A stretch of DNA of 58,580 bases. It comes from Fibrobacter intestinalis (GTDB taxonomy: Bacteria; Fibrobacterota; Fibrobacteria; Fibrobacterales; Fibrobacteraceae). The stretch lies in contig NZ_FUWU01000014.1 in assembly GCF_900167415.1 (NCBI RefSeq), positions 4,125 through 62,704 of the forward strand, in the 5' to 3' direction. The notes below the pieces were generated by a model, which saw nothing but the letters and a program-made list of their open reading frames with translations, did not search any database and was not told where the DNA came from. Position 1 is the stretch's first letter. Each line of letters opens with the position of its first letter. Shown piece after piece: positions 1 through 58,580 of this stretch. The position numbers were made by a program, and so were the translations under genes.

Positions 1-1
1 C

Positions 2-1990
2 AGCTCCACGAACACGGGGGCGGTGAGCACCTCCACCTCCTACTCCTACTCCGACTCCTACTCCGGTGGTTTCGTGGGCTACGCCTCTTCCAACAGCACG
101 GTGACCATCAGCAGCTCCCAAAACAGCGGAAACATTACAGGGACCGTCTCGACCTCTTCTTCCAAGACCAATTTATATTCCTATGTGGGTGGATTCATAG
201 GATGGAGCTACAAAGGGCAGATTCTGGATTCATACAATACGGGAAGTGTTCGTGCCAAGGATACCAGCGCAGTGTCTCCTAACAGCAGTTATAGACACCT
301 TCTTTATGCAGGCGGACTTGCGGGGTATTTGGATTCCGGTATGACCATCAAAAACGCCTACAGTGCGACGGATTCCGTTTCTTATTCCTTTATAACGAGC
401 AACTCTTATACTGTTGGTTACGCCGGTGCCTTGGTGGGGTTAAGCAAGGGTTCCTTGCAAAATGTCTATTTTGATTCGGACTCCCTTTCTCTGGCAGCCA
501 TTGGCAGCGATAGTTCGGCCAGCAAAATCAATGTGGGCGGCTTTTCCACCGCCAATATGCAGCGTGACCTGTTTGCCTGGCAGCTCAATTCCACAGGGGG
601 CACGGAAGAAAACAGCAAAATCTGGAGCCGGAACGGCGGCTATCCCATTTTTGCCGATGCTCAGAACAAGGCAATCTATAAGGTCGTTTTTGATGACGAA
701 GGCGCAACCACCAACCGCTATTCCAATAACAAGGGGGTTATAAAATTCCCCGAAGCTCCCGAACCCGCCTCGGGCTATGTCTTTGTCGCCTGGCTCGATT
801 CGAGTGGCAATGTTTTCTCTGAAAAGTCCACGCTTTCCTGCGACAAAAAGGTGTCGGCTTATTATGCATTAGAGTCCGATTCTCTATATATTGTTGATTT
901 TATGGACACCGAAGGCAACCTTTGGGCAAGCCGTCCGACAAATGCGGCTGGTGGGTTGGACTCTGTCCCGGAACCTCCCGCTCCCGATTCGGGATTCTAT
1001 TTCATTGGCTGGTTTGATTCGCTTGACTCACGGGTAGAACCGACTACCGTCTTTACGGGAAATACCACGCTGTCAGCCAAGTATAGCGAGCTTACTATCG
1101 TCTTTTTGAATGCTGACGGCGACACTTTGCAAAATTCAGTCGCTAAATACGGCAGTATTCCTAAATATATGGGCAAGACGCCGACCAAGGCCTCCACCAC
1201 AGAATACGACTACACATTCTATGGCTGGAACCCGAACCTTGCGACAGCTACGGAGCCAGCGACCTACACAGCGGTATTCGACAGTTCCCTGAAGACCTTC
1301 ATGGTCACTTTCAGGAATGGTTTCACGACATTACAAAGTACCAAGGTTGGCTACGGAGCAACTCCGGCATACAACGGCAACACTCCAACCAAGCCCTCTT
1401 CCACTCAATACGACTACACATTTAAAGGCTGGAGTCCGAGTATTGTGCCGGTTACCGGTAATGCGATCTATACGGCGGTATTCGACAGCACGGCTATTTC
1501 GCAGGGGTCCAGTTCTTCCGTAGCACAAAGTTCTTCGAGTGCAATCGCTTCCAGCTCCTCGGCGATGCAGAGTTCTTCGAGCATGATCGCCTCCAGTTCT
1601 TCCGTATCATCGAGTTCGTTCGGCATTATGTCGTCCAGCTCGGCGGTTGTGCAATCCAGCTCTTCGGCGGTGCAGAGTTCTTCGAGCGTGATTGCATCCA
1701 GCTCCTCGGAAGCTCCTAGTTCTTCGAGCGGAGTGTCGAGTTCTTCCAGTTCCGAAGATCCGGATGCTCTCCACTTTAGCGCGCATCCCCGCTTCAATCT
1801 CCACGTTCAAAACCGCACTCTCCAAATCCAGAACGCCCGCATCGGCTCCGCCTTTGCAGTACTCGATTTGCAAGGCCGCGTGCTGCGTCGCGGTGTGGTG
1901 AACTCGTCGGAATTTTCCATGGAATTGCAGAACGCCGGTGCCTACATCGTCCGCGTGGGTTCTCAAGTCCAGAAAATCCGCGTGAAGTAA
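2..1990 (+). CDS. C-terminal part of a large secreted GLUG/InlB-repeat protein with T9SS-like tail
   Basis: The frame is open to the first base of the window, so the true start lies upstream. The GTG at 23 is in mid-domain and is not a credible start. Counting from it, residues about 55-150 carry three GLUG-like repeats (YVGGFIGW, YAGGLAGY, YAGALVGL). Residues about 218-494 hold four InlB/Listeria-Bacteroides-type beta repeats (KVVFDDEG, YTFYGW, YTFKGW, YTAVFDS). A serine-rich linker follows (about 496-580, many SSSS runs). The last ~65 residues resemble a T9SS type A sorting domain (AFAVLDLQGRVLR, GAYIVRVG, QKIRVK). The likely role is a surface-exposed or secreted adhesin, inferred from these repeat types; no catalytic domain is visible. 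A terminator follows directly. Confidence 0.8.
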   Translation, partial: SSTNTGAVSTSTSYSYSDSYSGGFVGYASSNSTVTISSSQNSGNITGTVSTSSSKTNLYSYVGGFIGWSYKGQILDSYNTGSVRAKDTSAVSPNSSYRHLLYAGGLAGYLDSGMTIKNAYSATDSVSYSFITSNSYTVGYAGALVGLSKGSLQNVYFDSDSLSLAAIGSDSSASKINVGGFSTANMQRDLFAWQLNSTGGTEENSKIWSRNGGYPIFADAQNKAIYKVVFDDEGATTNRYSNNKGVIKFPEAPEPASGYVFVAWLDSSGNVFSEKSTLSCDKKVSAYYALESDSLYIVDFMDTEGNLWASRPTNAAGGLDSVPEPPAPDSGFYFIGWFDSLDSRVEPTTVFTGNTTLSAKYSELTIVFLNADGDTLQNSVAKYGSIPKYMGKTPTKASTTEYDYTFYGWNPNLATATEPATYTAVFDSSLKTFMVTFRNGFTTLQSTKVGYGATPAYNGNTPTKPSSTQYDYTFKGWSPSIVPVTGNAIYTAVFDSTAISQGSSSSVAQSSSSAIASSSSAMQSSSSMIASSSSVSSSSFGIMSSSSAVVQSSSSAVQSSSSVIASSSSEAPSSSSGVSSSSSSEDPDALHFSAHPRFNLHVQNRTLQIQNARIGSAFAVLDLQGRVLRRGVVNSSEFSMELQNAGAYIVRVGSQVQKIRVK

Positions 1991-2009
1991 CAGTCGAAAA
2001 CATCATTTC

Positions 2010-2041
2010 AAGCCTCCGGGATTTTCCCCGGAGGCTTTTTC
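2010..2041 (+). terminator. Rho-independent terminator after the repeat protein
   Basis: An 11-bp stem (AAGCCTCCGGG and its near-complement CCCCGGAGGCTT) closes a short loop and runs into a T tract. It lies 20 bp after the stop codon at 1990. Confidence 0.85.
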
Positions 2042-2059
2042 GTGTTTCAATGTGCCTAA

Positions 2060-2258
2060 GATTGCCGCGCTGCTAACGCAGCTCGCAATGACAAAGTACA
2101 TGGTTGGCGAGCTTGCCGAACCATGGTTGATGCACCTCGGCAAGCTCGGTAACCGCCTGCCGAACCACGATTAGTGTGCTTTGACAACCGGTTACTGCCC
2201 TTCGACAGGTTCAGGGACCGCCGGTTGGTGAGCCTGCTGAACCAGTCGAACTAGTCGG
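2060..2258. repeat. Dispersed CATTGCGAG- and CCCTTCGAC-type repeat cluster
   Basis: Positions 2060-2092 hold an ATTGCCGCG...CTCGCAATGAC element. Positions 2102-2258 hold several short inverted repeats built on CTTGCCGAACC and CCCTTCGACAGG. Related copies lie near 15.3, 24.8, 27.9, 35.6, 48.3 and 58.4 kb. No gene is seen between 2042 and 2271. Confidence 0.6.
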
Positions 2259-2271
2259 AGCACCCCCACCC

Positions 2272-3582
2272 CTAATCACTAGCCCCTCTTCCACATTCCA
2301 AACGATTTCTGGCAAAAGCCAGAGCTTCTTCATGGGAAGAAATCTTCCCTTGCAGTTGCCATTCAAATTCTTCTTTGATCAGTTCGCCAAAAAAACGCCC
2401 CGGGCGAAGCCCCATTTGAATCAAGTCCGCCCCTTTCAAAAACGGCTCCGGCGAAGCGTCCAAAACGCCGAGCGCACTTGCCCGCGATACAAAAATCTCT
2501 GCGGCTTGCTCCCTAGTAGCATCCGTTAAAAGCGGCGTCGATGGCAAATAGAGCGCGGCCAATTTCAGACCGCCAAGCTTTACTGCTGCCCGGCGAAGGA
2601 ATTCATCGTCAAAACCGGTTTGCGGACTGCTGGCGCGAGAAAGCAAGTCGGGCAAGAACGAAAACAAAAGCGGACATTTTTTTAACAGCGAGACTTCGTT
2701 GGTCATCCGCGACAAAAAGCGATTTACCGCCTGCACATTTTCCGCCCCGGAAAGCAACGCCGTAAACGCCAAAATTTCTTGCGAATCCAAATCCGGAAGC
2801 TGCGGCAACTTTTGGGAAACGCCGTCCAGCAAAGCTCCCAATTTTTCGTCGGAACAGTCAGGACCCAGCCCGCGAATTTCCGGGAAAAAACGTTCCAAAC
2901 GCATCTCTCGAAACGCCTGAAGCCCTAAACTAGGAGTTCCCGGTTTCAGCAACCATTTTTTGAACTCTTCAAAAATCCGTTCGGGCGAAAGATCCGAAAG
3001 CGAGAGCGTTCGGCAAAGTGCCGCCGTTTCCGGCGCAAGCCGCAGCGAAAACCGGGACGCAAATTGAACGCCCCGCAAAACGCGAAGGGAATCTTCGGCA
3101 AACGCCGACGAAACATGGCGCAAAATTCCCTTTTCCAAATCGCTCTTCCCGCCGTAAGGATCGGACAAAAGCAAATCCGGCAGCGAAAGCCCCATGGCAT
3201 TGACCGTAAAATCGCGGCGACGCGCTGCTTCTTGAAAAGACAAATGCAAATGCGTCTGCACCAAAAATCCGCGGTGCCCTTCCCCGATTTTACTCTCCGT
3301 CCGCGGAAACGAAAAATCCAAGTCCAATCCCCGGCTGACCAGATGAATAACGCCAAAAGCTTTGCCCACCAAGTTGGGACGCCCAAAATCCTTTAAAATG
3401 GCGAGAAGTGCTTGCTGTTCCAAATCGTACACTTCCACGTCAAAATCCCGAGAAGACTTGCCTAGCAGCGCATCCCGAACAAAACCGCCGACAAGATAGC
3501 ACCGGCCTCCCGCCGAACGGATCCGCTCCGCAATGCGCATCAGGCGTTCGGGAATGTCGTGTTGAATCCGTTCGCTATTCAT
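2272..3582 (-). CDS. CCA tRNA nucleotidyltransferase / poly(A) polymerase family protein
   Basis: This is a class II nucleotidyltransferase that would add or repair the 3' CCA of tRNA, or polyadenylate RNA, in the cytoplasm. The head domain is clear: GGFVRDALL at residues 32-40, the DFDVEVY metal-binding pair at 46-52, LDLDF near 86-90, and RRRDFTVNAMG at 121-131. An RNA-binding helical region with SLRVLRGVQFASR follows (165-177). The 436-residue length fits short bacterial members. I see no C-terminal HD phosphohydrolase domain. The ATG at 3582 overlaps the end of the upstream lipoprotein gene by 8 bp, which suggests translational coupling. CCA-adding and poly(A)-adding enzymes cannot be told apart from what is visible here. 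Confidence 0.88.
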   Translation of the reverse strand: MNSERIQHDIPERLMRIAERIRSAGGRCYLVGGFVRDALLGKSSRDFDVEVYDLEQQALLAILKDFGRPNLVGKAFGVIHLVSRGLDLDFSFPRTESKIGEGHRGFLVQTHLHLSFQEAARRRDFTVNAMGLSLPDLLLSDPYGGKSDLEKGILRHVSSAFAEDSLRVLRGVQFASRFSLRLAPETAALCRTLSLSDLSPERIFEEFKKWLLKPGTPSLGLQAFREMRLERFFPEIRGLGPDCSDEKLGALLDGVSQKLPQLPDLDSQEILAFTALLSGAENVQAVNRFLSRMTNEVSLLKKCPLLFSFLPDLLSRASSPQTGFDDEFLRRAAVKLGGLKLAALYLPSTPLLTDATREQAAEIFVSRASALGVLDASPEPFLKGADLIQMGLRPGRFFGELIKEEFEWQLQGKISSHEEALAFARNRLECGRGASD

Positions 3583-3919
3583 CGGAATCCGGATTTTCCG
3601 AACGGGTCGCCGAGGAATCCGTCTTTAGAGAGTTCGTGTTCACCCTTTTCAAACTGTCTTGTGCCGACGAATCCTTTTGGGAATCCGCATACATTTCGTA
3701 AATGCTCTTTTTGATTTTGTTCGTCAGCGAATCCGACTTGGCGTATTCTTCTTGTTCGGCCTGGCACTGGCGCAGTTCTTCGGCAGTCCATTCCCGCTGA
3801 TCCGGCGACATGGCCGTATGGTTCAAACGGTATTCGATTTCGGCGCAGACGGGTTTTTGCCGCTGCGACGCACAGCCGAGCAATACGAAAAGAACAAATA
3901 GAAAAGCAACGTATTTCAT
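3575..3919 (-). CDS. Small lipoprotein, function unknown
   Basis: This 114-residue protein starts at the ATG at 3919. Longer upstream readings would run into the neighbouring gene and lack a signal. Residues 1-16 form a lipoprotein signal (FVLFVLLGC, lipobox Cys16). The rest is polar and rich in E, Q, D and S, with a probable helical stretch at residues 40-85 (AEELRQCQAEQEEYAK) and a low-complexity Ser/Asp tail. No known domain was recognised. It sits between the propeller gene (28 bp away) and the nucleotidyltransferase gene (8-bp overlap), so it is probably co-transcribed. It would be anchored to the cell envelope. Confidence 0.7.
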   Translation of the reverse strand: MKYVAFLFVLFVLLGCASQRQKPVCAEIEYRLNHTAMSPDQREWTAEELRQCQAEQEEYAKSDSLTNKIKKSIYEMYADSQKDSSAQDSLKRVNTNSLKTDSSATRSENPDSDE

Positions 3920-3947
3920 CGGTGATATTATAGAAATTGAACGGTTC

Positions 3948-6149
3948 CTAGTGAACAACCAGAATTTTTCCTTTTTTGGTTTTCCCGCCGTTCTTGATGA
4001 TGTAATGGTAAACTCCCGGCGCAATGCGAACTCCGCGTTTGTCTTCCCCATTCCATTCGACTTTGCCGCCATCCAGCTCGCCGCCCGAAAAAGAGCGGAC
4101 CAGATGTTTTCCCGAATTGTAAACCGAAATGACCGCGGACTCCGCCACATTTTCAAACACGAGGGACTGGTTCAAATCAAAACGAACCGGATTCGGATAG
4201 ACTTTGATCTGGGGACCTTCCGACGTCATGTAATCCCCCGTTTCCCGCAAATCCGTCCTTGCATAGCGGGAAAGTCCATTCTTGTGCACAAACCACACTT
4301 CGCCCAATTTGCCATCTACAGTCACATCAAAAACAATGTCGCTCAGCAAACCGTCCCGACTGACGAACTTTGTCGTTTTCATGGTATCGGGGCTGCTTCC
4401 CTTTTTTTGAATCATGTAGGCGCCGCTCCCGATCGTCCCCAGCCAAAGACGCCCATTCGGATCGATGGCTATCGACGAAAGGCTGGCCTGCTCGTAAGAC
4501 TGCGTTTTGTGCGGAGCCTGGACGGAGTCCATTCCCGGTTCCCAGTAGGCAAAGTCCGCATACGTGATTCCCCAAAGCCTTCCGGACTTTTCCAAATCCA
4601 TATCGATAAGCGCGTAATGCCCGGGAGTCGGAACGTTCTCTTTGGAAATCACAGAGAGTTCTCCGCCGTTTTGCGAAACCGGTTTTAAGCGGAAAATATC
4701 CAACGATCCGTAACCTTCCACTCCTTCCGTAAGTCCTGCGCCCGAATAAAGAACCCACTCCGAACTATCTTCCGAAAAAGCGGCGATCAAAGGTCCCGCA
4801 AATTTCCCTGTTCCGGCCTGATTCACGCAGCTCACATTGCCGGATTCGTCGATATACGCAATGCCATAGCTGGATTTTCCCCAATAACTGACCAGCCAAC
4901 CGATGCTATCAGGAGCCGCCGTCACTCCACCCGGCACAATGTAATTCGGCAGATAGGTTTCTACGCAACCGGCATTTTGCATGGAGATATTTTCTTCCAG
5001 ACCCAAACCGTTCCCCGAATAAAGGCGCCAGCCAAAGCCCCAAATGCCGACCAGCGTTTTTTGATCCGCCAAGGAAGAAAGATTTTTCAGCAATCGACTG
5101 GTGGGTTCCGTCCCTCCATAATAGGGAAGATCCGAGAGCGACGGATTTGCATTCCAGCCTTCGCCATCGCTCCAGCCGAAATCGCCCACCTCGGAATACG
5201 CCGTAATGCCGCCTTCGCCGCCCACAAAAGGCGTTATGACATAAGGCCTTTCCAGCGGGCATTCCGACCACTCGGACACATTGGAAACTTCTCCCCCGTC
5301 ATAGACCCAAGCGGAGTCCGCTCCAACCAGATACGCGATTTCTCCATCTTCCACCACTTGGCGAACCTTGGAGCTGTCCTTTTTCCAGAGGGATGGAAAT
5401 TTTTTAGACGAAAGGGTGTCTCCCAGAGCGACAATCGGCGAGAGCGTCTTTTTAAAATCGGCGGTCCATTTTTTCCCGTCAAATTCCATCCGTTGAATTT
5501 CCGTGAGCGAAGAATCCCCGCTCGCAAATGTCGCCGCCAAATCCCACGAAGACGGATCGGACAACAGAACATCCTGCCGCATGGCGTCCCACTGCATTTC
5601 GCGGACATAGACCGAATTTCCCAAAGCGACAAAAAGGGAATCCCCGCGAACCAAAAAAGCCGAAGGCGATCTGGATTTTAGCGAAACATCGGCGATGCGC
5701 GCAACGCTCATCACAAATTTTCCCTGCGAATAGTCGTAAAAAGCAATGCGGTCCCGAAATCCCATCACCAAAATCGAATGGCTCGATTCCAGCAAGCCCG
5801 GCACAAGAGTCGTCCCCAGAGAGGCGAACGAGCGATTATGCACCAAAAACTTGCCGTTCCCCAAAAAATGCGAAACAACTCCCAAGGAAGAAACGGCAAA
5901 AATTTCCCCGGAGGCCGTGTGGACAACGCCGTAAATCTCGGACGATTCCAAGCCATTTTCCGAAGAATACACCTCGGAAGCACCATTCGAATAAATGAAT
6001 CGCACGCCGCCGTCTGTCGCCAAAATGAGAGTCCGATTGGCCAGCGCCGCTTCATAAAACGCCGTCGTTCGGGCAAAAGTATTCCAGCTTTCCACGGCCA
6101 GCGCGTGAGCCACCCAAAAAAAGAATATAGAGCGGAAAATGATGTTCAC
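3948..6149 (-). CDS. Secreted beta-propeller protein with FlgD/T9SS-like C-terminal domain (PorZ-like architecture)
   Basis: This protein of about 733 residues has an N-terminal signal (IFFFWVAHALA) and then repeated blade-like segments typical of two-component-regulator propellers. Examples are LILATDGGVRFIYSNG, EIYGVVHTASGEIFAVS and RLWLGTIGSGAYMI. Residues about 645-733 form a FlgD-like/T9SS sorting domain (IKVYPNPVR, VEWNGEDKRG, APGVYHYIIKNG, KKGKILVVH). This overall plan is known from PorZ of the type IX system, but the assignment is inference from architecture only. The start is a GTG at 6149 with GGAG unusually close to it. The gene lies 21 bp after the sigma factor gene and upstream of a lipoprotein, probably in one operon. 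Confidence 0.75.
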   Translation of the reverse strand: MNIIFRSIFFFWVAHALAVESWNTFARTTAFYEAALANRTLILATDGGVRFIYSNGASEVYSSENGLESSEIYGVVHTASGEIFAVSSLGVVSHFLGNGKFLVHNRSFASLGTTLVPGLLESSHSILVMGFRDRIAFYDYSQGKFVMSVARIADVSLKSRSPSAFLVRGDSLFVALGNSVYVREMQWDAMRQDVLLSDPSSWDLAATFASGDSSLTEIQRMEFDGKKWTADFKKTLSPIVALGDTLSSKKFPSLWKKDSSKVRQVVEDGEIAYLVGADSAWVYDGGEVSNVSEWSECPLERPYVITPFVGGEGGITAYSEVGDFGWSDGEGWNANPSLSDLPYYGGTEPTSRLLKNLSSLADQKTLVGIWGFGWRLYSGNGLGLEENISMQNAGCVETYLPNYIVPGGVTAAPDSIGWLVSYWGKSSYGIAYIDESGNVSCVNQAGTGKFAGPLIAAFSEDSSEWVLYSGAGLTEGVEGYGSLDIFRLKPVSQNGGELSVISKENVPTPGHYALIDMDLEKSGRLWGITYADFAYWEPGMDSVQAPHKTQSYEQASLSSIAIDPNGRLWLGTIGSGAYMIQKKGSSPDTMKTTKFVSRDGLLSDIVFDVTVDGKLGEVWFVHKNGLSRYARTDLRETGDYMTSEGPQIKVYPNPVRFDLNQSLVFENVAESAVISVYNSGKHLVRSFSGGELDGGKVEWNGEDKRGVRIAPGVYHYIIKNGGKTKKGKILVVH

Positions 6150-6170
6150 ACTCCAATATTACCAAAATAA

Positions 6171-6692
6171 TCAAGACATTTTCATCTTTTTCCCCACATT
6201 TTCCCGCATTTTTCCTACAGAAGTCGTCAATCGCTTGGCAATCGTCGAGCGGCTGATTCCCGAAATCCCAGACAATTCATTGATGGAAAATCCTTTTAAA
6301 TAATGCAAATCGACCAATGTTCCCAAATTCGGCGAAATGCCGTTCAGCATAGAATTCACCTGCTGTTCATCAAATAGTTGCTTATCGTTCTTGGCGGACA
6401 GCTCGACTTCGTAATGGAAATAGCTTTCGCAAACTCGCTGCGTTCTGACTAGTCGGCGAAGTTCGTCATTGCAAAGATTTTCGGCGACCCGCAACAGCCA
6501 CCCGGACGGATTTTGCAGCTCCCTAACCTCTTCAAAGTGCGTGTGCAGTCGCAAGTAAACATTTTGCATCAAATCCTGAAGGGCAATCCCGGGATGCAAT
6601 TTATTCTTGCACAATTTGTAAATTTGAAACCGATGTCGATTCCAGAAATTCAATATATCTTGATTGCGAACAGGCCCTTGAATGCTGGCCAT
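6171..6692 (-). CDS. ECF-type RNA polymerase sigma factor
   Basis: This is a sigma-70 family protein of about 173 residues lacking regions 1 and 3. Region 2 is seen in DLMQNVYLRLHTHFEEV and GWLLRVAENLCNDELRR. Region 4 has the helix-turn-helix LKGFSINELSGISGISRSTI. I prefer the ATG at 6692, which has GGACGGA upstream at suitable spacing, over the ATG at 6716, which has no Shine-Dalgarno sequence. No anti-sigma factor is adjacent. The next genes in the operon encode a propeller protein with a sorting tail and a lipoprotein, so it may govern envelope or secretion genes (inference). It diverges from dsbD. Confidence 0.85.
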   Translation of the reverse strand: MASIQGPVRNQDILNFWNRHRFQIYKLCKNKLHPGIALQDLMQNVYLRLHTHFEEVRELQNPSGWLLRVAENLCNDELRRLVRTQRVCESYFHYEVELSAKNDKQLFDEQQVNSMLNGISPNLGTLVDLHYLKGFSINELSGISGISRSTIAKRLTTSVGKMRENVGKKMKMS

Positions 6693-6763
6693 ATATTTCC
6701 GTCCATTCCCAGACATACGAAAAGCGACAGTGCAAAAGATATATTTTCAACAGGAGCTTTAGA

Positions 6764-8569
6764 TTGAAAACGAACGAAAAAAAAACTTTGGCAACCATTT
6801 GGTCGCATTTGATGTTCGGCGTTCTTCTCTGCGCCGCATTCGCCTCTGCGCAAAGCTTTGAATCCATTGATCTCAACGGGATGCAGCCGCCCAAAGTGGA
6901 AATCCGTTATCCCGAAGAAACGACCCGGGAAGGCTCTCTCGTTTCCGTCCGAATCACCATTCCCGACGGTTGGCACGTCAATGCAAACATTGTCGCGGAC
7001 GATTTTTTAAAGCCGTCCACCCTGAATATTCAAGCGCGCGGCATCCAATTTGGCGATCCCATTTGGCCGGAACCCATCAAAGAATACAGCGAAGCGCTGG
7101 ATTTGGAAAATCTGGTTTTCAAAGGAACGCTGACCGTTCAAATCCCCATCCAAAAACTTGAAGCCGATTACGACACGAGCACGACCAATCTGGATTTCGG
7201 ATACCAGGCTTGCAGCAACATTTGCCTAGCTCCGCAAACCGTCCACGCCTCTCTGGAGCTGAAATCCTTGGGACAGAGTTCTCTTTCTTCCCCCGCGCTC
7301 GACTCCCCTTCAAAAAAAAACGATTCTGAATCCCTAACGCTGCTGTTGCTGCTCGCCTTTGTCGGCGGGCTGATTCTGAATTTGATGCCCTGCGTTCTGC
7401 CCGTCCTCTTTTTAAAGCTCTTCAGCCTGATCCGCAACGCCCACGAAACCCGCTCACGGCTTTGGCTTCTTACAGGCGCGCTCGTTCTGGGCGTACTGAT
7501 TTCCTTTTGGATTCTCGCCGGAATCGTCGCCCTCATCAAAGCGGGCAGCGGAAACGCGGGCTGGGGTTTTCAATTCCAGAACCCGGGATTCATCGCCTTT
7601 ATGGTTGTTTTACTCTCCGCATTCGCCATGAACCTGTTCGGCGCCTTTGAAATTTTCCTTCCCGGAAAAACGCTGACCCGCATGGATGCGGCTACCCGCA
7701 AGGAAGGTTTAGCCGGAGCCTTCTTCAGCGGCATTCTCATGGTCCTTTTGAGCACGCCCTGTTCCGCGCCCTTTTTGGGAACGGCAATGGGCTTCGCCTT
7801 TACGCAGAGCACGTCCATTCTATTCCTGTTCTTCACCGTCGCCGCCATCGGACTCGCTTTCCCCTACATTCTGGTCGCCATCTTTCCCCAGATTCGCAAA
7901 ATTCTCCCGAAACCCGGAAACTGGATGACGATTTTCCAAAAAATTTTGGGAGTCTTTCTGCTGGGAACGGCTATCTGGCTCGTCTGGGTCGCATTCCAAA
8001 TGATCGGTTCGTCCGGAGCCGCCATCATTCTCGGCTTTGGCGTGATCGCCATCCTTTTCTCCCTGGCTTTCGGCAAAATCGCTAGACCCGACAAGCCCTT
8101 TGTTCGAGAACCCGTTTTGTTAATCGCATTCTGTCTGATTCTTCTAGCCGGGTGGTTCTTGTTCGGAAAAGTCGCCATCGAAACCGCTATCAAAGAAAAA
8201 GCTCGCATTGCAGCAGAAGAAACTCTGAGTGATGACGGCTGGTATCGCTATTCCCAAAAGACTTTTGATGCGTTTGCCAACGAGAACCGGGTAATCTTTG
8301 TAGACGTGACGGCGGACTGGTGCCTGACTTGCAAGACCAACGAAGCGGTCGTTCTTTCGAGCGAAACGGTCCAAGGACTTTTCGCCCAAGCCGACGCGAT
8401 TTTAATGCGGGCGGACTATACGCTCGAATCGCCGGAAGTCACCGAGCTGCTTCGGAAACTGGGTCGCAGCGGCGTTCCCGCCTATGCTGTTTACAAACCG
8501 CAGACCGCTTCGTGGAATGTCCTGCCAGAAATCCTGACCACGGATGCCATCGAGAAAGCGCTGAAGTAA
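6764..8569 (+). CDS. dsbD: DsbD-like thiol:disulfide interchange protein
   Basis: This inner-membrane electron conduit carries reducing equivalents from cytoplasmic thioredoxin to periplasmic partners. The start is a TTG at 6764, supported by AGGAG seven bases upstream and a clean signal peptide (LMFGVLLCAAFASA). Domains in order: an N-terminal DsbD-alpha-like domain (about 35-165, Cys150/Cys154); a multi-helix membrane domain (about 185-455) with Cys210 (LMPCVLP) and Cys333 (STPCSAP); and a C-terminal thioredoxin fold with the WCLTCK active site at Cys520/Cys523. All three cysteine pairs are present, so it should be functional. The 601-residue length is typical. It diverges from the sigma factor operon across a short gap. 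Confidence 0.93.
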   Translation: MKTNEKKTLATIWSHLMFGVLLCAAFASAQSFESIDLNGMQPPKVEIRYPEETTREGSLVSVRITIPDGWHVNANIVADDFLKPSTLNIQARGIQFGDPIWPEPIKEYSEALDLENLVFKGTLTVQIPIQKLEADYDTSTTNLDFGYQACSNICLAPQTVHASLELKSLGQSSLSSPALDSPSKKNDSESLTLLLLLAFVGGLILNLMPCVLPVLFLKLFSLIRNAHETRSRLWLLTGALVLGVLISFWILAGIVALIKAGSGNAGWGFQFQNPGFIAFMVVLLSAFAMNLFGAFEIFLPGKTLTRMDAATRKEGLAGAFFSGILMVLLSTPCSAPFLGTAMGFAFTQSTSILFLFFTVAAIGLAFPYILVAIFPQIRKILPKPGNWMTIFQKILGVFLLGTAIWLVWVAFQMIGSSGAAIILGFGVIAILFSLAFGKIARPDKPFVREPVLLIAFCLILLAGWFLFGKVAIETAIKEKARIAAEETLSDDGWYRYSQKTFDAFANENRVIFVDVTADWCLTCKTNEAVVLSSETVQGLFAQADAILMRADYTLESPEVTELLRKLGRSGVPAYAVYKPQTASWNVLPEILTTDAIEKALK

Positions 8570-8613
8570 TTTTTTCCTTTCCCAAATCTTCAAATTGAAA
8601 TAGATTTAAACCT

Positions 8614-9855
8614 ATGAAAATTGCTCTTCTTACGAATGAATTTCCCCCCGACATCTACGGCGGTGCCGGCATCCACGTTCAATTTTTATCCCGCGAACTC
8701 CGCAACCATTGTGAAATCGAAGCGCGCGCATTCGGAAGCCAGAACGATTCCGAAAAGAATTTAAACGCCATCGGTTTTTCGCCCAAGTTGAATTCCCAGC
8801 CCGCCAATCCGAAATTGTCCAAAATTCTGAATCCGTTGGACATCAATCTGCAATGGATGAGCAGCCTCCAAGAAATTGACGTGGTGCATTGCCACACCTG
8901 GTACAGCCATTTTGGCGGCGTTCTCGCCAGTCGACTGCTGGAATGCCCGCTGATTTTGACGACCCATTCCCTGGAACCGCACCGCCCGTGGAAAGCGGAA
9001 CAGTTGGGAAACGGCGGTTACCAGATGAGTTCCTGGATAGAACGCACCGCTTACGAAGCCGCCGACGGCGTGATTGCGGTTTCTAACGAAATGAAGCGGG
9101 ACGTGATGGAACTCTATGGCGTTCCCGCCGATCGAGTCCAAGTCATTTATAACGGCATCGATCCCGATTTTTACAAGCCGACTTTTGAACCGGAAGTTTT
9201 GGATAAATACGGCATCGACAAGAGCAAACCGTTCATCCTTTTTGTCGGCAGAATCACCCGTCAAAAGGGCATTTCGCAACTGATCAGCGCCATTCCCCAC
9301 TTGAAAGAAGGCGTGCAGGTTGTGCTTTGCGCCGGTGCGCCCGACACGCCGGAACTCGCCGCGGAATGCGAAACCAAAATCCGCGCGCTACAGGCGACCC
9401 GAAAAGGAATTTTCTGGATACAGGAAATGATGCAGCACAAGGAATTGCGCGTTCTCTATTCATACGCATCCGCCTTTGTGACCCCATCGCTTTACGAACC
9501 CTTTGGCATTATCAATCTTGAAGCGATGAGCTGTGGAACTCCGGTAGTTGGCAGCGCCGTCGGCGGCATTCCCGAAATTATTGTCGATGGCAAAACAGGA
9601 TTCCTCGTTCCATTTGAAGCGACGTCTGCGACCAATTTTGAACCCAAAGATCCCGAAGTTTTCCAGCACGCCCTTGCCGACAAACTGAACGCCCTGTTGG
9701 ACAATCCCGATATGGCAAAAAAATTCGGCGAAGCGAGCCGCCAAAGAGCGGTAGATGTATTCAGCTGGAAAAGCATCGCCAAGCAGACTTTCAATTTTTA
9801 CGAGACGACCATTGCCCGTTATAAAGCGGAAGGTCCCCGAAAGTGTACAAAATGA
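8614..9855 (+). CDS. glgA: GT4-family glycogen synthase (GlgA/GlgM type)
   Basis: This is a GT-B fold glycosyltransferase of family GT4, resembling the actinobacterial/archaeal-type glycogen synthases that extend alpha-1,4-glucan or make maltose-1-phosphate. The N-terminal donor/acceptor cleft motif is NEFPPDIYGGAGIHV (8-22). HTWYSH and THSLEPHRPWK follow, then the second-domain motifs FVGRITRQKG and SLYEPFGIINLEAMSCGTP (about 291-309, with the paired Glu residues). NGID and GIPEIIVDGKTGFLVP are also typical. The 413-residue length matches this subfamily; classical GT5 GlgA is longer. Fibrobacter stores glycogen, which fits. Choosing between glycogen and maltose-1-phosphate synthesis needs biochemistry. 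Confidence 0.85.
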   Translation: MKIALLTNEFPPDIYGGAGIHVQFLSRELRNHCEIEARAFGSQNDSEKNLNAIGFSPKLNSQPANPKLSKILNPLDINLQWMSSLQEIDVVHCHTWYSHFGGVLASRLLECPLILTTHSLEPHRPWKAEQLGNGGYQMSSWIERTAYEAADGVIAVSNEMKRDVMELYGVPADRVQVIYNGIDPDFYKPTFEPEVLDKYGIDKSKPFILFVGRITRQKGISQLISAIPHLKEGVQVVLCAGAPDTPELAAECETKIRALQATRKGIFWIQEMMQHKELRVLYSYASAFVTPSLYEPFGIINLEAMSCGTPVVGSAVGGIPEIIVDGKTGFLVPFEATSATNFEPKDPEVFQHALADKLNALLDNPDMAKKFGEASRQRAVDVFSWKSIAKQTFNFYETTIARYKAEGPRKCTK

Positions 9856-9996
9856 AGTAGCTAGGGATTAGAGGGCAACTCTGTTTCCCTTAAGCCGAAT
9901 TGCCTTTTCCAAGACAAGGAGGCCTTCTCAATATTTTATTTCGCCATTTCAAATTCCGGTGGTCAAAGCTGCCGCAGCATTCGCATTCCACGGATT

Positions 9997-10686
9997 TCAA
10001 TGAAGAGTGCCTTTGTAAAACGCCGTCTTTCCTTTTTGAAAAACGCGAACAAAGTAATTTCCCGTAGGCAGATTTTCCCCGATCCAAGCTTCAAAATTTT
10101 CCCCGGCGATCCCTTCTTTGTTAAACGTCTTTAAAAATTTTCCGTCCGCATGAAAAATGGAAATATTTACCAAGCCATCTTCTTTCAAATAAAACAAAAT
10201 GCCTTCGCGTGAAAAAATGGGCAAAGCGTTATCCAAAGGACGGCCAACTTCAGAAAAAAACGGTTCTTTTTCCATATAGACGGCAGCATCCAAATTCAGA
10301 AATTCCATCCGGCCCAGCAGAAAACGATTTTTAGCGCTGTCCTCTCCTTTCGTTTCCGCCGATTCTACAATCAATTTTTCGCGGCGGATTTTTCTCCAAA
10401 GTGTATCGTTTTGACGCAAAATACAGACGTTTAAAATTTCTCCAGGCCTTCCCCGAAAAAAAGACAAACCCGATTCCAGCGATTTTCCGGCAAGTGAAAT
10501 TCCATCCACAGCAAGCAGCTTGTCTCCGACGGCAATTCCCGCTTTTTCCGCAGGCGCATCCCGCACGACACCAACAACTTCAAAACCCGCTTCAAAAGGA
10601 TAAACAGCAAGGCCTATTCCGCCAAAAATTTCCGTCGCCAAAGCCGCTTTGATGAAAACGGCAAAATAGAATCCAAATTTTCGCAT
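9997..10686 (-). CDS. Secreted PDZ-domain protein with T9SS-like C-terminal domain
   Basis: This protein has 229 residues. A signal peptide (YFAVFIKAALA) is followed by a PDZ domain at about residues 22-100. It shows the carboxylate-binding-type loop GGIGLAV and the core VVGVVRDAPAEKAGIAVGDKLLAVDGISL. No protease domain is attached. Residues about 165-229 resemble a T9SS sorting domain (VNISIFHADGKFLKTF, LPTGNYFVRVFQKGK). It is probably exported and held at the surface, binding peptide termini of a partner. The gene stands alone, separated from sbcC by a terminator. Confidence 0.75.
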   Translation of the reverse strand: MRKFGFYFAVFIKAALATEIFGGIGLAVYPFEAGFEVVGVVRDAPAEKAGIAVGDKLLAVDGISLAGKSLESGLSFFRGRPGEILNVCILRQNDTLWRKIRREKLIVESAETKGEDSAKNRFLLGRMEFLNLDAAVYMEKEPFFSEVGRPLDNALPIFSREGILFYLKEDGLVNISIFHADGKFLKTFNKEGIAGENFEAWIGENLPTGNYFVRVFQKGKTAFYKGTLH

Positions 10687-10737
10687 CGTCGCGCCCTCTT
10701 TGCTTTCAAAACATCACCGAAAACATCTGAATTTAAA

Positions 10738-10767
10738 CGAAAAATCGCACCCGGCAAGGATGCGATA
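10738..10767 (-). terminator. Rho-independent terminator of the sbcDC operon
   Basis: On the minus strand a 9-bp stem (ATCGCATCC / GGGTGCGAT, one T-G wobble) with a 5-base loop runs into TTTTT. It lies about 35 bp downstream of the sbcC stop. Confidence 0.75.
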
Positions 10768-10801
10768 AGAAAAATTTCAAAACTTTAATCGGTTAATCGT
10801 T

Positions 10802-13800
10802 TCACGCCGAGAGATTTTGCCTTTTGAATTCTTCAACGCCAGCTCCTACAATCCGGCTGCGTCCATTGCCGACCGGAATAACTTCAATATGGTTGGGAAT
10901 CCCGTCTTTCACCAAATCCACATGAGAAATAACGCCAATCTGCTTGTCGCCGCTTTCTCCTAAATTGCGCAAAACATCAATGGCTTTTTGCAATTTCTTT
11001 TCGTCCAAAGAACCAAAGCCCTCGTCCAAAAATAGCGTGTCAATTCGAACGCGTTGGCTTGCCAACGAAGAGAGTCCCAGTGCCAGCGAAAGGCTGACCA
11101 GAAAAGATTCCCCGCCCGACAGATTCGCCACGGGTCTAGCCATTCCACATTCCGCATCATAAAGCCCCATATTCATGCTGTTGTCATATTTCAACTTGTA
11201 ACGCGGAGCCAAAGCGCATAAATGCTTGTTTGCAGCGACAATCAGTTTTTTCAAAGTCAGCTGCTGAACATAATTCACAAAAAGTTTTCCGTCGGAACTG
11301 CCGATAAGCTTGCACAGCGTATCCCAAATATGGAACGTTTTTTCCTGCGCTTCTTTTTGACGCAGGAATTCCTCCGCCCGTTTTTGCGCATCTCGATTCA
11401 CGGATAATTTATTCGAAGTTTCCATGATCCGGGAGTCCAAATCTTTCAATTCCTTTTCCAGTATTTCCAACTTGGAAGCTACGGTTTGCAGAGTCGCTTG
11501 TTCCGTTTCCGCAGAGCGCAATTCATTCAGTTGCTTTTCCGCTTGTTGCAGCTGTCCGCTTTTGGCGGCATATTCCGCAGTTACCTGCTCCACTTTTTGC
11601 AAAAGCTCCTGACGATCCTTTTCGGAAACAATCGCTTTTGTCACATCGTCTTTGGTCGCAAAACTGCATTCCCGCAATTTTGCCATAAACGCTTCTTCCA
11701 AACGATTTTTTTCCTGTTCGACCTTGGACAAGTCTTCTAAAATCATTTGCAACTGAGATTTTAAAGAGGTCAAAAGTTGCAAATTTTGATTGTAGTCCTT
11801 TTCCAATTCTTTTTTCCGACAGACGAGATTTTCAATTTTCGCAGCATATTCCTGCCGATCGGCGGCGACATCTTTATTTCCAAAAAGTTTTTCCCGATTC
11901 AAGGAACGTTCTTGCAGATCCTTTTGCTGTTGCAATAGATTCTGCTCCAAATTTTGAAGATCCGCATTTTCCGTTTCCATGCTGGCCGCCAAAGATTTTT
12001 CGTCGGCATCCAAAATGTTCAGCTGATTTTTCGCATTATCGATTTTCAGAATGCAATTATTCCATTCCGTAATCCATTGACGAAGTTTGCATAGCACCGT
12101 CTGCTGCTGAAGCAAATCCTTTTCGGCAAATCCATAAGGTTTTAATTTTTCCGTGACGGATGCCAGAATATTTTCTACAGCCAGTTTCTTTTCTTGAACA
12201 TTCTTTTCACAAGCCAGGACATTTTCCTTTCCATGATTCCATTCGTTAAGACTCAGCTCTTCCGCGGATTTGGCTTTTTCATAAGTGCTTTGCAAATGAT
12301 TCAAACGGGCGGCTGTCGCCGAAATTTCCCCAGCAAAAACGGGTTCGGTGTGCGGCAAATGAAATGGATTTCCACAGACAGGACAGGTATCGCCATCACG
12401 AAGAGAGGTCTGCACAAATAGCGCAATTTTATGGATGTCATTTGAAAAACTTTTATCCCTTTCCGCGGCGGCATTCTTGTATTCTGCAACTTTTATCCGA
12501 TAGTCTTTTTCCAACTTATCCAATTGCACCTTCGCCGTTTCCAAAGAACCATTCGCTTTTTCAAAATTGTCCTGCGCCGTTTTCCATTGTTGCAACCGGT
12601 CGGCAATCACCGCGATTTCACTTTCGAGCGCCTGATGCGAAGCATGATCCTTTTTATAACGGAGATTCGCATCCAATTCCTTTTCAACAGCCGCCCGCCG
12701 CGTTTTGCAGCTTTCCAGCTTCAACGAAATCTGCTTGATGCGATTCTTTTTGTCGGCAATTTCAGATTCTTTTTCCTGGCAGGATTTTTTCAAATTCAAT
12801 ATCTCGGCATCCCATTGGGAAACTTTATCCCGAAGAGCATCGCGATTTTTATTTTCCCGTTGCAAAGCTTCTTCTTCTTGACTCCACTTTTCCAAATCGG
12901 ATTGAAGTCGTCGCCCGTCCTCTTCCTTCAACGGAATATCTTTCTGCAATTTTTCCTTTTGACTGCACTTCTGTGCATAATCCATTTGAGTGCGCTCCAG
13001 CGTATCCCAAACAGGTTTCACTTCCTGTGCCTTGTTGCCGCGATCAAGCCTTTGTCGAACTTCTTTCAATTTTTCCTTTTCACTCTGGAGTTCTGCAAAA
13101 GCCGATCGCAGTTCCTGACATTCCTTTTCCGCTTTTTTCAATGCCAGCAAGCTGCTCTGTAGATTTTCGTATTTTTTTTGCTCTTCGGTTTTTGTTTTTT
13201 TCGTATTCTTCGCCGATTCCATCCAGGCTGTCATATCCCGCAATTCACTTTCTGAAAGCAACTGGATATCGGATAATTGCTTCGCGATAGAATCTCTTTT
13301 TTCCTTTTCTTTTTTGTTTCGTTCAAAAACTTCCTGGGAAATTTTCCGATAAATTTCTTGCCCGGAAAGTTTTTCCAAAATAAGGGCTTTTTCATCCCGG
13401 CTGCTTTTCAAAAAGCTGTCAAATCCGCCCTGCGGAAGCATCACCGCTCGCATAAATTGGTCAAAATTCAGACCGACGACTTCTTCAATTTTTTTCCCGA
13501 CTTCATTTTTTTTGTAAACATCGTCATGAGCAACAAACTGTCCCTTTTCAAAAAACAGCAATTTCCATTCGGCATTTTGAATAGCCCCCGTGGGACTGTT
13601 CCGGCTACGGTGAACGCTCCATTTTACTTGATAACGACGTCCCAGCGATTCAAATTCCACTTCGGAAAAAGTTTCGCCCGTTCCCGAAGTCATTATCATT
13701 TCCGAAATGCCATCGACTTTCTGCTTGTCCGCAACATTCTTTTGCCTTGGCGTTTTTCCATAAAGAGCCAACGAAATCGCATCCAGAATCGACGTTTTTC

Positions 13801-13924
13801 CCGAGCCCGTCGGTCCCGAAATCGCAAACAGGTGATTGCGTACAAAAGACGGATCGTCAAAACGAATGTTCCATTCTCCCGCCAAGGAATTCACATTTTT
13901 AAAATGCAGACTTAAAATTTTCAT
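10802..13924 (-). CDS. sbcC: Exonuclease subunit SbcC (Rad50-like)
   Basis: This is the ATPase subunit of the SbcCD nuclease, which cuts hairpins and processes blocked DNA ends. The 1040-residue protein has the N-terminal Walker A GPTGSGKTSILDAISLALYG. Long coiled coils flank a zinc hook (CPVCGNPFH, Cys514/Cys517). The C-terminal lobe carries the signature NLSGGESFLVSLSLALG and Walker B TLFLDEGFGSLD. Its start overlaps the sbcD stop by 4 bp (ATGA), so the two are translationally coupled. All key motifs are intact. Confidence 0.96.
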   Translation of the reverse strand: MKILSLHFKNVNSLAGEWNIRFDDPSFVRNHLFAISGPTGSGKTSILDAISLALYGKTPRQKNVADKQKVDGISEMIMTSGTGETFSEVEFESLGRRYQVKWSVHRSRNSPTGAIQNAEWKLLFFEKGQFVAHDDVYKKNEVGKKIEEVVGLNFDQFMRAVMLPQGGFDSFLKSSRDEKALILEKLSGQEIYRKISQEVFERNKKEKEKRDSIAKQLSDIQLLSESELRDMTAWMESAKNTKKTKTEEQKKYENLQSSLLALKKAEKECQELRSAFAELQSEKEKLKEVRQRLDRGNKAQEVKPVWDTLERTQMDYAQKCSQKEKLQKDIPLKEEDGRRLQSDLEKWSQEEEALQRENKNRDALRDKVSQWDAEILNLKKSCQEKESEIADKKNRIKQISLKLESCKTRRAAVEKELDANLRYKKDHASHQALESEIAVIADRLQQWKTAQDNFEKANGSLETAKVQLDKLEKDYRIKVAEYKNAAAERDKSFSNDIHKIALFVQTSLRDGDTCPVCGNPFHLPHTEPVFAGEISATAARLNHLQSTYEKAKSAEELSLNEWNHGKENVLACEKNVQEKKLAVENILASVTEKLKPYGFAEKDLLQQQTVLCKLRQWITEWNNCILKIDNAKNQLNILDADEKSLAASMETENADLQNLEQNLLQQQKDLQERSLNREKLFGNKDVAADRQEYAAKIENLVCRKKELEKDYNQNLQLLTSLKSQLQMILEDLSKVEQEKNRLEEAFMAKLRECSFATKDDVTKAIVSEKDRQELLQKVEQVTAEYAAKSGQLQQAEKQLNELRSAETEQATLQTVASKLEILEKELKDLDSRIMETSNKLSVNRDAQKRAEEFLRQKEAQEKTFHIWDTLCKLIGSSDGKLFVNYVQQLTLKKLIVAANKHLCALAPRYKLKYDNSMNMGLYDAECGMARPVANLSGGESFLVSLSLALGLSSLASQRVRIDTLFLDEGFGSLDEKKLQKAIDVLRNLGESGDKQIGVISHVDLVKDGIPNHIEVIPVGNGRSRIVGAGVEEFKRQNLSA

Positions 13925-15177
13925 TCTTCTTTTCCTTCTTGGAGTTGCTTCAAAATTTCTTGAAAAGCTTCTTCAACCTGTTTTTTCAATTCCGGGGGCA
14001 AATTTGCGCCATCGCTATCTTGCAAGCGCAAAGCAAAAACCTCGGACGGAGAAAAATCCGAAAGATCCCTTTCCTCTTCCTGAAATTCAGAATTGCCATC
14101 AATCCGAGCGACGTACTCCGCTTTGAGCAATTCAAGATCCGTTTTTTCAAAATCCGCCAAAAGGACGTTCCGCAAATCCCCGACAGCGCCCGCCCCTGCA
14201 AATTGCACACGAACCCAAGCTTTGGGCGATTCCTGGGCGGCAAGTTCCATTTTCCGGCGAATGTCCTGCAAATCATCTCCGCGAATCGTCAGCAATTTGC
14301 GGAATGTCGGAACCTGAATTTCACGGACAAGCGGCTCCTTTCCTTCTTCAAAATCCACCAGCAGGACCGCATTTCCCCGATTCGCTTCGTCAAATCCCAT
14401 CGGCAGAGGAGAACCGGAATAGCGGATTCGATTTTCACCCGCAACTTTCTGCGCCCGATGGATATGCCCCAAAGCAACATAGTCAAAATCCGGCGGAAAA
14501 ATATCCGTATTCACATTTTGCAGATTTCCCACCACCGAGTATTCCGTATCGGCAGCATTTTCCGAAAGGGACGCTCCCGCCGCATACAAATGCGCCATAG
14601 CGACAATCGGGCAATTTTTTCCCAAAGTTTCCCGTTTTTGCAAAGCGATTTTTTTCAATTTTTCAAAATGCGCGCGAGTTCCCTCCCGTACAAATTCTTC
14701 GTTCGTTGTCGGTTTTTCGCTTTCCAAGCTAGCCTGAAGAGCCGCGTCTCGCAAATAAGGAGCCGCGCAGACGATGATTTGAGGATTTTCCGCCGACGGC
14801 AACGCAAAAACTTCATTTTCAAAATGCGTTTCCTTGTTCGGAGTCGCCACAACGCGCACGTTCAGCAATTCCAAAACAGAACTGGCCGCATTCAATGTCG
14901 AAGGCGAATCGTGGTTTCCCGCCGTAATCACCACATTTTTGCAGCAGGTCCCATTCAATTCCGTCAAAAAAGAAAAATACAGCTCCTGAACCGCATTGCT
15001 GGGCGAACCCGTATCAAAGACATCGCCAGAAACCAAAAGCGCATCGACTTTTTGATCGATAATTGTTCCTTTCAACCAATCCAAAAATTTTTTGTATTCA
15101 TCTATGCGAGAACGTTCGTGCAACGAATTGCCCAAATGCCAATCCGAAGTATGCAAAATTCTGTATCCAGTACTCAT
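13921..15177 (-). CDS. sbcD: Exonuclease subunit SbcD (Mre11-like)
   Basis: This is the metallophosphoesterase subunit of SbcCD. Conserved metal ligands are seen in TSDWHLGNSL (near the N-terminus), LVSGDVFDTGSP, ITAGNHDSP and ALGHIHRAQ. At 418 residues it is of normal length, with a C-terminal capping region rich in charged residues. It is the first gene of a two-gene operon with sbcC (4-bp overlap). The start is the ATG at 15177. The upstream gap holds a dispersed repeat. Confidence 0.95.
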   Translation of the reverse strand: MSTGYRILHTSDWHLGNSLHERSRIDEYKKFLDWLKGTIIDQKVDALLVSGDVFDTGSPSNAVQELYFSFLTELNGTCCKNVVITAGNHDSPSTLNAASSVLELLNVRVVATPNKETHFENEVFALPSAENPQIIVCAAPYLRDAALQASLESEKPTTNEEFVREGTRAHFEKLKKIALQKRETLGKNCPIVAMAHLYAAGASLSENAADTEYSVVGNLQNVNTDIFPPDFDYVALGHIHRAQKVAGENRIRYSGSPLPMGFDEANRGNAVLLVDFEEGKEPLVREIQVPTFRKLLTIRGDDLQDIRRKMELAAQESPKAWVRVQFAGAGAVGDLRNVLLADFEKTDLELLKAEYVARIDGNSEFQEEERDLSDFSPSEVFALRLQDSDGANLPPELKKQVEEAFQEILKQLQEGKEE

Positions 15178-15296
15178 GCCCTAAATCTAAATCCGTTTTC
15201 CCGTCAAAATTGACAACTGGATACCCCCCAATTTGTTCTGCATCACACAAAACGCCGTTTCCATTTCATGCAGCCTAAAGATGAAGTGTTCAGCTA

Positions 15297-15352
15297 GCGG
15301 TCCCTGCCCTTCGACAAGCACTGCAGCCGTTTGTCGAACTAGTCGAATAGCC
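15297..15352. repeat. CCCTTCGACAAG-type dispersed repeat
   Basis: The stretch carries CGGTCCCTGCCCTTCGACAA, followed by GCAGCCGTTTGTCGAACTAG. It belongs to the same family as copies near 2.2, 27.9 and 48.3 kb. The rest of the 15178-15410 gap shows no gene. Confidence 0.55.
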
Positions 15353-15387
15353 GAACTGACAACAAGCCACTCCCAAGCCGCCGATTT

Positions 15388-15429
15388 TTGAAAATGAATT
15401 TTCAAGCACAATGTTAAGAACGTTCTCAA
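15388..15429. promoter_or_regulatory. Two palindromes at the 5' end of the TIGR02147 gene
   Basis: A perfect inverted repeat, TTGAAAATGAATTTTCAA (15388-15405), is followed by TTAAGAACGTTCTCAA (15414-15429, one mismatched pair). The second lies inside the frame if translation starts at 15411, but upstream if the GTG at 15450 is used. They look like operator sites, possibly for autoregulation. Confidence 0.4.
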
Positions 15430-16286
15430 AAAATAGTTATATTGAGAATGTGAAAAAATTTGCCGACATCTTTCAATACACGCATTTCCGCAAATTCCTT
15501 GCAGAATACCAGAATGCCCGTTCTCAAGTCGAGCCGGGATTCAATCGCACTTCCATTTGCGTCCAGCTGGGACTTCCCAAAACCAGAAGCTATTTCGCCG
15601 ATGTTCTCCGCGGGAAAAAAGTTTCCCCCCGCATGGTGCGCAAATTCATTGAAATTTTGGAACTGGACAAAAAAGAAGCCCGCTATTTTGAAGCGATGGT
15701 TCAGCTGGATCAGGCCAAATCGGACGCCCTCCGCAAAGAAGCCATGGAAGAGCTGCTCAAAATCAATCCGAATCCGCAGATGCTTTTGCATTCCGACGCT
15801 TACGAGTATTATGCGGAATGGTATCACAGCGCGCTTTTCGCCATTCTCGACGTCATCGATGTTAAAGACGATCTTTCTCCCGTAGCCAAACGTATTTTTC
15901 CCAAAGTCACTCCGGGCAAATTGAACGAATCCCTTGCGCTTTTGAAAAGACTCGGACTTGTTCGCCAAAATGAAGACGGCTTTTGGAAACCGACCCAAGA
16001 CGCCATTTCCAGTGGGCCATACAACAATCAGGAACTTATCCGCGAATACCAGCTGCAATGTTTTGAACTTTCCAAAAGCGCACTGCTTTCGCCGGGGAAA
16101 AATCCGCAAGTGATGAGCACTCTGGTTTTCAGCATTTCCCGCAACGCGTATCGGGAAATCGAAGCCGAATTGCAGGCGTTCAAGACCAGAACCCGGCAGA
16201 TCATCGCCAAGGACAACGAAAAGGCCGACGGCGTCTACCACATGAACATTCACCTGTTTTCCAATCTGGACGAGGAGGGAAAATGA
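15411..16286 (+). CDS. TIGR02147-family protein (Fibrobacter-type putative regulator)
   Basis: This protein belongs to a family found in large numbers in Fibrobacter, thought to be regulatory but not functionally proven. It shows IFQYTHFRKFLAEYQ near the N-terminus. A helix-turn-helix-like stretch (SICVQLGLPKTRSYFADVLRGKK) precedes the family hallmark LLKRLGLVRQNEDGFWKPTQ. The ATG at 15411 gives 291 residues. The GTG at 15450 gives 278, closer to the usual length, and neither has a good Shine-Dalgarno sequence. Its stop overlaps the ATG of the next gene by 4 bp (ATGA). This coupling to a secreted LamG lipoprotein suggests a paired function. Confidence 0.8.
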   Translation: MLRTFSKNSYIENVKKFADIFQYTHFRKFLAEYQNARSQVEPGFNRTSICVQLGLPKTRSYFADVLRGKKVSPRMVRKFIEILELDKKEARYFEAMVQLDQAKSDALRKEAMEELLKINPNPQMLLHSDAYEYYAEWYHSALFAILDVIDVKDDLSPVAKRIFPKVTPGKLNESLALLKRLGLVRQNEDGFWKPTQDAISSGPYNNQELIREYQLQCFELSKSALLSPGKNPQVMSTLVFSISRNAYREIEAELQAFKTRTRQIIAKDNEKADGVYHMNIHLFSNLDEEGK

Positions 16287-17461
16287 ACTTTCGGCATTCC
16301 CTTTTAATCGCAAATCTTTTCGCCATTTACTTCGCCGCTTGCAGCAGCCAGGATCACGCCGGAGTGCTTACCGAAACCGAATCGGGCCAAACACTGGCGG
16401 GCATCATCACCAATCCTTCTGGATCGCCGCTTTCCAAAGTCGCCGTCTATATGGTGAAAAGCGGATTCAACGCCGTCCAAGATTCCATCCTTTTAAAAAC
16501 TGAATCCGCTGAAGACGGTTCGTTTGTACTCCATTCCGAAAGAATTCCCACAGGGACATACACTATCCTTTTTGAAAATGAAGAAGAAGATTCGGGAGCC
16601 AAAGCCAGCATATCCCTGCAAAATTCCGACACGCTTCCATTTCATCAGGTCCTTCTTCCCTATTCGCAAATCGCGATTTCTCTTTCGGGATTCGGGCTTT
16701 CCGAAAACGATACCGTTTGCATTCCGGAAACATTTGTCTGCCAAACGATTTCCGCAGAAGACGTTCAAAACGACATTGCCGTCGTTTCTAAAATTCCCGC
16801 CGCCGATTATTCGCAACTTCTTGTTTTTAAAGGCGAAGCGTTCAGCATTCCCGTTCTCTGGAATATCGATAGCGGAAACGTCTATGCGGCAAATTCCGCC
16901 GAGGACGATTCTGCATTTTCCATTTTGGACCATCTCCGTTTTGCCAAGGACAGTCCCACCAATCTCCCCGATACCACCCGCGATTTCGAAGTTTTCCAAA
17001 ATGAAAAAGTCGCCATTTCTTTTTGGGTAAAATTGCCAGAAGACGCCTTTGGTGCAGACTCCAACGTCGCCCTCTTTACCGCGATGCAAGATTCCTTGGG
17101 ATTTGTCGTTCGGCAAAATTCCAGCAATCAAAAGAAAGCCATTGGAGTGGAGCTTTTTGTGAAAGCGGATTCGCTGGTGATTTCCGACACGACCATTTAC
17201 GGTTCCATGAAAATTCTAGATGATGCGTGGCACCAGATTGCCGTTCTCTTGAACGGAAAGCATATCGCTGTGATGCTGGACGGAGAAGTCATTCGGGACA
17301 CGGATTTTAAACGCGAAAATGGATTCGGCAATTTGACAAATTTCATCATTGGCGATCCCCGGCTGAAAGGAACAATCGATATTTTCCGCTTATACGACGG
17401 GGAACAAGATTCTTTATGGATGCGCACGCTGTATAAAATGGAAAAACGAAACCGGATTTAA
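16283..17461 (+). CDS. Lipoprotein with carboxypeptidase-regulatory-like and LamG domains
   Basis: This 392-residue envelope protein has a lipoprotein signal (IYFAACSS, Cys20). Residues about 38-110 fit a carboxypeptidase-regulatory/CNA-B-like beta domain (LAGIITNPSGSPLSKVAVYM, DGSFVL, GTYTILFE). Residues about 235-385 fit a LamG/concanavalin A-like domain (AISFWVKLPED, DDAWHQIAVLLNGKHIAVML, NFIIGD, IDIFRLYD). Known members of these folds bind glycans or proteins; the ligand here is unknown. A strong GAGGAGGGA lies just before the ATG at 16283, within the end of the upstream gene, so expression is coupled. Confidence 0.8.
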   Translation: MNFRHSLLIANLFAIYFAACSSQDHAGVLTETESGQTLAGIITNPSGSPLSKVAVYMVKSGFNAVQDSILLKTESAEDGSFVLHSERIPTGTYTILFENEEEDSGAKASISLQNSDTLPFHQVLLPYSQIAISLSGFGLSENDTVCIPETFVCQTISAEDVQNDIAVVSKIPAADYSQLLVFKGEAFSIPVLWNIDSGNVYAANSAEDDSAFSILDHLRFAKDSPTNLPDTTRDFEVFQNEKVAISFWVKLPEDAFGADSNVALFTAMQDSLGFVVRQNSSNQKKAIGVELFVKADSLVISDTTIYGSMKILDDAWHQIAVLLNGKHIAVMLDGEVIRDTDFKRENGFGNLTNFIIGDPRLKGTIDIFRLYDGEQDSLWMRTLYKMEKRNRI

Positions 17462-17462
17462 A

Positions 17463-17579
17463 ATGAACAAGAATCATATCGCTAAAGCCATTTTTAGAGG
17501 CACTCTTTTGGGGAATATGCGCTATTTTCACTTGCAAAAATTGCGATTCATCTTTGCAAGAAATTGGGTTTGCTCATGA
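17463..17579 (+). other. Short degenerate reading frame after the LamG gene
   Basis: An ATG one base after the LamG stop opens 38 codons. A shift of one base part-way through yields a lipoprotein-like continuation (AIFTCKNCDSS). It may be the broken start of another lipoprotein whose 3' part was lost. Evidence is thin. Confidence 0.2.
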
Positions 17580-17887
17580 AACAACGGAACTATCCGCGAG
17601 TTTTACCCAAGGAACAACTTGAGCTTCCGTTAAGGGCATTTCCTTTGCTCCGGCATATACGACGGTCCTCTGTTCGGGTGAAAAACCAGAAATTTTTCCC
17701 CAGAAATTCAAGTTGTCCAGAAATTCACGGTTGAAAGTTTCGCCTGACTTGATTTCGTATGCGAAGGGCATTCCATTTCTATCTTGAATCAGATCCACCT
17801 CGTGACCAACATTGTCTCGCCAAAAAGAAAGCCGAGGCTCCCTGCCCTGATTCAAGGATTTTTTTCTTGTATTTCACGTGGGATCAT
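17574..17887 (-). pseudogene. Internally deleted DUF4143-type AAA ATPase remnant
   Basis: Residues reading NQGREPRLSFWRDNVGHEVD and YEIKSGETF match the C-terminal DUF4143 part of a widespread family of ATPases of about 400 residues. Only about 93 residues remain. The frame has a stop six codons upstream. In another frame an ATG at 17887 gives MIPREIQEKNP, which resembles the family's N-terminus. The whole AAA core is therefore missing, consistent with one internal deletion. Not expected to function. Confidence 0.6.
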
Positions 17888-18038
17888 GGGATACTGCCTT
17901 CAGACTTTTTTTTACAAATACAAAATCAAACTTTAAAATTGTAAAGTCTGTACATTGTAACCACTAAGTCGTTTTCTTTTTTGGGGAAAGGGGCATCGTA
18001 AAAAAATGAACGAAAACACGCTTTTTTGAAGAAAATGC

Positions 18039-18067
18039 TTGACAATTAGCCATTTACACAATATTAA
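18039..18067 (+). promoter_or_regulatory. Sigma-70-type promoter of the 18-25 kb operon
   Basis: A perfect -35 box TTGACA (18039-18044), a 17-bp spacer and a -10-like TATTAA (18062-18067) lie about 40 bp before the first start codon of the beta-helix protein gene. Confidence 0.6.
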
Positions 18068-18109
18068 AATATTGCTAAATTATTACAACTAAAAAAACAA
18101 GAGGATGCA

Positions 18110-21100
18110 TTGAAATATCTATTTTACTTCTTGGCGTTATCACGTCTATTTTTGTTGAATAGCGCTTTTGCCCTTGATTTTCCCTATTCGGAATGGAATT
18201 TCGCAAATTATAATGGTGCCGCCGCCACATTCCATAACGGATTTGTCACGGTAACCAATAGCGGCTCGGACTATTGGCACGTTCAACTGACCCGCAGTAA
18301 TATTGAACTACGGGAGAATCATACATACGAAGTTAAGTTTTTTCTGCAAGGGGTAACTAATCGCCGTTATGTGGAAGTCCGTATCGGGCGTGACGGCTTT
18401 CCCTACGATGCTTTCGCCGAATTTGGTGAAGTCGCCGCAACAGTAAATGGTCGAATAATTACAAAAATTTTTACAATGCAATCGGGCAATGTCAACAATG
18501 CTCGATTTGAATTCAATCTCGGGAAACATTCTGGAACAGTCTATCTATCCGACATTAGCCTGAATTGCCTCGACTGCAGTTCAGGTCAAAATCCCGGTGA
18601 AGACAATTCTTCGGCAACATTCGCTAGCGATTGGGGGTATGTCGTCGTTGCAGATACAATCGACTTTAGAGATAATTCGATGGCCTTGGGCGGTGTATTC
18701 GGACAAAACGTCGAACTGGGGGCCGATACGAAAATCTACGGCGATGTCGATGTGTCAAATTCCTGTTTCTTGCGAGAGCGCGCAAACATCAGTGGAAACT
18801 TGCATTATTCGTCTCCCTGCAATGAACAGAACAACGTTTTCGCCAAGACAAAGAGTACAGCAACGTTGTCAAAGCCGGTTGTCGAAATTTCAAATATCAC
18901 TGTAGGCGTTTCGCCTCTTTCTGTTGGGCTTGACGAAACGAAGGTCCTTCCGCCCGGCAATTATGGAACTTTTTATGTCAACGCGAGAGCCAAAGTTCAT
19001 TTTTCCGCTGGTACTTATACTTTCCAAAACATCTTTACAGAACCAGATGTGGAATTTTCTTTTGACTTGACATCCGGCCCGATTTCAATAGGCGTATTGG
19101 GCAACGTTCGCTTTGGCGATCGCAACACGTTTTCCATCGCAAATGGTAATCCAAGCGAAATTCTATGGAATATCGCCGGTGAGAATATCGACATAGGAAC
19201 TGACGGCCTGTATTTCGGAAAATTTGTCGCCCCGGTCGCTTTTGTACGCATTCCATCGCGTTCCCATCTTGTCGGTGCAGTATATGCCCGCAAATTTCAA
19301 ATAGAGCCGCAATCAACTATTTCCCGGGAACCACGAGCTAACGAAATTTCTCATAGTGAAGAACATTTCGGCCCGTTCTTTGAACCAGGAATTTTCCGTT
19401 ATGCCTCGCAATTACCGCTTTCTACATCCGCTATTGAAATGTTTATTTATGCGGATAGTGCCCAAGTCAAGATAAATGGCGGGGCGTCAAAAGTCGTTGA
19501 TCTTTCCTCTTCCAGCGAAACTGTCAACATATCACTTAAGCAAAAGCAGATTTCGGGCTTTCCTTCAGAAGCTTTTAGCAGCAATTATATATTCAGCTTC
19601 ACCAAGAGCGCAAATTACCGTATCTACTGGAATCCACAAACCCAGTGTAAGCAAGGGTGCAATGGGAAGACCGCCGCAACGGCAGTTGGCGACTTTGCTT
19701 CCGCTCTAGAAATGGCCAAGACAACGGGCCAAGAAATCAACATGGCAGGCGGCATTTGGAACGTGACGGAAAACTTCACAGACGGCGTTGTTCCCTGGAA
19801 AGTTGGATTCGAACTAGTTGGAAATACTCAAAATCTCCAGGATTTGACTTCTGAAAACCTTCTTCCTCTAATAAACCTTGGCAATGCTTTCCACATAGAA
19901 GTGGAAGGTCGTTCACCCCGGTCATTTACGGGATTTCGCATTGCAAATGGCTTTAATGCTGGAAATGGCGGTGCGATTAATTCTTATCATTCTTCGAAAT
20001 TGCAAATTTCGCAAATCATGCTTCAGAATAATATTTCAAAAGCAAATGGTGGTGCAATTTCTTTTTCGGGAGATTCGTTAATTGCGTCTCAAGTGTATCT
20101 GTCAAAGAATCATGCCGACAGATTTGGAGGAGGACTATTCGTTCAGGGGAAATCATCTCTCCAAAACATATTCTTCATACAGAACTCATCTAAAGAAGTC
20201 GGGTCGGCCTTATATACAAGCAACAATTGTTCCATTCAAAACAGCGTACTTTCTCAAAATACAACAAATAGGCATTCTAGCATTGCTCTAGATTCAACCG
20301 GCAGCATTGATATTTGGAATGCGACATTATTTAAAAATTCCGGCGCACAAAATGGACCCGAAATCGTCGGACAAGGAAATATATGGAATAGCATAATATG
20401 GAAAAACCAAAATGGTTCCATACAAGACAGTTTATCCTCTAATATTTCTGTCAATCACTCATTGTCGTCTAAATCTTATAGCGGCTCTTCAAATTATACA
20501 ACAAATCCGATATTTAAAAATGAACTTATTCCCGAGGGGTCAAATCATTACATCGGAGTCGATGCCGGGCTTGCTATAGACGTGTCGTCTCCTGTTGCGG
20601 ACAAGGGAAATAAAGAACATTCTTTATCAACGGATATTTTGGGAATCGAACGAGGCGATTCCTTTCCATTTGGAGCTTATGGAATTTACGTTACGAATGT
20701 TCCCGTCCAATACGGATTATGGTATGACGGAGAATTTCATGATGTAGGAAACACTAGGCCAGTGTTTGAAAATTTTCCATCAATGGCACACATTGAATTT
20801 GCGGGACATAGCGCATACGGCCGGGTGATGAAAGCCTTGGTAAAAAAACATGAAAAAACGAAAATTTCCAAAGCTATAGTTCGAGTGACCTTAATGGACT
20901 CCACTGGAACAAAGTACCCCGATGCAGAATCCATAGATATTCCATTTTACCGCAGTGGATCGGAAAACGGGAAATACGTATTTATGTCCCTTACAAAAAG
21001 TTCTACAGAAGAAGGTTTCGATGTTGAAAAACATGGCCACTATGTACTGTTTTCCCGAAAAACTGAGGACCAAGGCTTTTATGATGAATTTGTTATCATC

Positions 21101-21151
21101 CATGTAAAGAAAAATAGCGACCGCCTAAAGTATGAGGTTGTAAAATGGTAA
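18110..21151 (+). CDS. Large secreted protein: CBM-like domain plus right-handed beta-helix
   Basis: This 1013-residue exported protein starts with a TTG preceded by AAGAGGA, at the head of a signal peptide (FLLNSAFALD). Residues about 25-150 look like a CBM4/9-type jelly roll (ENHTYEVKFFLQG, RYVEVRIGRDG, ARFEFNLGKHSGTVYLSDIS). Residues about 165-400 are beta-rich and bactofilin-like (LGGVFGQNVELGADTKIYGD, GNLHYSSPC). Residues about 610-760 form a parallel beta-helix (GGAINSYHSSKLQISQIML, GGGLFVQGKSSLQNIFFIQN). No catalytic motif was recognised, and it lacks the sorting tail seen elsewhere in the window. It overlaps the next gene by 7 bp. The base composition is AT-richer than that of its neighbours. 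Confidence 0.7.
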   Translation: MKYLFYFLALSRLFLLNSAFALDFPYSEWNFANYNGAAATFHNGFVTVTNSGSDYWHVQLTRSNIELRENHTYEVKFFLQGVTNRRYVEVRIGRDGFPYDAFAEFGEVAATVNGRIITKIFTMQSGNVNNARFEFNLGKHSGTVYLSDISLNCLDCSSGQNPGEDNSSATFASDWGYVVVADTIDFRDNSMALGGVFGQNVELGADTKIYGDVDVSNSCFLRERANISGNLHYSSPCNEQNNVFAKTKSTATLSKPVVEISNITVGVSPLSVGLDETKVLPPGNYGTFYVNARAKVHFSAGTYTFQNIFTEPDVEFSFDLTSGPISIGVLGNVRFGDRNTFSIANGNPSEILWNIAGENIDIGTDGLYFGKFVAPVAFVRIPSRSHLVGAVYARKFQIEPQSTISREPRANEISHSEEHFGPFFEPGIFRYASQLPLSTSAIEMFIYADSAQVKINGGASKVVDLSSSSETVNISLKQKQISGFPSEAFSSNYIFSFTKSANYRIYWNPQTQCKQGCNGKTAATAVGDFASALEMAKTTGQEINMAGGIWNVTENFTDGVVPWKVGFELVGNTQNLQDLTSENLLPLINLGNAFHIEVEGRSPRSFTGFRIANGFNAGNGGAINSYHSSKLQISQIMLQNNISKANGGAISFSGDSLIASQVYLSKNHADRFGGGLFVQGKSSLQNIFFIQNSSKEVGSALYTSNNCSIQNSVLSQNTTNRHSSIALDSTGSIDIWNATLFKNSGAQNGPEIVGQGNIWNSIIWKNQNGSIQDSLSSNISVNHSLSSKSYSGSSNYTTNPIFKNELIPEGSNHYIGVDAGLAIDVSSPVADKGNKEHSLSTDILGIERGDSFPFGAYGIYVTNVPVQYGLWYDGEFHDVGNTRPVFENFPSMAHIEFAGHSAYGRVMKALVKKHEKTKISKAIVRVTLMDSTGTKYPDAESIDIPFYRSGSENGKYVFMSLTKSSTEEGFDVEKHGHYVLFSRKTEDQGFYDEFVIIHVKKNSDRLKYEVVKW

Positions 21152-22704
21152 TAATTTTCCTTATTCCCCTTACGCTTTGTCTGCTTGTTGGATGCTCAGG
21201 GAAACCTTCTCCTGAAATAGACCCTCCAGGTTTTGAGTTTATAGACGCGAATCTTTCATGGCCAATAATTCCTAACACGGAAATAGAAGGATTTTCGTGG
21301 ACGACAGCAGGCTTCCTGCCTCATGAAGAACATCTGTATGGATTTGACAAACATCCGAAACCCAATCAGTATGTACCTGAGGATTCGATAGTGCATATTG
21401 CCGTTCTCGCCAATGCTGAAGGCATCGTAAATGCATTTGTTGAACCGCTTGTTTATGAAAGTTCTACTGGTTACGTATATGGATTATGTGATTTAGAATC
21501 TGGGAAATTGATTCGTGAATTACAGCCAGATAGCAAAGGAAATGACGAATATATTTTTTATGGGAGTGATGCCGGAAAAGACGATTCTATCGGATTATGC
21601 AGAAAATTGGAAAGTAGCAGTGAAGACAGGTATATCATTTATGAAAAACTAAAAATTCATTCGTACCTTCCCTCCCAAAAAGAAATAGCCTTATTTATTC
21701 TTGGAAACGGAAAGAATGTAAGTGATTTTGTTCAAAGCGTCCAATTTTGGGAGGATGCGGTTCCTAAAGTTTACAACAAAAATATCCATTATCCCCATCT
21801 CGCTTATATTTATCAAAGCATTCCTCAAAATGTTACCTTATACAAAGACGAAGTCGGTGATGTGATAGACTCCACTGCAAAATCAACCAATTATTTAAAA
21901 ATTCATGTTTTAAATACAGATTCGTCTTGTTATGAATCAATAAAGGATGATATAGACAATGCCGTTGAGGAAATTCGGAATTTTTCGCAAGATAAAAATA
22001 TTTCTCGCACAATTCTTTCTTTGACATGGCCTACAAGGAAAATTTGGACACTTAAATACGATGACAATGGATTTGTACAGCTTTGTGGCACACCTTCTGA
22101 TTCTCCAGAGAATGCATCTGAAATTCAACTAATTGCAGCAATAAATGGAATCGAATACACTCCATATTTTGTCCATAAAAAAGGAAATTATTGGGTTGCG
22201 CTGAAAAAGGGGGAAAATAACCAAAATATAGAAGACACTTTGACCAGGGAAAATTTGAATATAGAACAAATGGTATTTATTGAAAGTGGCCATTCACAAC
22301 CTATAGACAATCCTTATCTAGGTTACCATTTATCGTCATCAACAGCAAAAGCAGTTACGAGATTTGTAAGGAAAAATGACTTATCATCTCTATATGATTA
22401 CGATTTTGCATACATTCTTTTACCTTGGAGAAACGAGCGAACGGGAAGAACGCTTCTACACGAAATGGGTCATGCATTTGGATTAATAGACGTGGATGAT
22501 ACATTAACTCACGATTCCAAATCAAATCAAGGAAACTTAATGCATTGGAACGACGATCGAAATGGAGTTATATTGAGAAATCGACCTATGAATGCTAGAC
22601 ACATGGATACAGCGACTGAACGTCAATGGGATTGCCTACATAGAATCAATCCGACAAAAAGTTGCGGCGACCCGAGTATTTTACAGTTCAATTATGGAGA
22701 ATAG
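21145..22704 (+). CDS. Lipoprotein with metzincin-like zinc protease motif
   Basis: This 519-residue protein has a lipoprotein signal (LTLCLLVGC, Cys17). The C-terminal part carries HEMGHAFGLID at 439-449, which is the HExxHxxGxxD zinc-binding signature (ligands His439, His443, Asp449; catalytic Glu440). NLMHW follows about 18 residues on and could be the Met-turn. The rest of the sequence is not recognised. It starts inside the end of the beta-helix gene (7-bp overlap), so the two are coupled. The substrate is unknown; a co-encoded surface protein is a natural candidate (inference). Confidence 0.75.
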   Translation: MVIIFLIPLTLCLLVGCSGKPSPEIDPPGFEFIDANLSWPIIPNTEIEGFSWTTAGFLPHEEHLYGFDKHPKPNQYVPEDSIVHIAVLANAEGIVNAFVEPLVYESSTGYVYGLCDLESGKLIRELQPDSKGNDEYIFYGSDAGKDDSIGLCRKLESSSEDRYIIYEKLKIHSYLPSQKEIALFILGNGKNVSDFVQSVQFWEDAVPKVYNKNIHYPHLAYIYQSIPQNVTLYKDEVGDVIDSTAKSTNYLKIHVLNTDSSCYESIKDDIDNAVEEIRNFSQDKNISRTILSLTWPTRKIWTLKYDDNGFVQLCGTPSDSPENASEIQLIAAINGIEYTPYFVHKKGNYWVALKKGENNQNIEDTLTRENLNIEQMVFIESGHSQPIDNPYLGYHLSSSTAKAVTRFVRKNDLSSLYDYDFAYILLPWRNERTGRTLLHEMGHAFGLIDVDDTLTHDSKSNQGNLMHWNDDRNGVILRNRPMNARHMDTATERQWDCLHRINPTKSCGDPSILQFNYGE

Positions 22705-22707
22705 CAA

Positions 22708-23934
22708 ATGAACAACAAAAAAATCGTTTTTATTGCAATGTGTTTGATGGCTATTTTTAACTATGGCATGGAAATTGTCGATGCGACTGGGAAAAAAATC
22801 ATGAATACGGAAAACGTTGACCATGCAGAAGAAATCATTCGAAGTTTGAGAAAAAACGATCCGTTAAACAGATATTACTATCGAAACTCTATAACAAACA
22901 AAAAAAATTTTCCATCAGCTCCAAATGCCGTTTTCGAATATGGAAAAGCCCGATATATAGAAACTGCAAGGAATCAAAAATACAAAATCTGTTTAGAAAA
23001 TGGTGAAAGAGGCTTTTGGGAAGGTCTGGTTCCATTTCAGCTCACTAAAGACAACTGTCTTTTATTGACAACCCCTAATCGAACGGGAAGTTTATTATTT
23101 GTTTTCTTCAACGCTTCAACCCCATCGGACAGCGTCTGGATTCTGAACAATCAAAAACTGATTGATTTGTCGAAAGAGACGCATTTGATATGGAGCATAG
23201 ATTCTATTATAGGGCCAGAGTACAAAAGACGAGTTTACGGCTCTTATAAAGAAACACGTCTAAACAAAATCCTCGTTGTTGACCGAACGGAAGCAACTGT
23301 CGGGGAAGTAAAATTTCTATGCGACTATTTTGGAACATTTTATAAACCATCTAATTTATGGTATCCAGACAGCAATCCCTTGAACCATCCCAATTTACCG
23401 CAGGATCCGAGTTATGCCATCGACTCCGATTATGCGAACAATAGAAGCAAGTTTGAGGGCTTTGAAATTGCGTCCCGTGCAAACGGAGCCGACACGACAA
23501 AAAACGGCTATAGATTACCGACTCATGACGAATGGGTTGCCCTACAAAGAGGCGGTTCAAAAAAAGATTATTATTGGGGAAACGAAACGGATTCTTTAAC
23601 CATATCTCAATATGAATGGTATAAACCGAGAAAAGAAAGAGTTCATGAAGTGGGCTTGCTAAAGCCAAATCCTTATGGGTTATACGACGTTATGGGAAAT
23701 GCTACAGAATCCATTTTGCATCAGGGGCGCGAATGCTTAAGCTCTGATGAAAGCTCTAACGAGTGTTGGATGAAAAATAATCTGATGCAGCACGAAGCCG
23801 AGGAATTTTGTTACACCCATATCAAATACAAAGCGGATAAAGAAAAAACGGTTGTCAAAGAATGTGATTTACGCTATAAAAAAAATCCGTTTAGGGGATT
23901 TAGATTGGTCCGACAGATTTTTGTAAACGATTAA
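22708..23934 (+). CDS. SUMF1/formylglycine-generating-enzyme-like secreted protein
   Basis: This 408-residue protein has a probable N-terminal signal or anchor (IVFIAMCLMAIFNYG). Residues about 225-405 show the SUMF1-fold hallmarks: FEIASRANGAD, NGYRLPTHDEWVALQRGG, YYWGN, GLYDVMGNATES and RGFRLVRQ. Many bacterial members of this fold are not sulfatase activators and act as structural or binding domains, so the role here is open. No sulfatase is adjacent. GGAG lies 9 bases before the ATG. It is the third gene of the operon starting at 18110, three bases after the protease gene. Confidence 0.75.
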   Translation: MNNKKIVFIAMCLMAIFNYGMEIVDATGKKIMNTENVDHAEEIIRSLRKNDPLNRYYYRNSITNKKNFPSAPNAVFEYGKARYIETARNQKYKICLENGERGFWEGLVPFQLTKDNCLLLTTPNRTGSLLFVFFNASTPSDSVWILNNQKLIDLSKETHLIWSIDSIIGPEYKRRVYGSYKETRLNKILVVDRTEATVGEVKFLCDYFGTFYKPSNLWYPDSNPLNHPNLPQDPSYAIDSDYANNRSKFEGFEIASRANGADTTKNGYRLPTHDEWVALQRGGSKKDYYWGNETDSLTISQYEWYKPRKERVHEVGLLKPNPYGLYDVMGNATESILHQGRECLSSDESSNECWMKNNLMQHEAEEFCYTHIKYKADKEKTVVKECDLRYKKNPFRGFRLVRQIFVND

Positions 23935-23953
23935 CACGGGATGCAATGGGGAA

Positions 23954-24136
23954 ATGTGGCCTCCGCCCGAAACAATAAAAACTTTCGGCCCTCATCACTT
24001 GACGGTAAATCATGTTCTTGTTAGATTATATGAATCCACAAGTCAGGATCCGGGAACCCCACCGATACAATCAACGAAGATCAAATACGATCCTAAACTG
24101 GATGATGTTTTATGGCCGGAAGATTATTTGCCTTGA
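23954..24136 (+). CDS. Small ORF, hypothetical
   Basis: A 60-codon frame starts at an ATG preceded by GGGG, 20 bp after the SUMF1-like gene. It overlaps the next gene by 25 bp. The product is rich in Pro and Thr, with no signal peptide and no known domain. It could be a fragment of a decayed gene. Confidence 0.25.
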   Translation: MWPPPETIKTFGPHHLTVNHVLVRLYESTSQDPGTPPIQSTKIKYDPKLDDVLWPEDYLP

Positions 24137-24812
24137 TATTTTTTCTGTGTTGCTTGGCAACGAACGCTCTTGCCTTCAGGGACAAGGGCGTTCCTCTAGA
24201 ATATGCTTCCGTCCAATTCGTTCGGGAAAAAGTCGACACCTTGCAATTGGAAATCCGGACAAGGCAAGGAAATCTGGATTTTGTTCGACTGGCAGGAAAG
24301 AACATCCATTTTCAAGCAATGACAGCACCGTCCAGTTCTTCCGGCAATTCATGCTTCACGGCTTTGAAATAGGGACAAAGCCTAAGGAGAATGGCGGCGG
24401 GATTTACATCCACTTGCGCGCCCCGACAAATTACGAAAGGTTTGCCTTGGCCATAGACGACAAGGGAAAAACGACGATAGAAAAAGTGTTGTCCGTTTTT
24501 TTTCACAAGAAAGGGGATTCCGTAAAACGGAAGGATTACAGACCGAAAACAATTTATCCCGAAAACGGCGAGTTGCAAATGATTTCGATGCACTTGGTCT
24601 ATGATTTGGGAATAGTCCTTGGAAAAATGGAACTCTGGTTGGATTCCAACAATCTACTGGAAGTAAACGCGTTCAATCGGGTAGATGGAATAGAGATCAA
24701 AGAAAAATCCGAAAGCATTACTTCTGTTTTTATGTACGAAATAAAACGAAACGCTCTTTACCTGTTCAAATTGCCCAAAGAAAACATTCGATTGCCCGTG
24801 CAGTGGCAATGA
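24112..24812 (+). pseudogene. Frameshifted secreted protein gene
   Basis: An ATG at 24112 gives a clear signal peptide (LFALIFFLCCLATNALA) and about 65 further residues, then the frame closes at 24372. The next frame continues with protein-like sequence (FFRQFMLHGFEIGT, YERFALAIDDKGK, LFKLPKENIRLPVQW) to 24812. The two join if one T is added to the TTTT run at 24309-24312. A single-base deletion, or a sequencing error there, therefore explains the break. The intact product would have about 233 residues; no domain was recognised. Confidence 0.6.
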
Positions 24813-24828
24813 AAGCGAGTGAAACGGG

Positions 24829-24945
24829 TTTCGTTATTGCGAGGATGGTTCGACTAGTTTGGCAAGCGGGCGGCGTCATTGCGAGGAGGGGGCATAGTCC
24901 CCGACGCGGCAATCTTGTCTGCGGGAGAAGATTGCTTCTACACTT
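24829..24945. repeat. CATTGCGAG-type dispersed repeats
   Basis: Two head-to-tail pieces are seen (TTATTGCGAGGATGG and CGTCATTGCGAGGAGG), followed by GCGGCAATCTTGTC and AAGATTGCTTC. This is the same family as at 35.6 and 58.4 kb. The gap 24813-25026 shows no gene. Confidence 0.6.
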
Positions 24946-25026
24946 CGAGTATAACTCCACTAAGTCAATAAATTGACAAGTGTCGTATAACCCCTTTGGG
25001 GTTCGGGGTGACGAAATTCCTGGCCT

Positions 25027-25719
25027 CTAATCGTTCCTCTCTTCGACGCTCAAAACAAACAATCTTCCGTTTTCCACTTTGAACTTGATTTCATACGAAG
25101 CAAATCGAAAGCCATAAACGCGAGCCGGATTTTCCTGGTAAGCTGGGCGCGGATCGTCGGCAAGGATTTTCAGCAGGGATTCCCGTTTTTCGAAGGCGAC
25201 TTTTTCCAGCTCGGCTTGCGGAAATTCAAGCGACAACGGTTCGGAGCTTAAACCATCCGTAAAGCCTCCGGTCGCTTCGGGAACCGCATCGGCAAAAGGC
25301 AGGTACGGCTTGATGTCGACTATCGGCGTTCCGTTCAGCAAATCCGCCCCCGAAACGGTGATTACCGGGCCTTCCGCCGTATTTTCCACATTCTCGATTT
25401 TTACTGCGGACAAGGCGATGGGATTTGGCCGAAAGGAAGACCTCGTGGCAAAAACCCCCATCCGCACATTCCCTCCCAATCGCGGAGGGCGAACGGTCAA
25501 GGCAGACTTTGTCCGAATATTTTCGGAAAAAATCCAGATTAACCACAAATGGGAAAATCCTTCCAAACCGCGAATTGCCGCCGCATCGCGAAATTCCGGT
25601 TCAAAGACAATCTGCGATTGGAGTTCCTTAAGTATTCCGCTTTGCCTAGGAATCCCAAATTTTTCCGGGAAATCGGAACGGATGCGCGCTATCGTCTGGA
25701 AGGTAAAATGTGAGTTCAT
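25027..25719 (-). CDS. trmO: tRNA (N6-threonylcarbamoyladenosine(37)-N6)-methyltransferase TrmO
   Basis: This is a TsaA/TrmO (YaeB) family enzyme that uses S-adenosylmethionine to methylate t6A37 in tRNA. Conserved pieces are IARIRSDFPEKFGIPRQSG, LEGFSHLWLIWIF, VRPPRLGGNVRMGVFATRS and RPNPIALSAVKI, plus LNGTPIVDIKPYLPFAD. I favour the ATG at 25719 (230 residues), which starts just before the family core; a TATATAC box sits right upstream. The ATG at 25758 would abut the divergent helicase start exactly. Function is confident, the start less so. Confidence 0.9.
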   Translation of the reverse strand: MNSHFTFQTIARIRSDFPEKFGIPRQSGILKELQSQIVFEPEFRDAAAIRGLEGFSHLWLIWIFSENIRTKSALTVRPPRLGGNVRMGVFATRSSFRPNPIALSAVKIENVENTAEGPVITVSGADLLNGTPIVDIKPYLPFADAVPEATGGFTDGLSSEPLSLEFPQAELEKVAFEKRESLLKILADDPRPAYQENPARVYGFRFASYEIKFKVENGRLFVLSVEERND

Positions 25720-25758
25720 CGGAACGTATATAGCAAAATTTTCTAGCTTTGTTTCCAT

Positions 25759-27144
25759 ATGAAATTTTCCGATTTACCTTTAGACGAAAGACTGCAACGA
25801 GCCATCGCCGAAGCCAATTATACCCATCCCACACCGATTCAAGAAAAAGCCATTCCACCTATTTTAACGCGCAACGATTTAATGGGAATCGCCCAGACAG
25901 GAACGGGAAAAACCGCCGCATTCGCCCTGCCCATTTTACAAAATCTTTTACAGGATGGGGCAAGAAACACATCCAAATCCATTCGCACCCTGATTCTGCT
26001 CCCGACGCGCGAACTCGCCATTCAAGTTTCGGACTGCTTTGAAACCTATGAAAAATACACGAAACTGACCAGTGCCTGTATTTTTGGCGGAGTCAGCGAT
26101 ACGCCGCAAAAGCGCGCGCTTTCCCGAGGCGTCGATATTCTGATTGCCACGCCGGGACGCTTGCTGGATTTAATCAACCAGCGAATCGTCAGCCTGAAAA
26201 AACTCGAATTTTTTGTTCTGGACGAAGCGGACAGAATGCTCGACATGGGATTCATCCACGATATTCGCAAAATCGTCGGCCTTCTTCCGGCGCAGCGCCA
26301 GAATCTTTTTTTCAGCGCGACGATGCCGCCCGAAATCACAAAGCTCGCCGCTTCCATTTTGCGTTCAAACCCCGTACGAATTGAAGTCGCTCCGCAAAGC
26401 ACGCCGATAGAGCGCATCCAGCAAGAACTCTACCGCATCGACAAACGGCGCAAAGGCGCTCTTCTCAAAGAATTGCTGCTCGCCCATCCCGAGATGAAAA
26501 AAGTTCTGGTCTTTTCCAGAACAAAGCACGGAGCCGACAAAATCGTTCGCGTTTTGGAAAAAGCGGAAATCACTTGCGCCGCCATTCACGGCAACAAAAG
26601 CCAGAACCGGCGTCAAGAAGCTCTTGGCAATTTCAAAACCGAGCAAATCCGCGTACTGGTCGCAACCGATATCGCCGCGCGGGGAATCGACGTGGACAAT
26701 GTTTCCCATGTATTCAACTACGACCTGCCCGACGTTCCAGAAACCTTTGTGCATCGCATCGGTAGAACAGCTCGAGCCGGCAAAGACGGCGTAGCCATTT
26801 CGTTCTGCGCCCCGGACGAAGAACAGGATTTGCGGGCGATTGAACGCTTGACTCGCATTCAAATTCCAGAAGGCGATCCGAGCATTTTAGAAAAGCTGCC
26901 CCCGCCACAAAAGGAAACCCCTGAAAGCGAAGCCCGAAATTCCCGTTGGAGAACTGGAAAATTTTCAAACCGACGTGAAAAACGCCCGAAATCAAAAGAA
27001 GGCGCCGAAAGAAATCCAACGCCGAAACGCCCAGAAAATCAGCAGAAATTGCCCAAAACTTCCAACGGCAAACGCTTGGGTAGCCGAGCGCGCAAACGTC
27101 TGCGCGCAGAACAAAACAGAAACCGGACAAACGCCCAAAACTAA
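25759..27144 (+). CDS. DEAD-box ATP-dependent RNA helicase (RhlE-like)
   Basis: This 461-residue helicase has all the core motifs: the Q motif PTPIQEKAIP, motif I AQTGTGKT, Ia PTRELA, II VLDEADRMLDMG, III SAT, V VATDIAARGIDVD, and VI HRIGRTARAGK. The C-terminal ~70 residues are rich in Lys, Arg, Asn and Pro and probably bind RNA non-specifically. Family members remodel ribosomal precursors or mRNA, notably in the cold. No clear Shine-Dalgarno sequence precedes the ATG. The next gene starts 9 bp downstream and may be co-transcribed. Confidence 0.93.
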   Translation: MKFSDLPLDERLQRAIAEANYTHPTPIQEKAIPPILTRNDLMGIAQTGTGKTAAFALPILQNLLQDGARNTSKSIRTLILLPTRELAIQVSDCFETYEKYTKLTSACIFGGVSDTPQKRALSRGVDILIATPGRLLDLINQRIVSLKKLEFFVLDEADRMLDMGFIHDIRKIVGLLPAQRQNLFFSATMPPEITKLAASILRSNPVRIEVAPQSTPIERIQQELYRIDKRRKGALLKELLLAHPEMKKVLVFSRTKHGADKIVRVLEKAEITCAAIHGNKSQNRRQEALGNFKTEQIRVLVATDIAARGIDVDNVSHVFNYDLPDVPETFVHRIGRTARAGKDGVAISFCAPDEEQDLRAIERLTRIQIPEGDPSILEKLPPPQKETPESEARNSRWRTGKFSNRREKRPKSKEGAERNPTPKRPENQQKLPKTSNGKRLGSRARKRLRAEQNRNRTNAQN

Positions 27145-27153
27145 AGGTCTCCC

Positions 27154-27900
27154 ATGACAAAGAAAATTCTGATAATGGTCGCCAGCCCGAAAAACGAAAA
27201 GAGCGGAACCCTTGTGCCGACAAAAGCATTCGTCGATGGAATGCTCGCCAATGGCGATTACGAAGCGGAATATGTTTTTATCGACCGTCTGAACATTAAG
27301 CCCTGCCGAGGATGCCTTACCTGTTGGGGTCGCCCGGACGGAAGCTGCTTTATCAAAGACGACGACGTGCCCGCAACACGCAAAAAGTTGGAAACCGCCG
27401 ACGTTGTCATCTGGAGTTTTCCCTTGTTCCTTTTCAGCATTCCCGGACAGATGAAAGTGCTGATGGACCGCATCGTGGGAATGGTTCACCCCTATATGGG
27501 GCAAAAGCTCAACGAGCCGGACAGCATGAACAAGCCGATGCACGGGCTTCAAAATCAAAAACCGGGGCAAAAAATCATCCTGCTGTCCAGCTGCGCCTGG
27601 TGCGACTTGGATGTCGTTTACGAACCGATTGTTCGCCAATTTGATATCATTTTGGGAAAGGGCGGCTACACCCTAATCGCTTGTCCGCAAATGCGGGCAT
27701 TGCATCACCGCGGCGGAAAACGCAGGCTTGACATTCTGCGCAAAAATTATGCGCAGGGCGGAGCGGAACTTGCCAAAACAGGAACGCTTTCTCAAGAGGC
27801 CATCGACTTGATGCAAAAGCCCCTCTTTGGCGAGGAGACTTACAAAGAACTCGTCGTGCAATTCGTGACTCACATGTTTGATCGGGACGACAATTTTTAA
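27154..27900 (+). CDS. Flavodoxin-fold NAD(P)H-dependent oxidoreductase
   Basis: This 248-residue protein has the FMN-binding flavodoxin-like fold of the NADPH-dependent FMN reductase group. Residues 5-20 form the phosphate-binding loop (ILIMVASPKNEKSGTL). CRGCLTCWG (about 51-59) is a cysteine-containing segment common in this group. ADVVIWSFPLFLFSIPGQMK and LMDRIVG form the second FMN-contacting region. AAAGG precedes the ATG with good spacing. The electron acceptor cannot be told from sequence. It follows the RNA helicase gene closely. Confidence 0.85.
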   Translation: MTKKILIMVASPKNEKSGTLVPTKAFVDGMLANGDYEAEYVFIDRLNIKPCRGCLTCWGRPDGSCFIKDDDVPATRKKLETADVVIWSFPLFLFSIPGQMKVLMDRIVGMVHPYMGQKLNEPDSMNKPMHGLQNQKPGQKIILLSSCAWCDLDVVYEPIVRQFDIILGKGGYTLIACPQMRALHHRGGKRRLDILRKNYAQGGAELAKTGTLSQEAIDLMQKPLFGEETYKELVVQFVTHMFDRDDNF

Positions 27901-27938
27901 TCCTTGCAAAGGCATCTCTGAAAATGGCTTTGACGATT

Positions 27939-28004
27939 GCTTCGACAAACGGTCCCTGAGTTTATCGAAGGGCAGCAGCCGTTTGTCAAACTAATCGAAG
28001 GGCG
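27939..28004. repeat. CCCTTCGAC-type dispersed repeat
   Basis: TTCGACAAACGGTCCCTGAG, GAAGGGCAGCAGCCGTTTGT and CTAATCGAAGGGCG form nested inverted repeats. They match the family at 2.2, 15.3 and 48.3 kb. Confidence 0.55.
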
Positions 28005-28133
28005 CTAATCACAACTTAGACTTGCCCCATTTCAATTCATCATTTTAAACAATAAGTTCAATACTTGAATAGTATTAGTCAAATTTTCCCCGAGGATTTA
28101 ATTTTGGCAACATCAAAACGCATCGGAGAAAAT

Positions 28134-28661
28134 ATGAAATCCTATAAAATTCTGACTCTCGGCTTTGCCGCCATCACCGCCCTCCTTTTTTGCGCTTGCG
28201 AAAAATCGAACTCCTGCACTTACAATGAAGAAGGGGGCGAACTCATCTGCGTGGAAAAAATTTACAAGACCGCAAAAGTGGGAAACCATATCTGGCTGAT
28301 GGAAAATCTCGCCCGCTTGTCGCTGACAGGTTCCAGCCACTGCTACAACGACTCCGCAAAAAATTGCCAGCTATACGGCAGCCTGTATCCCTTTGAAACC
28401 GCACAAAAAATTTGCCCCGAAGGATGGAAGTTGCCGTCTCAATCCGACTTTGAAACATTAGACGCCCAGGCTTTGCAAAACAGCAAAACGGGATTCCGCT
28501 ATTACGACGGCAAATTCGTGGACTTAAACGAAAGCGGCAGTTTTTGGACCAGCGATTCCTACGACGATTCCCGCGCAACGCTTGTGCGCGTAACCGACAA
28601 GGTTTCTTACGAGCATTTCAACAAAAACATTTCCGCATCCGTTCGCTGCATCAAGAAATAG
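28134..28661 (+). CDS. FISUMP-domain lipoprotein
   Basis: This 175-residue exported protein starts at the ATG at 28134, which has GGAG six bases upstream. The signal peptide ends in LLFCAC (probable lipidated Cys22). The rest is one FISUMP domain (Fibrobacter succinogenes major paralogous domain): KTAKVGNHIWLMENLAR, YNDSAKNCQLYGSLYPFETA, ICPEGWKLPSQSDFETL, GSFWTSDSY and SVRCIKK. The fold is related to C-type-lectin/SUMF1-like domains. Its molecular role is not established. A short hairpin (AGACGcatCGTCT) follows the stop. Confidence 0.88.
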   Translation: MKSYKILTLGFAAITALLFCACEKSNSCTYNEEGGELICVEKIYKTAKVGNHIWLMENLARLSLTGSSHCYNDSAKNCQLYGSLYPFETAQKICPEGWKLPSQSDFETLDAQALQNSKTGFRYYDGKFVDLNESGSFWTSDSYDDSRATLVRVTDKVSYEHFNKNISASVRCIKK

Positions 28662-28702
28662 AGACGCATCGTCTGATTTTAGTTCGTGTACAATTTTCGC
28701 CT

Positions 28703-31700
28703 TTACTTTTTTTCAACACCAATCACGACTTCATCATTTTCCTGAGAAGCCTTGCGTTGGTCTTTACGCTTATCCCCCAATGCCCGAAGAAATTCCTTTA
28801 GGTAGAGCATCTTATTGTAAATGGCATCGGGGTCATTGCCCGGGATTTTGCCGAGAATTTTAAGGTCGTATTTCGGGATGGTCCGCCAATTCTGCAAATC
28901 ATCTTGGATGATGCGCAGAAATGCATAGATGTCGCTGTCCGGGATGGCGACGTTCAAAGCTTCTGCAATAACCTTATTGGCTTTGGTATAAACGTCGTTC
29001 TTGGGCATTCCATGAGCCGAATCGCGTTCAATGCACATCGGATCCAGTTCGGCAATTTCCTTGTAAAGTTTCCAAAAATCGCCATCCATTGGCAATCCGG
29101 CCTCTTCACGCTTGCATTTCAAACGTAGCGCAAAATCTACGGCGTGAATCAATTTCCGCTCACCATTGCTATTCTGAAATACGCACCAAAGGAGAGGACC
29201 TTTTTTCTTGAGGACATAAAAGCCGACATTTTCTTCCGTTTTTGCAACGGAAACGCTCTTGATCCTGTTCGGGAGATTATTCACTTTTTCGGCAATTTCA
29301 GGATACATCGTCTGAATTTTTTTCCATTCCATGCGGATGGCCGTAAGCGGAGACATCTCCTCGAAATCGTCAGGATCGGCATTTACCTTTTCAAACAGTT
29401 TCGACGGCTGCGGATTGTCATCCTCTTCCGTCAAGACTTGAGCGTCTTCTCCCAGAATTTTGTAAATCATGGACATCTTGTTCGCAGCGATTTCTTTGGA
29501 ATGGATGATGTCGCAACCTTGTTCCGTGGGGAAATAGTTGAAAATATACAGTTTATTGAAAATTTTGCAGCCGATACGGTTTATCCGTCCAACTCGCTGA
29601 ATAACCCTGGTGGGATTCCAAGGAATATCATAGTTAATGACAAGTCCGGCACGGCTAAGGTTCAAACCTTCACTGAATCGGTCCGAGACGACTAGCACTT
29701 TATATTTGTCTTCTTGCTTTTGGGAAGAGAAGTCAAAATTTTGCAACACGACATCGCCAATAGAATCCGGAATCAACACGACTTTCTTCAAGCTTGATTT
29801 TTCGAAATAGTTTTTAAGGTGGTCAATGGTATCTTGATATTCCGTAAATACGATTACTTTGCGATTCGGAGCGGAATCCAGTTCGCCATGAGAGCCGTCA
29901 AGGACTTTTTGGATGATATCAACGAGTTGCAGCGCCTTCGGATCGTTCTTCAGCAAATTCAGGGAATCGATTTCCTTCAAAATACGTTCAAAAATTTCGA
30001 TGTCTTTGTCCAAATCCGCAAGGAACTTGGTCTTGTCAAAATTTTTATCCGTCGCGTCGTAAAATTCGTCTTTGTTGCGAATGGTCTTGGCGGATTCAAT
30101 GCTGTTCAACCAACTGAAAAAGTCTTTAAATTCTTCAGCGGAAGCATCATTCTCGCACAGGTCGCTGAATTTTTCCAAATACTTGCGGCTTTGGAAAACG
30201 ATTCCCTTAACGACGGCAATTCGCTTTACCAGGCGGTAGTATCCAATAGCGTTTTGGACCGTCTTTTCAAATGCTCCGAAAGAACTTTCAAATCGGCGGA
30301 CGAGCAATCGCCGCATGAACTTGTACATACCTTCCTGCTGGACATTATCGCTAAAATCCTCATCGGAAGAACCTAAATGGGTGTAAGCATAAGGCCTATA
30401 GGCTGCACCCATGAAATTGACATCGCTTAGATATTCATTGATTACGCGATCATAGAACTCGTTCTGTTCCTTGGACAACTTATAGAATTGCTCCTTCGGA
30501 GGAACCACTTTGGACATTTCCTTGACATCCTTGGCGTATTCGGGGTCCTTTTGAATATCGATGCGGTTTCTGCGGATGGTTACCGGAGCGATTATTTCAC
30601 GGACTTCCTTAGAAATCCGCTTCATTTCGGCAACGATTTTCCGACGCAGGCGGAAACATTTAGACGGATCCGAAAAATCATCTCCCTTTTCGTATTCTTC
30701 ACCAAAAAGAGACTTCCAGCGTTTTTTGCATTCGTTAGCCTGCGTTTTATCCATCAAGGGCAAATGAGCCAGCAGATAGTTCGCGGCATTAAATTCCATA
30801 GTCAGGTTCTGGAACTTTTCTTGCAAGTCGCCGCCGGCGCAAAGATTCGCACTTCCCATATCCATAAACAATTGCAGCAAGGAACCGAAATCGGCAGGGC
30901 TGTTATTGAAGGGAGTTGCGGTCAGCAAAATTACCTTGCGGCCATTACAGATTCGCCACAATTTTGAATAGCTGTCCGTATCCTGATTACGGAAACGGTG
31001 CGCTTCGTCGACAATGATCGTATCGAAGTTTCTTTCGTCAACGAATTCCATAAACTCGTCAAATTTATCGGATTCAAGAATCCCGGCAGAGCGAGCGTCC
31101 CAACCACGACTGGCAAGACCGAATTTTTGAAGATACATCTTCCAGCCGCTCTTGCCGTTATCATCCCCCACAAGACTTGGCGGGCAAAGAACGAGGCCAG
31201 AACCGGTCAAGAGATTTCCCAAGAGGCTTGCGACAATAGACTTGCCGAGACCGACCACGTCGGCGATAATCACGCCATTATATTTTTCGACAATATGCAG
31301 GGCGGAAAGGACCGCATCGGTCTGGTACTTGAAATTATTGTAACCGGCCTTTTCAAGAACCTTTGCGATTCGACTATCAAGAGTCTTTTCCTGGATTTCT
31401 TCCTTTTCGGCGATGGTTTTTAAAACTTTGGCGTATGCTTCAAAAGGAGTCACCGGAGCGAGAACCGATTCATTTTCCAGAATCCTGATGATGCGCGTTT
31501 TCACTTCTTCATCGTCCGTCAGGGGAACGGCGTCATCCCACCACTTGCCGAACAGCATGCTTGCCCGGTCATAATCAAAGCTGTTGAGATCGACGTTCAC
31601 CTCGTTCTGCTTTTCAAGGGCGCTCCACGTAAGGTTTGCCGAACCGGTAAGCCAGTCCACCTCGTCGTTCTTCATGGTAAACAGGTACATCTTGGCATGG

Positions 31701-32107
31701 TTGGGTTCACGCGTCTTGCGGATTTCCAGTCGGCCTTCGCGGAGCAAATCAACAAACAGCTTGTTGCGTTCAAAAAAGGTTTCGTCATCGACGCCCTTGC
31801 TGGCAAACACATTGTGCAAAGAGCCGAGGAAAGCCTCCTTGTATTCCTGCGAGACCATGCCGCCATGGGTTGCCGCAACCTCGATGATTTTTCCCATGTG
31901 TTCTTCGGCTTCCATGCCTACGAGCACCTTGAGCCGAATATCGGGATTATCCCTTATGGCATCATGAAGCGGGCCAACACCCGAGAAATAGAAGTAGCCG
32001 ACCAACGCCCGCAATTCCCTGGACTTGGAAATCAGCGACTGGAGGCGTTCCTTGAAAGTGATTTTGCTTTTATCCGTTTCGTTCGTAGTGAGTAAAAATT
32101 GTGGCAT
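28703..32107 (-). CDS. HKD(PLD)-nuclease/Snf2-type helicase, putative defence effector
   Basis: This 1134-residue fusion begins with a PLD-like HKD nuclease domain (about 10-190). It shows NHAKMYLF (His137, Lys139), Asp148/Asp151 and WLTGSANLTWSALEKQNE. A Snf2-family motor follows: Q-like FKYQTDAV (259-266), Walker A ADVVGLGKS (282-290), DEAH IIVDEAHRFRNQD, motif III LLTATPFNN, motif V VVSDRFSEGLNL and motif VI QRVGRINRIG. Such HKD-Snf2 fusions are known, typically near DNA methyltransferases. It probably translocates on DNA and cuts it. A TATAAT box at 32170-32175 may drive it. A truncated second copy of its 5' end lies at 33847-34016. Confidence 0.88.
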   Translation of the reverse strand: MPQFLLTTNETDKSKITFKERLQSLISKSRELRALVGYFYFSGVGPLHDAIRDNPDIRLKVLVGMEAEEHMGKIIEVAATHGGMVSQEYKEAFLGSLHNVFASKGVDDETFFERNKLFVDLLREGRLEIRKTREPNHAKMYLFTMKNDEVDWLTGSANLTWSALEKQNEVNVDLNSFDYDRASMLFGKWWDDAVPLTDDEEVKTRIIRILENESVLAPVTPFEAYAKVLKTIAEKEEIQEKTLDSRIAKVLEKAGYNNFKYQTDAVLSALHIVEKYNGVIIADVVGLGKSIVASLLGNLLTGSGLVLCPPSLVGDDNGKSGWKMYLQKFGLASRGWDARSAGILESDKFDEFMEFVDERNFDTIIVDEAHRFRNQDTDSYSKLWRICNGRKVILLTATPFNNSPADFGSLLQLFMDMGSANLCAGGDLQEKFQNLTMEFNAANYLLAHLPLMDKTQANECKKRWKSLFGEEYEKGDDFSDPSKCFRLRRKIVAEMKRISKEVREIIAPVTIRRNRIDIQKDPEYAKDVKEMSKVVPPKEQFYKLSKEQNEFYDRVINEYLSDVNFMGAAYRPYAYTHLGSSDEDFSDNVQQEGMYKFMRRLLVRRFESSFGAFEKTVQNAIGYYRLVKRIAVVKGIVFQSRKYLEKFSDLCENDASAEEFKDFFSWLNSIESAKTIRNKDEFYDATDKNFDKTKFLADLDKDIEIFERILKEIDSLNLLKNDPKALQLVDIIQKVLDGSHGELDSAPNRKVIVFTEYQDTIDHLKNYFEKSSLKKVVLIPDSIGDVVLQNFDFSSQKQEDKYKVLVVSDRFSEGLNLSRAGLVINYDIPWNPTRVIQRVGRINRIGCKIFNKLYIFNYFPTEQGCDIIHSKEIAANKMSMIYKILGEDAQVLTEEDDNPQPSKLFEKVNADPDDFEEMSPLTAIRMEWKKIQTMYPEIAEKVNNLPNRIKSVSVAKTEENVGFYVLKKKGPLLWCVFQNSNGERKLIHAVDFALRLKCKREEAGLPMDGDFWKLYKEIAELDPMCIERDSAHGMPKNDVYTKANKVIAEALNVAIPDSDIYAFLRIIQDDLQNWRTIPKYDLKILGKIPGNDPDAIYNKMLYLKEFLRALGDKRKDQRKASQENDEVVIGVEKK

Positions 32108-32143
32108 AAAACTAATTGCAAATAACGATTGATTGAGTTGTAG

Positions 32144-32172
32144 TTGACTTTCTTTTGATTTTTTGTTAAATT
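32144..32172 (+). promoter_or_regulatory. Plus-strand promoter before a structured RNA
   Basis: TTGACT (32144-32149), a 17-bp spacer and TAAATT (32167-32172) point away from the helicase gene into the hairpin-rich stretch at 32181. On the minus strand the same DNA holds TATAAT (32170-32175), a likely -10 box for the helicase. The region is thus divergent. Confidence 0.45.
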
Positions 32173-32180
32173 ATAGTTAT

Positions 32181-32265
32181 TGGGTCCTAATAAGGTGAAA
32201 GCGGGCTTCACGCCATGCGTTTCGAAAGAAACCTAGCCTTATACAAGGGTCCATTTTTTATTTTA
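32181..32265 (+). ncRNA. Candidate structured small RNA (three-way junction)
   Basis: The plus strand can fold into a closing helix ATAAGG (32190-32195) with CCTTAT (32237-32242). It encloses hairpin GTGAA/TTCAC (32195-32211, 7-base loop) and hairpin GTTTC-GAAA-GAAAC (32219-32232), which has a GNRA tetraloop. A T-rich run (32253-32264) follows, as expected for termination, and a promoter-like pair lies just upstream. Direct GGGTCC copies flank it (32182 and 32247), so a tiny inserted element is an alternative. No known RNA family was recognised. Confidence 0.4.
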
Positions 32266-33007
32266 CCATCGGATTCTTTGATGTATAATACTTGAAGTCA
32301 AGAATGTCGTGGACTACCTTGATTTTGTCCTTCAAGTAATTATAGAACCTGTATTCTCCTTTTTCGTAAACACGCTGAATGCTCCAAAGGACATAGTCCG
32401 AAGCCTGCAGCAGAGGAATTTCTGCAGCCTGCTGGATCAAGATACGGATCACGTTTTTATTTTCGTGATGCCACTTGCTGCTAAAAGCTTCAATTGCAGA
32501 ATCAATCGCGCTCTGCATGGTGTCCTTGCGGACCACGTTACCCAAAGCCGAAAAATAGCAATCGATTTCTGAATAAAGATGCAAGCGATTTTCAAGAAGA
32601 TTCTTGACGACATACTTGTAGATTTCCGTATTCTTGAAATTAAAATGCTTCCTGAAGAACGTTTCTTTTTTGCGAAGGACTTCACAATAGTAGGTGAAAT
32701 CTAGATCCTTTAGCAACCGGAACACCCTATCGCGAACTTCAGCGCAATCTTTTGCCGCGTGAAAGGCAACCTTTGTTTTTTCCATGGAAGGAATTCCCTG
32801 CAAAAGTTCATCTTCGCAGATTTCTTTATGCAGAGCGTTCAAGGCTTTGGTCAATTCTTTAGGATTCTTGGTTTCCAGATAGCCGACCATAAACACCTTG
32901 CTTGCCACCCCACTTTCAATGAGGTTCACACCATGACGGCCCAATATATTCGGGTCGCCGGCTTCGTCAAAATAGTAATAGGCTTTTACGTTTTCAGTTT
33001 CTTTCAT
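32258..33007 (-). CDS. DUF3800-domain protein
   Basis: This 249-residue protein shows the DUF3800 pattern: YYYFDEAGDP at residues 10-19, with acidic residues that could bind metal, and the C-terminal LLQASDYVLWSIQRVYEKG. The fold is thought to be RNase H-like and the family often sits in defence islands, but its activity is unproven. The stop is 150 bp before the helicase start, with the RNA-like element between. A TATAAT sequence lies about 30 bp upstream of the ATG on the minus strand. It is bracketed by the intact helicase gene and the truncated helicase copy. Confidence 0.8.
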   Translation of the reverse strand: MKETENVKAYYYFDEAGDPNILGRHGVNLIESGVASKVFMVGYLETKNPKELTKALNALHKEICEDELLQGIPSMEKTKVAFHAAKDCAEVRDRVFRLLKDLDFTYYCEVLRKKETFFRKHFNFKNTEIYKYVVKNLLENRLHLYSEIDCYFSALGNVVRKDTMQSAIDSAIEAFSSKWHHENKNVIRILIQQAAEIPLLQASDYVLWSIQRVYEKGEYRFYNYLKDKIKVVHDILDFKYYTSKNPMVK

Positions 33008-33135
33008 CCGTACAAAATATACCCATTCTATGGGAATTATATATAATCCGCCACCAGATACTCGATTAAAAATTTTCTTTTTGTGGAGTCGGGCTTTTTT
33101 GTTCTTTCTCTCGCCTCCAGATTTTCTTTTTTTTT

Positions 33136-33262
33136 CGCAGACTGCGAGAGGCTCGCCTACGCATGAGCCTTGGAAGCTCTGCTTCCTTTAGGCGAATTGT
33201 CCCTTTCAGGGATACTTCAACTATGGAATCGGAGATTCCAAGTTTCAGGGATGCAAAGCCGC
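33136..33262 (+). repeat. Multi-hairpin dispersed repeat, copy A
   Basis: Hairpins in order: GCGAG-AGG-CTCGC, GGAAGC-TCT-GCTTCC, TCCCT-TTC-AGGGA and GGAATC-GGA-GATTCC, then TTTCAGGGATGC. Copies are at 33484 and 58243, with partial ones at 33381 (inverted) and 58530. The gap 33008-33846 (about 840 bp) holds only such repeats and no convincing gene. Confidence 0.7.
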
Positions 33263-33380
33263 GGCGGGCGGAAGGGATAAGGGGGCTTCGGAGTTGACGC
33301 GTTGCGTCCGCGGCTGCGGCTCAGTAATGCCTTCAAGCAAGCTTGCGGCGCAACGTTCGCCTTGCACGCTTTTGCGAAGG

Positions 33381-33436
33381 CTCCCTTCCAGGGACAATTC
33401 GTCTAAAAGAGTAAAACTCTTAAGACTCATGGGCAG
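33381..33436 (-). repeat. Multi-hairpin dispersed repeat, inverted partial copy E
   Basis: On the minus strand it begins CCCATGAGTCTT like the other copies. The first stem is AAGAG-TTTTA-CTCTT, followed by GACGAATTG and TCCCT-GGA-AGGGA. The third hairpin is absent. Confidence 0.55.
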
Positions 33437-33483
33437 CCCCTTTTCCCTTCACCCTATCCCCCGCCACGCGTTCTTTCGAGCGC

Positions 33484-33591
33484 AAAGCCCCATGAGCCTT
33501 GGAAGCTCTGCTTCCTTTAGGCGAATCGTCCCTTCCAGGGATACTTCAACTACGGAATCGGAGATTCCAAGTTTCAGGGATGCAGAGCCCG
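33484..33591 (+). repeat. Multi-hairpin dispersed repeat, copy B
   Basis: Almost identical to copy A from CCATGAGCCTTGG to TTTCAGGGATGC. The differences from copy A are a few single bases. Confidence 0.7.
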
Positions 33592-33767
33592 CGCTCTTTG
33601 AGGCAAGCAAAGTGCCTGGACTTGCAACTCTTTCCGTTCGGTGTCATGTTCCTTGTGGAAATAAAAAATCATGTTTTTTATGTAGGGGTTCTTTATTTCT
33701 CTCCACTAATGTTTAAGAAACTCGGAGAATGCAAAAACTCTAGTACTTATAGACATAGACAAATCGG

Positions 33768-33791
33768 GTGGAGCTTTATATATAAGTCCAC
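33768..33791. promoter_or_regulatory. Palindromic AT-rich site
   Basis: GTGGA and TCCAC flank CTTTATATATAAG, giving a near-perfect dyad with one extra base. No clear gene start lies next to it, so it may be the relic of an operator. Confidence 0.25.
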
Positions 33792-33846
33792 ATTCTATTT
33801 GTCACAATCAAGACAGTCCTGTGTTGGCTAACAAATCTTACAAATC

Positions 33847-34016
33847 CTCGCCATCGACGCCCTTGCTGGCAAATACATTGTGCAAAGAGCCGAGAAATAG
33901 AAGTAGCCGACCAACGCCCGCAATTCCTTGGACTTGGAAATTAAGGACTGGAGGCGTTCCTTGAAAGTGATTTTGCTTTTATCCGTTTCGTTCGTAGTGA
34001 GTAAAAATTGAGACAT
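33847..34016 (-). pseudogene. Truncated, deleted copy of the HKD-Snf2 helicase 5' end
   Basis: The first 42 codons match the intact gene at 32107 except for two residues (MSQFLL against MPQFLL; Lys for Arg at 30). The copy then jumps 157 bp at a CCGAG sequence present on both sides in the intact gene (31824-31828 and 31981-31985), shifting the frame. It keeps about 40 bp more, then ends. AGAGGA precedes its ATG, eight bases after the AlbA gene stop, so it was once the next gene in that operon. Confidence 0.85.
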
Positions 34017-34024
34017 AGATTCCT

Positions 34025-35506
34025 CTAAGTTGTTTCCTTAACGCTCCAAAAACCAGTCTTGTTGCTGCCAATACGGACTATAAAGCCTTTCTCCTTGAGC
34101 GTACTTATGGCGCGTTTAACTGTTTTTTCGCTAAACCCGAGTTTGTTTACAAGCTCCTTTGCAGTAATGTCATTCTGTTCTGTTATTGAATTCAGGATTA
34201 AATATTCTTTTTCCGACAGTGAATTTATAGGGTCATTTATAGGGCCATTTATGGGGTCATTTATAGGGTCATTTTGTACGTTTATAGGGCCATTTATGGG
34301 GTCAATATTAGTGTTTACAGTATCATTTTCGGCTTTTCCCTTGACCTTCCGCAGCAAAGTAGCCATGAAGTAGCCGGATTCCGCCTGATACTTGACCGGC
34401 TTAGTCCCGAATTCCTTACAAATATCGGCAATTCGCATGAGACCCGTGCCCCATTTTTCCACGATGTTCATTTTCTGGAAAATGTCGGCGATTTGCGTGT
34501 TGCGTACGCTGGAATACCCGCTGAGCACTTTTTCTAGGGTCAAGTCGCCGAAAATTCCGCCCGGATTCAGGAACTCGATTCGATCATCAAACACCGAAAT
34601 TTGGATACACGACTTGTCCAGATAGTTGCGGTGCATCACGGCATTTGCCAAAAGTTCACGCACGGCTTCGGGCGGGTAGTCGTAAACATCCTTGCGATAA
34701 AGCCCCTTGATTTTTGCACCGACATTGGTGTGCCTGTAAATGAACTCGAAAGCATCTTCGATTTGCTGGTAAATGGGGCCATCAAATTCCTTGCGGTCCA
34801 GGAACACGGCGCGGGTTACGCCTTTGAATCTCGCGCACTGGATTTTGGCAAAATAGAAGTCGTTTGCCGCGAGGAGCCTGAAAGCGACACTGGGGAGCAT
34901 TTTGCCGTCGCGTTCCTTGAGCAATCCCCAGCTGACGAGGTTTTCTACGGAAACTTTCTTTTGGCTGGTCGAACGTTCGGCGATGACTCGCCTCAAATCG
35001 TTAATCTGCTTTCTGGTTGCCGGACGGACACCGCGCTCCACGATTTCGTCGTAAGACTTGTGGGCGGTATAGAGCATCATTTCGCGGATTTTTTCGGGTT
35101 CCGCCTTGCGAGTGGTCGCTCCGACGCGGATATAGACTCCGCCACGCTCCCCTTCGGGCTTGTAAAAGTAGGGGGCATTGTCGCCAGGGCGAATTTCCAG
35201 AACGACTACGGTCTTGTTGTCGATGGTTTCGATATGCAGGTGCGGGAAAATTTGCGGGGAGCAGCTGTCGCTTATCTCGTTCGTGATACCGTCCATGAAC
35301 TTGAACACGTTTTCGGACTGGATTCCCGTAATTTCAAGTGATGAATCCTCGACGCCAAAAAAGATGGAACCGCCCCTACCGTTGGCAAAGGCGATGGCGG
35401 TCTTGAGCCATTTCTTGGGGTCTTCCGAGAGTTCGCTACCCTTGAATTCCAGAACCTCGGATTCTCCCTTCTTGATTTCTTTGGCGGTCATTTGCAATAT
35501 CTCCAT
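34025..35506 (-). CDS. AlbA/Schlafen-type ATP-binding putative transcriptional regulator
   Basis: This 493-residue protein starts with an AlbA_2 (Schlafen-like) domain (ESEVLEFKGSE, AIAFANGRGGSIFFGVED, GGVYIRVGATTRKA). A GHKL-type ATPase-like domain follows at about residues 270-380 (YPPEAVRELLANAVMHRNY, IEFLNPGGIFGD, EKWGTGLMRI). Then come an in-frame PIN-tetrapeptide repeat segment and a C-terminal winged helix (DITAKELVNKLGFSEKTVKR). This layout is common in predicted regulators near restriction or phage-defence genes. A 19-bp palindrome immediately upstream suggests autoregulation. It lies 38 bp after the methyltransferase gene. Confidence 0.85.
   Translation of the reverse strand: MEILQMTAKEIKKGESEVLEFKGSELSEDPKKWLKTAIAFANGRGGSIFFGVEDSSLEITGIQSENVFKFMDGITNEISDSCSPQIFPHLHIETIDNKTVVVLEIRPGDNAPYFYKPEGERGGVYIRVGATTRKAEPEKIREMMLYTAHKSYDEIVERGVRPATRKQINDLRRVIAERSTSQKKVSVENLVSWGLLKERDGKMLPSVAFRLLAANDFYFAKIQCARFKGVTRAVFLDRKEFDGPIYQQIEDAFEFIYRHTNVGAKIKGLYRKDVYDYPPEAVRELLANAVMHRNYLDKSCIQISVFDDRIEFLNPGGIFGDLTLEKVLSGYSSVRNTQIADIFQKMNIVEKWGTGLMRIADICKEFGTKPVKYQAESGYFMATLLRKVKGKAENDTVNTNIDPINGPINVQNDPINDPINGPINDPINSLSEKEYLILNSITEQNDITAKELVNKLGFSEKTVKRAISTLKEKGFIVRIGSNKTGFWSVKETT
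34224..34306. repeat. 12-bp in-frame tandem repeat in the AlbA-type gene
   Basis: Units encoding [DG]PIN (TTTATAGGGTCA / TTTATAGGGCCA on the plus strand) recur six times with one interruption. Changes in copy number would alter linker length without shifting the frame. Confidence 0.8.
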
Positions 35507-35509
35507 GCC

Positions 35510-35528
35510 GTGAATATACTTTATTCAC
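35510..35528. promoter_or_regulatory. Palindromic operator-like site before the AlbA-type gene
   Basis: GTGAATATACTTTATTCAC has perfect 7-bp arms and a 5-bp centre. It ends three bases before the ATG at 35506 (minus strand) and contains a TATATT that could serve as a -10 element. Confidence 0.5.
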
Positions 35529-35544
35529 TATGGGCACGCAAACC

Positions 35545-38500
35545 CTACAAGTTTTCCCCCTGAAGGAAGTCATCATCCGTGGTCGCAGAGCCCTGAGCTT
35601 GTCGAAGGGCTCCTGCTTTATTTACGTCATTGCGAGCCTCGTTAGAGGCGCGGCAATCACCCTCCACGATGGCGATTTCTTCCGGAGTGAGCCCGTAGAG
35701 TTCGTAAACCAGTTTGTCGATTTCGGCTTCTTGTTTGGAGGTGTCGGCGGAGGGATTTTTCTTTTTGGCGGCGAGGATAGAATCGACTTTCAAAGAAACA
35801 GCCTTTTCAATAGAGCCAAATGATTTAGGAATAACCATACAAGACAGATACGGGGCAGAAAAAGGCAAATAGCCACCAGCCATCTTCAAGCCTTCAAAGA
35901 AACAATTATAAACCATATCAAAGACTTTTGAATGCACCCACGCCAACAAAAAATATGGAGAACATGTTATCGTATGCAAACAATTTGTATTTACAGAGGC
36001 GTATATACCAAATTCATCATAAACACCCTCAAGACGAGAAGCCATTTTAGCAACAATGATCTTTGTTGATTTATACGTTAAAGTACGATTTTTTAAAATC
36101 TTCGCATCATCGGTCAAATAAGGAGTTAAATACTTTTCTCCCTTATCAACGAGATATCGAATTCCCCACAAAGACACATAAGGATCAATGGTCCCAGTAT
36201 TCACCAACCTCAATGATGTTTTATTTTCAGATATATAATTATGAAAATAATCAGCCTCACCCGCAGTTGATGTAGCATTTATCTTACAAACGCTTGTTAA
36301 CGGAGAACTGCTATCTATGATTTTTTTCACCAATTTATACTTATCCGACAACAAAAATCCCCATATATTTTCAGGCAAAGAAGTTAGTGTATCAGACGAA
36401 AATTGAGAAACAATCCCACATTCGTTTAAAACATTAAATAAATATTTCTTTTTAACATTCTTCTTGTAAACCGTAGTCACAATTGGATATACTGAAGCAT
36501 TAAAGCACTGTGTTCTAGAAACATCCCAAAAAGAAATAAACTTTGAATTATCAATAAAGAATTGTCTTAAAGCAACACCATAATTTGCACACAAAAACTT
36601 ATTTGGCGTTATAAAAGACAAAACACCATCATCTCTTAATAAATTCAATCCACTTTCAAAAAAATAGACATAAAAATCAACAGCACCTTTGGATGTCTTA
36701 AAGAAAGACTTTAACAAATTATACTTGTCCGTGCCCATTTGTTTCTTTAATTCATTCGCATTAACATACGGCGGATTCCCGATAACAATATCAAACCCGC
36801 TCTTCCCCTTTCGATCAAATACATCCCTAAAATAGGTGTGCCACAGGAAGAACTTGTCGTTGGGCAACGGCAGCGCGTCTATCGCCTTGCTTTTTTCCGG
36901 GGCAATGTGCTTGATGTAATTCTTGACATTCTGGTTGATGTCTTTCTTCAGGTGTTCCTTGACGTTGTAGTCGTCGGTCTTGTAGAAACTATTCAAATCC
37001 TTCTGGATTTGCTCCATGGCCTCTTTTTCGTCAAACACCAAGGACATTTGCTCGCTCGCTTTGCTTCGGCTACGGTTCTTGCTTTCGCCGGCAAGAGCGC
37101 TCAGGTCAATGCCTTCGTAACTTTCGAGCAGGCTGTTGCCCTGCATAATCTTGTATTCCAAATTGGGCAAAGCGTCGGGTTCCGTTTCGTCCACCACGAG
37201 CGACAACCAGAAACGGAGCTGGGCAATATCGACTGCCCCTTTTTCGATATCCACGCCATAAATATTCTGCTGGATGATTTCCCGCTTCAAAGTCGCTTCG
37301 GGGTTCTTGCTTTTCTTTTGTACAACGCCAAGTTTCAAGCGAATTTTGTACAGCAAATTCAAAAGGCCCATGGGGAACGCGCCGCTACCGATGGCGGGGT
37401 CGCAAATTTTCACTTCGGAAAGTTTCTGGTCAAGGGCTTTCTTTTCCTCTTCCGAGAAAGATGCCGCATTCAAGTCCGCCACCAGGGAACGGATAGCAGA
37501 TTCTCCGCTTTTCTCGGCATGACGCAACTGGGGGCATTCGTTTTCCAGGTAGGCAATGAGGGACTCGTTGCACATATACCCCACGATTTCCTTGGGCGTA
37601 TAGAAGGCTCCCTTGTCCTTGTTGTCTTCCAGAAGGTTTTCAAAAATTTTTCCCAGCATTTCCGGGTCAACGCTGACTTCGGCATCGGTGGGGTCGTTTT
37701 CATCGATGGTAAAGTTGAATCGGTCAAAGAAATCGAAGAGGCCGCAAACCTCGTCGTTGAAATAGGGTTTGCGCCGTTTCTTCCAATTTTTGATATCGGG
37801 AGCCTTGCGTTCCGTATTGCCAAATTTCTTGTTGTGAAAAACGGAAGCCGGCAGGGGAAAATTAAAATTGTCGTCCTTGTCTTTGTCGAACAAGCCGCAA
37901 TTCAAGAAGGGGAACTTCCATTTTTTGAGAGAGGAGTTTTTTAATTTTCGCTCGTTTTCCTTCCGGTTGAACGAGTAGAAAAGAACCTCTTCCAAAACCT
38001 TATCCACGAAATCGTTCTGCTCTTCGGGCGAAACATTGTCGAACAGGTGTTGCAAAAAATCCTTGTCGCCGCCATTCCAGCCACCTGTTCCCACAGGAAT
38101 GCCGAGCCAGCCCTTCTTTTGCAGGAACTGGATAAACACGAGGCGTCCCATCAACTTTTTCACATAGTTCCGGACGGCCTTTTCCGCATCCGCATTTCCA
38201 TAGGCTTCGACAAATTGATCGAATATGGCGGCATGAGGGGCGCTCATTTCGGTGCGCTCGTACTTGTTCTTCTTGACTTCGATATAGCGGGCGCCGGTCA
38301 CATATTGCACAATATCTTTATAGAATACCTTGTATTCCCGGAAAAAGTCGTCGCTGAGTTTTTCCACGTCAAAGGCGTTTTTTAAATCTTCATAGGCGGA
38401 AATTTTTTTGCAAATCCGGGTGCGGAACGTGTTGTTGCGGGCTCCCGCTTCCACATAGAAACTCTGCCGGCGATAATTGTTCAGTTCCATTTTGCCCGCA

Positions 38501-38919
38501 GAAATTTCCGCACTCACCAACGAAAGTCTAAAGTTTCCAAGTTCGTCAAAGAAAAAGAACAGCCCTTGCGTAAATGCTCCTTCTACAGGGCCACTACCGA
38601 CATAAGGCTTGGCAAAGACATCTTTCAAAACCGCTACGGACTCGTCGAATTGCTTGCGGCGAGAGCTGCGTTCCGAAAGGATTCCGCCCATTTGCTTGGC
38701 ACAACAAATAACCGGTTTGGAGCGTCCATCCGAGGTTTCCAAAATTACAGAGCCCAAAATATTCAACCCATCCATACGAGTCTTTTGTTCGGAACCGCCA
38801 AACTTCGCTATTATCTTGCCCTTGCGCGTCTCGCCGGGGAAAAGCGTTTTTAAGAAGTTGACAATACGGATTTTGTCGCAATCTTTGATGATTTCTTCAA
38901 ACTCGCGAGATGTAGGCAT
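35545..38919 (-). CDS. Large Eco57I-like adenine-specific DNA methyltransferase (putative defence MTase)
   Basis: This 1124-residue protein has a class I gamma-type N6-adenine methyltransferase core: GAFYTPKEIVGYMC, motif I ICDPAIGSGAFPMGLLNLLY and motif IV DIVIGNPPYVNANELK. IYGVDIEKGAVDIAQLRFWL lies between them. The first ~250 residues are an uncharacterised domain. The segment after NPPY (36760 down to 35830) is the probable target-recognition region and is much AT-richer than the rest. The last ~35 residues are encoded by dispersed-repeat DNA. TTGACA/TATGAT and AGGAG precede the ATG. No obvious nuclease motif was seen, so cutting may be done by the HKD helicase of the same locus (inference). 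Confidence 0.87.
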   Translation of the reverse strand: MPTSREFEEIIKDCDKIRIVNFLKTLFPGETRKGKIIAKFGGSEQKTRMDGLNILGSVILETSDGRSKPVICCAKQMGGILSERSSRRKQFDESVAVLKDVFAKPYVGSGPVEGAFTQGLFFFFDELGNFRLSLVSAEISAGKMELNNYRRQSFYVEAGARNNTFRTRICKKISAYEDLKNAFDVEKLSDDFFREYKVFYKDIVQYVTGARYIEVKKNKYERTEMSAPHAAIFDQFVEAYGNADAEKAVRNYVKKLMGRLVFIQFLQKKGWLGIPVGTGGWNGGDKDFLQHLFDNVSPEEQNDFVDKVLEEVLFYSFNRKENERKLKNSSLKKWKFPFLNCGLFDKDKDDNFNFPLPASVFHNKKFGNTERKAPDIKNWKKRRKPYFNDEVCGLFDFFDRFNFTIDENDPTDAEVSVDPEMLGKIFENLLEDNKDKGAFYTPKEIVGYMCNESLIAYLENECPQLRHAEKSGESAIRSLVADLNAASFSEEEKKALDQKLSEVKICDPAIGSGAFPMGLLNLLYKIRLKLGVVQKKSKNPEATLKREIIQQNIYGVDIEKGAVDIAQLRFWLSLVVDETEPDALPNLEYKIMQGNSLLESYEGIDLSALAGESKNRSRSKASEQMSLVFDEKEAMEQIQKDLNSFYKTDDYNVKEHLKKDINQNVKNYIKHIAPEKSKAIDALPLPNDKFFLWHTYFRDVFDRKGKSGFDIVIGNPPYVNANELKKQMGTDKYNLLKSFFKTSKGAVDFYVYFFESGLNLLRDDGVLSFITPNKFLCANYGVALRQFFIDNSKFISFWDVSRTQCFNASVYPIVTTVYKKNVKKKYLFNVLNECGIVSQFSSDTLTSLPENIWGFLLSDKYKLVKKIIDSSSPLTSVCKINATSTAGEADYFHNYISENKTSLRLVNTGTIDPYVSLWGIRYLVDKGEKYLTPYLTDDAKILKNRTLTYKSTKIIVAKMASRLEGVYDEFGIYASVNTNCLHTITCSPYFLLAWVHSKVFDMVYNCFFEGLKMAGGYLPFSAPYLSCMVIPKSFGSIEKAVSLKVDSILAAKKKNPSADTSKQEAEIDKLVYELYGLTPEEIAIVEGDCRASNEARNDVNKAGALRQAQGSATTDDDFLQGENL
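35588..35660. repeat. Dispersed repeats forming the methyltransferase 3' end
   Basis: AGCCCTGAGCTTGTCGAAGG is followed by CGTCATTGCGAG and GCGCGGCAATCAC. These members of the two genome-wide families lie inside the coding frame. Confidence 0.7.
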
Positions 38920-38949
38920 AAAAAGCTCCTATTCTATGCAGGAAATATA

Positions 38950-38986
38950 ATCATAATAGAATGATGAAAAATGTCAAAACATTTTT
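38950..38986 (-). promoter_or_regulatory. Promoter with overlapping inverted repeat for the methyltransferase operon
   Basis: On the minus strand there is a -35 TTGACA (38977-38972), a 16-bp spacer and a -10 TATGAT (38955-38950). The perfect inverted repeat AAAAATGT-caaa-ACATTTTT (38967-38986) covers the -35 box, which suggests repression by a bound protein. Confidence 0.6.
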
Positions 38987-39051
38987 TTATTTGCGGATTA
39001 TCGTCGCGAAACAAATCCCAAATCCAGTTGCTAAGTTGCTATTTTTACCGA

Positions 39052-39315
39052 ATGCATTACGTTTATATGCTCCTTTGTCAAGGAGGTCGCATTTATACCG
39101 GTTACGCAACCGATGTGCAAAAACGTTTTGAAGCGCATTGCGCCGGCAAAGGCGCCAAATTTACGCGGGCATTTCCGCCGCAAAAAATTCTGAAAATTTT
39201 TGAACTGGAATCCAAACACGACGCCTTACGCTTGGAAGCCTTCATCAAAAAATGCGCTCCAGAAGCAAAGCGAAATTTCGTCGCGTTGCCCAACGGAAAA
39301 CTGCCCGATTTTTAA
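39052..39315 (+). CDS. GIY-YIG nuclease-domain protein
   Basis: This 87-residue single-domain protein of the UvrC-N/YhbQ-like GIY-YIG type starts at the ATG at 39052, right at the family's N-terminal YVYML. The second half of the signature is RIYTGYATD (about 13-21). QKRFEAH and ALRLEAFIKK supply the conserved basic and acidic residues. Small stand-alone members are implicated in DNA repair or endonuclease activity, mostly without direct proof. Upstream codons in the same frame lie across the methyltransferase promoter and are unlikely to be translated. The 3' end overlaps the convergent polA by 4 bp. Confidence 0.85.
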   Translation: MHYVYMLLCQGGRIYTGYATDVQKRFEAHCAGKGAKFTRAFPPQKILKIFELESKHDALRLEAFIKKCAPEAKRNFVALPNGKLPDF

Positions 39316-42080
39316 TGCGCTTCGAGCCAGTTGGCGCCAAAGCCGACCGAGGCGACGAGAGGCACTTTGAGGGTCATCGCCTGCTGCATTTCGCTCTGCA
39401 CGATTTTTCCCAATTCGTCCGCCTGATTTTTGGGGCATTCAAAAACCAATTCATCGTGAACTTGAAGCATCAGCGTGAGCGGCAATGCGTCCCGTTCAAT
39501 ACGCGATGCGATGCGAATCATCGCCGTTTTAATGAGATCGGCGGCACTTCCTTGAACAGGCGTATTGACCGCCATGCGTTCCGCCATCTGGCATTCCGTT
39601 CTGTCCGAAGAGTCGATGCCCAGAATAGCGCGTCTGCGTCCAGAAAGCGTTTCCACATAGCCATGCTCGTGCGCAAAATTCTTGATTTTTTCGATATAAG
39701 CTTCGACGCCTTGGTACAAATGAAAATAGCCGTCGATAAAGGATTTTGCTTCGCCCATGGAAATATGCAAATCGCGGGACAACCGAAACGGAGTCATTCC
39801 ATAAAGCACACCAAAATTCACCACCTTCGCACGGCGGCGTTCGTCCGCCGAAACTTCTTCGGGCGATTTGCCAAACACGGCAGCCGCCGTCAGCGCATGA
39901 ATATCCGTTCCGCTGTTATACGCTTCAATCAATTTTTCGTCTTCGCTCAAATGCGCAAGCATCCGGAGTTCAATCTGCGAATAGTCCGCAGAAAGAATCA
40001 CTTGGTTTTCAGGATCCGCCGGGACAAAAGCTGCGCGGATTTTTTTGCCTTCCTCCGAGCGAATCGGAATGTTCTGCAAATTCGGATCCCGGCTGGACAA
40101 GCGACCGGTCGCTGTTCCCCATTGGACAAAATTCGTGTGAATGCGATGCGTTTCCTTATTGACCAAAGTCGGCAGAACTTCCACATAAGTGTTCTGCAAT
40201 TTTTTCAATTCACGAAAATGCAAAATCGACTGCAACAAAACGGTTTCTTGTTCGCTCAAATCGAATTCATTCAAAAGACGGTCGAGAACGGCGCTATCCG
40301 TGCTGCGGCCCGTCGCCGTTTTTTTCAAGACCTTCAATTTCAAATCGTCATACAGAACTTCGGAAAGTTGTTTGGGTGACCCGATATTAAAAGGCTTTCC
40401 CGCAAGCTGATAAACAAAATTTTCCGTTTTTTCAATGCGGGCAGAAAAATCTTTAGAGAGTTCTTCCAACGACTTTAAATGGACGGCGGCTCCGTTTTCT
40501 TCCATATTGAAAAGCACTTTTAAAATCGGCATTTCCGTTTCGTTAAAATGCTTTTCCAAATTGGCCTGCGTCAGTTTACTTTGTACGTAATTCCACAGTT
40601 CATAAATCGCAGCGGCGTTCTTTGCCGCAAATTCGCCGCCCTCATCTACAGATACGCGAGAAAACGGGATTTCATTTTTTCCATGCCCGACTAAAGATTC
40701 TTTGGAATCCAGTTCCCTGCCGACAAATCGCATGGAGAGTTCTTCCAATTCGTATTTGGATTCCCCGGGAGAAAGCATCCAAGCCCCGATTTGCGCATCT
40801 AAAATTTCTGCGGGTTCCACGCGTTCATCCATCGCCCGAGAAAGCACGTGCAACGTCGTCTTGGCCGAAAACATCCGCCATTTTTTGGACGCAATCGTGA
40901 ATACAGGTACAAACCAATCTGCAAAGTATTCCGTATCGATATTGTTCAGCGGGATTCCCATATCGTCCGTATGTCCCAGCGGAACATAGAAGCCGCGATT
41001 CGGTTCTACGGCAAACGCTACGCCGACAATGGCCGTCTCCATTTGATTTTCGCCGTCAAACATGACCGCTATCGAAGGCGACTCACAGGATTCCACCGCC
41101 GCCTGCATTTCTTGAAAAGCCTTGGTCGTGCGCACCATCACCGTTTCAAAAGGCTTGGCACTTCGCTTGGGCAATTCGCTCGAAAATCCCGCCTTGGAAG
41201 GAACGTCTTCTAAAAGTCGCAGCAGACTGAAAATTTCGTTTTCCTTGAAAACGGCGGCAAGCGCATCGCTTTCGATGCCGTGAAATTCCAACTCTTCCAA
41301 GGTTCCTTTAAACCCTCGGGACGATTGAATCGTGACAAGTTCCCGAGAAAGAAAAGCGTTTTCCTTGCCTTTTTCCAGATTGTCGTGCAAACCCTTTTTG
41401 GAAACTTTATCCAAATTTTCATAGAGATTATCGATGTTTCCAAATTCCAAAAGAAGCTGTACAGCCGTTTTCGGGCCGACTTTTGCGACACCGGGAACAT
41501 TGTCGGAACTGTCGCCCATCAAAGCCAAATAGTCGCGGATCTGTTCCGGGGGGACTCCGAATTTTTCTTGAACCTGTTCCGGGCCAAAATCAATGCCGTC
41601 GGCTCCCTTCTCCAAATGGAAAAGATGAATTCTATCGTTCACCACCTGCGAAAGGTCCTTGTCCTTTGTCACTAGAAAAATCTGCTCGATGCCCTCTTTA
41701 TACGCCACTTCCGCAGCAGCAGCCATCACATCGTCCGCTTCAAATCCTTTTTCAGAAAGAACAGGAATACCGCTGGCCTGAATCGCTTCTTCCAAAAGCG
41801 GCAGCTGCCTTGCCATTTCTTCGGGCATGGGACCTCGATTCGCCTTGTATTCTGGATAGAGTTCATGGCGAAAAGTCGGAGCGTTCACGTCGCGGACAAT
41901 GGCAAAATGCGTCGGCTTGTGCTTGGCGAGCAATCGCAAAACCGTCCCCCAGTAACCGTGAACCAAAGAAACATCCAATCCATTCTTGTTGATCAAAGGA
42001 TTTTTGGCATAGGCATAAAACATCCGAAACGCCAGAGCATACGAATCCAAAAGAAGAAGTTTTCTCGGACGATTTTCCAT
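39312..42080 (-). CDS. polA: DNA polymerase I
   Basis: This 922-residue enzyme has a 5'-3' exonuclease (about 1-290: LLLDSYALAFRMFYAY, GFEADDVMAAAAE, LVTKDKDLSQVV, GDSSDNVPGVAKVGPKTA), a 3'-5' exonuclease-like domain (about 320-500) and a polymerase. Polymerase motif A is DYSQIELRMLAHLS, motif B is RRRAKVVNFGVLYGM and motif C is QVHDELVFE. In the 3'-5' domain only the first acidic motif (FDGE) is near normal. The usual NxxxD is replaced by KTTLH, and the third motif reads FAAKNAA, so proofreading is probably lost. It is the last gene of an operon with the HD-GYP protein 3 bp upstream. Confidence 0.96.
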   Translation of the reverse strand: MENRPRKLLLLDSYALAFRMFYAYAKNPLINKNGLDVSLVHGYWGTVLRLLAKHKPTHFAIVRDVNAPTFRHELYPEYKANRGPMPEEMARQLPLLEEAIQASGIPVLSEKGFEADDVMAAAAEVAYKEGIEQIFLVTKDKDLSQVVNDRIHLFHLEKGADGIDFGPEQVQEKFGVPPEQIRDYLALMGDSSDNVPGVAKVGPKTAVQLLLEFGNIDNLYENLDKVSKKGLHDNLEKGKENAFLSRELVTIQSSRGFKGTLEELEFHGIESDALAAVFKENEIFSLLRLLEDVPSKAGFSSELPKRSAKPFETVMVRTTKAFQEMQAAVESCESPSIAVMFDGENQMETAIVGVAFAVEPNRGFYVPLGHTDDMGIPLNNIDTEYFADWFVPVFTIASKKWRMFSAKTTLHVLSRAMDERVEPAEILDAQIGAWMLSPGESKYELEELSMRFVGRELDSKESLVGHGKNEIPFSRVSVDEGGEFAAKNAAAIYELWNYVQSKLTQANLEKHFNETEMPILKVLFNMEENGAAVHLKSLEELSKDFSARIEKTENFVYQLAGKPFNIGSPKQLSEVLYDDLKLKVLKKTATGRSTDSAVLDRLLNEFDLSEQETVLLQSILHFRELKKLQNTYVEVLPTLVNKETHRIHTNFVQWGTATGRLSSRDPNLQNIPIRSEEGKKIRAAFVPADPENQVILSADYSQIELRMLAHLSEDEKLIEAYNSGTDIHALTAAAVFGKSPEEVSADERRRAKVVNFGVLYGMTPFRLSRDLHISMGEAKSFIDGYFHLYQGVEAYIEKIKNFAHEHGYVETLSGRRRAILGIDSSDRTECQMAERMAVNTPVQGSAADLIKTAMIRIASRIERDALPLTLMLQVHDELVFECPKNQADELGKIVQSEMQQAMTLKVPLVASVGFGANWLEAH

Positions 42081-42083
42081 TTT

Positions 42084-43811
42084 CTACTCCTCGTTATAGC
42101 TGGAATAATAAGCTTCCAGCTTGGGGCGACATTCTTCATAGCACTTTTGCAAATTCGGATCGAATTGGGTGCCCATGGATTCCAAAATGATTTTATCCGC
42201 TTCGGCAAAAGAAAACTTTTTCTTGTAGCTGCGCTCGCTGACCAAGGCGTCATACACGTCGGCAATCGCCATAATGCGGGCTTCCAGCGGAATCTGTTCG
42301 CCTTTCAATCCTTTCGGGTAACCCGAGCCATCCCAGCGTTCATGATGGAAGAAGGCCATGTTCTGGGCGATTCGCTGCATCTCTTCCGATTCCACATTCG
42401 ACAGCACGTTTTTGATAATTGCCGCCCCGATTTCCGCGTGGGTTTTCATCACTTCATATTCTTCGGGCAAGAACTTTCCCATTTTTGTCAATATGGAATC
42501 TTTAATCGCAATTTTTCCCACATCGTGCATGGGAGCGGAACGGATGACATTATTGCAGAAATCTTCCGAGACTTGCCCATTTGCGTTTTGCCGGATTACG
42601 CCGACTAAAATTTGAACAGCATGGGCGACGCGTTTTAAATGTCCACCCGTGCTGCCGTCCCGGAATTCCACCATATAAACCAGGCCGAGCGACATCTGCT
42701 TTTGTATCGAATGAATTTGGAGATTCTTTTCCTTTAAATCGGTCAAAGACGAATTGTAACGCCCCAAAAGCGAACTGTATTGCTGCATCTGCACGTCCTT
42801 TTCTATCCGCAGCAAAAATCCCTTGCTGCCATATCCGTAGCTTACGGAGCGCACCAGGCATTTGAAAAAATCATCCCCAATTTGAAAATAGGAGAGGTTC
42901 TGGTTCATGGAAACCGCCCGATGAATCACATTCAAAAACGCCTTAAAGCTCTCGTTGGAATCTTTAAGGACGGAATCGATTCGACGGTGCAAAAGTTCCG
43001 GAAAATAGCGAAACGCCAACTCATTCGCTCCCACATAATGATAATCAGGAGTAATGGAAATATAGGCGCAAAAATTATTTTTTTGAACTTCTTCAATGAT
43101 CAAGGAATTCAAATCATACCGTTGGAAACGGCTCGCGGCAAATAAAAGAATTACTTCGATAATCACATAGCAAGCGGGCATTACCAGCGTATCGGTTCCC
43201 AACGCACGAGAAACGATAAATGCTTCGCCGCAAACAACACCGATGAGCGATGTATAGGCCAAATTATAAATAGGAATGTTTTTCTTTCGGATGCAAGCGT
43301 AAAGCCAAACGCCCATGCACGCCGCCATATAAGAGAGAAACATGACATTAAAGCAAACATGAAACGGCCCGTATTCCACAGCAAAATTGCCAACGCCCAT
43401 CGTCGTGATATATTCGACCTTTTCATAGAACCACGGTTTGTATCCCGTCGTGCAAGCCATTGTAAAAACAAAAATGCTGGGCAACAGCAGCAACAAATAG
43501 GTTTTCCGTTTCAATCGAATCTGGCAGACATCAAGGACTCCCAAGAAAATGAACATCGGGAAAAATGCCGCTCCGATATAAGCAATTTTATTTGCCAAAA
43601 TCGCTTCTTCCACATTGGTGGACAGCGCCAAAAACAAATGCCCTAATTGCGCGATTGCCAAAAAATGAAAAACAGACGAATAAAAAAAGTTTTCTCTCTT
43701 TTTCGGGAACAAGCTATACAAAATAAGCAAGTTCACGGCGGAAATTACACACATCGCAATCAAATAAAAAATCACCATAATACAAAAATAAAAAAGCGAA
43801 CGGAGGTCCAT
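42084..43811 (-). CDS. Membrane HD-GYP domain protein, putative cyclic-di-GMP phosphodiesterase
   Basis: The protein has about 575 residues from the ATG at 43811; a TTG at 43829 would add six. Residues about 5-230 form seven or eight membrane helices resembling the histidine-kinase N-terminal 7TM sensor. A PAS-like stretch and coiled coil follow. The C-terminal HD-GYP domain has GGHLKRVAH, SAPMHDVGKIAI, TKMGKFLPEEYEVMKTH and the intact HHERWDGSGYPKGLKGEQI, then IMAIADVYDAL. All metal-binding residues appear present, so it should hydrolyse c-di-GMP or a related dinucleotide in response to a membrane signal. It sits between purT and polA. Confidence 0.9.
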   Translation of the reverse strand: MDLRSLFYFCIMVIFYLIAMCVISAVNLLILYSLFPKKRENFFYSSVFHFLAIAQLGHLFLALSTNVEEAILANKIAYIGAAFFPMFIFLGVLDVCQIRLKRKTYLLLLLPSIFVFTMACTTGYKPWFYEKVEYITTMGVGNFAVEYGPFHVCFNVMFLSYMAACMGVWLYACIRKKNIPIYNLAYTSLIGVVCGEAFIVSRALGTDTLVMPACYVIIEVILLFAASRFQRYDLNSLIIEEVQKNNFCAYISITPDYHYVGANELAFRYFPELLHRRIDSVLKDSNESFKAFLNVIHRAVSMNQNLSYFQIGDDFFKCLVRSVSYGYGSKGFLLRIEKDVQMQQYSSLLGRYNSSLTDLKEKNLQIHSIQKQMSLGLVYMVEFRDGSTGGHLKRVAHAVQILVGVIRQNANGQVSEDFCNNVIRSAPMHDVGKIAIKDSILTKMGKFLPEEYEVMKTHAEIGAAIIKNVLSNVESEEMQRIAQNMAFFHHERWDGSGYPKGLKGEQIPLEARIMAIADVYDALVSERSYKKKFSFAEADKIILESMGTQFDPNLQKCYEECRPKLEAYYSSYNEE

Positions 43812-43843
43812 TCGCTTTTCTTTTTGCAAAAGTCAAAAATGCT

Positions 43844-45037
43844 CTATAAACGGATAGAGATTTTTTCTCGCATTTCTTTTACCGTTTCTACCGCCTTTTC
43901 TACCGAGTTCGCCCGGGCCAATAAAACGCCCATACGACGGTGCCCTCCGACTTGCGGTTTTCCAAACAGGCGTAGTCCCGTATCTGGATTTTCCAGCACT
44001 TTCGCGAGATTGCCAAATTCAACCCGATCAGATTCGCCGTCCACAACGATCGCCTTGGAAGCGGAAGGACCGCGGAAAGCGATATTCGGGATTGGCAAGC
44101 CTAAAACAGCTCGAGCGTGAAGCGCAAATTCCGAAAGATCCTGCGAAATCAAAGTGACCATTCCGGTATCATGCGGGCGCGGACTCACTTCGCTGAAAAG
44201 GACATCTTCTCCGCAAACAAACATTTCCACGCCGAAAATGCCACGACCGCCCAAAGCGTCCGTAATTTTTTTCGCGATGTCCTGCGCTTTAGCCAGAACG
44301 GATTTTGCCATCGGCTGCGGCTGCCAAGATTCCTGATAATCCCCATTGACCTGATGATGCCCGATGGGTTCCAAAAAAGAAGTGCCTCCCACATGACGCA
44401 CCGTGAGCAAGGTGATTTCATAATCGAAAGGAACAAAGCCTTCGACAATCACCCGGGATGGCTGTCCCGTACGTCCCTGGCTCTGCGAAATTTCCCAAGC
44501 CTTTTCGACATCCGCTTCGGTTTTTATGGTGCTTTGCCCATGCCCCGAAGAACTCATAACGGGCTTGACAACACAGGGGATGCCAACCGATTCCACCGCT
44601 TTTTTGAAATCGGCTTCGTTGTCCGCAAAACGATATGGCGAAGTCTTAAGGCCCAATTCTTCCGCGGCCAGCCGTCGAATGCCTTCGCGATTCATCGTCA
44701 AGCGAGTCGCCATCGCCGTCGGAATCACATTGTAACCTTCCTTTTCCAATTCCAAAAGGGTCGGCGTAGCAATCGCTTCGACCTCTGGCACAATGTAGTC
44801 CGGTTTTTCGAGTTCTATCACCCGACGCAATTCGGAGCCGTCCAGCATATTAACGACATGGCTGCGATGCGCCACCTGCATTCCGGGCGCATTAGCATAA
44901 CGATCAATAGCAATCGTCTCGACGCCCAAACGCATCATTTCAATGATTACCTCCTTACCGAGTTCCCCCGCGCCACAAAAAAGAACACGGGTCGCCTTGT
45001 CGCTGAGAGGAGTTCCAATTGTTCCTAGTTCTGCCAT
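43844..45037 (-). CDS. purT: Formate-dependent phosphoribosylglycinamide formyltransferase
   Basis: PurT uses formate and ATP to formylate GAR in purine synthesis, replacing folate-dependent PurN. The 397-residue ATP-grasp protein shows [59 protein letters not shown], the ATP-grasp [16 protein letters not shown] and [16 protein letters not shown]. Length and all motifs are normal. It lies 12 bp after a small secreted-protein gene and just before the HD-GYP gene, probably in the same operon. Confidence 0.96.
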
Positions 45038-45049
45038 CCTATTCTCCAG

Positions 45050-45568
45050 TTACTTTTTGTTTTTTCCGGAAGTGCCTTTTTCGTATCCATTCAAGCAAGA
45101 AACGGCCTGACTATTGCAAGGAGTTCCCTCCCGGAAAGTCGTTTCGCCGTCCGATTCAAAAACCGCATGAACCATACGGACAAAATCATTCGAAGCCGAC
45201 TTGCCCACTGTCACCTTGTAATAGAGTTCGTCGTCCCGAGTATAAACAAGAATCGTCGCGGTTTCACGGGAATTCCATTTGCTCTTTACCGAAAAACCGT
45301 AAGGGACCTCTTGAACCGTGAACGCCTGCAATGCGGGCATTTCGATTTCAAAGTCCTTCCAAGTGACAAACTTGCCCGCTCGCCGCGCTTCAAAAAACGC
45401 CGAAGAATCCTTTTCGTTCATATCGCCCATGACACGATTGATCTGGCCGTCGTAAGCCTCTTGAAGCAGCCGCAGTTCCTCTTCCTGCAAAGTCAATCGT
45501 TCTTCCGAATCCATCGCCCAGAGCGGAATCGCCCAAAAAATCGCAAAAACAAAAAGCCATTTATACAT
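45050..45568 (-). CDS. Exported protein of unknown function
   Basis: This 172-residue protein has a signal peptide (LFVFAIFWAIPLWA). A charged probable helix follows (SEERLTLQEEELRLLQEAYD), then a beta-rich segment (ATILVYTRDDELYYKVTVG). Two cysteines near the end (GTPCNSQAVSCLNG) could form a disulfide. No known family was recognised. It is the first gene of the operon running into purT, so it may be only a transcriptional neighbour. Confidence 0.7.
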   Translation of the reverse strand: MYKWLFVFAIFWAIPLWAMDSEERLTLQEEELRLLQEAYDGQINRVMGDMNEKDSSAFFEARRAGKFVTWKDFEIEMPALQAFTVQEVPYGFSVKSKWNSRETATILVYTRDDELYYKVTVGKSASNDFVRMVHAVFESDGETTFREGTPCNSQAVSCLNGYEKGTSGKNKK

Positions 45569-45635
45569 ATTACAACTTTAAAAATAAATCTTCTCTTTTG
45601 AAAAATGCTTTGTGCAAGAACAGCTTTTAGGCCAA

Positions 45636-45676
45636 ATAAAAAAGCCGGAATGTTCGCTATATGAACTCTTCCGGCA
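45636..45676 (-). terminator. Rho-independent terminator after the xyloglucanase gene
   Basis: The minus strand reads GCCGGAAGAGTTC, a 7-base loop, GAACATTCCGGC and then TTTTTTA. The stem has one small bulge. It lies 50 bp past the stop at 45727. Confidence 0.8.
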
Positions 45677-45726
45677 AAAAATTCTGGGCATCGTCTGGAG
45701 AAAACGCCCGGATAGAATTTTAAGGG

Positions 45727-48246
45727 CTACCGAAGCACCAGCGTTTTTGTCAAAAGCGTTTTACCGTTTTCCGAAACGACTTTGACAATCCACTTGCCCG
45801 CAGGAATTTTGGAAAGCGACACATTAGCATTCCCCGAAACCGGTTGCTGCAAGCACAGTTTTCCATTGACACCGAGCAGAGATAAAGTGCTTTGCGCCGG
45901 AGCCTGTACAAACAAATTCCGCGCGCGAAGTTCCACCGAAGCGGCCAGCGTTTTCAGATTTACCTTTGTCGGAATCGGGAGGATTGTCCCCTTCGGAGCT
46001 CCGACAACGAGCCCTCGTCCAACAGTGCTCATATAGACCACACCAAAATGGTTCATGTCGCCCTGTACAAAATTGCCGTTGCCCGGACCGCCGAACTGAT
46101 GTTTATCGTCATTGATGCGTTCCCAAGTTTTCCCTTTATCCGTGGAACGGTAAATGCCCAGAGGATTCTCCGCTCCGCCGGCAATGCCCCAAATGAAAAT
46201 CGTCTCGTAATCCGCGCCTTCTTTCGCTTTGCCGATTCCCACGGCAATCGCCGTATTCACTCCAGAAACGCGATTCCAAGAAGCTCCGCCATCTTCCGTA
46301 TAGGCCAGACCATTTTCGGAATACCCTTTGGCAAGCCAAACTTGAGACTGGTCGAGAGGCACCCACAAATGTCCTTCCTTTCCGGGGACCGTGCGAATCA
46401 GACCGCCGCCATTATAATATTCGCCCGTGGATTCGTTTTGCAAACGGGCATCCTGCTTCAAAAATGTTTTGGCTTTGTCCGTCGATTTGTAAAGCGAACC
46501 CATCGAATTGACAACATAAAATGTATTGGCGTCCACGGGGTCTGCAACAATTCGCGCATACTGCGTCTGCTCGCCCGTATTGACGGATTCCCACGTAACG
46601 CCATTGTCTTCGGAGCGGTAAACCGTTGCGCTCTGGTCGGGGCGATGCAGCATCACTTTGCCGTCCGCAGAAAGAACAACCAGGCCTTTGGAACCTTTGA
46701 GATTCGTTTCCACAGAATCCCAAGTTTTTCCCAAATCGTCAGAGCGATACATGACATTGTAATTGATGGATTCATATTGCCCGTAAACCGTAATCACTCC
46801 GGTGCGCAAAAGCGTTCCAGATTCCGCTGCATACGCCATGCTTTCTGTCGTTCCGATTGTAGGCGTGTGGCGCGGATAACTTTTTTCGACATCTTCATAA
46901 ACAGCGCCGTCATAATCCCCAATCGCCGTAACCAGCGGTCCGTTCGGAATGCTCACGATATCGAGAGGGACCGTTTCTTCAATTCCCTTGGACTGGAATT
47001 TCCAAAGCGGGACAGCCGCTGTAATATCGTCCGTCTGGAAAATGCCGTTTCCACTGGTCACCCAAACCTGTTTGGAATCAAAAGGGTTGAATTCGAGGGA
47101 ACCCGCCCAATGAATCGCATTGCCCGGAATCCAGGCGGTTCCATTTGCATCGACATTCACGCCCGCATTGAAATCTTGCCCATGAATCCACGTTGTGCCG
47201 CCGTCCGTAGAAACGTAAATGCGGTCGCCGTAATTATCCTTTCCATTTTCGTAAAGATGCCTGCCGGTGTACTTGCCGACCGTAGAAACGACAATGTGTT
47301 TGGAATCGTTCGGATCAATCGCAATGCCGCCGTAAGAGCTGGCGTCTTTTTCTCCGCCATTGGAAGGCGTAATATCCGTCCACGTTCCTGTTGCAACATT
47401 GTATTTGTAAACGGCTCCGCTATTGACGCTATGCGGTCCCGGGCCATCGGCATAAGTGATATAGAGATTTCCTTCAACCAGCTTGGCGCGGTGCGGCATT
47501 AGATTCGCGGGGCCACCCGAAACGACCGTCCAAGTTTTTCCGCCGTCCCGACTGACCTGCAAATTGTCCGAGGTTTGGGATATGCCGATGTAAATCGTCG
47601 AGGAGGAACCATCGGCAAGGGTGCTTTGTGAATCATCAAAAAGGACAAAGCTAATGCCATTGACATTGGTGAGAGAATTTCCTGTGGCACTGGAAAGGGC
47701 GACTTCATAAATGCGATTCCATGTTTTGCCGTAATCTTCGCTTTTATAAAGCCCTTTGGTTCGGCTACCGCACAAAATAATGTTCGACATATTCGGATCG
47801 ACGGCAAGTTTTTCGCCGGTTTGCCGACCCATGCCGTTTCCGTGCGCCAGCATTTCCACATAGCTCGTGTCCCAAGTCGTTCCGTAGTCTTCACTGCGAA
47901 GAACCGCCGTTCTGCCATCGCTAAAATATCCCGTTCCCGCAAGAACGTAAATTCGTTTCGGATCCTTGGGATCCAGCGCAAACGCTTCCGTTCCGTATAA
48001 TCCCTTGTCGTTTTCCGAAATCCAATCCATCAAAGGAATCCAGCGGCTGGCATCAAAATTATAACGGTAGATGCCGCCGACATCGGTTCGGGCGTAAAGC
48101 ACATTTTTCTCGGTCGGGTGAAAAATCACCGCGCTCACAAATCCGCCACCGTCAAAGCGGACATTGCCCCAATCATAAGATTCCGCAGCAAACGCGGAAA
48201 CTCCGAATCCGAAAACAACCGAAGTGAATATTTTTAGAAATCGCAT
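45727..48246 (-). CDS. Secreted GH74 xyloglucanase with T9SS-like C-terminal domain
   Basis: This 839-residue glycoside hydrolase of family GH74 cleaves the beta-1,4-glucan backbone of xyloglucan. After a signal peptide (SVVFGFGVSAFAA) come the family's two seven-bladed propellers. Hallmarks are WGNVRFDGGGFVSAVIFHP, YARTDVGGIYRY (near residues 51-62, containing a catalytic-type Asp), and many Asp-box turns such as SEDYGKTW, SRDGGKTW and STDKGKTWE. The last ~75 residues resemble a T9SS sorting domain (LLGVNGKLC, IPAGKWIVKVVSENGKTLL). AAAGGA precedes the ATG. It fits a plant-cell-wall degrader. A tandem repeat array lies 280-410 bp upstream. Confidence 0.92.
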   Translation of the reverse strand: MRFLKIFTSVVFGFGVSAFAAESYDWGNVRFDGGGFVSAVIFHPTEKNVLYARTDVGGIYRYNFDASRWIPLMDWISENDKGLYGTEAFALDPKDPKRIYVLAGTGYFSDGRTAVLRSEDYGTTWDTSYVEMLAHGNGMGRQTGEKLAVDPNMSNIILCGSRTKGLYKSEDYGKTWNRIYEVALSSATGNSLTNVNGISFVLFDDSQSTLADGSSSTIYIGISQTSDNLQVSRDGGKTWTVVSGGPANLMPHRAKLVEGNLYITYADGPGPHSVNSGAVYKYNVATGTWTDITPSNGGEKDASSYGGIAIDPNDSKHIVVSTVGKYTGRHLYENGKDNYGDRIYVSTDGGTTWIHGQDFNAGVNVDANGTAWIPGNAIHWAGSLEFNPFDSKQVWVTSGNGIFQTDDITAAVPLWKFQSKGIEETVPLDIVSIPNGPLVTAIGDYDGAVYEDVEKSYPRHTPTIGTTESMAYAAESGTLLRTGVITVYGQYESINYNVMYRSDDLGKTWDSVETNLKGSKGLVVLSADGKVMLHRPDQSATVYRSEDNGVTWESVNTGEQTQYARIVADPVDANTFYVVNSMGSLYKSTDKAKTFLKQDARLQNESTGEYYNGGGLIRTVPGKEGHLWVPLDQSQVWLAKGYSENGLAYTEDGGASWNRVSGVNTAIAVGIGKAKEGADYETIFIWGIAGGAENPLGIYRSTDKGKTWERINDDKHQFGGPGNGNFVQGDMNHFGVVYMSTVGRGLVVGAPKGTILPIPTKVNLKTLAASVELRARNLFVQAPAQSTLSLLGVNGKLCLQQPVSGNANVSLSKIPAGKWIVKVVSENGKTLLTKTLVLR

Positions 48247-48326
48247 GATAAATCCTTTTGTTTAGAAAGAAAATATATTCTTTTTAGGGCGGGATATATA
48301 AAACACCTGCCGATTTTCTTGGTCAG

Positions 48327-48435
48327 CGATTGATGTGCTTCGACTAGTTCGACAAGCGACTGCTGTGCTTCGAGAACCGGTCCCTGAGCCTGTCGAAGGG
48401 CAGCAACCGGTTGTCGAAGCACACCAACCGGTGCG
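48327..48435. repeat. CCCTTCGAC-type dispersed repeat cluster
   Basis: Nested inverted repeats of TGTGCTTCGACTAGTTCGAC, CCGGTCCCTGAGCCTGTCGA and GGTTGTCGAAGCACACC. It opens the 48247-48766 gap, which holds no convincing gene, only this cluster and the tandem array. Confidence 0.6.
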
Positions 48436-48523
48436 AAAGTCATGGCAAGGAAAAAATCGGCGAAGCAATCTTCAATCACGCAAAGGATTGCCACACCGCA
48501 ATCCGTTTTTCGCTTGGGACAGC

Positions 48524-48653
48524 GAATGTAATCATTACAAAGCCCGACGCACGTCTGAAACGCCGAATGTAACCATTACAAAGCCCGACGCACGTCTGAA
48601 ACGCCGAATGTAACCATTACAAAGCCCGACGCACGTCTGAAACGCCGAATGTA
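48524..48653. repeat. 41-bp tandem array, three copies, each with a TGTAA/TTACA dyad
   Basis: Units start at 48524, 48565 and 48606, with a 7-bp partial fourth at 48647. They are identical except for one base at the dyad: TGTAATCATTACA, a perfect palindrome, in the first, and TGTAACCATTACA in the others. There are no spacers, so this is not a CRISPR array. Confidence 0.9.
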
Positions 48654-48766
48654 ACGGAGTCAAAAAGACATAGGGAATGCTTCAAAGCGCATCAACAAGT
48701 TAGCGGGGCACTTCGGAGTTATCAGTTGTCCCTGCCCTTCGGCAGGCGAGCATCTGGTGGATCCTC

Positions 48767-50155
48767 TTACCGATAATTCAATTCAATTCTTTTTTGACTG
48801 TAAATCGATTGCCCGCCATTGCAGGCGTAAGCGACAATGCACACGACAAAAAAAGCGGGAAGAGTGCCAAAACCAAAAATTTCACAGCCGATGAACATCG
48901 GAGCGAGCCATGTTTTTGTAGCGCTTCCAAAAACCGCAGCATACCCGAGAGCCGCAGCAAGCGGAAAAGGAAGTCCTAATGCGACAGAAGCGACCGCGCC
49001 AAAACTCGCACCGATGCTAAATAAAGGTGTCACTTCTCCGCCGACAAATCCCGCCGAAAGGGTTAAAATCGTCAAAACGAATTTCAAAATCCAATCGTAA
49101 TTATAAATGCCCTCGGCATATCCATTTGCACCGATAAAGCTCCAGTCAATTAGATTTGTTCCTAACCCAGAATAGCGCCCTTGCCAGAGCAACAGGAAAA
49201 GGATACTCAATGCGACGCCCATCACAGCAACCCGCCGGATTTCATTCGGAAATTTTTTGGCAAAGAACGCACGGGAAAGCTTTAGCACCTTCGCAAAGCC
49301 GCCGCCCACAATGCCAAAAAGTACTCCGAGCAATGCCAGTTTCAAAATGAAATTCACATCCAGCGAACCCTCATGAACAAAAAGAGAAAACACATCCAAG
49401 CCGCCGTTCTTTTCTAACAAACCGTTCAAATCCACAGAAAATTTGGGAAGCCCCAGCATATTTGAAACCTTGCAAGCGGCAAAGGATGCGATCGCCGTCG
49501 GGAATAGGGATTTCAAATCGAGATAGCCGACAATCAGAACTTCCAGCGCAAAAATTGTCGCCGCCAAAGGAATCTGGAAAAGTCCCGAAAATCCAGCGGC
49601 CATTCCCGCGACAAGCAAAATATGTCCCGCATTTTCAAAGGGGAGTTTTTTGCCCACGCCATGGCCCAAAGCCGCACCCATCTGCATGGCAACGCCCTCG
49701 CGCCCAGCGCTTCCACCAAACAAATGCGTCATCCACGTGCCAACGGCGACAAATGGAATCATTCGCCACGGAATGCCGAATTCCTTTCCTTGCCCCACGG
49801 CAAAAACCAGGTTCAAGCCGCGTTCCGAACCTTTTCCCCATTTTTTATAAGCAAACACGATTCCCACACCGACAAGAGCCAGCAAAGGAATAAAATACAA
49901 CGGATGAGCGTCCCGCAAATTTCCAACAAGCAAAAGGACTCGACCGAAAAACGCCATCAAAGCACCGATAAAAGTTCCCAGCAAAAGCGCAACAAGCGAG
50001 AGTGCCGGCAAAGAAAGCCACTTTTTGCAAAATCCGACAAGGCGCGACTTCATCTGCGCCTTTGCCATTTTCATCATCTGCTCTTTCATTTCGGGAGACA
50101 TTCCCGCGAACATTTCCTGAAACTGCTTGTATTTATTGGAGTTAAAATTCATCAT
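48767..50155 (-). CDS. CLC-family anion channel/antiporter, resembling the fluoride (CLC-F) branch
   Basis: This 462-residue membrane protein of the voltage-gated chloride channel family has about ten hydrophobic helices. The second anion motif is intact: THLFGGSAGREGVAMQMG. The later filter region reads SAGFVGGEVTPLF. Instead of the chloride-selective GSGIP loop the first helix end reads KGSERGLNLVFA, and the wording around PWRMIPFVAVGTWMTHLFGG recalls fluoride-exporting CLC-F proteins (inference from memory). The first 36 residues are Met-rich and amphipathic, an unusual extension. It is the last gene of the ABC transporter/phosphatase run, 48 bp after the phosphatase gene. Confidence 0.82.
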   Translation of the reverse strand: MMNFNSNKYKQFQEMFAGMSPEMKEQMMKMAKAQMKSRLVGFCKKWLSLPALSLVALLLGTFIGALMAFFGRVLLLVGNLRDAHPLYFIPLLALVGVGIVFAYKKWGKGSERGLNLVFAVGQGKEFGIPWRMIPFVAVGTWMTHLFGGSAGREGVAMQMGAALGHGVGKKLPFENAGHILLVAGMAAGFSGLFQIPLAATIFALEVLIVGYLDLKSLFPTAIASFAACKVSNMLGLPKFSVDLNGLLEKNGGLDVFSLFVHEGSLDVNFILKLALLGVLFGIVGGGFAKVLKLSRAFFAKKFPNEIRRVAVMGVALSILFLLLWQGRYSGLGTNLIDWSFIGANGYAEGIYNYDWILKFVLTILTLSAGFVGGEVTPLFSIGASFGAVASVALGLPFPLAAALGYAAVFGSATKTWLAPMFIGCEIFGFGTLPAFFVVCIVAYACNGGQSIYSQKRIELNYR

Positions 50156-50203
50156 CGGATTTGTTCCCTTTTAAAATGGCAAAAATGTTTATTCGGATGC
50201 GCC

Positions 50204-50707
50204 CTATTCCAGATTTTGCAGAATTTTTTCCAGCATCGCGTGGCAGCCTTTGTTCACATCTTTCCACGTCTCTTCAAAATCGCCGGTGTACCAAGGGTCA
50301 GCGACATCCCGATTTTCTCCGCACCAATCCATCAGCAAAGAAATTTTCCCTTTGACTTGAGGGTCCGTTTCTCGCGCATAAATATCAGCGGGCAAAATCC
50401 AGCGAAGATTTCGCAGATTATTCAAATCCATCAAAACGATGTAATCATAGTAGGAGTAATCTTCGGCTGTCATTTGTACGGCAAATTTTCCGTGGCAATC
50501 GATTCCATTTTTGAGCAAAATTCTGCGAGCGGGAGGATATACGGGATTTCCGATTTCTTCGGTGCTTGTCGCCGCCGAAGCGATTACAAAATCAGCAGGC
50601 GCATATTTTTTCCCAACGGGGATTTTTGACACTAGTTTTTTCATGACAAATTCCGCCATAGGGCTTCGGCAGATATTTCCATGACAAACAAAAAGAATGC
50701 GAACCAT
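50204..50707 (-). CDS. Low-molecular-weight protein tyrosine phosphatase
   Basis: This 167-residue cytoplasmic phosphatase carries the P-loop VCHGNICRSPMAE, with catalytic Cys8 and Arg14. The general-acid loop is DVADPWYTGDFEETW. Both are intact. Family members act on tyrosine-phosphorylated kinases of polysaccharide export or on arginine phosphate; no such partner is in the window. It follows the ABC ATPase gene by 15 bp, so it is probably co-transcribed with the peptide transporter. Confidence 0.92.
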   Translation of the reverse strand: MVRILFVCHGNICRSPMAEFVMKKLVSKIPVGKKYAPADFVIASAATSTEEIGNPVYPPARRILLKNGIDCHGKFAVQMTAEDYSYYDYIVLMDLNNLRNLRWILPADIYARETDPQVKGKISLLMDWCGENRDVADPWYTGDFEETWKDVNKGCHAMLEKILQNLE

Positions 50708-50722
50708 TTTTACCGTCCACGC

Positions 50723-51517
50723 TTATTGCGGAATCGCCGCGATTAATTTTTTCGTATAGTCCGCCTGGGGGTGCAAAATCACATTTCGGCTCGTTCCCGT
50801 TTCCACAATGCGACCATTGAACATCACCGCTACGCGATCCGTGTATTGCGCGACCAGTCCCATATTGTGCGTAATCAAAAGCACCGCTGTTTGCGATTGA
50901 TTCGCCATTTGTTTCAACAAATTCAGCACCGCCGCTTGCACGGTCACGTCCAAAGCCGTCGTCGGTTCGTCCGCAATAATCAAATCCGGTTCCGAGACCA
51001 GAGCCATCACGATGCAAATCCGTTGCAACATTCCTCCGCTCATTTCGCAGGGGTAGCCGTTCAGCACGCGTTCCAAATCCGAAAAACCCGCCGATTGCAA
51101 GAGTTCCCGAATTTTTTCCAACGCTTCCTTTTTGGGCGTTTCAGGAATCGCTTCCAAAAGTTGGCTTTTGATTTTGCGAACAGGATCCAGTGCCTGCATC
51201 GGTTCCTGAAAAATCACCGAGATTTTTTTCCCGCGAATCCTCCGCAATTCCACCGGTTTCATCTGGAGCAAATCTTCGCCGTGAAAAATCGCCGATCCCG
51301 AAATCACTTGTGCCGAAGGACGAGGCAAAAGTCCCAAAAGGCTCATCGCCGTCACGCTCTTTCCGCTGCCCGATTCGCCGACCAGCGCAAAAAATTCTCC
51401 AGGGCGAATTTCAAACGAAACGTCAAAAGTCACCTGTTTCCGCTGTTCCCCGCCAAAAGCCACCGAAACATTTTGCACCGAAATCACCGGCGACACGTTT
51501 TCTGCCAAATCATTCAT
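50723..51517 (-). CDS. Peptide ABC transporter ATP-binding protein (OppD/YejF-N like)
   Basis: This is a single ABC ATPase of about 265 residues. Walker A is GESGSGKS, the Q-loop is VIFQEPMQALDP, the signature is YPCEMSGGMLQR (a variant of LSGGQ), Walker B is DLIIADEPTTALD, and the switch His is LLITHNM. The ATG at 51517 overlaps the permease stop by 8 bp, so I prefer it to upstream codons. YejF proper is a fusion of two ATPases; only one half is present, and no second ATPase or binding protein follows. It energises the two permeases encoded upstream. Confidence 0.9.
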   Translation of the reverse strand: MNDLAENVSPVISVQNVSVAFGGEQRKQVTFDVSFEIRPGEFFALVGESGSGKSVTAMSLLGLLPRPSAQVISGSAIFHGEDLLQMKPVELRRIRGKKISVIFQEPMQALDPVRKIKSQLLEAIPETPKKEALEKIRELLQSAGFSDLERVLNGYPCEMSGGMLQRICIVMALVSEPDLIIADEPTTALDVTVQAAVLNLLKQMANQSQTAVLLITHNMGLVAQYTDRVAVMFNGRIVETGTSRNVILHPQADYTKKLIAAIPQ

Positions 51518-52547
51518 AACGGTCTCCGCGTTTCGGATCCATAACATCCCGGATTCCTTCGCCGACAAAAGTCGTCAAGAGCAGAGTCACAAAAAGAGCC
51601 GCCACCGTGCTGACCGAAATCCACGGCGCATACAAATTGTTCAAGCCTTCGCTCATCAGTTCGCCCCAACTCGGCGTCGGCGGTTCCAGTCCAAAACCCA
51701 AAAAATCCAGCGACGTCAAGCTGCCAATTCCGCCGATCAACGTAAAAGGAAATAGCGAAATCACAGGAGTCATCGCATTCGGCAAAATCTCTTTGAAAAA
51801 AATATGCAACCTTCCCATTCCCAGCATTTTCGCTGCACGCACATACTGTTGTGAACGCAACTTCAGATATTCCGCGCGCATATAATAACTGAGCGAAATC
51901 CAGTTAAAAGCCGCCATAATCGCAATCAGCAATACAAAACTGCGCCCGTAAATAGAACCGATTAAAATGACCACATACAAAAACGGCAGCGACGACCAAA
52001 TTTCAATCCCCCGCTGCATAAAGATGTCCCACTTGCCGCCCAAATAACCCTGAATCCCGCCGATGACGATTCCCAAAAACGTGCCGAGCAACGTCAAGAG
52101 CAAACTGAAACTCATGCAAATTCGAAAACCGTGAATCAGGCGAGCAAGAACGTCTCGACCATGCGCATCCGTTCCCAGCAAGTGCCGGTGGCTAGGCGCG
52201 AATGGCGGCGTCCCTTCTTCTGAAAGATCCGCTTTCAAAGGATCCTGCGCAATCAAGGGCATGAGCGCCCATACGTTTTTTCCGTTTTCCTTTGCTTCGG
52301 AAATCAACTTGGGGTAATCCGGTTCGGTCTGGTATATTCCCCCGAATTCCGTTTCGGCGTAAGAGACAAAGGCTGGGAAATAAGTTTTCCCTTCATAGCG
52401 CATGAGCAGCGGTTCATCGTTCACCAACCACGGCGAGAGCAGCGAAAACGCATACAGAGCAACCAGTGCCCAAAACGAAACAAAAGCCAACCTGTTTTTT
52501 TTCAGCAGCAGAATTTTCTTTTGGGTTTCGGACGAAATTTTGAACAT
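51510..52547 (-). CDS. yejE: Peptide ABC transporter permease, YejE/OppC type
   Basis: This inner-membrane permease has about 345 residues from the ATG at 52547, eight bases after the yejB stop with a GAGG nearby. An N-terminal helix is followed by a large periplasmic segment typical of YejE (VNDEPLLMRYEGKTYFP, YAETEFGGIYQTEPDYPKL). LLGTDAHGRDVLARLIHG comes next, then the BPD_transp_1 core with the EAA-like loop YVRAAKMLGMGRLHIFFKEI. It ends YE and overlaps the ATPase gene by 8 bp. It pairs with YejB to import oligopeptides or microcin-like peptides. Confidence 0.9.
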   Translation of the reverse strand: MFKISSETQKKILLLKKNRLAFVSFWALVALYAFSLLSPWLVNDEPLLMRYEGKTYFPAFVSYAETEFGGIYQTEPDYPKLISEAKENGKNVWALMPLIAQDPLKADLSEEGTPPFAPSHRHLLGTDAHGRDVLARLIHGFRICMSFSLLLTLLGTFLGIVIGGIQGYLGGKWDIFMQRGIEIWSSLPFLYVVILIGSIYGRSFVLLIAIMAAFNWISLSYYMRAEYLKLRSQQYVRAAKMLGMGRLHIFFKEILPNAMTPVISLFPFTLIGGIGSLTSLDFLGFGLEPPTPSWGELMSEGLNNLYAPWISVSTVAALFVTLLLTTFVGEGIRDVMDPKRGDRYE

Positions 52548-52554
52548 CTGCGCC

Positions 52555-53571
52555 TCAGCCGAATCGGATTCTCGGGTCCACAAAAGTGTAAAGGATATCG
52601 CTGAAAAGACGACCGAACATCGTGAGGACGCTCGAAAGCAAAATCACGCCCATCACAACATTGTAATCCCGATTCACCATGGAATTGTAATAAAGAAGTC
52701 CCATGCCGTCGATGTCGAAAACTTTTTCAATTAAAAGGGCTCCCGCAAAAAGAAGGGTGAATATTTCGGAAAGGCGCGTGACAATCGGAATCAGCGCGTT
52801 CCGCAAGGCGTGCCGAACCAGAGCTTCGCGAAAAGAAAGTCCCTTCGCCATCGCCGTCCGCATATAGTCCTTGCCCAATTCTTCGAGTACGCTGTTCTTC
52901 ATTAAAAAAGTCAAAAAGGCGAACTCGCCGATCATATAGCAAAACATCGGGAGCGTCCAGTGCATCAGAACATCTCCAGCTTTTCCCCAAAAGGAGAGCT
53001 CTTCAAAATCTTCGGACACGATGCCGCCCAGCGGGAAAATATCCAAAAAAGAGCCGCCCGCCAAAAAGATGATAAGGAGAATGCCAAGCGCATAACCGGG
53101 CATCACATAGCCCGAAAAAATCACCGCCGAAGACGCCTTGTCAAACAGGGAATGGTTCCGGACCGCTTTGGCAAGCCCCAGAGGAATGCACACGAGATAG
53201 CTCAAAAAAAACGAAGTGATTCCAAAGGCCAGCGAAACAGGAAAGCGGGAAGCGATGACATCCCACACCGGGATTCCGTAGGAATACGAAGTTCCCAAAT
53301 CCAGATGGACGACATTCCACAGCCAGTCCAGATAACGCTCCCACGCCGGCTTGTCAAAACCGAAATAGCTCTGAATCTGCGCTATCTGTTCGGGAGAAAT
53401 CGCCTTGGACGCCGAAACTCCCCCATGAGCTGCCGCCGCGGACTGCACCTTGGCAATCATTTCCTCGACGGGACCGCCCGGAATCAACTGCACCAAGGCA
53501 AAGCAGACGACCGTAATTCCCAAAACCGTGGGAATCATAAGCAGCAATCGGCGGATAATATAGGCTTTCAT
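52555..53571 (-). CDS. yejB: Peptide ABC transporter permease, YejB/OppB type
   Basis: This 338-residue permease has an N-terminal anchor (YIIRRLLLMIPTVLGITVVC), a long YejB-type periplasmic insert (GGPVEEMI, YFGFDKPAWERYLDWL, LDLGTSYSYG) and five further helices. The EAA loop is YMRTAMAKGLSFREALVRHA. The end, LFSDILYTFVDPRIRFG, is characteristic of the family. It is the first gene of yejB-yejE-ATPase. No substrate-binding protein is next to it. The region upstream is shared with the divergent small basic protein gene. Confidence 0.92.
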   Translation of the reverse strand: MKAYIIRRLLLMIPTVLGITVVCFALVQLIPGGPVEEMIAKVQSAAAAHGGVSASKAISPEQIAQIQSYFGFDKPAWERYLDWLWNVVHLDLGTSYSYGIPVWDVIASRFPVSLAFGITSFFLSYLVCIPLGLAKAVRNHSLFDKASSAVIFSGYVMPGYALGILLIIFLAGGSFLDIFPLGGIVSEDFEELSFWGKAGDVLMHWTLPMFCYMIGEFAFLTFLMKNSVLEELGKDYMRTAMAKGLSFREALVRHALRNALIPIVTRLSEIFTLLFAGALLIEKVFDIDGMGLLYYNSMVNRDYNVVMGVILLSSVLTMFGRLFSDILYTFVDPRIRFG

Positions 53572-53768
53572 GGATAAGGGAAATTTAACTTTTTCCCGCT
53601 TTTCTTTGGATTTTTCACGCTTTTTGCGCCCTCAAAATCATTTTTTGCATTTCTACGCAAATTTTGCGTTATTCGGTCTCCATTTTCACGCCCCCTTGAC
53701 AAAAGGACAAAAATTTTCTCTTTTTGCTTTCGACAAACAGAAATTTAACCCTTTTTGGAGATAAGGAT

Positions 53769-53864
53769 ATGCCTTGCGGAAAGAAAAGAAAGCGTAAGAA
53801 GATTGCGACCCACAAACGTAAAAAACGTCGTCGTCGTGATCGTCAGAAGAAGAAGATTCGCTAG
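53769..53864 (+). CDS. 31-residue basic AURKAIP1/COX24-like (mS38-type) protein
   Basis: The start MPCGKKRKRKKIATHKRKKR and the very basic Arg/Lys composition match the short bacterial AURKAIP1/COX24-domain proteins, whose mitochondrial relative mS38 belongs to the small ribosomal subunit. GGAG (53757-53760) sits eight bases before the ATG. TTGACA at 53696-53701 may be a -35 box. It is probably a ribosome-associated protein. A weak GGAA/TTCC hairpin followed by Ts lies downstream. At this length it is easily missed by gene finders. Confidence 0.75.
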   Translation: MPCGKKRKRKKIATHKRKKRRRRDRQKKKIR

Positions 53865-54103
53865 TATCAGCTGACTCTTTCCGAAGACTTGCGGAATAGT
53901 AAAAGGGAAGCCTTCCGGTTTTTCCTTTTGTTTTTGTTTTAAAAGCAAAATCAGCTTCGCTTCTCCAAGGAGCGGGGGTGTTGAGAGTTGAGAGTTGGAA
54001 CTGAGAACTAAGAACTGAGCTCCCCTTTGAAAAATTTTTCAGCGCGAGTATTTTGTAGAAGTTCGTATATAATTCCCATTTCTCTTTTTGCTACCTTTCC
54101 CCT

Positions 54104-56332
54104 ATGCAAATCGAAGGCACGCTTAAAACCATTACCTTTCGCAATTCGGAAAACGGATTTTCGGTCCTTAAATTCTTGGTAGAAAGCGAAGCGCGCCCTG
54201 TCACCGTCACGGGTTCCTTTCCCGACCTTTCCATTGGCGAATCGCTGCGGATGGAAGGCGACTGGAAAATGCACCCGAAATACGGAAGGCAGTTCATTTG
54301 CACAAAGAGCGAGGCCTTTGTCCCCGAAAGCGGAGCCGGACTTGTCGCCTACCTGTCCGGAGGGCTTTTCAAAGGAATCGGGGAAGCGACTGCCAAACGC
54401 CTTGTCGATACTTTCGGAAACGATTTAGTGCACATCCTTGACGGCGACGGTGATGCGCTGGCCAAAAAGAAAATCAAAGGATTCTCTGGGAAAAAGGTCA
54501 CCAAGTTTTTGGAAGACTGGCGGCAAATGCGGGAAAGCCGGGAAACGATGCTGTTTCTTTACGGGCACGGTATCACGGGAAGCGTCGCTTTAAGGCTGTG
54601 GAGGCAATACGGTCAAAGTACCGTCCAAATCATTTCGCAAAATCCCTACCTGCTCTGCGAAGAAGTCTGGGGAATCGGATTTACCAAAGCCGACGCCATC
54701 GCCAAAAAAGTGGGCATCCCCGATTGGGACGAAAGACGTCTGGAAGCGGGAATCTGCTTTGCCATATTCAAAGCCTCTTCCGAAGAAGGGCACACTTACT
54801 TGCCCCGCGAAGTTCTGCTAAAAAACGCCGCCAGAGAACTGCGCCTACAAATGGATTCGCAAGAAGCTTTCGACAATCTGGCTTATGCGCTAGAACAGCT
54901 TTTCAAAGAGCGCAAACTGAACGAGGACAACGACCGGATAGCGATTCCCAATCTGGCCCGCGCCGAATTTTTCGTGGCTGAATTTATTCGTAAGCGCATG
55001 ACTTCGCACGAATCCGATTCCGACAATTTTCAAAAACTGGAAGAACTGCTCTCCGCTTTAGAAAAAGAACAGGGATTTGCATACGATCCCATACAAAAAG
55101 CGGGAATCATCCAGGCATATCAAAGCCGCATTTTCATTATCACGGGCGGACCGGGAACAGGAAAGACCACCCTTCTTAAAGGCATTCTGGCTCTTGCCGA
55201 TGCGAACGAAGTGGACGTCACCCTTGCCGCGCCCACGGGCCGTGCCGCCAAAAGAATGCAAGAAGTGACCGGCCACGAAGCCAAGACTTTGCACCGCTTG
55301 CTCGAAATCAATCCCGAGACTCGGCGGTTTTTGCGAAACGAGAATTTTCCGCTTGCTACGGGAATCGTCATCGTCGATGAATTTAGCATGGTCGATACCT
55401 GGCTTTGCGCAGGACTGATGAAAGCCATCCCGGAACAGACGCGCCTTATATTGATCGGCGACAAGGATCAGCTGCCCAGTATCGGCCCGGGAAACGTTCT
55501 GCGAGACCTTTTGCAAATTTCGCAAATTCCCAATATCCGGCTTCACCATATTTTTCGTCAGACCGGAGGAAACGACATCGCCGAAAAAGCGGCCATCATC
55601 AACCAAGGGAAAAAGCCGTCGCCGACAGAAGGCAACAATTTTCACTACCGAACCTTTACCGAACCCGAAGAAGCCCTGCTCGCATTAAAAGAACTCGTCA
55701 CCGAAAAGATCCCGTCGATTTTCAAAAACGCCTGCAAAGATTTGCAGATTCTGGTTCCTGTGCATAAAGGTCCCCTCGGCACGATTTCTTTAAACAGCTG
55801 TCTGCAAAATCTTCTCAACGATTCTTCGGACGGATTCACTTCGCACGGCGTTCTCTGGAAAAGGAACGACCGGGTGATGCAAATGAAAAACAATTACGAG
55901 AAAAATATTTTCAACGGGGACATCGGGAAAATCATCGCTCAAGAAAAAAGCAAAGACAAAATCACCGTGGATTTTGACGGGCATCTTGTCTGCTACGAAT
56001 CCGACGAACTGGAAGAGCTTTCGCTCGCCTACGCCTGCACCATCCACAAAAGCCAAGGAAGCGAATACCCCGCCATCGTTCTTGTACTGAACGCCGACAC
56101 GCCCTGGATGCTGCAAAGAAATCTGCTTTACACGGGAATCACCCGCGCCAAAGGACACGTTTGGATTCTTTCAGGGAACGGCGCTTTTGAAGAAGCCATT
56201 CGCAATAACCGGATGCAACTCCGCTATACGCGCTTATGCGAGCTGGTCTCCAGCGACCTCGAAGACGAAAAAGATCCCGACGCCAAAACGCCGGGACCTT
56301 ACGATAAATTTCTTTCGTTTTTAAACGAATAA
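54104..56332 (+). CDS. recD2: RecD2-type ATP-dependent DNA helicase
   Basis: This 742-residue SF1B 5'-3' helicase has an N-terminal OB-like domain (MQIEGTLKTITFRNSENGFS) and helix-hairpin-helix repeats (GGLFKGIGEATAKRLVDTFG, NPYLLCEEVWGIGFTKAD). The motor has motif I GGPGTGKTTLLKG, Ia APTGRAAKRMQEVTG, II IVIVDEFSMVD, III LIGDKDQLPSIGPGN, IV LHHIFRQ and VI YACTIHKSQGSEYPA / YTGITRAKGHV. RecD2 acts without RecBC; its role in repair is partly understood. No Shine-Dalgarno sequence is seen. It converges on dut. Confidence 0.95.
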   Translation: MQIEGTLKTITFRNSENGFSVLKFLVESEARPVTVTGSFPDLSIGESLRMEGDWKMHPKYGRQFICTKSEAFVPESGAGLVAYLSGGLFKGIGEATAKRLVDTFGNDLVHILDGDGDALAKKKIKGFSGKKVTKFLEDWRQMRESRETMLFLYGHGITGSVALRLWRQYGQSTVQIISQNPYLLCEEVWGIGFTKADAIAKKVGIPDWDERRLEAGICFAIFKASSEEGHTYLPREVLLKNAARELRLQMDSQEAFDNLAYALEQLFKERKLNEDNDRIAIPNLARAEFFVAEFIRKRMTSHESDSDNFQKLEELLSALEKEQGFAYDPIQKAGIIQAYQSRIFIITGGPGTGKTTLLKGILALADANEVDVTLAAPTGRAAKRMQEVTGHEAKTLHRLLEINPETRRFLRNENFPLATGIVIVDEFSMVDTWLCAGLMKAIPEQTRLILIGDKDQLPSIGPGNVLRDLLQISQIPNIRLHHIFRQTGGNDIAEKAAIINQGKKPSPTEGNNFHYRTFTEPEEALLALKELVTEKIPSIFKNACKDLQILVPVHKGPLGTISLNSCLQNLLNDSSDGFTSHGVLWKRNDRVMQMKNNYEKNIFNGDIGKIIAQEKSKDKITVDFDGHLVCYESDELEELSLAYACTIHKSQGSEYPAIVLVLNADTPWMLQRNLLYTGITRAKGHVWILSGNGAFEEAIRNNRMQLRYTRLCELVSSDLEDEKDPDAKTPGPYDKFLSFLNE

Positions 56333-56409
56333 ATCCAGTGAGAGAATCGTGGATAGAGACTACGAATCACTCGCCTTTTATGCAACCGCTTTTTTGAAAG
56401 AGCAAGGTC

Positions 56410-56844
56410 CTATTTAATTCCTGTACTGCCAAAGCCGCCGCGGTTTTTATCTTCCAGGGTGCTCTCTTCAAAATGGATTTTGGGCTGATTTTCCATAATG
56501 CGGAATTGGGCGATACGGCTGCCCTTTTCGATAACGACATCTTCCGTCGCGTAAGCCGGGAACTTCCACCAGTCCTCTTTGCCGCAGTAACTGGAATCGA
56601 CGACGCCCACGGAATTCGCCTGCAAAATTTTCCAGTTTTTGAACGTGGAACTGCGCGGTGCGATATGCGCTTCATAACCTGCGGGCAGCTTCATTGCGAC
56701 CCCCAGATGAATCAAGCGGAACTCCCCTTTTTTCAAAGAAACGGTTTCCGCTGCGCGCAAATCAATCCAGTCCGATTTACCGCCGATATATTCCAAACGC
56801 GGAATCGAATCGTCCAAATACTGAATTTGAATGACCTGTTCCAT
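56410..56844 (-). CDS. dut: dUTP diphosphatase
   Basis: This 144-residue trimeric-type dUTPase converts dUTP to dUMP and pyrophosphate. All five motifs are visible: DLRAAE, APRSSTFKN, SVGVVDSSYCG, GSRIAQFRI, and RGGFGSTG at the C-terminus. The ATG at 56844 overlaps the ddh stop by one base (TAATG), so the two are translationally coupled. Upstream codons in the same frame fall within ddh. Confidence 0.95.
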   Translation of the reverse strand: MEQVIQIQYLDDSIPRLEYIGGKSDWIDLRAAETVSLKKGEFRLIHLGVAMKLPAGYEAHIAPRSSTFKNWKILQANSVGVVDSSYCGKEDWWKFPAYATEDVVIEKGSRIAQFRIMENQPKIHFEESTLEDKNRGGFGSTGIK

Positions 56845-57827
56845 TAGAGAAGTTCCTTGCGCAAGTCCGCATCGCTTTTGCACGAAAGGTAAGCGGGCGG
56901 CACATCCAGAACCGTTTTGCAACCGAACGAACTCGCCTGTTCAAATTTTACGGCGGCTCGGACGTAAGCGACCAAAACCGAAGCGGTAAACGCCGGATTT
57001 GAATCGAGCTTCAGGCTGTATTCAATCACATTGGAAAATTCGTCTTGCAGACCCGTTTTCCCCGAACGAATCACAAAGCCACCATGAGCCATTCCCGAAT
57101 GATTTTTTACAAATTCATCTTCGTCAATAAAATGGACAACCGTGTCGTAATCCGCAAAATAGTTCGGCATGGTCTTAATTTCTCTTTCCACTTCGGCAGC
57201 GTTTGCGCCCGCTTCCAAAACGACGAACACTTCCCGCAAGTGCTTTTCCCGAGTCGAAAGTTTCGGAGCCTTTCCCGAACGAACCGCTTCCAGCGCACTC
57301 TCAATGGGGATCGTATATTGCTTGGCGTTTTTCACACCGCGAATCCGGCGGACGGCATCGGAATGTCCCTGCGAAACGCCCTTACCCCAGAACGTGTAAG
57401 TTTCTCCGTTCGGCAGAATCGAATCCGCATAAACCCGACTCAAAGAAAAAAGCCCCGGATCCCAGCCGACCGAAATGATGGCGACTTTATTCCCGGCTTT
57501 TGCCGCCGAATCGACAGCCGCAAAATGCGAAGGAATTTTAGCGTGCGTGTCAAAGCTATCGATCACGTTAAAATGCTTGGCAAATTCTGGAGTCTGCATC
57601 GGCAAATCCGTAGCGCTTCCGCCGCAGAGAATCATCACGTCGATTTTGTCTTTCCAATCCAGAACGTTTTGAATCCCCACAACCGGAACGCCCGCCGTCA
57701 AAAGTTTTAGCGAAGCCGGATCCCGACGGGTGAACACCGCAACGAGATTCATGTCCGAAGATTTCTGGAGGGCGCATTCCACGCCGCGTCCAAGATTACC
57801 ATAACCAAGAATTCCAATTCGAATCAT
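56844..57827 (-). CDS. ddh: meso-Diaminopimelate D-dehydrogenase
   Basis: This 327-residue NADPH enzyme makes meso-DAP in one step from tetrahydrodipicolinate for lysine and peptidoglycan synthesis. The Rossmann motif GILGYGNLGRGVE is at the N-terminus. Family features are AVFTRRDP, ILCGGSATDLPMQTPEFAKH, IDSFDTHAKI, SVGWDPGLFSLSR, GKGVSQGHSDAVRRI and AHGGFVIRSGKTG. AAGGA lies six bases before the ATG. It heads a two-gene unit with dut. The 57828-58242 stretch upstream shows no gene. Confidence 0.95.
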   Translation of the reverse strand: MIRIGILGYGNLGRGVECALQKSSDMNLVAVFTRRDPASLKLLTAGVPVVGIQNVLDWKDKIDVMILCGGSATDLPMQTPEFAKHFNVIDSFDTHAKIPSHFAAVDSAAKAGNKVAIISVGWDPGLFSLSRVYADSILPNGETYTFWGKGVSQGHSDAVRRIRGVKNAKQYTIPIESALEAVRSGKAPKLSTREKHLREVFVVLEAGANAAEVEREIKTMPNYFADYDTVVHFIDEDEFVKNHSGMAHGGFVIRSGKTGLQDEFSNVIEYSLKLDSNPAFTASVLVAYVRAAVKFEQASSFGCKTVLDVPPAYLSCKSDADLRKELL

Positions 57828-58242
57828 AAAAATCCTTTATGGCCTCTTCTAAAAATTCATATTCAAAAAATCGATAGCGACCGTTTTACCGGCAGTCCAT
57901 TCGACTTCTCTTCATTCAAGCCATTTTTAGAAGCAGCCTTGTTTTGAAGCCCGCTTAATTTACAAATTTTGAAAAGAATTTGGAAAACCCCACATCAAAA
58001 AGACGCTCTGAAAATCAAAATTCTTTGGGACAGACAACCATCAGCACAACACGCCCAAGCGTCCAATTTCATCCTATCTTGCCGCCAAAAACTTTCTCCG
58101 TTTTTCCATCCATTTAGCGAGCGATTCCCAAAACTTTTGGAGAGCCATTCTGCCATTTTTGGAAATTATATACAAAATTCCTCCAAATACCCTCAAATAT
58201 TTTTTTTCAAAACGAGAATTTCTTTTCACAAGATGAATTTCT
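57828..58242. other. Intergenic stretch without a recognisable gene
   Basis: About 415 bp. Only short, biased frames are present, with no signal peptide or known motif. The ddh promoter must lie at its left end. Repeats begin at 58243. Confidence 0.5.
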
Positions 58243-58369
58243 TCTCGCGGGTCGCGAGGTGCTCGCTTACCCATGAGCCTTGGGAACTTGTTCCCTTAGG
58301 CGAATTGTCCCTTTCAGGGATACTTCAACTACGGAATCGGAGATTCCTAGTTTCAGGGATGCGCAGCCG
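58243..58369 (+). repeat. Multi-hairpin dispersed repeat, copy C
   Basis: It shares GCGAG/CTCGC, TCCCT/AGGGA and GGAATC/GATTCC hairpins with copies A and B. The first stem after CATGAGCCTT, however, is GGGAAC-TT-GTTCCC. Confidence 0.7.
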
Positions 58370-58390
58370 AAGCAATCTGTGCTGGCACCT

Positions 58391-58471
58391 CGTCATTGCG
58401 AGGAACGTAGCGACATGGCAATCTTGTCAGCGGGAAAGGATTGCTTCACCCCTCCGGGGTTCGCAATGACG
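58391..58471. repeat. CATTGCGAG element with 11-bp terminal inverted repeats
   Basis: It begins CGTCATTGCGA and ends TCGCAATGACG, perfect inverted ends 81 bp apart. Inside are AGCGACATGGCAATC and GGATTGCTTC. It is the most complete member of the family in this window. Confidence 0.75.
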
Positions 58472-58529
58472 TAAAAACAACCGCCCGCTCAAGGAACGCA
58501 AGCGAGCAGGCAGTCCCGTACACAATCCG

Positions 58530-58580
58530 TCCCAGCGAGGAACAAAGCGACCCATGAGTCTTGGGAACTTGTTCCCTTAG
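58530..58580 (+). repeat. Multi-hairpin dispersed repeat, copy D, cut by the window end
   Basis: CCCATGAGTCTTGGGAACTT is followed by GTTCCCTTAG at the last base. Upstream it joins a CATTGCGAG-type half (GCGAGGAACAAAGCGAC). Confidence 0.6.

What the first reader, a model, noticed from the sequence alone, without database searches (positions are those of the whole stretch)
18039..24812. AT-rich surface operon: beta-helix protein, metzincin-like lipoprotein, SUMF1-like protein
Three overlapping or touching genes after one promoter encode a large CBM/beta-helix protein, a lipoprotein with HExxHxxGxxD, and a SUMF1-fold protein. A fourth gene is frameshifted. The composition differs from the flanks, and decayed genes lie on both sides, which suggests acquisition by transfer. 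A protease and a possible modifying enzyme encoded with a surface protein could form a processing or display system. I know of no described case.
Basis: partly seen in the sequence, partly recalled or inferred. Interest (0 to 1): 0.5.

Follow-up and report, generated by a model that had tools for sequence, protein, structure and literature searches.

The report
Cassette-shuffled surface protease operon
Gut bacteria of the Fibrobacter family carry a three-gene, probably cell-surface module whose first half stays similar while its second half, a likely protease and a partner protein, has been swapped between lineages like interchangeable cassettes, as in known bacterial rivalry and surface-variation systems.

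Summary
The three genes are real: A (18110-21151), B (21145-22704), C (22708-23934). A fourth is frameshifted and unrelated. The order A-B-C recurs in 29 mapped loci, in 21 of 167 Fibrobacterota genomes plus two database bins: a conserved operon.

The main new finding is mosaicism. The 5' part of A (CBM, middle domain; promoter too in the closest loci) is conserved; the 3' part (end of A, B, C) is extremely divergent. Silent (four-fold) sites break abruptly too (e.g. .81 to .16.97 to .29), so this is recombination, not only selection. A's C-terminal domain, B and C diversify together, independently of A's N-terminus. Truncated B-ends with C genes lie elsewhere as orphan cassettes; two have C 91-92% identical to operon cassettes of other genomes.

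B keeps a zincin motif in 27 of 27 copies. C has the FGE/C-type-lectin fold without FGE's signature and is probably not an enzyme; its best PDB sequence match is a Treponema variable protein. In three loci C is fused to A's C-terminal domain.

Best reading: a polymorphic surface complex re-assorted by recombination. Function is unproven; variable recognition plus proteolysis is favoured, effector-immunity the main rival.

The parts
18039..18109 (+). Probable promoter and ribosome-binding site of the operon (TTTACA-17-TAAATT at 18053-18081; caagagg before TTG 18110)
   Evidence: The window shares ttaaaatattgcta and caagagg with loci L024, L071, L074. Promoter assignment is inference.
18110..21151 (+). 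Gene A, 1013 aa: signal peptide, CBM_4_9-like domain, DUF7305/bactofilin-like middle (below Pfam cut-off), PMP-repeat beta-helix, C-terminal domain
18110..19819 (+). 5' part of gene A (about codons 1-570): the conserved half of the mosaic
   Evidence: Median pairwise identity .69 (residues 21-170) and .59 (171-500) against .34 for residues 810-1013. Breaks near codons 570-630 in several pairs, window-L074 at 582 and window-L069 at 630
20711..21148 (+). A_C, C-terminal domain of A (about residues 868-1013): co-diversifies with B and C; fused to C or free-standing elsewhere
   Evidence: no Pfam family for residues 869-1013
21145..22704 (+). Gene B, 519 aa lipoprotein with zincin motif HEMGHAFGLID and NLM Met-turn-like motif
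22459..22542 (+). Catalytic motif region of B (HExxHxxxxxD to NLM, residues 439-466); most orphan B-ends in other genomes begin near this point
   Evidence: 27 of 27 B proteins have both motifs; orphans
22708..23934 (+). Gene C, 408 aa, signal peptide, FGE/C-type-lectin fold without FGE catalytic signature
24112..24812 (+). Frameshifted fourth gene (signal peptide in one frame, remainder in another); probably not part of the system
   Evidence: relatives in G139, G026, G137 at 58-60%
17462..25026 (.). Segment absent from the same place in same-genus genome G070: probable insertion carrying the operon

Best explanation
A-B-C is a polymorphic surface module. A is exported and forms a beta-helix stalk with a constant, carbohydrate-binding base. 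A's C-terminal domain (A_C), the lipoprotein zincin protease B and the FGE/C-type-lectin-fold protein C form a matched variable tip. C docks on A_C and acts as a ligand-binding or docking part, not as an enzyme; B cuts whatever the tip engages (a competitor, host or phage surface protein). New tips are acquired by homologous recombination: crossovers in the conserved part of A, at the beta-helix/A_C junction, at the A/B boundary or near B's conserved HExxH codons bring in [A_C]-B-C or [B end]-C cassettes, and old cassettes remain as orphans. Shown: gene order, motifs, mosaic breaks at silent sites, co-diversification, orphan cassettes matching other genomes' cassettes, C-A_C fusions. Inferred: surface location, docking, proteolysis, target, crossover route, selective reason.
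For: A-B-C order in 29 mapped loci; in the 26, A-B gaps are -14 to 14 bases and B-C gaps -89 to 15, except L018 (874). Median pairwise identity falls from .69 (A_N) to .34 (A_C).17-.28 (B).20-.28 (C) (24 loci). Spearman A_N vs B_cat .06 (165 of 500 permutations as high) and vs C_FGE .02 (224 of 500), but A_C vs B_cat .69 and B_cat vs C_FGE .66 (0 of 500); same picture in the 14 loci with full A, A_C vs C .83-.86. Third-position identity within A has a break beyond all 60 shuffles in 11 of 14 chosen pairs. Control at sites selection on protein cannot move: four-fold identity L024-L071 .81 to .16, L015-L082 (two copies in G137) .97 to .29, L067-L068 (G100) .91 to .33, L016-L019 (G128) .81 to .30; L071-L074 A .83 then B .38. 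Orphans: B-end 92% + C 91% of the L024 cassette in G148; C 92% and B-end 83% of the L071 cassette in G137. Two contigs of G137 share a 60-base exact end overlap, placing the orphan array after an A-B-C operon. C-A_C fusions in three loci without B. HExxH(5)D and N[LIV]M in 27 of 27 B. C profile: T. denticola variable protein 2y3c E 1.2e-20, FGE entries 2e-8 or weaker; VIA Z 12.6 for 2y3c, 10.9 for FGE.
Against: No experiment shows secretion, surface location, proteolysis or binding. B's model is poor (pLDDT 59), so the zincin fold rests on motifs. Correlation tests are not corrected for phylogeny beyond label permutation; A_N is available in few loci (105 pairs). Breakpoint pairs were hand-picked for similar A, and the tests use the best split, so their p-values are too small. 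For the window itself the break is weaker (four-fold .42 to .23 with L074.38 to .23 with L069). Three of 14 pairs show no significant break within A. A 5' identity exceeds that of a housekeeping gene in only 16 of 55 pairs. The window genome holds one B and no orphan B-end was found in it; divergent C relatives were not searched there.
Confidence: 0.5

Rival explanations
1. Effector-immunity system (like Myxococcus SitBAI or Neisseria MafB/MafI): B is a polymorphic lipoprotein effector that damages non-kin cells, C is its cognate periplasmic/surface immunity protein, and A is the accessory or delivery protein.
For: Gene layout upstream gene-lipoprotein-partner with overlap, as reported for sitB-sitA-sitI (passages). 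Orphan [B end]-C cassettes, like the mafB-CT/mafI cassettes (passages). In all five orphan loci B is truncated, while six C ORFs of 423-475 aa are intact. Extra C genes without a B stand beside operons (L019, L066, L072, L138).
Against: C tracks A_C (.83-.86) at least as well as B's catalytic end (.65-.73). C fused to A_C occurs without any B. B is variable along its whole length, not only at a C-terminal toxin domain. C carries a signal peptide. No PADLOC match for A, B or C. Some C genes are broken in three B-less loci (L135-L137).
Confidence: 0.27
2. One reading: B processes A (maturation or release) and C modifies a sulfatase-like or other surface substrate, a processing system.
For: One operon, all three with N-terminal export signals; protease motif intact.
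Against: FGE signature absent in 27 of 27 C. A's constant part does not co-vary with B. Swapped cassettes are not expected for a maturation enzyme.
Confidence: 0.08
3. Ordinary fast-evolving secreted polysaccharide-binding operon; the mosaic is an artefact of assembling repeated A genes from metagenomes.
For: Contigs do break inside A in G100, G110 and G137. Many relatives are fragmented genomes. A has a CBM, and a BD-FAE esterase gene stands in the 3 loci whose gene was tested (L017, L022, L023).
Against: A clear break also appears between L075 and L078, which lie in contigs of 110 kb and 564 kb. Orphan cassettes match other genomes' cassettes at 91-92% in C, which misassembly within one sample does not give.
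Confidence: 0.12

Closest known systems
MafB/MafI genomic islands of Neisseria (PMC4287609, passages read) and CDI/Rhs polymorphic toxins (PMC3482391, passages)
   Same: Constant 5' part, variable 3' part, partner gene directly downstream, orphan C-terminal cassettes with partner genes, evidence of recombination between cassette and full gene
   Different: Variable part spans the end of one gene and two more; the hydrolase is a separate full-length lipoprotein; partner has an FGE fold and a signal peptide; no toxicity or immunity shown
SitBAI lipoprotein toxins of Myxococcus (PMC5562445, passages read)
   Same: Operon of an upstream gene overlapping a polymorphic OM lipoprotein gene, followed by a partner gene; multiple alleles
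   Different: SitA C-terminal domains are reported as nuclease toxins acting in the cytoplasm; here B has a zincin motif. No TraA-type exchange was looked for
DGR variable proteins with the FGE-type C-type lectin fold (TvpA; PMC6328139 passages)
   Same: C's best PDB sequence match is T. denticola variable protein 1; scaffold tolerant of massive variation
   Different: No template repeat found: C's DNA occurs once in the genome, and the genome's one DGR has a repeat unrelated to C. Variation comes by cassette exchange
PorK/GldK of T9SS (PMC12421860 passages)
   Same: FGE fold without the catalytic cysteines, used as a docking hub in an outer-membrane complex
   Different: C is hypervariable and stands in another operon; C's match to the NCBIfam GldK model is far below its cut-off (18 bits against 350)

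Membership tests
Formylglycine-generating enzyme (SUMF1) | FGE fold | tested here: met
   FGE-sulfatase E 2.4e-12; VIA Z 10.9 to 1z70, 12.8 to CarF
Formylglycine-generating enzyme (SUMF1) | Catalytic cysteine pair with GGS signature (motif recalled; two catalytic cysteines named in PMC12421860) | tested here: not met
   0 of 27 C have the GGS motif; 1 of 27 (L017) has CxxxxC. Motif search, not structural superposition; one of the 27 (L082) is cut at 130 aa
DGR variable protein | FGE-type C-type lectin fold | tested here: met
   2y3c E 1.2e-20, Z 12.6
DGR variable protein | Template repeat with adenine-directed differences and a nearby reverse transcriptase | tested here: not met
   C DNA has one copy in its genome; the one RVT_1 match is on another contig and its repeat shares only 10-13 base chance matches with the C region
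Metzincin/zincin metalloprotease | HExxHxxxxxD/H and Met-turn motif (motifs recalled) | tested here: met
   27 of 27 B
Metzincin/zincin metalloprotease | Zincin fold | tested here: inconclusive
   Model pLDDT 59, under 50 for residues 467-519; no zincin among the listed matches; Pfam Zincin_1 only E 0.1
Polymorphic toxin/immunity systems | Constant N-terminal and variable C-terminal part by recombination | tested here: met
Polymorphic toxin/immunity systems | Orphan C-terminal cassettes with partner genes | tested here: met
   L021, L022, L079, L080, L081
Polymorphic toxin/immunity systems | Toxicity and cognate immunity | not testable with these tools
   Needs co-culture or expression assays
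T9SS cargo | Recognised C-terminal secretion domain | tested here: inconclusive
   No T9SS cargo C-terminal domain matched A, B or C in NCBIfam; A_C is the last domain wherever mapped but matches no Pfam family

The most novel reading that the evidence does not exclude
A kin- or rival-discrimination system of Fibrobacteraceae in which a polymorphic outer-membrane lipoprotein zincin is paired with a repurposed FGE/C-type-lectin-fold protein as cognate partner or immunity protein, displayed on a constant carbohydrate-binding stalk, and re-assorted between species as cassettes.
Probability: 0.25. Interest if true: 0.8.

Novelty: new variant of a known kind. Interest (0 to 1): 0.6.

Why it matters
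Fibrobacter and its relatives are major fibre degraders of herbivore guts (general knowledge), yet how their strains compete or vary their surfaces is little known. A cassette-exchanged surface protease module would be a concrete, testable handle, and would show the FGE/C-type-lectin scaffold being diversified by recombination rather than by retroelement mutagenesis. That the same genome also carries a clear retroelement of that second kind makes a direct comparison possible.

Tried and rejected
Single-sequence search for B in genome contigs found no relative; an alignment of A, through one peptide pattern, found 12 loci, so spread outside the phylum is poorly tested. Mobile carriage: no relative of A confirmed in viral contigs or plasmids. 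Defence-system families: none for A, B, C and one esterase. DGR origin of C's variation: rejected. Fourth gene as a partner: rejected. TIGR02147 and LamG upstream genes as part of the system: both stand without it in G070; a TIGR02147-lipoprotein pair also stands near a short A in L034/L133 (one contig), but similarity to the window's TIGR02147 is 25% and LamG did not match. Fold search with the B model gave mainly Ig-like matches to residues 52-178, of little use. An HK nucleotide column was wrong (strand ignored) and was redone. One search failed by a syntax error and was rerun. The third-position test does not by itself exclude selection, since differing amino acids randomise third positions; one search repeats it on codons with the same amino acid and on four-fold sites.

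Counts to read with care. The 26 loci include L023/L028 (100% over the part compared) and L069/L082 (B 100%). One search used 24 loci (L023 and L082 dropped). One search used the 14 with full A. One search used 14 pairs chosen for similar A, twelve of them (window-L015 and L070-L075, which had no break, left out). Breakpoint codon numbers for partial A genes are approximate. The bins labelled Bacteroidales (L024) and archaeon (L028) are probably mislabelled or mis-binned; not tested. A itself matched 113 of 167 genomes at E 0.001, but most of those are single-domain matches, not counted as the system.
Full report
OBSERVATION. The window contains gene A (18110-21151, TTG start, 1013 aa), gene B (21145-22704, 519 aa, overlapping A by 7 bases) and gene C (22708-23934, 408 aa) on the + strand. 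A has a signal peptide, a CBM_4_9 match (E 1.7e-7) and PMP/POMP repeats; C matches FGE-sulfatase (E 2.4e-12); B has no significant family but has a lipobox (LVGC) and HEMGHAFGLID. A fourth gene is broken by a frameshift (24112-24812). GC is 42.6, 36.9 and 38.2 for A, B, C against 46.6-50.9 for four flanking genes.

ACQUISITION. In same-genus genome G070 the window's left flank (TIGR02147 and LamG genes) and right flank (tsaA-like and DEAD helicase genes) are neighbours, with about 50 bases between the LamG and tsaA stop codons; in the window 7,565 bases lie there, holding a DUF4143 remnant, A, B, C and the broken gene. None of the five other same-genus genomes has a match to B; for A, four have none and G030 only weak partial matches. 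Only G070 gives an empty site; in the fetched stretches of the other four the left-flank genes were not found, in two of them because the contig ends at the helicase.

CONSERVATION. A single-sequence search found B in 6 of 150 genomes; a profile of nine B proteins found matches in 22 of 167 Fibrobacterota genomes, some of them fragments. Mapping of fetched loci with profiles of A, B and C gave 26 A-B-C loci and three more (L138, L139, L140): 29 loci, in 21 of the 167 genomes plus two database bins (L024, L028). In several, A is cut by the contig end. Gene order is constant. Exceptions seen: L018 has a Fib_succ_major lipoprotein between B and C; L077 has a B-C pair without A followed by A-B-C; the short A gene (CBM plus A_C, 337 aa) of L034/L133 has no B before the contig ends; L035 has A_C alone. 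After C some loci carry a BD-FAE esterase or Fib_succ_major proteins.

MOSAIC STRUCTURE. Across 24 loci the median pairwise identity is .69 for A residues 21-170.59 for 171-500.47 for 501-809.34 for 810-1013.17-.28 for parts of B and .20-.28 for parts of C. DNA alignments in 150-base windows show this as a step: L024-L071 mostly 91-99% (one window 83%) from just before A to about base 1650, then mostly 45-57%; L071-L074 81-99% through A, then 29-71%; L016-L019 89-99% over most of the first part, then mostly 43-80%; L075-L078 80-99% to about base 2100, then 29-81%; L069-L071 is a weaker, patchy case (53-83% within A). The best single break in third-position identity within A exceeded all 60 shuffles in 11 of 14 chosen pairs. 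Because differing amino acids alone lower third-position identity, I repeated this for 12 pairs on codons with the same amino acid and on four-fold degenerate sites. Four-fold identity falls at the break from .81 to .16 (L024-L071, codon 570).97 to .29 (L015-L082, two copies in genome G137, codon 622).91 to .33 (L067-L068, genome G100, codon 571).81 to .30 (L016-L019, genome G128, codon 850).72 to .36 (L075-L078, codon 700).88 to .51 (L020-L005, genome G072); in L071-L074 it is .83 in A and .38 in B. Protein-level selection cannot do this, so sequences of different ages have been joined. For the window the step is smaller.42 to .23 with L074 (codon 582).38 to .23 with L069 (codon 630). The window's own GC3 falls from 44.6 (A codons 1-570) to 33.8 (rest of A) and 28.7 (B), with C at 37.7. 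In 16 of 55 genome pairs the 5' part of A is more similar than a DEAD helicase gene (L071-L074 .93 against .77), which points to transfer; in 39 it is not.

CO-DIVERSIFICATION. Identity of A's N-terminus does not predict identity of B or C (Spearman .06 and .02; 165 and 224 of 500 permutations as high). A_C, B and C predict each other (A_C with B_cat .69, B_cat with C_FGE .66; 0 of 500). In the 14 loci with complete A the same holds, with A_C against C at .83-.86 and B_cat against C at .65-.73. A housekeeping protein's identity correlates with none of the segments above .29 (12 loci). In three loci without B, C and A_C are one protein (632, 624 and 697 aa; C first, A_C last), and free-standing 182-aa A_C proteins with a lipoprotein-type signal stand in four such loci. 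This is fusion-type evidence that A_C and C work together.

ORPHAN CASSETTES. Five loci hold truncated B-ends followed by C without A: L021, L022, L079, L080, L081. The L021 orphan in G148 is 92% (73 residues of B) and 91% (430 residues of C) identical to the operon cassette of L024, from another bin. In G137, L022 contains a C 92% and a B-end 83% identical to those of L071, from another genus of the family. L022 and L082 are contigs of G137 that share a 60-base exact end overlap, which places this array directly after an A-B-C operon (inference). Two of the six B-ends lack HExxH; six C ORFs in these loci are intact (423-475 aa), two others are cut by contig ends. dN/dS of two orphan C genes against their operon relatives is .28 and .17 (the B-ends .22 and .11), so these sequences have been under constraint on at least one side. 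In B-less loci L135, L136 and L137 some C genes are broken.

PROTEIN FUNCTION. B: HExxH, D five residues later, and N[LIV]M follow in 27 of 27 proteins, so B is very likely an active zincin; its AlphaFold model is poor (pLDDT 58.8) and does not show the fold. C: a profile matches T. denticola variable protein 1 (2y3c) at E 1.2e-20, 5aoh (CarF) at 3e-11 and FGE entries at 2e-8 or weaker. The model (pLDDT 65.8) aligns with CarF Z 12.8, 2y3c 12.6, PorK 11.8, PvdO 11.6 and FGE 10.9 (values within 1 are ties). FGE's GGS motif is absent in 27 of 27 and CxxxxC occurs in 1 of 27, so C is probably a binding or docking protein, as reported for PorK (PMC12421860, passages) and for C-type-lectin variable proteins (PMC6328139, passages).

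EXPLANATION. I commit to a polymorphic surface module with a constant stalk base and an exchangeable tip (A_C, B, C), exchanged by homologous recombination; overall confidence .5. The genetic part (conserved operon, mosaic, cassettes) I hold at about .85. The function, variable recognition plus proteolysis, is inference. The main rival is an effector-immunity system like SitBAI (PMC5562445, passages) or MafB/MafI (PMC4287609, passages): the truncated-B/intact-C orphans favour it, the C-A_C fusions without B speak against C being only B's immunity protein.

NOVELTY. Nine searches of the open-licence library listed no title or abstract start describing this operon; subscription papers are mostly not held, and only passages or outlines of six papers were read. 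It resembles known polymorphic systems in genetics and differs in parts, hence 'new variant of a known kind'.

Noticed in passing
G000 contig C92 (L131: 6459-7163, 8156-8354, 8365-9537): A clear diversity-generating retroelement in the window's own genome: a gene resembling Fib_succ_major proteins (by eye) whose 3' end (6956-7154) is 85% identical to a template repeat (8156-8354) beside a reverse transcriptase; 27 of 29 differences fall on template adenines.
   Followed up: partly
window 17574-17855 (-): Remnant of a protein with a DUF4143 C-terminal end (E 5e-5, below cut-off), just left of the operon and inside the inserted segment.
   Followed up: partly
window 24112-24812 (+): Frameshifted secreted protein gene; relatives at 58-60% in open frames of 236-284 aa in three genomes; in G026 and G137 on other contigs than the A-B-C operon.
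   Followed up: partly
L134, L135, L136, L143 (G136:C1, G097:C22, G105:C33, G052:C2): B-less clusters of A_C-only lipoproteins and C or C-A_C fusion lipoproteins, some with similar neighbours in different genomes; perhaps a simpler ancestral or derived form of the system.
   Followed up: partly
L017, L022, L023 after gene C: A BD-FAE-type esterase gene (about 340 aa) follows C directly, in L022 within an orphan cassette array.
   Followed up: no
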